NCBI GenBank assembly: GCA_021324775.1
Contig: JAJPIM010000019.1
Location: forward strand, 1 to 36,327
From: Gemmatimonadota bacterium
Lineage (GTDB): Bacteria; Gemmatimonadota; Gemmatimonadetes; Gemmatimonadales; Gemmatimonadaceae
Length of the DNA: 36,327 nucleotides
Direction of reading: 5' to 3'
In this document: one piece after another, positions 1-36,327 of the stretch
How the letters are laid out: every line of letters starts with the position of its first letter
Numbering within the stretch: position 1 is the stretch's first letter
Translations under genes and position numbers: made by a program
Notes under the pieces: generated by a model
Seen by the model: the letters and a program-made list of their open reading frames with translations, nothing else
The model's database searches: none
Told to the model about the DNA's origin: nothing

Positions 1-2007
1 GTCATCCATCGTTTGTGCATCCCAGATCATGAGATCAGGATTGACATCTCGGATCGCGGTGCGCAGCGACGGCAACGTGGCGGCCAACGAACCGGTCGTC
101 CGCACGGCGATAAGCCAATCCCTGAGAGTCGAATCGTCCTCCCAGTCGAAGTACGCCACCGGGCCGGCGCTCTTCAGCTCGCGATAGTGCGTGTCACTCG
201 CCACGCCGACAACAGTGCACCCGCTGGTGTCCCCCACTCGCATAAGTTGCCTGCCCACGGCGTCCTGATTAGGCCAGAATCGGCGGGCCAGTGTCTCGTT
301 CACGACGACTGCACAACCGGAACCCTTCGTGTCGGACGCCTGGAACCCGCGCCCGCGGCGGATCGGGATCTGTAATGTGCGAAAATAGTCCCGACCCACG
401 AACTCGAACGGCACGCCTGGCGCGTCTTGGTTTGCCGATACCGGCCGATCGGCAGGGACCAGCTGCATGACGAAGAGTGCTTCGCCCTTGAACGGGCCGC
501 TTTCGAGCGGGGTCGCCGCCACGACCCCGGGCGTGGCCTCGATACGCGTGACCAGATCCTTGACGGCTTGGGTCATCTGGGCCGCGGTCGTGAGCCTACC
601 CTGCGGACCGGTGAACGCGGTAAACGAGAGGATCGAGAGATGGTCGGGTTGGTAGCCGAGGCCAATCGACTGTAGTCGCGCGAGCGTTCGCCCGAGCAGT
701 CCGGCGCCAGTCAGCATGACGACCGTCAGGGCGACCTGCGTCGCGACGAGGGCGCGTCGCCCCCGCTGCCGTGGCCGGCTGTCGGCTCCGCTTCGTGCTC
801 CGACGCGCAACGTGGCGTAGGATCCGATCCGTGAAGGCACGACACTCAGCAGCACCCCGAACAGCAGCCAGGCGAAGAGTGTAAGTCCCGCCGCTGTGCC
901 GAGCGGTGTGCTCACCGCGTCGAGCAAATCACTGCGTGGGAGGAGCTGAGATGGAGCTGCCGCGTGCACCAGCCGCAACGCGCCGAGGGCTACGAGGAAT
1001 CCGGCCGTCCCGCCGGCCGTTACCAGAATCGTCGCTTCCGCCACGAAAAGACGCGCAATGTGACCCGGCGTGGCACCGAGGGCCTGGCGAACAGCGATGT
1101 CGCGACTCCGGCCGAGAAGCCGCACGAGCATGAGATTGGCGATGTTGATACAGGCAATCACGAGCAGCAGCGCGATGGCCAGCATGAGCGCGACGATCAC
1201 CGGCCTCGAGCGCCCTACGACCGTATTGACGAATGCCTGCGCGGTGACGCCCGATACCTGAAACGCCGTTGGCGGACTTACGCCAGCAAACGGATTCAAC
1301 CGCTGCGTGAGTGCGAACACGCCAGCCCGCGCTGCCTCCATCGTCACGTTGGGTGCGAGACGGGCGATGATGTCGACCTGCCCCGGTGCTCCAGGCGGAA
1401 ACGGGAGCCATGCATCAGCACTGGTGGGATACTCGAATCCGGGCGGCGCCACACCTACGATCTCCGCGTGCTGCCGCGTCACCGGCAGAACGAGCGTGTG
1501 ACCGGCGATCGCGGGGTCGCTGCCGAAGCGCCGGCGCCACGCGTTGTAGCTGAGAACGACGACCGGGGGCGCCCCCGGCTGTCCGTCTTCGGGCCGGAAT
1601 AAGCGTCCGGCGACCGGTCGCATGCCGAACAGATCGAAGAAGTTCGGTGAGGCGCCCACAGCGCCCAGTTGAATCGGGGCTCCGCCACTCAGGAATGGCG
1701 TCAGTTGCACACCCCCGTGGTACACCCCTGCCACGGACCGAAACAGCGCGCTGTCGCGCGCGATTTCAGGCAGGTACGCGTTCGGAACATCGAGATTCGT
1801 CCCGTTACGGTCGAGCGTGTGCATGACGACGATCTGGTGCTGCGCGACGATCGGGAACCGGTCGATCAGCACGGCCTTGTAGACAGTGAACATGGCCGTC
1901 GCCATGCCGATGCTGATCCCGAGAGTCGCCATGACAGCCACCGTGAACGTGGCCGAGTGCCGGAGGCTGCGCAGTGCCAGTCGAATATCTCTCCGGATCG
2001 TTTCCAT
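1..2007 (-). CDS. ADOP/MacB-type ABC transporter permease (FtsX-like), C-terminus outside window
   Basis: Inner-membrane permease of the FtsX/MacB superfamily, ADOP subgroup (orphan permeases without a fused ATPase). The frame is open from ATG at 2007 to the window edge, giving 669 residues with no stop. Residues 1-20 carry the usual ADOP opening (RRDIRLALRSLRHS). A first membrane helix is at about 21-43, then a periplasmic MacB_PCD-like domain (about 50-260), helices at about 268-297, 320-347 and 370-391, and the start of the duplicated second half with a helix at about 419-440. A second periplasmic domain follows, and the final helices lie beyond base 1. The region RLLGRSRDIAVRQALGAT is the typical cytoplasmic FtsX loop. 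The substrate cannot be told. Family members usually export small molecules or lipoproteins together with a separate ATPase, which is not in this window. Confidence 0.9.
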   Translation of the reverse strand, partial: METIRRDIRLALRSLRHSATFTVAVMATLGISIGMATAMFTVYKAVLIDRFPIVAQHQIVVMHTLDRNGTNLDVPNAYLPEIARDSALFRSVAGVYHGGVQLTPFLSGGAPIQLGAVGASPNFFDLFGMRPVAGRLFRPEDGQPGAPPVVVLSYNAWRRRFGSDPAIAGHTLVLPVTRQHAEIVGVAPPGFEYPTSADAWLPFPPGAPGQVDIIARLAPNVTMEAARAGVFALTQRLNPFAGVSPPTAFQVSGVTAQAFVNTVVGRSRPVIVALMLAIALLLVIACINIANLMLVRLLGRSRDIAVRQALGATPGHIARLFVAEATILVTAGGTAGFLVALGALRLVHAAAPSQLLPRSDLLDAVSTPLGTAAGLTLFAWLLFGVLLSVVPSRIGSYATLRVGARSGADSRPRQRGRRALVATQVALTVVMLTGAGLLGRTLARLQSIGLGYQPDHLSILSFTAFTGPQGRLTTAAQMTQAVKDLVTRIEATPGVVAATPLESGPFKGEALFVMQLVPADRPVSANQDAPGVPFEFVGRDYFRTLQIPIRRGRGFQASDTKGSGCAVVVNETLARRFWPNQDAVGRQLMRVGDTSGCTVVGVASDTHYRELKSAGPVAYFDWEDDSTLRDWLIAVRTTGSLAATLPSLRTAIRDVNPDLMIWDAQTMDD

Positions 2008-2284
2008 GAACTCACTCGGTGCTGTGAACGGGCATCAGATCGTTCGGACTGCTATCGCCGCCTGAACGGCATCGCTCGTTACTCAGACCCTTCGCGGAGA
2101 ATCCGATGAGGTGCGTGACGGACGCACTCGCGGAGGGACACTGTACAACGATCTGCCCGCGGCGGGAGAGTCGTTGCACGGGTGGTACGGGTATGAACAT
2201 CACCGTGCCGCTCGGCATGCCCGTGTTCAATCAGGCGCTCGGCGTCCAATAGTCGCCGCGGGCGGCGAGTACCGCTACCCTGCG

Positions 2285-2923
2285 TCAGTCGCGGTGCAGG
2301 ACGATCGGGGTGATCATCGAGTGGTGCGCGCGGCCGGGTACGGGGTCGGTCTCCCGGAGCACGCCGTCCGCCATCCAGCATCCCTTGTGGGAGCCGAGCT
2401 CCTGGCGGGAAAGGAGGAAGACATAGACCGCGCGGTCGCCGTTGGCGGCGGTGATGGCCACGCGTTCGCGCGCGTGGTCAGCGTTGACGCTCACCGGGCC
2501 CCGCTCGGCCCTGGAGTGGCCGATCATCAGGCGGTAGGCGGGACTCTTGACCAGGGCGCGGAACCGCTCGAGCGGGCCGGTGACGTCGTGGTTCTCCGGC
2601 GATGTGAACGCGAACGTGATGGCGATACCGTGGTCAGTGACCGGGTCGTCGTTGTGCTGGAGGGCACGGAGGACGATGCCGACGACATCGTCCGGGGCGA
2701 GTCCCGGATCTGGGATCGGGTCGTGGCCGTTTGTGCTGGTCCAGGCCGCGCCAATGTCAGCGGACGATCCGGTGTGCGCCCAGGCGGGGGTCGCCGCGAT
2801 GCAACACGCCAGCAGGACACCGCCTGCCCAGGAGGCGTGGCGGCCGGTGCGGGCGGCCGCGGTGACAATCCCCGATCCCATGGCCGTTGGCTTGGCCCCG
2901 ATGCGCTGAATCTGCGGCTTCAC
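2285..2923 (-). CDS. Secreted DUF4864-like protein of unknown function
   Basis: 212 residues starting at GTG 2923. The start is fixed by a near-perfect Shine-Dalgarno GAGGAGGT at 2929-2936, five bases upstream. A signal peptide covers about residues 15-50, with a probable cleavage after AWA (ATPAWA/HT). The mature part contains VVGIVLRALQHNDDP, DHGIAITFAFTSPEN, TGPLERFRALV and a closing region with WMADGVL. This pattern resembles the DUF4864 group and similar plant plastid proteins, but that is recognition from memory without a search. No catalytic motif is visible. It is divergent from the thioredoxin-fold gene at 3068, and both products are predicted to be exported. Function unknown. Confidence 0.8.
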   Translation of the reverse strand: MKPQIQRIGAKPTAMGSGIVTAAARTGRHASWAGGVLLACCIAATPAWAHTGSSADIGAAWTSTNGHDPIPDPGLAPDDVVGIVLRALQHNDDPVTDHGIAITFAFTSPENHDVTGPLERFRALVKSPAYRLMIGHSRAERGPVSVNADHARERVAITAANGDRAVYVFLLSRQELGSHKGCWMADGVLRETDPVPGRAHHSMITPIVLHRD

Positions 2924-3067
2924 CGGCTACCTCCTCAGTAGCTCCTGGTGGGGACACGCCCGTCCCTTCCAGGAAGTGCTATTTCCTGGGAGCGCTCGAA
3001 TGTACACTCTACGGGGCCGCCTCGCCGCAGGTTTCTGGTAGAAAATGATAAATTCGGGAGTTTTTCA
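2924..3067. promoter_or_regulatory. Divergent intergenic region with two strong ribosome binding sites
   Basis: This 144-bp gap separates two divergent genes for exported proteins and must hold both promoters. On the minus strand GAGGAGGT (2929-2936) lies 5 bases before the GTG at 2923. On the plus strand GGGAG (3056-3060) lies 7 bases before the ATG at 3068. The stretch 3040-3055 is AT-rich compared with its surroundings and could hold a -10 element, but I cannot assign -35/-10 boxes with confidence. Confidence 0.6.
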
Positions 3068-4171
3068 ATGATGGGCGCCTCCTGTCCCGCTCGCCGGCTC
3101 GCCGCCGCGATGACCCTCCTGTGGGCGGGGAGCGCCGGCTATGCCGCAGGGGCGGGGGCCCAGAACGCTGAGCCGGGGCCGGGTTCGAAAGCCTCGGCAG
3201 CCGCTCCGGGGGTCCCCGCCGGGCCGCCGACGGCGGCTGATTCCGCGCGCGCGGGGGCGCTGCTGCAGACGATCCGGACGGACCTCCGCGGAAGCTCGCT
3301 GACGTTGCAGCAGGTACAGGACGCCGAACGGGCGCGCGCGCAGCTCGATGTGATGTCCGAGGGGCTCGACTCGTACAAGGTAGCCGCCAACGATGCCCTC
3401 GGGATGCTGTTTCGCGCAGCGGACCTCGACACCGGGATCGTGTTTCATGCGCGGGCCGTGATGGCGCTCGCGCCGCATCTCGACTCAGCCGATTGCGTGC
3501 GGCTGGCGCAGCCCCTGATCCACGCGTGGCGAAACCTCGCGGAAGTCGAGGCGGGGCATGGGCAGCCGAAGCAGGCGCTCGCGCTGTTGCATGGTGCGCC
3601 GGCCGCACTGCCGCGAGTGCCGGACGTGGCCAAAGAGCTGGGGACGGAGGTCGCGCGATACGAGATGATCGGGCATCCGGCCCCCAAGATCACAGCGCCG
3701 TACTGGTTCGGCGCGCCAGCCGGTACGAAGACCATCGATCCGGGCGCGGGCGGCGCGGTCACGATCATCGAGGAGACCGCGTGGTGGTGTGCCGCGTGCA
3801 ACCGGAGTTATCCGGCGGTGCTGCGCATCCAGCATCGGTACGGCGACAAAGTGCGCGTGCTGATGGCGACGAGTCTAATGGGGCGGTTCCGGGCGGATTC
3901 CGATCTGGCACCCATGGCAGAACTGGGGAAGCTCCGCGACTACTTCGCCGTGGAGAACGCACTTCCCTACCCTGTCGCAGTCGCCGAGAATCCGGGCGAA
4001 GAGGATCACGACTCGATCTCGAACGCGTACCACGTCTACGCGATTCCGCAGGTCGTCGTGGTGGATGCGCACGGGATCGTGCGGCACATCCTGCTGGGCT
4101 GGGATCCGGGCAACGACGACCGGCTCGACCGGGCGGTGGGCGCAGCGCTGAGCAACGCGCCCCTGCAATAG
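3068..4171 (+). CDS. Secreted thioredoxin-fold (TlpA-like) protein
   Basis: 367 residues from ATG 3068. The frame is open further upstream to 2948, but GGGAG at 3056-3060 and the signal peptide (residues 1 to about 31, ending near GAGAQN) choose 3068. Residues about 60-200 are a helical region of unknown function rich in Ala and Arg, possibly TPR-like. Residues about 225-360 form a thioredoxin domain with a WWCAAC active site (Cys241 and Cys244) and a cis-proline region AIPQVVVVD. The vicinal cysteines suggest disulfide reduction or exchange in the periplasm, as in TlpA/ResA proteins, though the client is unknown. The DUF5916 gene follows on the same strand 143 bp downstream. Confidence 0.85.
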   Translation: MMGASCPARRLAAAMTLLWAGSAGYAAGAGAQNAEPGPGSKASAAAPGVPAGPPTAADSARAGALLQTIRTDLRGSSLTLQQVQDAERARAQLDVMSEGLDSYKVAANDALGMLFRAADLDTGIVFHARAVMALAPHLDSADCVRLAQPLIHAWRNLAEVEAGHGQPKQALALLHGAPAALPRVPDVAKELGTEVARYEMIGHPAPKITAPYWFGAPAGTKTIDPGAGGAVTIIEETAWWCAACNRSYPAVLRIQHRYGDKVRVLMATSLMGRFRADSDLAPMAELGKLRDYFAVENALPYPVAVAENPGEEDHDSISNAYHVYAIPQVVVVDAHGIVRHILLGWDPGNDDRLDRAVGAALSNAPLQ

Positions 4172-4314
4172 TCTCCGCGACCCGGTGGCCGACGAGCCGC
4201 GCGTGAGCCACGCGGGGCCGGGGCGGCCGATGGACTACACGCGACCGATACCACATCTGGATTTCGTTCCGGTTCATCCAATGCGGGACCGTGCCGGCAC
4301 CCGACGTTGCGGCG

Positions 4315-6726
4315 ATGAGAATCCTGCCCATCGCTCTGGGCCTGCTCAGCATGCGCGCGTGGCCCGCCGCAGCGCAGACCGTCCCGGTCACCACGCCCTC
4401 GGGAGCCGGGCCCCGGGATAGCATCAAGGCCGCGGTGTACGATGGCCGGTCCGGGCAAACGACCGTCCGTATCCCGCGTTTCGATCGCGAGATCGTGGTC
4501 GATGGGTCGCTGGACGGTGCCGAGTGGCGGTCGGCGGCGGTTCTGACCGGGTTTTCGCAGTATACGCCCGTCGATGGCCAGCCCGCGGCCGACTCGACCG
4601 AAGTACTCGTGTGGTATTCGCCGAGCGCCCTGTACGTGGGAATTCGCGCCTTCGAAGCCCACGGGGCGGTGCACACGACGCTCGCGAGCCGCGACAACAT
4701 CGACGCAGATGACAACGTCGAGATCATTCTCTCGACCTATCACGATGGGCGCCAGGCGTTCGTGTTCGCGGTGAACCCGCTCGGTGTGCAGGAGGACGGC
4801 ACGATGACAGAGGGGAAGCCACCCGATCCAACCGCGCCGTTCACGATCGCGACGACTGGACGGCCGCCGCTCGACCTGACGCCGGATTTCGTGTACGAGT
4901 CGAAGGGGCGTCTCACGCCTACCGGCTATCAGGTGGCCGTGCGGATCCCGTTCAAGAGCCTCCGCTACCAGTCCGCCGACATCCAGGACTGGGGCATCAA
5001 TTTCATTCGCAAAGTCCAGCACTCGGGATTTGAAGACACCTGGACGGCAGCGTCCCGGTCCAGTTCCTCGTTTCTGGCGCAGTCGGGGACCTTGAGCGGG
5101 TTACAGGATCTCCACCGCGGGCTTGTCCTCGACATGACGCCGATCGTCACGGAGCACGTCGACGGCGCGGCCGCCGGACCCGGTTGGCACTACGGGGTCG
5201 AGCGGCCGCAATTCGGCGGCAATATCCGGTACGGGATTACACAGAATCTGACGTTGAACGGCACGATCCGCCCGGACTTCGCTGAGGTGGAGTCCGATGT
5301 CGTGCAGTTCGTGACCGATCCGCGCGTCAGCCTGTTCTATCCCGAGAAGCGGCCGTTCTTTCTCGACGGGATCGAGCAATTCGTGACGCCGGTGAATCCG
5401 CTGATCTATACCCGGCGGATCGTCGCGCCGATCGCGGGGGCGAAACTGACTGGGAAGATCGACGATTTCAACGTCGCGTTTCTGTCGGCCGAGGATGAGA
5501 AGAGCGCGGGTGTGACGGGTACGTCCAGTCCCATCTACGACCTCCTGAGGGTGCAGCGCGACATTGGCTCCGAGGCCAAAGTGGGGCTCGTGGCGACGGA
5601 CGTCGAAGAGCGGGGCGCCTACAATCGTGTTGCGGGCGTCGACGCCCTCGTGCCGTTCGACAAGGTGTATCTCCTCACGCTCGAGGCCGTGGGCAGTGGC
5701 ACCCGGGATGGGGCGGTGTCAAACGGCGGGCCGTACTGGCACGCCGATCTCAATCGCACCGGTCATGTGTGGGAGTCAAATCTGCACGTCGACGCGGTGG
5801 ACCCCGAGTTTCAGACGAGAGCGGGCTACATCCCGCAGACCAACATCACGAACATCGGGTGGATCAACAGCGTTTCATTCTATCCAACGCCAGGCGGCGT
5901 GTTCGAGACTATCAAGCTCCTGAGCTATAACGGCCGCGACTGGTCGTACCGGGCGCTCACTGCGGGGCACGGACCACTCAACATCCATCAGGGATTCGAC
6001 ACGTATTACGCGCTACGTGGCGGCTGGACGGCCGACCTGTCGCTGTACCTCGATCAGTACGGCTACGATCACACGATCTATCCGGCGTATTACCTGCCGC
6101 ACGTCGTTGGGCGGGACACGACATTCGCGCCCTTCACGGGCGGAGGGCGGATCCCCAACACCGAATACCGGTTCGTCCTCGGCACCCCGCAGTTTGCCCA
6201 CCTCTCGGGGAGCGTTGACTATACATGGGGCCGAGCGGAGGAGTATTTCGAGTGGGCGGCGGCTGACATCGGCGCGCTCACGTTCACCGGGACCTGGCGG
6301 CCTACCCCGACGCTCCGCGCGGATCTCCTGTATAGCCTGCTGAGCTATCGCCGGCACGTTGATGACTCACAGGTCGGACTCGACCGGGTGCCGCGGCTGG
6401 ACCTGGCGTACCAGCTCTCACGCCCGATTTTCTTCCGGGTGACCGTCCAATACGATGCGTCCTTTCAGGCCAACCTGCGCGACGCTTCCCGTACGAACTT
6501 GCCGATCTTCATTCGGGATTCCCTGGGCGTGCTCCAGCCGGCGACCGGGTTCACGTCGAACGCCATCTCGACGCAGTCGCTGTTTGCGTATCAGCCCGTG
6601 CCCGGCACGGTGTTTTTCTTCGGATACAACAGCTCCCTGACGGAGCCGGTGCCGTTCGACCTGCGCCCGATCCGCCGGACGGGCGACGGATTGTTCGTGA
6701 AGTTCAGCTACCTGTTCCGCATGTAG
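4315..6726 (+). CDS. DUF5916 outer-membrane protein with CBM9-like N-terminal domain
   Basis: 803 residues from ATG 4315. The frame is open from GTG 4291, but the later ATG gives a clean signal peptide (MRILPIALGLL, ending near AAAQT). Residues about 35-235 form a CBM9/DOMON-like beta-sandwich (IVVDGSLDGAEW, LYVGIRAFE, VEIILSTYHDGR, FKSLRYQ), as usually precedes DUF5916. The remainder is rich in alternating aromatic strands and ends in FSYLFRM, consistent with an outer-membrane beta-barrel. VSLFYPEKRPFFLDG is a typical DUF5916 stretch. Length and order match the family. A role in carbohydrate or glycoconjugate binding or uptake is inferred from the CBM9-like domain only. It converges on the AraC gene with a 20-bp gap. 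Confidence 0.9.
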   Translation: MRILPIALGLLSMRAWPAAAQTVPVTTPSGAGPRDSIKAAVYDGRSGQTTVRIPRFDREIVVDGSLDGAEWRSAAVLTGFSQYTPVDGQPAADSTEVLVWYSPSALYVGIRAFEAHGAVHTTLASRDNIDADDNVEIILSTYHDGRQAFVFAVNPLGVQEDGTMTEGKPPDPTAPFTIATTGRPPLDLTPDFVYESKGRLTPTGYQVAVRIPFKSLRYQSADIQDWGINFIRKVQHSGFEDTWTAASRSSSSFLAQSGTLSGLQDLHRGLVLDMTPIVTEHVDGAAAGPGWHYGVERPQFGGNIRYGITQNLTLNGTIRPDFAEVESDVVQFVTDPRVSLFYPEKRPFFLDGIEQFVTPVNPLIYTRRIVAPIAGAKLTGKIDDFNVAFLSAEDEKSAGVTGTSSPIYDLLRVQRDIGSEAKVGLVATDVEERGAYNRVAGVDALVPFDKVYLLTLEAVGSGTRDGAVSNGGPYWHADLNRTGHVWESNLHVDAVDPEFQTRAGYIPQTNITNIGWINSVSFYPTPGGVFETIKLLSYNGRDWSYRALTAGHGPLNIHQGFDTYYALRGGWTADLSLYLDQYGYDHTIYPAYYLPHVVGRDTTFAPFTGGGRIPNTEYRFVLGTPQFAHLSGSVDYTWGRAEEYFEWAAADIGALTFTGTWRPTPTLRADLLYSLLSYRRHVDDSQVGLDRVPRLDLAYQLSRPIFFRVTVQYDASFQANLRDASRTNLPIFIRDSLGVLQPATGFTSNAISTQSLFAYQPVPGTVFFFGYNSSLTEPVPFDLRPIRRTGDGLFVKFSYLFRM

Positions 6727-6746
6727 CGCCACGCGTCCGCGCGCGG

Positions 6747-7637
6747 CTACATCAAGGGCGCGTCGTCCGCCTCGCTGCGGCGTTCCTCGAGGACCTGGCC
6801 GGGCGTGAGGCCGCACACGGCGCGACATTCGCGAATGAAGTGCGCCTGATCGAAATACCCGGCTTCGATCGCCACCCTCGCCCAGGAAAGGCGGCCCGGC
6901 GGGAGCGTGTCGGCCATGGTAATCGCGCGGACCAGCCGTACGGTCTGCGCGTACGCTTTGAGCGAAACGTGGGCGTTCCGGTCTACGGCTCGGCGAATGT
7001 AGCGCGTCGAGAATCCCATCTGGCCGGCGACGTACCCGACATCGCACCGTCCGTGCGTCAGGCGCATGATGTCGAGGGCATGTGCGGCGACGCGTCGCGT
7101 CCGATGGTCGCTTCGCTCGCGGCCAGCCAGGTGGCGTGTCACGGTGGTGATCAGCCAGGTGGTCGCGGTCTCGATTGTCTCTCGCCCCGAGAGTCCGGCC
7201 AGGAACGCGTCCGCGAGTCGCGGCTCGACTGCACTCATCATGACGGTGGCGTCTTGGATGTCTGCGGGCTCGAGCCCCAGAGCGGCTCGCATCCACTCGA
7301 GCTTCATCTTGATGGCCACGATCTCGCGCCCTGGCCTGAAGGCCGCGAGGTGGGGCGTGGTGGTGGGACCACCGGCAAAGAGGCCTGCGTCGAGGATATG
7401 ACCGTACGAATCCCGGCGATAGGCGAACACAATGTCGAGCGCAGGGTCCGGCAGCACGCGGTGGACCGCGCCAGCGCCAAGGGGCGGCGTCCGGTACACC
7501 CACACTGCCTCGCAGGACCGCGCGAGTGCGGCGGGCGGGGCGAACTGGCGGTATCCGCCGAGGCGGTGCTGGAGTACGAGAGCCGAATCGTGGAGTCGCA
7601 TCAGCCGTTGGACACGCGGGCGGAGTGCGTGGTTCAC
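6747..7637 (-). CDS. AraC-family transcriptional regulator
   Basis: 296 residues from GTG 7637; an in-frame ATG at 7601 is an alternative start, and neither has a clear SD. Residues about 25-150 form an N-terminal sensor domain of the DUF6597 type (PDPALDIVFAYRR, FRPGREIVAIKMK). Residues about 195-285 hold the double helix-turn-helix of AraC/XylS proteins (VAGQMGFSTRYIRRAV; ARVAIEAGYFDQAHFIREC; the family signature G-L-T-P-G-Q at the end). It is divergent from the small putative lipoprotein gene at 7728 with 90 bp between them, so that gene and the cyclotransferase behind it are plausible targets. This is inference from position only. Confidence 0.92.
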   Translation of the reverse strand: MNHALRPRVQRLMRLHDSALVLQHRLGGYRQFAPPAALARSCEAVWVYRTPPLGAGAVHRVLPDPALDIVFAYRRDSYGHILDAGLFAGGPTTTPHLAAFRPGREIVAIKMKLEWMRAALGLEPADIQDATVMMSAVEPRLADAFLAGLSGRETIETATTWLITTVTRHLAGRERSDHRTRRVAAHALDIMRLTHGRCDVGYVAGQMGFSTRYIRRAVDRNAHVSLKAYAQTVRLVRAITMADTLPPGRLSWARVAIEAGYFDQAHFIRECRAVCGLTPGQVLEERRSEADDAPLM

Positions 7638-7727
7638 TCCCGGCGTGTGGTAGCGCGACTACACTGGTGAGGGTTAGCGTGCAGGGGTTCGTGGCGGAGA
7701 GCACATTCGTGCCGAGAGAGGTGAGCA

Positions 7728-8201
7728 ATGCACGCACGCATTAGCCGTCGCATGGCCAGTTCGGTGCTTCCGGTGGCTGGGTTCTCGGTCGCGTGTTTCG
7801 GCAGCCCCGATTTTGCGAGCGCTCGCTCGACGGCGACCCGATTCGCCAGAGCGCTCGCGGCCGGCGATACCGTCGAGATGCGACAACTCAGCCTGCCCGA
7901 GGCTGGGAAGCGGATGGTGCAGCTCCGGAGCGAACTGCCGGCGGCGTACACGGTGTTTGCCGATCCCGAGCGCGCAATGGTGACGGTGTCCGGCGGCGGG
8001 ATCTATGGAAGCGGAGCGGAGACCGTATTCCGGATTCCATCCTTGCGGCTGCAGCGTTGCGACGGAGGGCTCGAGCTTTCCGTGATCAAGAGTGGCGGCA
8101 GCCAGCGTGTGAGCTTCGTGCGCCCGGTGCCGCCGATCGACTCGCTGACCGGCGATGCGTGCCGGGCGGCGCTCGCGGCCAGCGAGAAGACGGGAGCGTA
8201 A
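7728..8201 (+). CDS. Small exported protein, possible lipoprotein, unknown function
   Basis: 157 residues from ATG 7728. The start is supported by an SD-like GAGAGGTGA just upstream (about 7716-7724). The N-terminus has Arg4, Arg7 and Arg8, then a hydrophobic stretch and Cys23 (FSVAC), a weak lipobox; after it comes a soluble domain of about 130 residues. ARALAAGDTVEMRQLSL, near the start of the mature part, recalls small SnoaL/NTF2-like secreted proteins, but I cannot assign a family. The stop TAA at 8199-8201 is in the same frame as the following cyclotransferase, with no other stop between them. The two are probably co-transcribed. Confidence 0.65.
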   Translation: MHARISRRMASSVLPVAGFSVACFGSPDFASARSTATRFARALAAGDTVEMRQLSLPEAGKRMVQLRSELPAAYTVFADPERAMVTVSGGGIYGSGAETVFRIPSLRLQRCDGGLELSVIKSGGSQRVSFVRPVPPIDSLTGDACRAALAASEKTGA

Positions 8202-8252
8202 GTCATTCTCGCCACGAAGCGCTGCCGCATCCAGAAGGCCGTCGCCGCCGCA

Positions 8253-9074
8253 TTGTGCTTTGCGGGAATGGCAGGAGCCGGGGCATGTGGATCCAGTCAC
8301 GACCAGGCGGCGCCAGCGGCGAGCGCCGAGGCGGCGAGACCGGCGCCGCCGAGCGCGCCGGCCGGCATTCCGGTCAACGCCGCGGACGTCGTTCATTCGT
8401 ATCCGCATGATCCGGCCGCATTCACCGAGGGGCTGGAGTGGTACGATGGACATCTGTACGAGAGCACGGGCATCGTGGGCCGGTCGGGCGTGCGGCGGAC
8501 GGACCTCACGACCGGTGCTGTCGTGGCCAGCGTGCAGATGCCTGGGACGCAGTTCGGCGAAGGGATCACCGTGTACAACGGCCTGTTGTACGAGCTGACG
8601 TGGAAAGGCGGGATGGGATTCCGCTACGACGCGCATTCGCTCGCGAAGCGCGGCTCGTTCACGTACACGGGCGAGGGCTGGGGTATGACGCACGACGAGC
8701 ACTCGCTGATCATCAGCGACGGCACGAACGTGCTACGGTATCTCGACCCGAAGACGATGCAGGTGCAGCGTGCGCTCCCGGTTTCCGCCGAAGGCATGGC
8801 GCTCGTCCGGCTCAACGAGCTGGAACTCATCCACGGCGAGATCTGGGCGAACGTGTGGCAGGCCCCACAGATCGCGAGGATCGATCCGGCGACTGGTCAC
8901 GTCGTCGGGTGGGTCGATCTCGCCCCGCTCGTTCCGCCCGCTCCGGTCGCGCCCACGCGCGACACGATCGATGTCGCGAACGGCATCGCGTACGACTCGG
9001 CGGGCGACCGGATATTCGTGACCGGGAAGTTCTGGCCGGTGTTGTATCAGATCCGGATTGGCGCGCGAGAATAG
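8253..9074 (+). CDS. Glutaminyl-peptide cyclotransferase (glutamine cyclotransferase), lipoprotein
   Basis: Five-bladed propeller-type glutaminyl cyclase (PF05096), which converts N-terminal glutamine of peptides to pyroglutamate. Family signatures are visible: HDPAAFTEGLEWYDGHLYES, GEGITVYNGLLYELTWK, GEGWGMTHDEHSLIISDGT, ELELIHGEIWANVW and NGIAYDSAGDRIFVTGKFWP. The N-terminus holds a lipobox (GAGAC) followed by a Pro/Ala-rich linker, so it is likely membrane-anchored outside the cytoplasm. The start is doubtful: 8253 is a TTG without SD and cuts off the basic part of the signal peptide. Reading from ATT 8205, eight bases after a GGGAG (8192-8196), adds Lys, Arg, Arg and Lys residues and gives a complete lipoprotein signal. 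It lies 3 bases to about 50 bases behind the preceding gene, depending on the start. Confidence 0.9.
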   Translation: MCFAGMAGAGACGSSHDQAAPAASAEAARPAPPSAPAGIPVNAADVVHSYPHDPAAFTEGLEWYDGHLYESTGIVGRSGVRRTDLTTGAVVASVQMPGTQFGEGITVYNGLLYELTWKGGMGFRYDAHSLAKRGSFTYTGEGWGMTHDEHSLIISDGTNVLRYLDPKTMQVQRALPVSAEGMALVRLNELELIHGEIWANVWQAPQIARIDPATGHVVGWVDLAPLVPPAPVAPTRDTIDVANGIAYDSAGDRIFVTGKFWPVLYQIRIGARE

Positions 9075-9096
9075 GAGACGTCCCTGCTGCGGGCGT

Positions 9097-10881
9097 TTAT
9101 CTGGGGAGCTTGAGAAACAATTCGCCCTCGACCCAGGTGGGCCGTGGCTCCGTGTTGCGTTTCACCCGGTACGCCATGTTCGTGATGTACGCCAGCGCGG
9201 CAGCGTCGCCGTTTTTCACCTCGAGGCGCAACGCGGTGTTGGAATCGGACGGGCGCGCGCGCCGTTCGCGCGCGGCGGCGCTATCCACCGCTTCCTGGAG
9301 CGGGATCTCCAGAATCGATATGCCATCGCGTGCCACCCGCAGCGCGGTCGTGTCGGCTGACAGCTTGAGATAGGTGCCGTCCACGATTCGCAGCGAATCT
9401 CGCATCGAGCGGAACGACATTTGGATGGCATAGCTGTAGCCGTCGATGGCAATCGGGGGCAGCCTGGCGGCGGTGAAAGTTCCATAGTGGTCGTTCGCCG
9501 AGTACCTACCAGGCTCCACGTATTCCAGGTCGAGGCTGGACAAGATCGCGCGTACTTCCGGCTCGCCGTACTCGACACTCGTCGTGTTTGCCCTGATGGA
9601 GTCGGTGAACCACGTAGCGACACTTGCGAGACTGTGTGTTTCCAGGAGATACCGGAACCCGCTACCGATTGCACGCTCGTCGGCGGCTGGTACGTCGTGC
9701 GTCGACCTGTGCAGGTGGCCGGCTTGCAAGAGGCCGTTGCGTGTGAGCAGGTCCTGCAGGCGATTGACCTGATTGACGCGCGATACCGTGTACGCGCCCC
9801 ACGGTCCGGCGAAGGTCAGAAGCGCTAGTGCACACAGGGTCGCGGGTATGACCTTGATGCTGCGCGAGCGAGTCGTGGTGTAATAGAGCGCGATCGCGGC
9901 GAGCCACACCGAGAACACGATGACGAAGTATCGCTGCTCGGTGATGCCGTACTCAGCGATGCGTTTCCACAGCGCCATCCAGAGCATCACGATCGACGGC
10001 ATCAGCGCGATGTAGAAACCTTTGGTGAACGTCTTGACCCAGGCGTAGTTCTCGCGCGTTTCGAGCGGATAGACCAGAAGCCAGGAGAGCATGCCTACGC
10101 TCGCCGCGCTGGTCACCAGATAACCGATCCATCCGCTTGGCCATACGCGCGTGAGAAGAACCTTCCCGAGTTCGAGTGTGAGGATGACGAGGTAGATCGT
10201 GACGATCGGGATGAGCACATACTGCGTGAGGATTCTCAGGCCCGCGGGATAGTCCGTGCGCGTATTGAGCGCCACGAAGTCATCGGGAACCCCTGACAGG
10301 AAAAACCATGTATTGAACATGAAGGCGATCACGAACCAGAGCCGAGTATAGCTACTGCTCGGGACCGTCATGCCCAGCAGTTTGTCCAGCGCCAGGAGGG
10401 CCACGGCGAGACCCAGGTAAAGCACCGCTGAGTAGAGTGCCGCTGTGAGAAAGCGTAGGAAGAGCGCCTTGTTGTATTGCCAGAAGCCGTTGGGCTCATC
10501 GACGCCAACGTATGGGAGAAAGGCCACGAGCAGGTGGAAGGCGAGATTGACCTGCGCGTAGCGGAGCATCTGGATGGGCGATGACCAGTGGGGCCATGCC
10601 GTCCAGAATGCCACGAGCGCCGCAACCCCGGCTGCAGGGACGAGCCACCGAAGGGTCATTGATCGAACCCGCCGTTCGGCGAGGATCGTCAACGCAAACA
10701 GGAGCGGAAAGCCGAGTATGGCGGTCGTGAGAAGTTGCGAGTCGCGCTGATCGGTGCCCGGGTGATTCGTCGTTTGGATCCCGGCGTACGTGGCCACCGC
10801 GGCCGCGCCCAGAACAAAGGGAAATCGCTGCGCGGTACGCAGTGCTGACGTGACGAGATGACCGATCGCAGGAAATCGCAT
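9097..10881 (-). CDS. DUF4153 polytopic membrane protein
   Basis: 594 residues from ATG 10881. The first about 390 residues contain around eleven hydrophobic helices (for example LLTTAILGFPLLFALTIL, LYSAVLYLGLAVALLALDK, FYIALMPSIVMLWMALW), followed by a soluble C-terminal part of about 200 residues. The segment with EPNGFWQYNKALFLRFLTA and the loop with WFFLSGVPDDF are typical of DUF4153 proteins. The biochemical function of the family is not known. It converges on the cyclotransferase gene with only 22 bp between the stops. Confidence 0.85.
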   Translation of the reverse strand: MRFPAIGHLVTSALRTAQRFPFVLGAAAVATYAGIQTTNHPGTDQRDSQLLTTAILGFPLLFALTILAERRVRSMTLRWLVPAAGVAALVAFWTAWPHWSSPIQMLRYAQVNLAFHLLVAFLPYVGVDEPNGFWQYNKALFLRFLTAALYSAVLYLGLAVALLALDKLLGMTVPSSSYTRLWFVIAFMFNTWFFLSGVPDDFVALNTRTDYPAGLRILTQYVLIPIVTIYLVILTLELGKVLLTRVWPSGWIGYLVTSAASVGMLSWLLVYPLETRENYAWVKTFTKGFYIALMPSIVMLWMALWKRIAEYGITEQRYFVIVFSVWLAAIALYYTTTRSRSIKVIPATLCALALLTFAGPWGAYTVSRVNQVNRLQDLLTRNGLLQAGHLHRSTHDVPAADERAIGSGFRYLLETHSLASVATWFTDSIRANTTSVEYGEPEVRAILSSLDLEYVEPGRYSANDHYGTFTAARLPPIAIDGYSYAIQMSFRSMRDSLRIVDGTYLKLSADTTALRVARDGISILEIPLQEAVDSAAARERRARPSDSNTALRLEVKNGDAAALAYITNMAYRVKRNTEPRPTWVEGELFLKLPR

Positions 10882-11211
10882 TATGGGATGCGCCGAAGTC
10901 CGATACGTACGATATCATGCACCCAACGTGCGGGGCGTTTCTTGCCTCGCACGATCAGGTGATAGCGGCCTTCAGTGGCGGGGACGGGGGCACCGCCGCG
11001 CCGACGCGGGGACGATGGTCGTTGCGGCGAGTGCGATCGCAAGAGAGAGAGCATGGCCGGTTCAACCGGTCATTGCAACCGTTGAAGCAAGGTTCTCACC
11101 TTCCCCTGACCCCGTCGTGCCGGGTCGTCGTCCGGCAAGGTGCGGGACTTCTGTTGCTCGGGCCCGGCCAGATCGACTGGACCGACAGCGCGTAACTATA
11201 CTGCCCGGCGT
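10882..11211. other. Intergenic region, 330 bp, no gene seen
   Basis: The stretch lies upstream of the DUF4153 gene and downstream of the 77-residue gene. It should contain the DUF4153 promoter on the minus strand. I see a short inverted repeat GGCCGGTTCAACCGG at 11056-11070 that resembles a degenerate family A palindrome, and a purine run AAGAGAGAGAG at 11041-11051. The open frames here have no family resemblance and no clear SD. Confidence 0.4.
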
Positions 11212-11220
11212 TCAGCCGGG
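11204..11220 (-). terminator. Weak hairpin over the stop codon of the 77-residue gene
   Basis: CCCGGC (11204-11209) pairs with GCCGGG (11215-11220) around a five-base loop that contains the TGA stop. On the minus strand it is followed by CAGTATAGTTA rather than a T-run, so it is at best a weak terminator. Confidence 0.25.
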
Positions 11221-11445
11221 TGCGGGGTTCAGCCGATCGCGGATCGCCGTGGTCACGACCTGTTCCCAGGCGGCGATTGGGCCGGGCACGGCGGGTCCGG
11301 CGTCGAGGTCCTGGCTCCACATTTGGCCGCCGGTGGAGTAGCGGTAGACCTGTCTTCCACCGCGCACCCAGGTCTCCACAAGGAGGCCTTCAGGGCCGGC
11401 CAGGACGAACTCGTAGACGAGCTCTTGCGTTGGTTGTTGGGTCAC
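11212..11445 (-). CDS. Small hypothetical protein, 77 residues
   Basis: GTG start at 11445 with a good SD: GGAGG at 11450-11454 on the coding strand, four bases upstream. The product is acidic to neutral, with strands such as ELVYEFVLAG, LLVETWV and QVYRYSTGG, then WSQDLDAGPAVPGPIAAWEQVVTTAIRDRL. There is no signal peptide or membrane helix. I do not recognise a family. The SD and a sensible amino acid composition support a real gene. It lies 68 bp downstream of the sigma/anti-sigma fusion on the same strand and may belong to its operon. Confidence 0.6.
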   Translation of the reverse strand: MTQQPTQELVYEFVLAGPEGLLVETWVRGGRQVYRYSTGGQMWSQDLDAGPAVPGPIAAWEQVVTTAIRDRLNPAPG

Positions 11446-11513
11446 GGGGCCTCCGGATGGAGGCCCGAATATAACCCGAAGCCAGCCAGTGCGCCCCTAC
11501 GAAAATCGGGACC

Positions 11514-12758
11514 CTATTGGCTGTTTTTTGCGGCCGTGGGACGGCGGTGTTTGGGGTGCGTGATGGCGTGACCCTTCGGGGGCACTTTAGCCGTCGTCGC
11601 GGGTGTCGCGGCGCCGGCGCTCACCTGTCTCGTGGCCAGCGTCCAGACTCCGGCGACGGCGGCGAGGGCGATGGTCACGAGTGCGATGAACGCCGCGATC
11701 TGGCGGGGCCGGATCGTCGGGATTGAAATGCTGGGCCGCGGCAGACGCGGGAAGTAGCGGGAGCGGAGCAGCCGTCGCGGATCGAACGACTCGATGGTGA
11801 TGCCTCTCGCCTTATCGTCTTCCATGCCGGCATACGGCATCTCAAGACGGCGGGCCAGCGTGCGCCACGCATCGTCCTCGTTCACGAGCCGCTCCACGAC
11901 GAGGCGTGGGGCGGCCCATGCGGCGCGCATCGCCTCCAGCGCGCGCGGCTCGCCTTTGGCTTCCACGACATCCAACTCCAGCGACGCCTGTTCGGCGGGA
12001 ATACATTCGCCGGCCAGGTATCCCTCGATGCGCTCGGGATCGATCGTGGTGAATCGCTCGCTGCCTTCGATCGCTTCGCGAGTCGCGGGCGCCGTGGACC
12101 ACGCGTTGATCATGTCGTAGGGCGATCCGAGCCGGCGGCGCATGGCCTGGGCGGACGGCGTGATCTGCGAGTGGACCGTGCGGACGTTCATGCCCAGCAC
12201 CGTCGCGATCTCGGCGCGTGTGAGGTGATCGGTCCAGCGCATGTAGGCGACGACGCGCGACCGGCCTGGCAGGCGCGCGATGGCGACTGTCACCGACGCT
12301 TCCAACTCTTCGGCAGCAACGCCGTCGTCGGTGTTGACGCGATCGAGGTCGGGGATGTACGACGGGCCTTCGGGCGGAAGACCGGCGTGCCAGCGTGATT
12401 CGCGGTGTGTGCGGTGCAGCGCTTCGAGGGCGACGCGATGTGCCGAGGCGAAGAGGTTACCGCGAACCGTGCCGTGGAACGCCCAACTGTGGCGTCCTCG
12501 CCAGAGGCGGGCGAAGACCTCGCCGACCACCGATTGCGCGGCGCCCAGCGACTGGACGTATCGGTGGGCGAATGCGGTGAGGGGGCGGACGTAGAGCCGG
12601 AAGAGCGACTCGAAGGCCGGCTGATTTCCCCCGCGGACGCGTTCGATCCATTCTCGGTCCTCGGGCACGAGGACCAACGGCGCGGCGCGACTGGGCGCGG
12701 CCGGCTCTTCGGCCGGTTGCGGCCGAGGAACCCGAGCGCGGGGAGGGCGACGCCCCAT
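11514..12758 (-). CDS. ECF sigma factor fused to a FecR-type anti-sigma segment and membrane anchor
   Basis: 414 residues from ATG 12758, chosen because AGGTG lies six bases upstream and the 34 residues before it look non-coding. Residues about 45-92 are sigma region 2 (AFESLFRLYVRPLTAFAHRY, then VGEVFARLWRGR). Residues about 152-212 are region 4 (AIARLPGRSRVVAYMRWTD, LTRAEIATVLGMNVRTVHSQ). A second module follows: DPERIEGYLAGECIPAEQ (240-257), ALEAMRAAW (273-281) and EDDAWRTLARRLEMP (294-308). These are the hallmarks of the cytoplasmic part of FecR-type anti-sigma factors. A membrane helix is at about 354-376, then only about 38 residues of Ala/Thr/Lys-rich tail where a FecR periplasmic domain would be expected. 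ECF sigma and FecR-type anti-sigma are normally separate, adjacent genes. The fused product would be a membrane-tethered, self-inhibited sigma factor. The domain reading is by eye. Confidence 0.82.
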   Translation of the reverse strand: MGRRPPRARVPRPQPAEEPAAPSRAAPLVLVPEDREWIERVRGGNQPAFESLFRLYVRPLTAFAHRYVQSLGAAQSVVGEVFARLWRGRHSWAFHGTVRGNLFASAHRVALEALHRTHRESRWHAGLPPEGPSYIPDLDRVNTDDGVAAEELEASVTVAIARLPGRSRVVAYMRWTDHLTRAEIATVLGMNVRTVHSQITPSAQAMRRRLGSPYDMINAWSTAPATREAIEGSERFTTIDPERIEGYLAGECIPAEQASLELDVVEAKGEPRALEAMRAAWAAPRLVVERLVNEDDAWRTLARRLEMPYAGMEDDKARGITIESFDPRRLLRSRYFPRLPRPSISIPTIRPRQIAAFIALVTIALAAVAGVWTLATRQVSAGAATPATTAKVPPKGHAITHPKHRRPTAAKNSQ

Positions 12759-12993
12759 ACACGGCACCTGCGGAGGGAGATCGCACCCGTCCCCGGGGAA
12801 CGGGGACCGCCACGACCGGAGACGCGGAATCGTTGGCCGGCCGAGGAGCCGGCCCGCCAACAGCGAGGCCTGACGCTACGCCCGGAATGGGCCGGGCGCA
12901 AGCGTGTCAGCGGTATCAGTCCCGGGGGTTGGTTATGAGCACGGGCGGCGTTCGATGGTGCTGATTACCGCTCGCCTTGGTGGCAAGGACGGA
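12759..12993. other. Upstream region of the sigma fusion, no gene seen
   Basis: About 235 bp between the sigma-fusion start and the family A palindrome. The sigma frame stays open to 12860, but the added residues are arginine/proline-rich and look like untranslated sequence. A short GC-rich inverted repeat lies at about 12836-12858. The minus frame coming through the 48-bp array ends at 12916. The promoter of the sigma fusion should lie here; I cannot place it. Confidence 0.35.
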
Positions 12994-13239
12994 GGGCCGG
13001 TGGCGACCGGCCCCTACCAGGGCTGGGTTGGGGAGCGTGCCGACGGGTGATTTCGCGGCGGCGTTACCGGACGGGCTGGGATGCGTGCCGACGGGTGATT
13101 TCGCGGCGGCGTTACCGGACGGGCTGGAATGCGTGCCGACGGGTGATTTCGCGGCGGCGGTACCGGACGGGCTGGGATGCATGCCGACAGGTGATTTCGC
13201 GGCGGCGTTACCGGACGGGCTGGGGTGCGTGCCGCCGGG
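12916..13239 (-). other. Open frame continuing the DinB gene beyond its stop through the 48-bp array
   Basis: After the DinB stop (TAA, 13240-13242) the same frame stays open for 107 codons to a stop at 12916-12918. It passes through four 16-residue repeats and then the family A palindrome. Every other unit has TCA (Ser) at the position of the TAA. This may be a former repetitive C-terminal tail cut off by a TCA-to-TAA change, or non-coding repeats that keep frame because 48 is a multiple of three. I see no independent start with an SD. Confidence 0.5.
12994..13022 (+). repeat. Family A palindrome copy 1 (REP-like)
   Basis: GGGCCGGT and ACCGGCCC form an eight-base stem around GGCG (12994-13013), followed by CCTACCAGGG. 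The same arrangement recurs at 21350 and 32744. Read on the minus strand, a GTAG tetranucleotide precedes the hairpin, as in RAYT-associated REP sequences. It directly abuts the 48-bp tandem array. Confidence 0.7.
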
Positions 13240-13254
13240 TTATTTCGCGGCGGC
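13037..13254 (-). repeat. 48-bp tandem repeat array, about 4.5 units
   Basis: Units begin at 13037, 13085, 13133, 13181 and 13229, exactly 48 bases apart, with only a few substitutions. The consensus begins GTGCCGACGGGTGATTTCGC and continues with a GGCGGCG, TTACC, GGACGGGCTGGGAT pattern. The last unit includes the final codons of the DinB gene (13240-13254). On the minus strand every unit encodes 16 residues of the pattern AAAKSPVGTHPSPSG plus one variable residue. Confidence 0.95.
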
Positions 13255-13707
13255 GCGTTTCAGAATCGCGATCTGGCCCGCGTGATAGAGCGTGTGTTGC
13301 AGGACCCCGTGGAGCTGCACGTACAGCGTGTGGGGTTTGCCAGGCGTGCGGTCTTCGAGGTGCGATTCGCCGAGTGCGAGCGCGGCGCGCCGGAGCTCGC
13401 CGTGTGAGCGTTCGAGGGCGGCGACCGCTTCGTTCCATGCGGCGGCGCTGGGCGGGGCGGACGCTGGCCAATCTTCCGCGGGCGTCGGCTCCACGACCTC
13501 TCCGGCTACGCCGCGGCGCGCGATCTCCGCCCATGCGGTCATATGCAACACCAACTCCCAGATCGTGTGCGCGTTCGGGATCGGCCGCGCGGCGGCCATC
13601 TCGGCCGTCACATCCGCCAACAGCGCGCGGACGGGCGGCCCGAGCCACGCGTCGCCTTCGACGCCGCGATAGAACTGGTCCGCAATGCGGTCACATTCGG
13701 TGGTCAC
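13240..13707 (-). CDS. DinB-family protein
   Basis: 155 residues from GTG 13707. It is a four-helix-bundle DinB/YfiT-like protein with the expected metal ligands: a His in ELVLHMTAW (about residue 55) and two in HGVLQHTLYHAGQI near the C-terminus. DinB proteins are putative metal-dependent, often thiol-dependent, transferases; some act with bacillithiol or mycothiol. The substrate here is unknown. It ends in KRAAAK, inside the first unit of the 48-bp array. It is the last gene of the minus-strand run containing PqqD, nucleotidyltransferase and kinase, 104 bp behind PqqD, so co-transcription is possible but not certain. Confidence 0.9.
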   Translation of the reverse strand: MTTECDRIADQFYRGVEGDAWLGPPVRALLADVTAEMAAARPIPNAHTIWELVLHMTAWAEIARRGVAGEVVEPTPAEDWPASAPPSAAAWNEAVAALERSHGELRRAALALGESHLEDRTPGKPHTLYVQLHGVLQHTLYHAGQIAILKRAAAK

Positions 13708-13758
13708 CCATGGAGTATCGCGCGACGGCGTTCGCTGGGGTAGTGGAGGACGGCAGAG

Positions 13759-13799
13759 TGGAGAAAGGAGTAGAGAGAGAGGAGAGAGGAGCAGACAGA
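13759..13799 (-). repeat. Purine-rich tract between PqqD-like and DinB genes
   Basis: Almost pure G/A on the plus strand (GAGAAAGGAG, GAGAGAGGAGAGAGGAG), hence C/T-rich on the coding strand. A 17-base stretch of it is repeated exactly at the right end of the window (36308-36327), and GAGAAAGGAG recurs at 25240-25260. Confidence 0.8.
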
Positions 13800-13811
13800 C
13801 CGCGATGGTTC

Positions 13812-14084
13812 CTATCCCGCCGCTGAATCGCGCAGCAATCCCGCGGCCGTGAGCTGGGTGAGCAAGCCGGTGACGGCCGTAACCGCTTCGTCGCGAGAGA
13901 TGTCGTATTCCGCGGCAATCGTGGCGATTGCGCGCTCCGGATCGCCATGCTCCTCGAGCAATGACCAGATGCGGGCACCCGTCTCGTTGAGCGAGTAGTA
14001 GCGTTTCGTGCCGGTATGGAGCACGACGCCGCCGCCTGGCACGCCGGCAAACACCGCGTCGGCGGTAGGTGCGACTCGCGTCAC
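13812..14084 (-). CDS. PqqD-like protein (RiPP recognition element fold)
   Basis: 90 residues from GTG 14084. The sequence has the PqqD layout: an N-terminal beta part (VVLHTGTKRYYSLNETGARIWSLLEE), then helices (AIATIAAEYDISRDEAVTAV, LLTQLTAAGLL). PqqD-family proteins act as peptide chaperones that bind RiPP precursor leader peptides and present them to modifying enzymes. In paeninodin-type lasso peptide clusters the corresponding protein is B1. The start codon overlaps the stop of the nucleotidyltransferase gene by four bases (GTGA), which suggests translational coupling. No precursor peptide gene is visible nearby. Confidence 0.9.
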   Translation of the reverse strand: MTRVAPTADAVFAGVPGGGVVLHTGTKRYYSLNETGARIWSLLEEHGDPERAIATIAAEYDISRDEAVTAVTGLLTQLTAAGLLRDSAAG

Positions 14085-15289
14085 CGTGAATCCGGTGGAC
14101 GGGGCGTGGCGGCGGCGGACGAGGCGCGAGCGCGTTCAGCCTCCGGTGGCAGCCATTGGCCGGCGATCATCTGGACGGCGCGCCGCGGCGCGGACACGCC
14201 TCTCCCGATCAGCCGCAGGATCGCACCTGGCGCGCCCTCGGCGATCTGGCTGAGTGCGAGCACCCGGGGATCGGCGCCCGCGGGTACGCCGGGTTGGGGC
14301 GAGGCGATGAGGCGCGCGCGGCCTACGCGGCCGATGCGACGCCAGGCGCGTGTTTCGGCGGCAAGGTCCGGCTCCCAACCCGCCATGCCGAGTGAGACGG
14401 CCGCCATGACCATCGTCGTGAGCGCGCGGCGGTCATCGTGGTTGGCGACGAACCGCATCGCCTCGCCGGCGTCCTGCGTTGCAGCTTCAGTAGTCCAGGC
14501 AGACGCGAGGTCGATGACATCGCGCAGCCGGAACCGGAGTGTGCGATGCACGACGACGGCGTGCTCCAGCGTGTGGAGCCAGACCGCCATCGCGCCGGGG
14601 ATTTCCAGCGTGGCGCCGCCCAATGGAACGCTGCGCGTGCCCTCCCAGATGCGGGCGTCCAGCGGCGATCCCGCGTCGGCCAATCGTTCGTGGATCTCGA
14701 TCGGCAGGCTGTCCGCGCGCACGAGCGACGGCAGGTGGCGCCCGGGCGTCCCGGCCGGATCGGGTATGTAGCCGAGCTTCGACTGCAGGGCCGCGTGCAG
14801 CGCAGCGGCCTGTGGAGCGGAGACGAGCAGATCGATGTCAGCCATCGTGCGCGACCCGGCGATCTCTCCGGCCAGGAGGCGTGCACTGCCCTTGAGGACG
14901 AGGACACGTGCGCCGGCATCAGCGGCGACCGGCGCCAGCTCCGCCAACTGCTGCACCATTGCGACCGCGTTGCGGAGCGCGCGTTCGCCTGCCGACCGAA
15001 TGAGCGGCAGTGCGGGTCCGAGCACATCGGCGAGAGCGGGCGTACGCCGGCGCGCGGACTCGACCCATGCGGCGCAACCTTCCAGGTCGAGCACGCGTTC
15101 CCAGGCGTCGCGTGTGATGAGCGCAGCTCTCGCGCGCTGGGCATCAGATGGCCGGCGGCCTCTCGCGATCGTCGTGAGGATGTCGTACGCGGCGCGCGAC
15201 GCCGTGATGCGCGCCGCCTGTGCGCGGAGCCCGTGCTGTGCGCGGACGGGATCACCGCGCCGTTTCGCCTGCTGCTCGCCGTATCGCAT
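14081..15289 (-). CDS. Nucleotidyltransferase family protein (PF14907-like)
   Basis: 402 residues from ATG 15289. A nucleotidyltransferase core is at about 130-190: VLVLKGSARLLAGEIAGSR followed by MADIDLLVS, the G-S and D-x-D motifs of the NTP_transf_5 family. A His/Glu-rich stretch follows (LPIEIHERL; WLHTLEHAVVVHRTLRFRLR, DVIDLASAW) that is usual in this family. The N-terminal 120 residues are helical. The last about 60 residues are Ala/Arg-rich. Homologues accompany HprK-like kinases and PqqD in paeninodin-type lasso peptide clusters and in some polysaccharide loci. It starts 27 bp behind the kinase gene and overlaps the PqqD gene by 4 bp. Confidence 0.85.
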   Translation of the reverse strand: MRYGEQQAKRRGDPVRAQHGLRAQAARITASRAAYDILTTIARGRRPSDAQRARAALITRDAWERVLDLEGCAAWVESARRRTPALADVLGPALPLIRSAGERALRNAVAMVQQLAELAPVAADAGARVLVLKGSARLLAGEIAGSRTMADIDLLVSAPQAAALHAALQSKLGYIPDPAGTPGRHLPSLVRADSLPIEIHERLADAGSPLDARIWEGTRSVPLGGATLEIPGAMAVWLHTLEHAVVVHRTLRFRLRDVIDLASAWTTEAATQDAGEAMRFVANHDDRRALTTMVMAAVSLGMAGWEPDLAAETRAWRRIGRVGRARLIASPQPGVPAGADPRVLALSQIAEGAPGAILRLIGRGVSAPRRAVQMIAGQWLPPEAERARASSAAATPRPPDSR

Positions 15290-15316
15290 GGTCGCTCGCG
15301 CTCCGGCCCGTGTGAT

Positions 15317-16165
15317 CTATGGGAGGGCCGAGGCCAGCGTGTGGTCGATGCGCTGCAACTGTGCGGGGGAGTGCACGAGGCGGAAACTAGGCACATGGAT
15401 CGCGATGTGCCGCAGTGCCGCGAGATGGGCGGGCGAGCCACCATCGGCGATCAGGACCCATGCGGACTGTTGCACGAGCTCCACCAGCGCCGCGGCGGGC
15501 GAGAGCGGTGTGATCTCATCCACTCGACCCTGCTCGACCCATACCAGGGCCGCGACGGGCGCCGAGCGGGTGCCGCGAACGGGGACCTCCGCACGCTGGC
15601 GGGGATCGCCGGGGAGCGTGCGCGCGTGGCGGGTACCGGCTTCGAGCTCGGGAAACTCCGCGATCAATCCCCTGCTGATCCGAAGTGGTTCGCGCCACCG
15701 GTAGGCAATGACCGGGCCGGTCCGTCCCGCTTCCGTGATGACACCGTCGTCGCCCAGGATCGGCCATCCCTTGCGGGCGAGTGCGTAGGCGAGCGTGGAC
15801 TTGCCGCTGCCGGTTGGCCCCGTGAGGAGCCATGCGCGTCCGGAGGGATCGACCGCGCCTGCCGCGTGGATGTAATAGCGGCGGCGCTGCCGGAGCCTGA
15901 GGATCGCACCCGCGCGGGCCAATTGGTGGCGTGAGTCGATGCTGGCGGCCTGGTATCCCGCGCCGCGGACGAGCCGTCCGCCGCGCACCCAGAGCTCCGC
16001 GTGCGTGATCTGGTGGATCAGCCGCGCGCCATCGGGCTCCGTGTAGCCGTGGATGTCATTGAACTGCCATTCGGCGATGGCTGGAGCGACAGCGCCCTCC
16101 GTGCGCTCGGACAGCGGCGCGGAGGGCGCGGGGTCGTGCATGCCGCCGGCGCTCACGGGGAGCAC
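15317..16165 (-). CDS. HPr kinase-like (HprK-related) kinase
   Basis: 282 residues from GTG 16165; ATG 16141 is an alternative start and neither has a strong SD. The core resembles the C-terminal domain of HPr kinase/phosphorylase: IHAAGAVDPSGRAWLLTG, the Walker A GPTGSGKST (about 116-124), then ILGDDGV, which matches the ADD-V motif of HprK. There is no HPr or PTS gene in the window. Family members of this size occur as peptide kinases in lasso peptide clusters of the paeninodin type, where they phosphorylate the precursor C-terminus. Order on the minus strand: propeller lipoprotein, this kinase (52 bp later), nucleotidyltransferase, PqqD. Phosphorylation of a peptide is inference from that context. 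Confidence 0.85.
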   Translation of the reverse strand: MLPVSAGGMHDPAPSAPLSERTEGAVAPAIAEWQFNDIHGYTEPDGARLIHQITHAELWVRGGRLVRGAGYQAASIDSRHQLARAGAILRLRQRRRYYIHAAGAVDPSGRAWLLTGPTGSGKSTLAYALARKGWPILGDDGVITEAGRTGPVIAYRWREPLRISRGLIAEFPELEAGTRHARTLPGDPRQRAEVPVRGTRSAPVAALVWVEQGRVDEITPLSPAAALVELVQQSAWVLIADGGSPAHLAALRHIAIHVPSFRLVHSPAQLQRIDHTLASALP

Positions 16166-16217
16166 CGGCGTCCGGCTACATGAGCGCAGCCGGTTCCGGC
16201 ATTACCGTCGTTCGCCG

Positions 16218-18590
16218 CTACAGCCCGATGCCCACGAGGACGACGCCGTTGTCGCCCACGACGTAGACATTCTGCGCGGCGGTGCCGTAGATCGCACGGA
16301 ACGCCGACGTCACCGGGACCGCGAGGGGAAGCCAATTCGATCCGTCGAAGTGGAGGACCGAGCCGCCATCGCCTACGAGATAGGAATCGGTGGGCGATGT
16401 ATTCCACGTACCGTGGAAATTAGTCAGCGTGCCAGTCGTCGCGGCCGGCAGGTTGAGCGTCATGCCACTCGAGAGGCGGTAGACGACACCTGAGTCGCCG
16501 CCCACCCATACATTGGTGGGTGCCGTCCCGAACACCGACTGCAGGCCTTTGGAGTTCGCCGGCGAGAATGTCAGTGTCCGCCAGCCGGAGCCGCCCGGGT
16601 TGATGTAGGCGGTGCGGTCGTCGGCGACTGCGTAGTAGTTCTGCGTCGTCACGCCACCCCAGACACCGCGGAGATTGCCGGTGCCGGTGCGTGCCTGGAA
16701 CGACCATGACGAGCCATTCCAGTGCTCGACGAGCCCGCCGTTGCCGACGGCGTCGATGTTGTTGGCGCTGATGCCGAAGATGCTGTGGTAGCCCGTAGCG
16801 CCAGACGGCGGATTGACGACCGCCGTGCTCCAGGATCCGGTAAAGTGGGCGATGTTCCCCTGCTGTCCGACCGTGAACACATTCGTCGGGCCCGAGGCCC
16901 AGACAGCGGCCATCGAGTCATCGTCGGCAACGTAGGCATTCGTCCAGGTGGTGCCGTCGAAGTGCAGGATCGTACCGATCGTACTGGCCCAGACATCCGT
17001 TGCGCTAGTGGCGAAGACCCCGCGGATCGGCAGGCCGCTCTGGTTGGAGAGCGTGAACTGCCCGCTGGCGACCGAGAGGAATGAACCGCCTACGCCGACC
17101 GCCCAGAGCGTCGAGCCGGCGGTGCCGGACGAGATGGACGTGATCAGGAAACCGGACTTACGTGCGACCGTGCTCCACGCGGTGCCGTTGTAGTGCTGCG
17201 TGACGCCGGAGGCGCCGACGACCCAGACGTCGGATGGGCCGGTGCCGCCGAAGCCAGACAGCGTGTGGCCCGTGCCGCTCGACTGCACCGACCACGTGCT
17301 GCCGTTGAAGTGCACGACGGTGCCGAGCCCGCCCCCGGCGAACACATTCGTCGCCGACGTACCCCAGACCGTGAGGAGCGGCTCAGTCGTTGGTGAGGTG
17401 GCCTGTGACCAGAAGCTCCCATTGAAGAAGAGGATCTGGCCGTCGTCGCCGACCATCCAGACGTGCGATGCATCGGAGCCCCACACCGAGTGGAGATTGC
17501 CGGACACCGCGAAGGGGAAACTGATCTGGGACCACGACGACCCATTGTAGTGGTAGCCGATGCCGCCGTTGGCACTCGCGTAATAGTTGGCCGGTGCGCT
17601 GCCCCAGACGCCGGTGAAATTGACCGCACTGTTGAGCGCAGTGCGCCGCCAGCTCGATCCGTTCCAGTGCGCGGTGGAGCCCAATCCGCCCACCGTCCAC
17701 ACGTCGGTGCCGGATGTGCCGAATACGCTGTAGTAGTTCGCGAAGGCGAGCCCGGTGATCGGCTGCGACCATGCCGTGCCGTTGTAGTGAACGATCGTGT
17801 TGTTGATTCCGACGGCCCAGACGTCGCTGGCCGTGTTGCGCCACACCGACTCCAGCTCGTTGGACGTGACGCCCTGGCGAAGCACCTGCCACCGCAGCAC
17901 ACTGTTTTGCGCGGGGACGGCGGCGTCTACCTCGACCGAGAAGTTGAGGCCAGTGACGCCCGGGGCGAACAGGAACTGCCAATTCTCGACGGCGCTCGTC
18001 GCGCCAGCCGGGATGAACGGGGTGTACTCGAAAAACGGAACAGTGTCGCCCTGAAAGACGCCGACGCCGGACGGATTGGCGACGGTGACCACGCCGCTTC
18101 CGCCTGACGCGAACGGACCTGACGAGAAGAACGCGCGCACGGCGGTGGAGTCGGTGGTGCTGCCGTCCGTGGTCCCGATCGGCTGTGCGAGCAGGTTGGT
18201 GATGCTGGCGTTCAGCGAGAAAATGCGCGTCACACTGTCGAACGCCGGGCTCGAGATATTCAGCTCGACGTTGACCGTTTGCTTGCCGAGGATGACATCC
18301 GACGCCTTGACGCGGCCACCGCCATTGGCGGCGGTGCGCGTGCAGACGGCCGTGGGTGCCGCGTGGGATCCGGCGGGCGCGAGGCGCGCCGTGCAGAAGA
18401 ACGATCCGCGCACCGCGCGTGGACTCAGCGTGGACATCGCGCGCGTGCCGGCGGACATGGGTAGTGGTCCGTCGTTGCAGGCGACAAAGAGCGCGGCTGC
18501 GAGGATGCCTGCCAGTGTGCCCGCGCGGACGACTGTCCGGCTGCGGCGCATATGGTGCATTTGCAAGTTCGCCGACGCGCTAACTGACAT
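16218..18590 (-). CDS. Lipoprotein with 14 propeller-like repeats
   Basis: 790 residues from ATG 18590. The frame is open to 18938, but GGAGG (18600-18604) nine bases upstream of 18590 and a lipoprotein signal peptide (LAAALFVAC, then NDG) choose this start. Residues about 40-270 are a less regular beta-rich domain. From about 275 to the end there are 14 units of 33-40 residues following the pattern hydrophobic-x-x-VWG-S/T-x-x-x-x-VW-V-G-x-x-G-x-x-x-H-(Y/F/W)-N-G-(S/T)-x-W-S. This pattern resembles Ycf48-like and kelch-like propellers found in surface proteins of environmental bacteria. Fourteen units would fit two seven-bladed propellers, which is inference. It is the first gene of the minus-strand run with the kinase, nucleotidyltransferase and PqqD. 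Confidence 0.88.
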   Translation of the reverse strand: MSVSASANLQMHHMRRSRTVVRAGTLAGILAAALFVACNDGPLPMSAGTRAMSTLSPRAVRGSFFCTARLAPAGSHAAPTAVCTRTAANGGGRVKASDVILGKQTVNVELNISSPAFDSVTRIFSLNASITNLLAQPIGTTDGSTTDSTAVRAFFSSGPFASGGSGVVTVANPSGVGVFQGDTVPFFEYTPFIPAGATSAVENWQFLFAPGVTGLNFSVEVDAAVPAQNSVLRWQVLRQGVTSNELESVWRNTASDVWAVGINNTIVHYNGTAWSQPITGLAFANYYSVFGTSGTDVWTVGGLGSTAHWNGSSWRRTALNSAVNFTGVWGSAPANYYASANGGIGYHYNGSSWSQISFPFAVSGNLHSVWGSDASHVWMVGDDGQILFFNGSFWSQATSPTTEPLLTVWGTSATNVFAGGGLGTVVHFNGSTWSVQSSGTGHTLSGFGGTGPSDVWVVGASGVTQHYNGTAWSTVARKSGFLITSISSGTAGSTLWAVGVGGSFLSVASGQFTLSNQSGLPIRGVFATSATDVWASTIGTILHFDGTTWTNAYVADDDSMAAVWASGPTNVFTVGQQGNIAHFTGSWSTAVVNPPSGATGYHSIFGISANNIDAVGNGGLVEHWNGSSWSFQARTGTGNLRGVWGGVTTQNYYAVADDRTAYINPGGSGWRTLTFSPANSKGLQSVFGTAPTNVWVGGDSGVVYRLSSGMTLNLPAATTGTLTNFHGTWNTSPTDSYLVGDGGSVLHFDGSNWLPLAVPVTSAFRAIYGTAAQNVYVVGDNGVVLVGIGL

Positions 18591-18763
18591 GCTGGTCGTC
18601 CTCCAGGGGCGCGAAAAAAGAGCTGCAACGAGTACAGACCGGCCGAGGAACCGGCCGGAGATACGCGAAGCGGCCATGAACGCATGCCGCATCGTCATTA
18701 AGATTCGGCTAAGTCCGTGGCGCTGGAAGCCCGTATAAGGTACGGGCCGGTTAGGGCCGGCTT

Positions 18764-18779
18764 GGTGATATACGTCACA
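18764..18779. promoter_or_regulatory. CRP/FNR-like inverted repeat between divergent genes
   Basis: GGTGA (18764-18768), six bases, TCACA (18775-18779). On the minus strand it reads TGTGA-N6-TCACC, one base away from the CRP half-site consensus TGTGA-N6-TCACA. It lies in the 263-bp gap between the propeller lipoprotein (start 18590) and the HD hydrolase (start 18854 or 18908), where a regulator could act on both. Based on sequence pattern only; no CRP gene is in the window. Confidence 0.5.
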
Positions 18780-18853
18780 AATTTCTGCCACCTCGACGAC
18801 AAACACCTGATTCCAGTGGCACCGAATTCGGCTATCCTGGCCGATCTTTCCAG

Positions 18854-19525
18854 GTGACCAAACGGGGTGACCATCGGGCACGCTGGCATCGCACCGGCCA
18901 GCCGTCATTGACGACACGTCAGCCGGACACGCAAACATTGGAAAATCCTCATTTTTCGAGCCGCGACGATGCGCTCACCATCGTTCACGAGTACACTGCC
19001 AGCGAGTCTCTCCGGAAGCACATGCTGGCCGTTGAAGCCGCGATGCGGGCGTACGCCGCGCGCTTCGGGGAGGACCCCGACCGGTGGGGGCTGGCGGGGT
19101 TGCTTCACGACTTCGATTACGAGCGGTTTCCGAACGCTGCGCAGTCGGCGACCGAGGAGCATCCGTCTGCCGGTGTGGCGATCCTCCGGAGCCGCGGCTA
19201 CCCCGAGGACGTGCTCCGGTCGATCCTTGGCCACGCCCGGTACACTGGTGTCCCGCGGGATACTCGGATGGCCAAGGCGCTGTTCGCGGTCGACGAGCTG
19301 ACGGGACTGATCACGGCATCGGCGCTGGTGCGCCCGTCGAAGAGCGTGATCGATCTGGATGCGCGGTCCGTGCGCAAGAAGATGAAGGACAAGGCATTCG
19401 CGCGAGGTGTGAGCCGCGAGGATGTGGAGCTCGGCGCGAGCGAACTGGGTGTCGATCTGGACGAGCACATCCAGTTCGTGATCGGCGCGATGCGGGGCAT
19501 CGCGCCCGCGCTCGGGTTAGGGTAG
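18854..19525 (+). CDS. HD-domain hydrolase
   Basis: Up to 223 residues from GTG 18854; TTG 18908 (residue 19) may be the true start, as the first 30 residues look atypical. The HD domain has His56 (ESLRKHMLAVE), His85-Asp86 (GLLHDFDYERFP), His103 (EEHPSAG) and His127 (ILGHARY), and DELTGLITA further on. This is the pattern of the HDIG-type predicted hydrolases found as stand-alone proteins in many bacteria. They are thought to act on phosphate esters or nucleotides, but the substrate is unknown. The metallophosphoesterase gene starts 4 bp after the stop, so the two are very likely co-transcribed. Confidence 0.85.
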   Translation: MTKRGDHRARWHRTGQPSLTTRQPDTQTLENPHFSSRDDALTIVHEYTASESLRKHMLAVEAAMRAYAARFGEDPDRWGLAGLLHDFDYERFPNAAQSATEEHPSAGVAILRSRGYPEDVLRSILGHARYTGVPRDTRMAKALFAVDELTGLITASALVRPSKSVIDLDARSVRKKMKDKAFARGVSREDVELGASELGVDLDEHIQFVIGAMRGIAPALGLG

Positions 19526-19529
19526 CTCG

Positions 19530-20744
19530 ATGCCGCGCCGCCGGCCCGGGCGAACGTTTGCTGTTCGCGCCGCGCTGTACTATCTGCTCTGCTGGTCGGT
19601 GATCGGGTGGGTGGTTCCCGCTACGACCGCGGGCCGGTGGTTCGTGCTGGCACTCGCCTTGGCCACCACGGCGCCGCTGGTCGCGTTCATCGTACGTGGC
19701 GGGTGGCGCGCGTATCCGACGGCGGCGTTCCGGCTTCTCGTGATCCGGCCGATCCTGTACACACAGCTCCTTCTCCCGCTGGTCGCGGGCGGGTCGCTGC
19801 TCGGATTGGTGGTGGGCACGGTGCTCGGTCACAGCGTCGATGGCGGGCGCCTGGGTGCCGAGATCGTGTTTGGCGTGATGGGCGTGCTACTCACGGCCGG
19901 CTACATCGGGTCGGCGCGACTCGTGCGGCGTCCGGTGAACGTAACCGTTCCGGGGTTGCCTGCGCCGTGGGATGGCGTGCGGATCGCGCAGATCTCGGAT
20001 CTCCATGTCGGGCCGCACACGCCGCGCCGGTTTCTCGCGCGGATCGCGGACACCATCGCCGCGCTCGAGCCGGACCTGATCGCGATCACGGGTGATCTCG
20101 TGGATGACCGGGCCGAGGATGTCGTGCATTTCGCGGCGGCGGTGGGCGGGTTGCAGGCGCCGCTCGGCGTGTACCTGATTCCCGGGAACCACGACGTGTA
20201 TGCGGGATGGGAAGACGTCGAGCCGCAACTGCGCGCGATGCTGCCCAACGCGACCCTGCTCGTGAACGACGCGCGCATCCTGACGCGTGGCGGCGCGTCG
20301 ATCGCCGTTGCCGGCACCGGCGATCCAGCAGGCCGCCACGGGCCAGCCGGCGTGGCGCCGGACATCGATCGCGCGCTGAGTGCGGTGCCACCCGGCACGA
20401 CCACGATTGCGCTGGCGCACAATCCCGCATTGTGGCCGGCGCTGGCGGAGCGCGGCGTCGCGCTGACATTGAGCGGGCACACGCACTGGGGGCAGTTTGC
20501 GCTGCCGCGGCTCGGGTGGAGCCTCGCGAGCCCATTTCTGGCGCGCGCGATGGGTGCGCACAGCGAAGGCGATTCGCTGTTGTACATCAATCCGGGGACG
20601 GGGTATTGGGGCCTGCCATTCCGGATCGGGGCTGGCCCGGAAGTCACGCTGATCACCTTGCGGCGCGGAGCGCCGGCGGCGATCGCGGCCGGTCATGCGA
20701 CTGGCCGGGCGGTTCCGGTGCAGCCCGCGTTCGCCGCGGATTGA
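19530..20744 (+). CDS. Membrane-anchored metallophosphoesterase (YkuE/YaeI-like)
   Basis: 404 residues from ATG 19530. The first about 135 residues hold four hydrophobic helices. The rest is a calcineurin-like phosphoesterase with all metal-binding motifs: ISDLHVG, ITGDLVDD, PGNHDVY, ALAHNP and LSGHTHWGQ. INPGTGYWG near the end is typical of the YkuE/YaeI group, which includes UDP-2,3-diacylglucosamine and phospholipid-related phosphatases. The exact substrate cannot be told. It is coupled to the HD hydrolase gene four bases upstream. Confidence 0.92.
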   Translation: MPRRRPGRTFAVRAALYYLLCWSVIGWVVPATTAGRWFVLALALATTAPLVAFIVRGGWRAYPTAAFRLLVIRPILYTQLLLPLVAGGSLLGLVVGTVLGHSVDGGRLGAEIVFGVMGVLLTAGYIGSARLVRRPVNVTVPGLPAPWDGVRIAQISDLHVGPHTPRRFLARIADTIAALEPDLIAITGDLVDDRAEDVVHFAAAVGGLQAPLGVYLIPGNHDVYAGWEDVEPQLRAMLPNATLLVNDARILTRGGASIAVAGTGDPAGRHGPAGVAPDIDRALSAVPPGTTTIALAHNPALWPALAERGVALTLSGHTHWGQFALPRLGWSLASPFLARAMGAHSEGDSLLYINPGTGYWGLPFRIGAGPEVTLITLRRGAPAAIAAGHATGRAVPVQPAFAAD

Positions 20745-20986
20745 GCAAGGGCCGGGTCGCGATCGGCGCAGTTAGCGGCCTTCAGCGCACCAGGGCAATC
20801 CGTGGCCTGGGGCTCCAGGTTGCGCGGCGTTGGCAACTATTCGTGGGCAAAACTCATATCACGCCGAGTGGCTAACGTCCAGCCCGTTGGGCGGCGGTGG
20901 TCACGCCCATTCGCCCGGGCCTTGCCTGCCCAGGGCGGCTCCCGTTTCCTTGGGGGCGGGGAGGTACTCATAAAGGCGGAGGAGCG

Positions 20987-21298
20987 ATGTATCTCATCAG
21001 AGAAGTCATGTACTGCAAGCCGGGCAAGGTCCGCCCGATGGTGGAGAAGTTTCTCGCAATGTCGAAGCTTGGTGAGAAGGTCGGAATGCCTCGGATGCGG
21101 GTCATGACGGATTTCTGCGCCGAGCAGTACTGGACGGTCGTGGCGGAGATGGAGGTGCCGAGCGTTCAGGCGTTCGAAGAGATGATGAGCAAGCCGCAGG
21201 GCTCCGCGAAGGACCTGAAGAAGATCGAGGAGGTCATGGAGGGGTACCACGATCTCGTGGATCACGGGAAGCGGGAGATTTACAAGGTCGAGGGCTGA
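20987..21298 (+). CDS. Small dimeric alpha/beta-barrel-like protein, 103 residues
   Basis: ATG 20987 is preceded by GGCGGAGGAGCG, a strong SD, and the frame before it (from 20897) looks non-coding. The product begins MYLIREVMYCKPGKVRPMVE and has the strand-helix layout of ABM/NIPSNAP-type ferredoxin-like barrels: a first strand with REVMYCKPGK, a helix with MVEKFLAMSKL, then MRVMTDFCAEQYWTVVAEME and a C-terminal helix. Such proteins bind haem or small aromatic molecules or act as monooxygenases; no specific ligand can be named. It stands alone, with about 240 bp before it and 300 bp after it. Confidence 0.75.
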   Translation: MYLIREVMYCKPGKVRPMVEKFLAMSKLGEKVGMPRMRVMTDFCAEQYWTVVAEMEVPSVQAFEEMMSKPQGSAKDLKKIEEVMEGYHDLVDHGKREIYKVEG

Positions 21299-21349
21299 CC
21301 GAAGCTGACCGAAAAGGGCCACTGGCCGCGGTGGGACGGCAACCGCAGA

Positions 21350-21379
21350 GGGCCGGTCGCGGCCGGCCCCTATCAGGGA
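21350..21379 (+). repeat. Family A palindrome copy 2 (REP-like)
   Basis: GGGCCGG (21350-21356) and CCGGCCC (21363-21369) pair around TCGCGG; the following bases are CCTATCAGGG, one change from copies 1 and 3. A half copy (CGACCGGCCCCTACAGGG) lies about 190 bp downstream. Confidence 0.7.
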
Positions 21380-21563
21380 CGGATTGGTGCGGCACCGATG
21401 GTTGGGAAGTCGGGCCGGGATGTTGGCCGTGGCATCCGTCCGGGGCCGTTGCCCCACAAGGCGACCTACGGTTCGCGAACGGCCCGGCTGCGTAAGCCAC
21501 GGGCATCTGGGCGCGGTCACCGAGTAGGCAGAGCGGTTCCCGACCGGCCCCTACAGGGCTCGG

Positions 21564-21592
21564 CTGACGGGTGGGGGGTGGGTCGCTATAAT
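21564..21592 (+). promoter_or_regulatory. Predicted leaderless promoter of the CHAD gene
   Basis: A perfect -10 box TATAAT (21587-21592) is preceded, 17 bases upstream, by CTGACG (21564-21569), four of six matches to TTGACA. With normal spacing transcription would start at 21599, the A of the ATG. No Shine-Dalgarno sequence lies before that ATG, which fits a leaderless transcript. Confidence 0.6.
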
Positions 21593-21598
21593 CCCCTG

Positions 21599-22942
21599 AT
21601 GGACGAAGTAGATTCGCCGCCGCCGGCTGAGCAGTTGCTCGCGCTCCCGGTGGACGAGGGGTGCAGACGGGTGGCGCTGGCGCTGCTGGCTTCGACCGTC
21701 GCGGCACGGGTGCGGCTGGACGATCCCGATGACCGGACTGCGCTCCACGACTTCCGCGTCGCGCTCCGGCGGTTCCGTACCTGGCTTCGGGCATACAAGC
21801 CCTATCTCGCTGGCAGCGTCCGCAAGAAAGACTGGCGGCGGCTGCGCGACATCTCGCGGATGGCCGGTGTCTGCCGCGACAACGAAGTACACGTGGCATG
21901 GATCCGCGACGTCGAGGAGTCGCTGAAGACCCGCGAGCGTCCGGGCGGTGAGTGGCTCCTGCATCAGGTCGCGGAGCGGCAGCGTGATACTGATGCCGGG
22001 TTCCGGTCGATGCTCGACGACAAGTTCGGCCGGACGACCGAGTCGGTCGGCGAGGACCTGGCCGTGTACGACCGGCGCATCGACCTTCGGGATCCCGTGC
22101 CCTCGCGGAAATTCGCCGCCGCGGCCGCGCCGCTGGTCCTGTCTCAGGCCACCGCGCTCGGCGACCGGCTTGCCGCGATCGAGACGATCCAGGATCAAGC
22201 GGTCGCGCATTCGGCGCGGCTCGCGGCCAAGCGGCTGCGGTATCTGCTCGAGCCGATCGCGGCTGGTGTCGAGGGTGCCCCGGCCCTCGTGAAGCGGCTC
22301 CGGCATCTGCAGGATACGATCGGTGAGATGCACGACGTGCATGTCATGGCAGAAGAAGTGATCGAGGCGGCGGAGCGAGCCGGGGCCGAGCAGACGCGGC
22401 GAGTCGCGACAGCACTACTGGAGGGTGAAGCGGACCCGGAGGCGCAGCGCGAGCATGCGCGGGATCCACGTCCAGGACTGCTGGCGATCGCGACGCAACT
22501 TCGCCGCCGGGGCGAGGCCGCGTTCTCGGAGCTGCAGACTCGGTGGCTTGGCGAGCATGCCCCCGATCTGACTGACAGCGCGCGGGCCATCGTCGCGCGG
22601 CTCACGGCAGACCCGCCCGCTGCGCCGCGCGCGGTGGCCGGGGATAAGCCGGCGGAGAAGCCGGTCGAAACAGGCGCGGATCTGCGTCCTGGCGCCCGTG
22701 CGAGTGCACCGGCCGCGGCGCCCACGCCCCAGCACGATCGTCCTAAGGCGCCCGCGCCGGCCGCGGCCCATCCGGCACCGCCGGCCGCCGCACATCCAAC
22801 TCCTCACACCGCAGCGCATGCCGCGCCGCCGCCAGCGGCACGTTCGGCTGACACGCGGCCCGAGAACAGCCCGCGGCCGGCTGCGGCCCCGAGCGCACCA
22901 CCGCGCCCGGGACCGCAGAACGTGGAGCGGCCTACCGGCTAG
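21599..22942 (+). CDS. CHAD-domain protein with Pro/Ala-rich tail
   Basis: 447 residues from ATG 21599. Residues about 20-310 form a CHAD domain with its conserved basic and histidine helices: ALHDFRVALRRFRTWLRAY, RDISRMAGVCRDNEVH, AHSARLAAKRLRYLLEPI and LRHLQDTIGEMHDVHVM. CHAD domains bind inorganic polyphosphate. From about 350 the protein is low-complexity, rich in Pro, Ala and His (for example PAAAHPTPHTAAHAAPPPA), and probably disordered. No CYTH triphosphatase or polyphosphate kinase is nearby, so this is a stand-alone CHAD protein. The stop overlaps the convergent M28 peptidase gene by 11 bp. Expression is likely leaderless. Confidence 0.92.
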   Translation: MDEVDSPPPAEQLLALPVDEGCRRVALALLASTVAARVRLDDPDDRTALHDFRVALRRFRTWLRAYKPYLAGSVRKKDWRRLRDISRMAGVCRDNEVHVAWIRDVEESLKTRERPGGEWLLHQVAERQRDTDAGFRSMLDDKFGRTTESVGEDLAVYDRRIDLRDPVPSRKFAAAAAPLVLSQATALGDRLAAIETIQDQAVAHSARLAAKRLRYLLEPIAAGVEGAPALVKRLRHLQDTIGEMHDVHVMAEEVIEAAERAGAEQTRRVATALLEGEADPEAQREHARDPRPGLLAIATQLRRRGEAAFSELQTRWLGEHAPDLTDSARAIVARLTADPPAAPRAVAGDKPAEKPVETGADLRPGARASAPAAAPTPQHDRPKAPAPAAAHPAPPAAAHPTPHTAAHAAPPPAARSADTRPENSPRPAAAPSAPPRPGPQNVERPTG

Positions 22943-25229
22943 CCGCCGCCTTGAGCTCCTGCGCCGCGCGATTCACGAGCGCGGCTTCCGCCTGGAGCAC
23001 TTCGCCTACCCGGACGATCTGCGCGTCGGCATCAGTCCATTGATGTTGTTCGATCGCCTCGCGCACGCCGGGCACGGTCTTCACGCCGTAGCCCGTGTAC
23101 AGGCCCGGCGCATAGATGAGATGCTGGTACCACGGCCGGCCGGGCAGGCCTTGCGGCGAGGTGAGTGCGCGCTCGCTCTGCACGAGCGTGGGATTGACGC
23201 TCGCCACGGCCGGCGATGCGAGGGCCGCGCCATCGTTCGCTTCGGCCGCCGTGACTGCTTGCGAGTACGCCGTCGCGGCGCGTGACAGCGCTTCGGCGCC
23301 GTTCTGGAGTGGAGCGAAATCCAGGTGCGGCGCGAGGGGAATCGTATCGGGCGCGAGCGTCGGGCGGCGCGGGTCGCTCGTAGCGGCGAACACGCCATCT
23401 CGGACCTCGCGATTCAGCTCTGCGATCGAGTCCGCCTCGTGCTTCGCGAGCGTGTCGAGCTGGCCCACATATTGATTGATGGTCTCGGACAGGCCCGTGA
23501 AGTCGTAGGGGATGAGTTGTGCATCGGCGAGCCGCATGACCGCGGTGCCGACGGTCTGCGCGAGCGCGCGTCCGTACACGAAGTTCGTGTCGGAGAAATG
23601 GGTGTACCAGTAGAAGTCGTCGTAGATCGAGTGATAGACGCCGGTCTGATCCTCGCCGCCGTAGCCGATGTTGGTGGACGCGATGCCGGCGTGCTGCAGG
23701 AAGGGTGAATAGTCTGATCCGGAGCCCAGCGCGTCGATGTGCAGATTCGCCCGTGTGCGAACGTCGGCGCGCTGGCTCGCCGACGTGGCGCCGGCCAGTT
23801 GCAGCGCCTGCAGCCGCTTCCACACGGATTCGTGCGTTTCGGGGTCGTCGATGTCGCGGGCCACGCCATTCAGGAACGCTTCGAGAACGTGCGAGCCGCC
23901 GAGGTTCAGAAAGCCGCGTCCATTGCCATCGGTGTTGAAGTACGCGACCGCGTGCTTCCGCAGCTCATCCTCGTGAGTTTCCACCCATTCCGTGGATCCC
24001 AGGAGTCCTGGCTCCTCGCCATCCCAGGCGCAGTAGATGATCGTGCGGCGCGGGTGCCAGCCTTTGGCGACGAGGGCGCCGAGTGCGCGCGCTTCCTCGA
24101 GGAGTGCGACCTGGCCCGCGAGCGGATCATCGGCGCCGTTCACCCACGCGTCGTGGTGATTGCCACGTATGACCCACTCGTCCGGCGCCGTCGCGCCCGG
24201 AATGCGCGCGATGACGTCGTAGAGCGTCTTGGAGCCCCAGTTGGATTTGAGGTGCAGGTGTACCTTGGCTGGGCCGGGGCCCATGCGGTACGTAATGGGG
24301 AGCGCGCCGCGCCATTCGCGAGGGACGACCGGTCCATCCATCGCCGCGAGAAGCGGCTGGGCGTCACCATAGGAGATCGGCAGCACCGGGATCTTGGTGA
24401 GAACCGTGACGTCCTTGAGGTCGAGGCGCTTGGCGTCCTTGGTCGCGCCGACGCCTGGCGTCAGCGGATCACCCGGATGGATCTCCATCTCCATGACACT
24501 GCCGCGCTGCACGCCCTCGGCCGGCCGCATCGCGCCTTTGGGAAAGACCGCGCCCTCCGCGTAGCCGTCGTCGCGCGGATCAGAGTAGATGAGACAGCCG
24601 ACGGCGCCGTGCTCCGCGGCGACCTTGGGCTTGATGCCGCGCCACGAGCCGCCGTAGCGCGCGATGACGATCGCGCCTTTGACACTTACGCCGTGGCGGG
24701 CCAGAATCGCGTAGTCGGCAGGTACGCCGTAGTTGACGTAGACGATCGGCGCGGTGACATCGCCGTCGATCGAGTAGACGTTGTAGGTCGGGAGCTGTTC
24801 GGACTGCTGCGCGGACGTCGGATCGCCCGCGACCGCGGGCTCGTGGAGGGCCAGGCGAAAGTGCGCCGGAGCCACCATCTCGACCGACCGCTCCAATGGC
24901 GTCGGGTACAGCACGTCGAACGACTCGATCTGTGCGCTGAGGCCGTACGACTTGAACTGCGCGAGAATCCACTCGGCGTTATCGCGATCATAGGCCGTGC
25001 CGACATTGTGGGGACGTGCGCTGAGGCGGCGCAGCGACTCGCGCAAGCGCGTGGGGTCCGGTATCGCCCGAAACTGCGTCTCCCAGTCGCGTTCCATACG
25101 GGAGGCGTCCGCGGAATAGCCGGCGAGAGTAGCATCTGGCCCGGCGGGTGGCGCCCAGCCGGCCAACACCGCGACGGAAAGAAGGAGCGGTGCGCCGCAG
25201 AGAGCGGCCCGTTTCCACGGAGCAGTCAT
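22932..25229 (-). CDS. Secreted M28 metallopeptidase, glutamate carboxypeptidase II-like
   Basis: 765 residues from ATG 25229 with an N-terminal signal or anchor (LLLSVAVLAGWAPP). Layout: N-terminal helix with ERDWETQFRAIPDP; a PA domain at about 140-300 (VNYGVPADYAILARHGVSVK, GAIVIARYGGSWRGIK); the M28 zinc peptidase core at about 330-580; and a transferrin receptor-like dimerisation domain at the end. The zinc and catalytic residues are present: GNHHDAW, GADDP, DGEEPG, FNTDGNG and VYHSIYD. It probably removes C-terminal residues from peptides outside the cytoplasm; substrate preference is unknown. On the coding strand the start codon is preceded directly by about 39 bases of C/T-rich sequence instead of an SD. 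Confidence 0.95.
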   Translation of the reverse strand: MTAPWKRAALCGAPLLLSVAVLAGWAPPAGPDATLAGYSADASRMERDWETQFRAIPDPTRLRESLRRLSARPHNVGTAYDRDNAEWILAQFKSYGLSAQIESFDVLYPTPLERSVEMVAPAHFRLALHEPAVAGDPTSAQQSEQLPTYNVYSIDGDVTAPIVYVNYGVPADYAILARHGVSVKGAIVIARYGGSWRGIKPKVAAEHGAVGCLIYSDPRDDGYAEGAVFPKGAMRPAEGVQRGSVMEMEIHPGDPLTPGVGATKDAKRLDLKDVTVLTKIPVLPISYGDAQPLLAAMDGPVVPREWRGALPITYRMGPGPAKVHLHLKSNWGSKTLYDVIARIPGATAPDEWVIRGNHHDAWVNGADDPLAGQVALLEEARALGALVAKGWHPRRTIIYCAWDGEEPGLLGSTEWVETHEDELRKHAVAYFNTDGNGRGFLNLGGSHVLEAFLNGVARDIDDPETHESVWKRLQALQLAGATSASQRADVRTRANLHIDALGSGSDYSPFLQHAGIASTNIGYGGEDQTGVYHSIYDDFYWYTHFSDTNFVYGRALAQTVGTAVMRLADAQLIPYDFTGLSETINQYVGQLDTLAKHEADSIAELNREVRDGVFAATSDPRRPTLAPDTIPLAPHLDFAPLQNGAEALSRAATAYSQAVTAAEANDGAALASPAVASVNPTLVQSERALTSPQGLPGRPWYQHLIYAPGLYTGYGVKTVPGVREAIEQHQWTDADAQIVRVGEVLQAEAALVNRAAQELKAAASR

Positions 25230-25268
25230 AAAGAGAGAGGGGAGAAAGGAGAAAGGAGAAAAGAGAAA
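25230..25268 (-). repeat. Purine-rich tract directly upstream of the M28 peptidase start
   Basis: Thirty-nine bases of G and A on the plus strand except the final base, with GAGAAAGGAGAAAGGAGAAA in the middle. On the coding strand this is a pyrimidine-only leader that touches the ATG at 25229 and fills nearly the whole gap behind the reductase stop. Similar tracts lie at 13759, 30762 and 36308. Confidence 0.85.
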
Positions 25269-25274
25269 ACAGCG

Positions 25275-26936
25275 TTACGCGCCTGCTGGGACGATACGAG
25301 CGAGGGCGCTTTCGTCATCGCGCTCCAGGGCGGCTTCGGCTTGCAAGTTTACGTGATTCGCATCGATGCTGGCGATGGCGAGCGTCTTGCCTTTGGCGCG
25401 GTAGGCGACGGACGCGGGTCCCTTCCCTGGCGTGCCCGCCACATCGATCCGGTCCCATTGCTCGGCGTGGCCGCTGTAGCGGATCGCGACATCGTAATGG
25501 TGGCTCCAGAAATACGGTACGGCGTCGAAGCGCTCGCGGTTGCCGAGGATGTTGCGCGCCGCGGTTTGTCCCTGGCGCTGGGCGACCACCCAGTGCTCGA
25601 CGCGTATCCGCGTGCCGGTGTGTGGATCCGGCCATCGGGCGATGTCGCCGGCGGCATAGATCCGCGGTACGCTCGTCTCCAGAAACTCGTTGACCGTGAT
25701 CCCGCGATCGACGGCAAGTCCGGCCTGGGCTGCGAGGTCAGTGCGCGGCCGCACGCCGACGCCGGCCACGACGAGATCTGCTGGCAGCGACGCGCCGTTG
25801 TCGAGGGTGACCGATCCGGCTTCGATCTTCGCGGGCTTCGCCCGCAGATGGAACTCGACGCCGTGCCCTTCGTGCAGCGTCCGGATGTATCCGCCGAACT
25901 GGGGGCCGAGGACGCGCTCGAGGGGTGAGGATTCGGGGGCGACCACACGGACCTCGATGTCTCGCTGCCGCAGTGAGCCCGCGACCTCGAGACCGATGAA
26001 GCTCGCGCCGATGACCACGGCGCGGCGTTTCCCCTCGGCCGCCGCGATGATGGCGCGACTGTCGTCCCACGAGCGCAGCGTGAAGACATGTGGCCGCTCA
26101 TGGCCCGGAATGTCCAGGCGCACCGCTTCCGCGCCGGTGGCGATCAGCAGCGCGCCATAAGGCACACGGCGGTTGCCCTCTGGCTGCTGATGTTGGGCAG
26201 AGATTGCGCCGTTCTCGAACGGCGCCGGCTGCCCTCGACGACCGGCCCCTGCGCGGAGGGGTGGTTCCAGCACGACCTCGGCGCGTGCGACATCGATCGA
26301 CGCCACTTGGGCGCGGATGATATCGATCTTGTGCTCGTCGTAGAAACCGGGCGGGCGGAGCGGCATCCATTCCGCTTGCGCCGTGCCTGCCAGGAAATCC
26401 TTCGAGAGATTGGGACGGTCGTAGGGAGAATCCAGTTCACCGTCGACGATCGTGACCGAGCCCGAGAACCCTTCACGCCGGAGCATCTCCGCCGCCGCAC
26501 TGCCGGCGGCGCCAGCGCCGATGATGACGACTGACTGGGGAGACGGGCGCCGTTCGGGAACAGGGCCGGCAGGCGCCAGCGGATCGCGTTCCGCGCGTTT
26601 GGCCATCACGTACCACCGGCCGCCGCGGCGTTCGACATCCCAGCATGCGATCGGGTTCAGTGCGGGCGCGCGGAGCGCCGCCCCGGTCCGGAGGCTGAAG
26701 CACGCGTGGTGGAGCGGACAGCGCACGGTGTCGCCGACGAGCAATCCCTCCACGAGCGGCCCGCTGTAGTGCGTGCACGCGGCGGCCACCGCGAACACCT
26801 CGTGGCCATGCCGCGCGAGTACGACCGGTTCTCCCCCCGCGTGACCCAGGAGCATCGCACCATCACCGAGATCCGTGGCGGCGCAACCGGCGGTGCGGAG
26901 ATCAGGTCCGCTCAGCGGTGCGGATTCACTCGACAT
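25275..26936 (-). CDS. Rieske-FAD pyridine nucleotide-disulfide oxidoreductase (AIFL-like) with captured repeat
   Basis: 553 residues. Residues about 12-112 are a Rieske ferredoxin domain (Cys54-T-His56; Cys73-P-L-His76) for a [2Fe-2S] cluster. From 135 there is an FAD-dependent NAD(P)H reductase: GAGAAG at 140-145, YDRPNLSKDFLAG, GALLIATGAE, an NAD-binding segment (VVIGASFIGLEVAGSLR), YAAGDIARWPD, and a C-terminal reductase domain. The fusion is known from AIFL-type proteins and transfers electrons from NAD(P)H to a partner, not identifiable here. Between VVLE (221-224) and RRVPYGALL (256-264) there are about 31 extra residues, mostly derived from a family B palindrome. Their position, before the conserved strand, suggests a surface loop. 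The gene lies 38 bp behind the glycosylase gene. Confidence 0.93.
   Translation of the reverse strand: MSSESAPLSGPDLRTAGCAATDLGDGAMLLGHAGGEPVVLARHGHEVFAVAAACTHYSGPLVEGLLVGDTVRCPLHHACFSLRTGAALRAPALNPIACWDVERRGGRWYVMAKRAERDPLAPAGPVPERRPSPQSVVIIGAGAAGSAAAEMLRREGFSGSVTIVDGELDSPYDRPNLSKDFLAGTAQAEWMPLRPPGFYDEHKIDIIRAQVASIDVARAEVVLEPPLRAGAGRRGQPAPFENGAISAQHQQPEGNRRVPYGALLIATGAEAVRLDIPGHERPHVFTLRSWDDSRAIIAAAEGKRRAVVIGASFIGLEVAGSLRQRDIEVRVVAPESSPLERVLGPQFGGYIRTLHEGHGVEFHLRAKPAKIEAGSVTLDNGASLPADLVVAGVGVRPRTDLAAQAGLAVDRGITVNEFLETSVPRIYAAGDIARWPDPHTGTRIRVEHWVVAQRQGQTAARNILGNRERFDAVPYFWSHHYDVAIRYSGHAEQWDRIDVAGTPGKGPASVAYRAKGKTLAIASIDANHVNLQAEAALERDDESALARIVPAGA
26195..26255 (-). repeat. Family B palindrome copy inside the reductase coding sequence
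   Basis: GCGCCGTTCTCGAACGGCGC occupies 26206-26225. The flanks GGCAGA on one side and GGCTGCCCTCG then CGAC on the other match the copies in the array at 31430-31715. The stretch keeps the reading frame and encodes roughly residues 228-248, including PAPFENGA. ACCGGCCCCTGCG, resembling half of family A, follows at 26231. Confidence 0.8.
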
Positions 26937-26974
26937 CGGTCATGCCTCCTCACCGGCGCCGCGCCGGAATGTGG

Positions 26975-27802
26975 TCATCTGCTCCGTCTCGCCGCCGCGC
27001 GTTTGGCCGCCGAGCGTTTCGCTGCCGGCCGTTTCGATGCGCCGCGCTTCACTGTGCCGGGGCGGCGGGCCTTGCCGCCGCGTTTCGTGATAGCGCGCTT
27101 CGTGACGGCGCGCTTCGTGAGGGCGCGCTTCGGTGCGCCGTGTTTGCGGCGTTTCGCGGCGTCGCGGGCCAGCAGTCTCCGGCGTGCGTCCGCCGTTTCC
27201 GGCAACTCGAGACTCCGCCACAGATACCATGCCGCGAATGATGCGTATGGTGTCCATGCCGCGCCACGCGCGAGGACCTCCTTGGGTGTCGGCATGCGCT
27301 TCAGGTTGTAGGCGAGCTGCACTGCGATGCGGACGCCGAGGTCGAGATCGGGCAGGACATCGGGGCGGCCCAGGCGGAACATCATGAACATCTGCGCGGT
27401 CCACTTGCCGATGCCTTTGACGCTCGTGAGCGCTTCCATGAGCGCGTCGTCGCCGAGCTCGTGAAGCCGGTCTACGGGGACCGTGCCGTCGGCGGCACGG
27501 GCAGCGAGATCCTTGAGATACAGCGTCTTGGCGCGAGAGAGGCCAGCGGCTCGCAGTTTTTCGTCGGGCGTGGCCAGCAATTCTTCCGGAGTGGGCGCGC
27601 GTCCACCGTAGAGCGCTTCGAAGCGGCCGTGGATGGTACCGGCCGCCTTGCCTGAGAGCTGCTGAAAGACGATCGCGCGGGCGAGTGCGCCGAGGTGCGT
27701 GCCGTCGGTGCGCGGGCCAGGCGGGAGTTTGCCGACGCGGTCGATGATGCGGCCGAGGATGGGGTCGGCCTGCCTGAGATGCGGGATAGCGGGATGGTCC
27801 AC
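26975..27802 (-). CDS. DNA-3-methyladenine glycosylase II-type (HhH-GPD) with basic tail
   Basis: 275 residues from GTG 27802, four bases after the S9 peptidase stop. The core (about 1-210) is an HhH-GPD base-excision glycosylase: LARAIVFQQLSGKAAGTIHG, the helix-hairpin-helix LTSVKGIGKWTAQMFMMF (about 127-144), and the catalytic aspartate region LPDLDLGVRIA. This fits AlkA-type enzymes that remove alkylated purines; there is no Fe-S cysteine cluster. After the core comes a tail of about 65 residues rich in Lys, Arg and Ala with degenerate TKRAVTKRAITKR units, resembling histone H1-like tails and probably binding DNA non-specifically. The start has no clear SD. Confidence 0.92.
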   Translation of the reverse strand: MDHPAIPHLRQADPILGRIIDRVGKLPPGPRTDGTHLGALARAIVFQQLSGKAAGTIHGRFEALYGGRAPTPEELLATPDEKLRAAGLSRAKTLYLKDLAARAADGTVPVDRLHELGDDALMEALTSVKGIGKWTAQMFMMFRLGRPDVLPDLDLGVRIAVQLAYNLKRMPTPKEVLARGAAWTPYASFAAWYLWRSLELPETADARRRLLARDAAKRRKHGAPKRALTKRAVTKRAITKRGGKARRPGTVKRGASKRPAAKRSAAKRAAARRSR

Positions 27803-27806
27803 GCGG

Positions 27807-30038
27807 CTACCCGCCGTTCTTCAGCATGCGGTCGAGAAACCCCGCGGTCGCCTGATATGCTTCGACCCAGTGCCGATGCTGGACGAAATCGTGCACCTCG
27901 TCCGGGAACACGATCGTCTCGACGTGCACACCGCGAGCGCGGAGATCCTCGGTGAGCTGGACCGTCTGGTCGAAATTCACATTTCGGTCGTCGTCGCCCT
28001 GGATCAGCAGGACCGGCGAGCGCCATGTGGCGGTCGAGGACATCGGCGACGACCGGTACGCGAGGCGGCGGGCCTGGAGATCCCGCTCAGTATCCCATCC
28101 GGGGACCAGCGCATCGAATTCCAGATTCCAGTCGTGCACACCATGCCAGTCGACGCCCGCCGCGTACAAGTCCGATGCGCGCGCGAGGGCGAGCGCGGTC
28201 AGATACCCGCCGTAGGAACCGCCCCAGGCGCCGATGCGGGCCGGGTCGACATCGGAGCGGCCGCGGAGATAGAGACCTGCGCCTTCGACATCGTTGTATT
28301 CCGACGCGCCTGTGGCGCCGTAGTTCATCGCCTCGCGGAAATCGAGACCGTAGCCGATACCGCTCCGGTAGTTCACCGACAGCACGACATAGCCGCGGCT
28401 CGCGAGGTACTGATTCATCCCGTAGGCATTGGAGTAGTACTGCATGTAGTGCCAACCGAGGAGCATTTCGCGGCGCGAGCCTCCGTGGAAGAACACGGCC
28501 GCGGGGTGCCGGGTGGGGTGCGCCGGGTCGTCGCCTGGCGGGAGGAAGAGCTGGCCGTGCAGCTCCATGCCATCCGCCGCGGGGAACGTCACCAACTGTG
28601 GCTGGACGAGCGAGTGCAGCGGGAACGCGGCGGGTAGCGCGTTGTTCGCGAGGTTGCGGATCGGGCCGTGCGAGCCGGTGACGAGCGCCGGCGTGGCTGG
28701 CCTGTTCGCCGTTGAATAGAGCAACGCGATGCCACTGCCATCGGCGAGCGGGGCGGGCGCCCATTCGATGTCACCTCGCGCGGAGTCATCGCCGGTCACC
28801 ACGCGCTCAGCGGCGGAGCCGGGGGTGACGGGGATTCGCCAGAGGTGGCGCCGCTCGAGATCGTTCTGGTTGCTGCTGACGATGAGGGCGGAGCGATCGG
28901 GTGTGAGAGCTGCATTCTCGATCTCGAACTCGCCAGGCGTGAGCGGCGTCGCGTCGCCGCCCGCGGACGGCACGCCATAGAGATGCTCCCAGCCGTCGTG
29001 CTCCCATGGGAAGACGATCTCATTCCCCGCCGTCCAGAACAACTGCGTGGCGTCGTCCAACTCGTGGAAGACACTGCCGCGTCCTTCGGTGGCATGCCAG
29101 ATGGCGCGTCCGATGCCGGTGGCGGGATCTGCGAGCCAGATGGACCAGGGTTGGCCGGCGCGTTGTGCGCCGAAGACAGACATCCGCGTCCGAGCGGGGC
29201 GTCGTATGAAAGCGATCTCGTGTCCGTCCGGCGACCATGAGGGGTCGGCGTCGCGGTCGACCGATGGGGCGAGGTACGTGAGCGTGTGCGCGGTCACATC
29301 GTAGACCCCGATGAAGCCGTGCGCGCCGCGATCGCTCACAAACGCGAGGCGGTTCCCGTCGGGAGACCAGCGGAGCCCGGACGCGTGGCCGCGGGTATGA
29401 AGGACCTGAGCCGGCGGCGTGCGCCCGTCGGTGGTCGTCCACCAGATCTGGTCCTTGAGGATGTAGGCGACGCGATTGCCGGCGGGCGATGCCGCGGGCG
29501 AATGCCCTTCGCCCACGCGGCGCGGCGGGCCCGCGGGCCGCATGCCAGCGCCGAGTGTGACCGTCCAGACAGCCTGCTCGGCGCCTGACGGGATGAGCGC
29601 GGGGTTAGCGATCTCGCCGTGGGAATTGGCATCGCCGCCGCGCACGTAGACGAGACCGTGGCCGCCGGACGTCCAGCGGACATCGGTGATCACCTGGCCA
29701 TCGTCGCCGGCGTACGCCGTCACGCGGTGGGCCGAGTAGGATGGCGGAGCGGCGACCCAGATATTGCGGGCGCCGGCGCTGTCGAAGACCCACGCGACCG
29801 CACCGCCAACGGGTGCGGCGGCGAGATCGCTCGGGAAGGGAGCGGACAGCACCTGTTCTATCGAGAACGCCGGCGCTGCTCCGCCCGTTTGCGGGCTGAC
29901 GGCCGGCGTTACGCCAGGTGGCGTTACGCCAGGTGGCGTTACGCCGGGTGGCGTCAGCCGAGGCGGCGTTGCGGCGAGCGTGGCCACCGCGCCCAGAGCG
30001 AGCGCGGCGAACCACAGGGCGCGTCGTGTTGCAGTCAT
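27807..30038 (-). CDS. Secreted S9-family serine peptidase (prolyl oligopeptidase/DPP-like)
   Basis: 743 residues from ATG 30038 (a GTG at 30053 adds five). A signal peptide covers residues 1 to about 25 (LWFAALALGAVATLAA), followed by TPPGV repeats. Residues about 60-470 form a TolB/WD40-like propeller (SPDGNRLAFVSDRGAHG, WSPDGHEIAFIRRP). The C-terminal alpha/beta-hydrolase has its triad: Ser in GAWGGSYGGYLT, Asp in QGDDDRNVNF and His in PDEVHDFV. It probably cleaves short peptides, often after proline, in the periplasm. With the PEBP-like lipoprotein 30 bp before it and the glycosylase 4 bp after, it sits in a minus-strand run of six genes. Confidence 0.94.
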   Translation of the reverse strand: MTATRRALWFAALALGAVATLAATPPRLTPPGVTPPGVTPPGVTPAVSPQTGGAAPAFSIEQVLSAPFPSDLAAAPVGGAVAWVFDSAGARNIWVAAPPSYSAHRVTAYAGDDGQVITDVRWTSGGHGLVYVRGGDANSHGEIANPALIPSGAEQAVWTVTLGAGMRPAGPPRRVGEGHSPAASPAGNRVAYILKDQIWWTTTDGRTPPAQVLHTRGHASGLRWSPDGNRLAFVSDRGAHGFIGVYDVTAHTLTYLAPSVDRDADPSWSPDGHEIAFIRRPARTRMSVFGAQRAGQPWSIWLADPATGIGRAIWHATEGRGSVFHELDDATQLFWTAGNEIVFPWEHDGWEHLYGVPSAGGDATPLTPGEFEIENAALTPDRSALIVSSNQNDLERRHLWRIPVTPGSAAERVVTGDDSARGDIEWAPAPLADGSGIALLYSTANRPATPALVTGSHGPIRNLANNALPAAFPLHSLVQPQLVTFPAADGMELHGQLFLPPGDDPAHPTRHPAAVFFHGGSRREMLLGWHYMQYYSNAYGMNQYLASRGYVVLSVNYRSGIGYGLDFREAMNYGATGASEYNDVEGAGLYLRGRSDVDPARIGAWGGSYGGYLTALALARASDLYAAGVDWHGVHDWNLEFDALVPGWDTERDLQARRLAYRSSPMSSTATWRSPVLLIQGDDDRNVNFDQTVQLTEDLRARGVHVETIVFPDEVHDFVQHRHWVEAYQATAGFLDRMLKNGG
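29911..29957 (-). repeat. 15-bp minisatellite encoding TPPGV repeats in the S9 peptidase
   Basis: Three near-identical 15-base units (GGCGTTACGCCAGGT on the plus strand) encode TPPGV just behind the signal peptide, with degenerate copies on both sides. It lengthens the linker between the signal peptide and the propeller. Confidence 0.85.
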
Positions 30039-30068
30039 TCGATCACGTTCCACGCATCGCGCTGGCGA

Positions 30069-30761
30069 CTACCGGGCGAACAGGCCTTCGATCGATCCTT
30101 GCGCGAGCAAGTGGCCTCGCAGGTAGAACATGATATTCGCGCCGGTGGACTGCGGGCCGACCTCCTGTATCGTGGGGACATCGAGCGCGTAGACGTGGAA
30201 CAGGTAGTGGTGCGGCTGGTCGCCGTTGGGCGGGCATGGTCCGCCGTAGTGGCTGAACCCGTAGTCCGTGTAGCCGCTCTTGGAGCCCTTTACCGGACTG
30301 GCCGCGGAGCCTGCTCCAGCGGGGAGGCTGGTGACCGTGGCGGGGATGTTGAACACCGTCCAGTGCCAGAAGCCCGTGCTGGTCGGCGCGTCGGGATCGA
30401 ACAGCGTGACGACGAAGCTCTTGGTGCCGGGCGGCGCGCCGGACCACGACAACTGGGGCGATGTATTGCCGCCGCCGCAGCCATTGAACTCGGACGACGT
30501 GGGCAGCGTGCCACCGGCCGTGAAGGTGCTGCTGGTGACCGTGATCGGCGCGGGGTTGGACGGCGAGGCGGGTGCCGCGAACGGCCGGGCGCCTGACGCG
30601 GGCGCGGCGGGAGCGGCAGCCGGATGCGTCGTATCCGTGGCGGTGGCCGAGGTGCCAGCGGCGCCGGCTGATCCGGCCGATGGTGCCGATCCTGATGGCG
30701 TGCAAGCCGCGACGACAAGACCGGCGAGGAGCGCTGTCAGGCGCGTGATCCGAGTTCCCAT
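30069..30761 (-). CDS. PEBP/YbhB-type lipoprotein
   Basis: 230 residues from ATG 30761. The frame is open to 30857, but the signal peptide (LTALLAGLVVAAC) defines this start and its lipobox. An Ala/Pro/Ser-rich linker of about 60 residues follows, then a phosphatidylethanolamine-binding-protein domain of the YbhB/YbcL type: SEFNGCGGGNTSPQLSWSGAP, LFDPDAPTSTGFWHWTVFNIP, then SHYGGPCPPNGDQPHHYLF and YALD. The DPDAP and GGPCPP regions form the family's anion-binding pocket. The biochemical role of bacterial members is unclear. No SD: the ATG is preceded directly by a C/T-rich leader. Confidence 0.92.
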   Translation of the reverse strand: MGTRITRLTALLAGLVVAACTPSGSAPSAGSAGAAGTSATATDTTHPAAAPAAPASGARPFAAPASPSNPAPITVTSSTFTAGGTLPTSSEFNGCGGGNTSPQLSWSGAPPGTKSFVVTLFDPDAPTSTGFWHWTVFNIPATVTSLPAGAGSAASPVKGSKSGYTDYGFSHYGGPCPPNGDQPHHYLFHVYALDVPTIQEVGPQSTGANIMFYLRGHLLAQGSIEGLFAR

Positions 30762-30796
30762 AGGAGAGAGAAGAAAGTAGAAAGTAGAAAGTAGAT
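30762..30796 (-). repeat. Purine-rich tract directly upstream of the PEBP start
   Basis: Plus strand AGGAGAGAGAAGAAAGTAG followed by two further AAAGTAG units (7-base period), ending with ATGAG. On the coding strand it is a C/T-rich leader touching the ATG at 30761, like the one before the M28 peptidase. Confidence 0.8.
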
Positions 30797-30853
30797 GAGA
30801 CAGCCGCGGGCCGGTGTGTGTGCGGCCGGCGCAGAGTAATGATAGAGCGAGTA

Positions 30854-31363
30854 TCACGGCGCTGCCGGCCCCGGCGACCCCCTTCCCTGCTGTGGCAGCC
30901 GCTCGTACACCGGCGTCCCTCCGGCTACGGTCATGAGGACCCGTGCGTTGCGGAGCTCGGCGGCGGGCGTGCGGGTCAAGTCGCGGTCCAGGAGGACGAA
31001 ATCAGCCAGCTTGCCCGGCGCCAGCGTTCCCTTGTCGTGCTCCTGGAACTCGGCGTATGCCGCACCGCTGGTGTAGGCCCTCAGGGCCTCCTCGATCGTG
31101 GACCCCGGCACGACCATCGCCCCGTGTGCATCCACCACACGCGTCGCGGCGGTCACCAGTTTTTGCACTTCCGCGCTCGACCCGACGGCCGCGAGCCGAC
31201 CGGCTCGCACGGCCACCGCGCCAGCCCAGGGCCTGGTGGGTTCTCCGGTCCACACGTGGGCGTTGACGATCGCGAGTGAGACCGGCTCAGATGGCGGCGG
31301 GGATGGGGGGCGGTTCACGCGAGAGCCGATGGTGAGGAGAGCGCCGAGATAGCCGGCGGCCAA
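30854..31363 (-). pseudogene. Amidohydrolase with the catalytic barrel deleted in frame
   Basis: 169 codons from TTG 31363. Residues about 28-87 match the N-terminal beta-sandwich of YtcJ-like amidohydrolases (LAIVNAHVWTGE, AGAVAVRAGRLAAVGSSAEV, VVDAHGAMVVPG). Residues about 88-162 match their C-terminus (TIEEALRAYTSGAAYAEFQE, GTLAPGKLADFVLLDRD, ARVLMTVAGGTPVYER). In normal proteins about 350-400 residues with the metal-binding H-x-H and the TIM barrel lie between these parts; here they are joined directly at VVPG/STIEEAL. The product cannot be an active hydrolase. The frame is intact, so it may still be translated, or the deletion is recent. Fixing the exact junction would need a comparison with a full-length relative. 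Confidence 0.85.
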
Positions 31364-31768
31364 TGGATTTCATGCGGCAATCTGGGGCGTGGCCGGGGGT
31401 GGCGTCGAGTCTGGCTTTGCGACGAAACGCCGGGAGGCGCCGTTCACGAACGGCGCCTGCTGCCCTCGGCGACTGGTGGGTGGTGGCAGCGACTGGTGGC
31501 GGCTCGGCGGGGTGCGGCTGCCGGCGGGGTGCGGCAGAATGCGCCGTTCTCGAACGGCGCCTGCTGCTCTCGGCGACTGGTGGGTGGTGGCAGCGACTGG
31601 TGGCTGCTGGCGGGGTGCGGCTGCCGGCGGGGTGCGGCAGAATGCGCCGTTCTCGAACGGCGCCTGCTGCTCTCGGCGACTGGTGGGTGGTGGCAACGAC
31701 TGGTGGCTGCTCGTGCTGTGGAGCGACATTCCGCAGATACCGTCCTTTACCTCAGCCCACTGGCAATC
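31364..31768. other. Intergenic region dominated by family B repeats
   Basis: About 405 bp between the broken amidohydrolase and the beta-lactamase-like gene. Apart from the three-unit repeat array I see no gene. Frames that cross the array on both strands are open only because the repeat lacks stops. The last 50 bases before 31769 should carry the promoter of the beta-lactamase-like gene, but I cannot place boxes. Confidence 0.5.
31430..31715 (+). repeat. Family B tandem array, three units of about 103 bp
   Basis: Palindromes lie at 31436-31457 (GGCGCCGTTC, AC, GAACGGCGCC), 31541-31560 and 31644-31663 (both GCGCCGTTCTCGAACGGCGC). Spacing is 104 and 103 bases. Each is followed by TGCTG, then CTCGGCGACTGGTGGGTGGTGG and a degenerate second half with GCGGGGTGCGG. 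The same core is found inside the reductase gene at 26206. Confidence 0.93.
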
Positions 31769-32719
31769 GTGTCTTATCGCGTCCGGCAGCTTTTGATGAT
31801 CACGGGTGCGGGATTGCTGGCCGCGTGTGCGGGGCATCATCCGGCAACGGGTGCGTCCCCGGCGCGGGTGATGCGCGCCGGCTCCGGCGACTCGCTTGCG
31901 GCCGTGATCCGGCAGCGCGTGGCTGCTGTGCCTGGAGCCGCGGCCGGGATCTACTATCGGGCGGTGGACGCGCCGGCGGACACCCTCGCGATCGGCGCGG
32001 ACAGCAGCTTCCACGCCGCGAGCACGATGAAAATCGCGATCATGATCCAGGTTTTCCGCGATGCGGAAGCCGGGCGGCTTGCACTTGGCCAGGAGATCAT
32101 CGTGCGCAACCAGTTCGCGAGCATCGCGGATGGTTCACCGTACGCGCTCGATCCGAAAGACGATTCGGACAGTGGCATGTACGACCTCGTGGGGCACAGC
32201 GTCACCGTCCGCGACCTCACGATGCGGATGATCCAGCGCTCGAGTAACCTTGCCACCAACACCGTGATCGGACTCGTGGGCGCGTCGCGTGCCGACTCGA
32301 CCGCGCATGCGCTCGGTGCGAGTCACATCCGTGTGTTGCGCGGAGTGGAAGACGGCAAGGCGTTCGCGCGGGGGTTGAACAACACGACGACCGCGCGGGA
32401 TCTTGGCGCGCTGCTCATGGCGATACAGCAGGACAGGGCCGCGACACCGGCGGATTGTGCGGCGATGCGACGGGTGTTAGTCGGGCAGGAGTTCAACACG
32501 GAAATCCCGGCCGGGTTGCCGGCCGGGACGAAAGTTGCGCACAAGACCGGGCAGATCACGGGCGTGTTGCACGACGCGGCGATCGTGTATCCGGCGACTG
32601 CGCCGCCGTACGTGCTGGTGGTGCTGACGAGCGGCATACCGGACGAGCGAGTGGCGCGTGCCATGATCGCCGATATTTCGCGGATGGTGTATGGGCACTA
32701 CATCGGCGAGGGCCGGTGA
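31769..32719 (+). CDS. Class A beta-lactamase-like serine hydrolase, lipoprotein
   Basis: 316 residues from GTG 31769. This start gives Arg4 and Arg6 followed by a lipoprotein signal with Cys20 (LLAAC); ATG 31796 would leave too short a signal. Penicillin-recognising motifs are present: S-T-M-K at 85-88, S-S-N at 158-160 and K-T-G at 259-261. The omega-loop region reads RGVEDGKAFARGLNNTTT: Glu194 may correspond to Glu166, but it lies two residues closer to the TTT motif than in classical enzymes, and the ExxLN motif is missing. It could be a beta-lactamase or a related DD-peptidase-like hydrolase (PF13354). It is alone on its strand between the repeat array and a convergent lipoprotein gene. 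Confidence 0.88.
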   Translation: MSYRVRQLLMITGAGLLAACAGHHPATGASPARVMRAGSGDSLAAVIRQRVAAVPGAAAGIYYRAVDAPADTLAIGADSSFHAASTMKIAIMIQVFRDAEAGRLALGQEIIVRNQFASIADGSPYALDPKDDSDSGMYDLVGHSVTVRDLTMRMIQRSSNLATNTVIGLVGASRADSTAHALGASHIRVLRGVEDGKAFARGLNNTTTARDLGALLMAIQQDRAATPADCAAMRRVLVGQEFNTEIPAGLPAGTKVAHKTGQITGVLHDAAIVYPATAPPYVLVVLTSGIPDERVARAMIADISRMVYGHYIGEGR

Positions 32720-32743
32720 AATGTGGCTGGGGCCGGGAAGGGC

Positions 32744-32773
32744 GGGCCGGTCGCGACCGGCCCCTACCAGGGC
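32744..32773 (+). repeat. Family A palindrome copy 3 (REP-like), perfect
   Basis: GGGCCGGTCGCGACCGGCCC is an exact 20-base palindrome (32744-32763) followed by CCTACCAGGG. It lies 25 bp behind the beta-lactamase-like gene, in the gap to a convergent gene, a typical REP position. Confidence 0.75.
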
Positions 32774-32867
32774 AACCTTCCGATCGCCTTTACAGTGGGA
32801 TCGCGTGGACCGGGTGCTGTTGCCGACCGGTGGCGAAAGCCGATGAGACGTGGACGGAAAACACGAA

Positions 32868-32889
32868 GGACCGGTCGAAGACCGGCCCT
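32868..32889 (+). repeat. Degenerate family A palindrome
   Basis: GGACCGGTC, GAA, GACCGGCCC: a nine-base stem with one mismatch, followed by TTGCG. It lies about 105 bp from copy 3 in the same convergent gap, so the two form a REP-like pair. Confidence 0.6.
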
Positions 32890-32918
32890 TGCGACGCACA
32901 TCGGTCCGCAACGCAGAA

Positions 32919-33599
32919 CTATGGCAGGAACACGATGATCAGGCGGGGCTGCTGGCCGCTGGCGGGAGTGCAGTCCTGCGTATGGGCGCTGTCCGAGGCG
33001 AAGATTACCTGATTGGACGGGCCGTTGCCCGCGTCATTATTGGTCGACATACGGAGCCGGAATTGTGACGATCCGCGGCTGGCGGCGATGTCGTTGGCGA
33101 CGCTCGACGTGACTGCCAGGCTCCGCATGCCGATGGACGCGTCGGTGGAGAGCGTCCCGACCTGCGAGGCGATCGCGTTTGCCGCGAACACCGTCGTGTC
33201 GAAGGGCACTGCGTAGGTGACGTGATCGACGACCACATTGCCGAGGATGAACGGCGACCCTGAGATGGCGCATTGTGCCGCCACCAGCGTCGCGGACTGC
33301 ACGTTGATTCCCCTCGGCAGGCTGGTGAGGTCGAACCCCACGAACCCTCGCACACCGATGAGGGGATCTCGGGCTGCATCGTCGCCGACGATGATGTCCG
33401 AGCCCGGAGATGCGAAGGCCGGATCACCGGCGCCGGATTCCACGAACCCGGTCTGCTCCGCGGCGACCGTCACTGTGTCCGAGCGATCGTTGCTGGAGAG
33501 ACCGACGCTGGAGCTGCTGGAGCTGCACGCGACGGCGAGCGACCCGGTCAGAGTGGCGGCGGCGAGCGCGGCCAGGCGGTATGCACGGGGAGTCATCAT
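32919..33599 (-). CDS. Lipoprotein with DNRLRE-like beta domain
   Basis: 226 residues from ATG 33599 (or the adjacent ATG at 33596). The signal peptide has a lipobox (GSLAVAC) followed by a serine run. The mature part, about 200 residues, is a beta-rich domain: ARDPLIGVRGFVGFDLTSLP, INVQSATLVAAQC, VVVDHVTYAVPFD, SSQFRLRMSTNN and QPRLIIVFLP at the end. This is the layout of DNRLRE-type (disaggregatase-related) repeats of bacterial surface proteins, where a short protein carries one domain. The function is not known. The frame upstream of 33599 is open but not protein-like. It converges on the beta-lactamase-like gene and is divergent from the histidine kinase. Confidence 0.82.
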   Translation of the reverse strand: MMTPRAYRLAALAAATLTGSLAVACSSSSSSVGLSSNDRSDTVTVAAEQTGFVESGAGDPAFASPGSDIIVGDDAARDPLIGVRGFVGFDLTSLPRGINVQSATLVAAQCAISGSPFILGNVVVDHVTYAVPFDTTVFAANAIASQVGTLSTDASIGMRSLAVTSSVANDIAASRGSSQFRLRMSTNNDAGNGPSNQVIFASDSAHTQDCTPASGQQPRLIIVFLP

Positions 33600-33925
33600 T
33601 CGTATTGACGCCCGGTCCGCGAGCGAGCAACACATTAGGAATCGATAATCGGCTGGGCCTGCGGCCCTTGCAAAAGCGCCGTACGAGCGCGCCGAGGCCG
33701 TCAGAATCAGCCTGAAGCACTCAGGGCGGGGCGCACCGTTACAGCCGTTACATCCGCCGCATTTCCAGATGCCGTCGCGTCCGGTATTTCGCCCCACAAT
33801 GGCCGTAGAAATGCACTACGTCATTGTGCGGGGCGCTTCGAAAAACGCGCGGTCGCCGATGCTGGATCGGCGCCGCCCCCCGCAACGGCACCTCGGCCAG
33901 CAACCCCGTGCGCGCGGGAGGCACA
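33600..33925. other. Divergent intergenic region before the histidine kinase
   Basis: About 225-325 bp, depending on the kinase start. TTGACG (33605-33610) and GATAAT (33644-33649) resemble -35 and -10 boxes, but the spacing (33 bases) excludes them as a pair. The stretch GTTACAGCCGTTACATCCGCC around 33739 holds a direct repeat GTTACA. No gene is seen unless the kinase begins at 33824. Confidence 0.35.
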
Positions 33926-36307
33926 TTGGGGCAGAGCAACCGCCAGCCCGGCCACGACGGGAAGCGTGCCGAACCGCATCCCCGCGAGGCCGGCGCCGGC
34001 GAACGCAACGCCGCTGCCGACGGCTCGGACGCGTACGACAGCGCTCTGCTGGCCGGCATAGTCACAACGGCGATCGGTGTGACAATGACCGATCCGCACG
34101 GGTGTTTCCTGTGGGTGAATCCCGCATTCACTGCAATCTCCGGGTACACCGCGCGGGACCTGGCCCGGATGACCGTCTTCGACATCACGCATCCAGATGA
34201 CGTCTCGCGCGTGCGGGCCGAATTCGATCGCGCGCTGGCGGACGCGAGCGCAAGCGGAAATGCGGACGCGACCGCCGGCAATCCTGCGAACGTCGCGATA
34301 GACACGCGTTACATCACCAAAGCGGGAACGTGGGTATGGGCGCGCGTCAACATGACCGTCGTTCGCGACCCATCGGGGCATGCATCGCACGTGGTCTCGA
34401 TCATCGAGGACGCGACCAAGCAGGTTCGCAGTCTGCGCGATTCGCGGCGTGTGGAGCAAGTCGCCGCCGCGCTGGCTGGCGCGATCACGCCCGAGGACGT
34501 GGCGACCGTCATCCTCGACCAAGCCGTACCGGCGCTCGGTGCGTCCGCAGGCGCCATGTATCTGGTGAACGGCGATGGCAGCGCACTGGATCTCGTCCGC
34601 CAATCCGGATACGGTCGCGATTGGCCGGAACGGTGGCGCCACATTCCGATCGATGCCGTGCTGGCGCTGCCGCAGTCCGTCCGGTCGGGCCAGCCGGTAT
34701 TCGTGGAGTCCGAGGCGGATTGGTTGTCGCGGTTCGAGGAAGCGGGCCCGCTCCGGGGTCTCGAGGGGGGCCGGGCGTGGGCAGCGCTGCCGCTGGTGGC
34801 GGAAGGACGGGTGCTCGGTGCGCTCGGGCTCAGTTTCCACCAGCGCCGGCACGTGGTGTCGGGCGACACCATGCGCTTCGACGGCGATGCGCGGCGATTC
34901 ATGGTGGCGCTCGCGCAGCAGTGTGCGCAGGCGGCGGAACGGGCGCGGTTGTATCAAGCCGAACGGCACGCGCGCGCGGATGCGGAGGCCGCGAACGCCG
35001 TAAAGAGCGAATTCCTGGCCGCGATGAGCCACGAAATCCGGACCCCGATCAACGCGATTCAGGGATACGCGCAACTGCTGGAGCTGGGGCTCGCCGGTCC
35101 GCTGACCGACTATCAGCACACGTATCTCGCGCGCCTCGCGAGCAGCAGCCGCCATCTGCTCGGTCTCGTGGACGACGTGCTCGATCTCGCGAAAGTGGAC
35201 GCGGGCGAGATGAAAGTCGCGCACGAGCTTGCGGATGCCGGCCTCGCCCTCGACACCGCGCTCGATATCACGCGGCCGCTTGCTGCCGCGCGCGGAGTGC
35301 GGCTCGTGGATGACCGGCCCGGCACCACGCGCCTGAGATTCATCGGCGACGAGTACCGGCTGCGGCAGATACTCATCAACCTGCTGACCAACGCGATCAA
35401 ATTCACCAACGCGGGGGGTGTCGTCACCGTGGGGTTCGGGACGATGGCAGGCGCGGATCCGGCGGTGCGGGTGCGAGGCCGCGGACCGTGGGCGTTCATT
35501 CGCGTCGAGGACACGGGGATCGGCATCGCCCCCGCCGATCAGGCGATCGTGTTCGACGCATTTCACCAGGTGGACCGAAGCGCGACGCGTACGCGCGGGG
35601 GTGCCGGGCTCGGGCTGACGATCAGCCGTCGTCTGGCGCGGCTTCTGGGCGGCGACGTGACACTCGAGAGCGAGCGGGGCACGGGGTCGGTATTTACCGT
35701 GTGGTTGCCGGCGGCCGACGACGCCGATGCGCGGGCGCCCCGTCCGAAGCGCGCGGCGGCGGTCCTCAGCATGCCAGGGCTCACCGACGTCGGGGGCTTT
35801 CTGCTGCGGGAGAATGAGCGCCTGCTCGAGACCTTTGTCGGCCGGCTTCGCATGGACCCGATGATCCCGGGAGGCAAGCGCCTGCGGAGGGCGCCACTGG
35901 AGGATCACGCTGTGACATTGCTGTCCGACATCGCGCAGACGCTGGTGATCATCGGCGAAGCGGGCCCGGACGCGGCGGCCCTGTTACGAGACGGGAGCGC
36001 TATCCAGCGGATCGTCGCAGAGACGCACGGGACGCGGCGGCATGCCATGGGATGGGGAATCGACGCGCTGCGCCGTGAGCTCGACATCCTGCGAGACGTG
36101 GTCGTGAGCGCCGTGCGGGGTCATACGCGTCAAGCGGGAGAACATCCTGAAGACGCCGTGGGAGTGCTCATTCATTTAATAGACCGGGCTGCGACGATCA
36201 GCCGCCGGTCGTGGCATCGTGCCGCGCACGGATCCGGGATGGAATCCGCCGACCCGGCTGGATCCAGGGCCGCGGACATCGCGGACATCATGCAGACAGA
36301 CAGGTGA
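33926..36307 (+). CDS. PAS-GAF sensor histidine kinase with C-terminal RsbRD_N-like domain
   Basis: 793 residues from TTG 33926, which has GGGAGG four bases upstream; the frame is open to GTG 33824 (827 residues), so the start is uncertain. Domains: PAS at about 40-170 (GVTMTDPHGCFLWVNPAFTA, then GYTARDL), GAF at about 180-330, HisKA at about 358-425 with the phosphorylated His369 (MSHEIRTPINAI), and HATPase at about 450-600 with N-box (ILINLLTNAIKFTN), G1 (VEDTGIGIAP) and G2 (GGAGLGLTIS). The last about 150 residues are unusual: SDIAQTLVIIGEAGPDAAAL, HGTRRHAMGWGIDALRREL and DILRDVVVSAV resemble the N-terminal sensor domain of RsbRD stressosome proteins. It is a soluble kinase with no membrane helix. 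No response regulator gene is in the window. Confidence 0.9.
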   Translation: MGQSNRQPGHDGKRAEPHPREAGAGERNAAADGSDAYDSALLAGIVTTAIGVTMTDPHGCFLWVNPAFTAISGYTARDLARMTVFDITHPDDVSRVRAEFDRALADASASGNADATAGNPANVAIDTRYITKAGTWVWARVNMTVVRDPSGHASHVVSIIEDATKQVRSLRDSRRVEQVAAALAGAITPEDVATVILDQAVPALGASAGAMYLVNGDGSALDLVRQSGYGRDWPERWRHIPIDAVLALPQSVRSGQPVFVESEADWLSRFEEAGPLRGLEGGRAWAALPLVAEGRVLGALGLSFHQRRHVVSGDTMRFDGDARRFMVALAQQCAQAAERARLYQAERHARADAEAANAVKSEFLAAMSHEIRTPINAIQGYAQLLELGLAGPLTDYQHTYLARLASSSRHLLGLVDDVLDLAKVDAGEMKVAHELADAGLALDTALDITRPLAAARGVRLVDDRPGTTRLRFIGDEYRLRQILINLLTNAIKFTNAGGVVTVGFGTMAGADPAVRVRGRGPWAFIRVEDTGIGIAPADQAIVFDAFHQVDRSATRTRGGAGLGLTISRRLARLLGGDVTLESERGTGSVFTVWLPAADDADARAPRPKRAAAVLSMPGLTDVGGFLLRENERLLETFVGRLRMDPMIPGGKRLRRAPLEDHAVTLLSDIAQTLVIIGEAGPDAAALLRDGSAIQRIVAETHGTRRHAMGWGIDALRRELDILRDVVVSAVRGHTRQAGEHPEDAVGVLIHLIDRAATISRRSWHRAAHGSGMESADPAGSRAADIADIMQTDR

Positions 36308-36327
36308 AGGAGAGAGGAGAGAGGAGA
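36308..36327. repeat. Purine-rich tract at the window edge
   Basis: G/A-only sequence directly after the kinase stop, with the 17-base stretch GAGAGAGGAGAGAGGAG also found at 13759-13799. By analogy with 25230 and 30762 it may be the leader of a minus-strand gene outside the window. Confidence 0.6.

Follow-up and report, generated by a model that had tools for sequence, protein, structure and literature searches.

A predicted membrane protein joining a FecI-like ECF sigma factor and a FecR-type anti-sigma segment in Gemmatimonadota

A sigma factor fused to its anti-sigma factor works as a one-component system. One such protein, IutY of Pseudomonas putida (ECF243), combines a sigma factor with a FecR-type regulator, is tethered to the membrane and is activated by proteolysis (PMC5411451, PMC8999054, PMC9249621). 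In the ECF48, ECF52 and ECF53 groups, the sigma factor is fused to an anti-sigma domain of the zinc-finger type and to membrane helices (PMC8999054, PMC5826349). We compared these systems with a protein encoded in the window, that is, the whole stretch of 36,327 nucleotides analysed here (contig JAJPIM010000019.1 of a Gemmatimonadota bacterium). Like the window protein, IutY is one polypeptide that unites an ECF sigma factor, a FecR-type regulator and a single membrane helix (PMC5411451, PMC8999054). In IutY, however, the helix follows sigma-4 (to residue ~164) and leads into the FecR periplasmic domain, and no anti-sigma segment is indicated on the cytoplasmic side (PMC9249621), whereas the window protein has the cytoplasmic segment and is without a FecR-like periplasmic signal-receiving domain. 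In addition, the IutY gene adjoins that of the TonB receptor iutA, whereas the window fusion has no adjacent receptor or STN gene. ECF52 (SCO4117 of Streptomyces coelicolor), ECF48 and ECF53 also have sigma factor, anti-sigma domain and helix in one chain (PMC5826349, PMC8999054), but the anti-sigma domain of the ECF52 type is a zinc finger, while the window protein has a FecR-like segment and no zf-HC2 match. These proteins are actinobacterial, and the extracellular part of SCO4117 is large, rich in proline and includes a carbohydrate-binding domain; the outer part of the window protein is a 42-residue tail. The separate FecI/FecR pairs of Gemmatimonadota share with the fusion a homologous sigma factor and anti-sigma N-terminal part in the same order, but they are two genes and their FecR has a periplasmic domain.

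By its domain content, the window fusion is nearly the complement of IutY, since it keeps the FecR cytoplasmic part and drops the periplasmic sensor, and it fits fully neither the IutY nor the ECF52 definition. The original prediction knew of no such arrangement, a view that has to be narrowed because IutY and the ECF48/52/53 fusions precede it. The principle of sigma/anti-sigma fusion is already known and this domain content is a new twist; a sigma fusion that keeps the FecR N-terminal part and loses the periplasmic part was not described in the literature searched, which is weak evidence as most subscription papers were outside the search. The fusion is a naturally occurring case in which to ask whether the cytoplasmic segment of FecR acts as brake or as activator, and whether a short tail in the periplasm is enough by itself for a protein to be an RseP substrate.

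Domain composition of the fused protein

The fused protein scored above the Pfam cut-offs for Sigma70_r4_2 (27.3 bits) and Sigma70_ECF (23.1 bits), and its Sigma70_r2 score was just at the cut-off of 24. The best curated family of the sigma part was TIGR02985 (Bacteroidetes/FecI-like sigma-70; E 1e-24, residues 48-210), with a score below the curated cut-off of that family; sigma factors of this FecI-like type pair with FecR. Residues 32-211 align along both domains with the solved SigW, AlgU/SigH and sigma-E (phmmer), and sigma-2 in an AlphaFold model of residues 32-310 matched sigma-E region 2 with a TM of 0.82-0.84 (Foldseek). As in ECF (FecI-like) sigma factors, regions 2 and 4 are joined by a short linker and region 3 is absent.

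Residues 238-306 had no direct match in Pfam, PF16220 included, and the anti-sigma segment gave no significant match to solved structures. For this reason, the homology of the segment rests on a profile of FecR proteins from related genomes. These proteins were picked via their periplasmic domain and only the N-terminal parts of separate FecR proteins entered the profile, the fused proteins being left out. The three fused proteins scored 37.6-38.7 bits with it, compared with 9.7 for the best of 900 shuffled extensions. Alignment of the FecR N-terminal part with the fused segment by hhalign gave 98.3% over ~78 columns, covering the anti-sigma region and not the helix. When 18 members were aligned jointly, half of them (9/18) matched DUF4880, the FecR N-terminal family, and 6/18 matched the zf-HC2 anti-sigma family. 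The segment displays the motif YLAGE...PAE and, in its fourth helix, (D/E)xAWRxLARR. A helix-2 Trp common in separate FecR proteins is Asp or Glu in the fused versions, and because of this loss sigma binding by the fused segment may be altered.

The only strongly hydrophobic stretch of the fused protein is residues 354-372 (mean hydropathy ~2.5). The FecR periplasmic domain is missing, since only 42 residues follow this helix (37 and 59 in the two relatives). Pfam detected PF04773 neither in the fused protein nor elsewhere on the same contig, and the idea of a domain concealed in the tail or in an adjoining gene was rejected on these grounds. The protein has the cytoplasmic N-terminal segment of sigma-binding type that characterises the FecR family (by profile) and is not a full-length FecR. 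Domain, profile and hydropathy evidence together bear out the original prediction that sigma regions 2 and 4, a FecR-type cytoplasmic segment and one helix share a frame and that the FecR periplasmic domain is missing; the domain searches it had proposed recovered both sigma regions, with Sigma70_r2 only at the cut-off, and gave no match to the zf-HC2 or FecR N-terminal models. The gene encodes a FecI-like ECF sigma factor joined to a cytoplasmic FecR-type segment and one helix, without a periplasmic sensor (Table 1).

Table 1. Positions of the fusion gene, its domains and its upstream elements in the window.
Feature	Position	Strand	Remarks
Fused ECF sigma / FecR-type anti-sigma membrane protein	11514..12758	-	414 aa + stop; single open frame; same fusion in L010/L086 and L011/L087
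Start ATG	12756-12758	-	Fusion gene
Shine-Dalgarno-like AGGTG	12765..12769	-	Identical in nearest relative
Sigma region 2, residues 32-121	12396..12665	-	Pfam, NCBIfam, PDB sequence match, Foldseek against sigma-E region 2
Sigma region 4, residues 152-211	12126..12305	-	Sigma70_r4_2 over cut-off; SigW/sigma-E alignment
Sigma/anti-sigma junction, residues 212-237	12048..12125	-	Stop-free in all 3 species
FecR-type (class I) anti-sigma segment, residues 238-306	11841..12047	-	FecR N-part profile; dN/dS 0.05
Transmembrane helix, residues 354-372	11643..11699	-	Hydropathy 2.48 over 19 residues; dN/dS 0.07
Basic C-terminal tail, 42 residues, predicted periplasmic	11517..11642	-	Occupies place of FecR periplasmic domain
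Promoter-like element TTGCGC-N17-TAGCGT	12873..12901	-	Counterparts with 17-nt spacing, 114-120 nt before ATG, in all 3 species
DinB-superfamily gene	13240..13707	-	Directly upstream of fusion gene; order kept in all 3 genomes of the genus only

Conservation, origin and genomic setting

The survey for the fusion covered 99 relatives, the whole genus and 394 genomes of the class. The uninterrupted fusion was also present in both other genomes of the genus, a little-known one of soil bacteria (3/3 genomes, independent assemblies), where the fused proteins are 77% (L010/L086, record PMAE01000029) and 47-49% (L011/L087, record JAJPIS010000107) identical to the window protein. No fusion was seen outside the genus among these 394 genomes; in the rest of the class, two separate genes that lie side by side encode the homologous sigma factor and a full-length FecR, and matches that extend well from the sigma into the anti-sigma part cross a stop. 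Besides the two congeners, a scan of the genome collection for distant fusions returned only four sigma factors, all of them separate (Opitutaceae, Puniceicoccaceae). In other genera the sigma and FecR genes are several times in the same frame with a stop between them. Since the separate pairs sit adjacent, several of them in frame across one stop, loss of a stop would be a simple origin of the fusion. We also considered whether this locus had held a split pair before the fusion and rejected the idea, as the DinB homologue of other genera has no sigma gene within 1.5 kb. These data agree with the earlier statement that sigma and anti-sigma factors are normally adjacent genes, and the conservation in related genomes that had been suggested as a check was found. 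The converse, that the two parts are always separate in relatives and the fusion thus spurious, holds outside the genus and fails within it, where all three genomes carry the fusion.

Between the two nearest species, dN/dS was 0.02 for sigma-2, 0.08 for sigma-4, 0.05 for the anti-sigma segment and 0.07 for the helix; both modules and the helix are under strong purifying selection. The tail is barely constrained between these species, and in more distant comparisons the junction, the stretch before the helix and the tail vary freely.

The neighbours of the fusion gene in the window are DinB, PqqD, nucleotidyltransferase, HPr-kinase-like and DUF4153 genes. The order HPr-kinase-like, nucleotidyltransferase, PqqD, DinB and fusion gene is conserved in the genus, and the downstream genes differ among the three genomes. 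No promoter was found upstream of the fusion gene by a strict consensus scan. The promoter-like element of Table 1 was picked by eye after viewing the sequences, which makes its shuffle control optimistic; because it was chosen in this way and seems unlike an ECF-type promoter, autoregulation is not indicated.

At positions 13031-13255, between the DinB and fusion genes, a 48-bp unit is repeated in tandem (4.7 copies, 93% matches), and the spacer at this site is much shorter in the two relatives. The PqqD-like, NTP_transf_5 nucleotidyltransferase and HPr-kinase-like P-loop genes stand in a row at 13812-16165 (minus strand), with their order kept in 3/3 genomes of the genus, and the row resembles peptide-modification or capsule-type clusters. 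A large repeat protein with beta-propeller-like DVWxVG/HYNG repeats is encoded at 16218-18938 (minus strand) and also occurs in L080, and the corresponding place in L079 yielded no match to it.

Proposed mode of action and alternatives

We lean towards a model in which a sensor-less FecI-like sigma factor is held at the membrane, clamped in cis by the FecR-type segment and freed by an RseP-type protease. The original prediction likewise proposed a tethered sigma factor, which would need proteolysis or a conformational signal to act. In class I anti-sigma domains three helices bind sigma-4 and a fourth binds sigma-2 (PMC7406223), and FecR residues 9-59 bind FecI sigma-4 (PMC9249621). By analogy, the FecR-type segment would fold back with its first helices on sigma-4 and its fourth helix on sigma-2, keeping the sigma factor off RNA polymerase, and helix 354-372 would anchor the whole protein in the inner membrane. 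The short tail would expose the helix to a site-2 protease; the same genome encodes an RseP-type M50 protease with HExxH, beside a dxr-like gene, and its cut would free the sigma factor with or without the anti-sigma segment. As the receptor-contacting domain is absent, regulation would act through how fast the protein is cut, or how fast the segment is later degraded in the cytoplasm, and not through a TonB-receptor signal. Release by RseP is favoured by the tail lengths of 42, 37 and 59 residues and by the presence of this protease. When IutY is shortened to about 50 periplasmic residues or fewer, it is active without Prc, and RseP is required by those variants in which periplasmic residues are retained (PMC5411451); the tail of the window protein resembles in length the IutY truncations processed by RseP without Prc. 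Should RseP cut every substrate with a short tail, the window protein could be active constitutively, with no obvious switch.

AlphaFold modelled the anti-sigma segment with low confidence both in the whole protein (mean pLDDT 56.5) and in residues 32-310 (46.8), with only three fused sequences as input. In the shorter model the fourth helix (~281-310) reached 54-75 and the rest of the segment stayed below 45; the gain in confidence of the fourth helix is a hint, not evidence, for packing in cis. A more tentative proposal is that the FecR sigma-binding part has been hard-wired in cis and the input shifted from the periplasmic domain to the cleavage step, in which case the fusion would correspond in nature to the IutY truncations made in the laboratory and would have been fixed in one genus by selection.

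The main alternative concerns the sign of the segment's effect. FecI needs E. coli FecR1-85 in order to function, and N-terminal pieces of FecR activate it in the absence of a signal (PMC9249621), so that the fused segment might be a built-in activator (pro-sigma) which stabilises sigma-4, the fusion yielding a constitutively active or membrane-localised sigma factor. With the sensor lost and the tail short, release would not depend on a signal (PMC5411451), and between the two nearest species the constraint on the segment is as strong as that on the sigma part. We nevertheless regard a built-in activator as possible but doubtful, because most class I anti-sigma segments inhibit, and because the retained helix is under constraint; a pure activator could do without one. 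The FpvR N-terminal fragment inhibits as well (PMC9249621), and for this reason the sign of the effect is not readable from homology; FpvR-like inhibition or FecR-like activation cannot be read from the sequence.

The constrained helix would suit an unlinked periplasmic or membrane partner that binds the helix or tail, shields it from proteases and replaces the lost FecR domain in trans, as in the protecting factor postulated for IutY (PMC5411451). Such a partner is unlikely, since no conserved gene of that kind adjoins the fusion and the downstream genes vary, the tail is almost without conserved sequence, and neither the only STN receptor domain found in the genome (contig C27) nor any of the three FecR domains found shares a contig with the fusion gene. 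Decay of a FecI-FecR pair, with the stop lost, the sensor degraded and a product without regulatory role, would account for the absent sensor domain, the low Pfam scores and the weak conservation of tail and linker. This explanation is hardly credible for a gene that is intact in three species down to 47-49% identity, with dN/dS of 0.02-0.08 in sigma, anti-sigma and helix and with its promoter-like element and synteny conserved. Finally, a sequencing or assembly artefact that erased a stop between two genes, named at the outset as a way to refute the fusion, found no support even though the genome to which the window belongs is a draft in 46 contigs, and is excluded for practical purposes by the same uninterrupted frame in two other, independent assemblies and by the substitutions that separate the two nearest species across the junction, which are biased to third positions.

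A second type of fusion in Gemmatimonadaceae

A different combination was observed in FecR-like proteins of ~430 residues with an N-terminal sigma region 2-like domain (L057:1126-2412, minus strand; L061, L071, L077, L124-L134). The domain was recognised by hmmsearch (E 2e-15 for L057) and hhalign (98.3%, nine members); it replaces the N-terminal segment, and region 4 is absent. The order is sigma-2-like domain, helix-4-like DxxAW motif, membrane helix and FecR periplasmic domain (PF04773, E 4e-16). No separate ECF gene was found within 1.5 kb of these genes in L057, L061, L071 and L077. Near full-length frames of this kind are present in roughly 80 of 179 Gemmatimonadaceae genomes, none of them in the genus of the window, and they form a mirror image of the window fusion that is possibly the more striking of the two.
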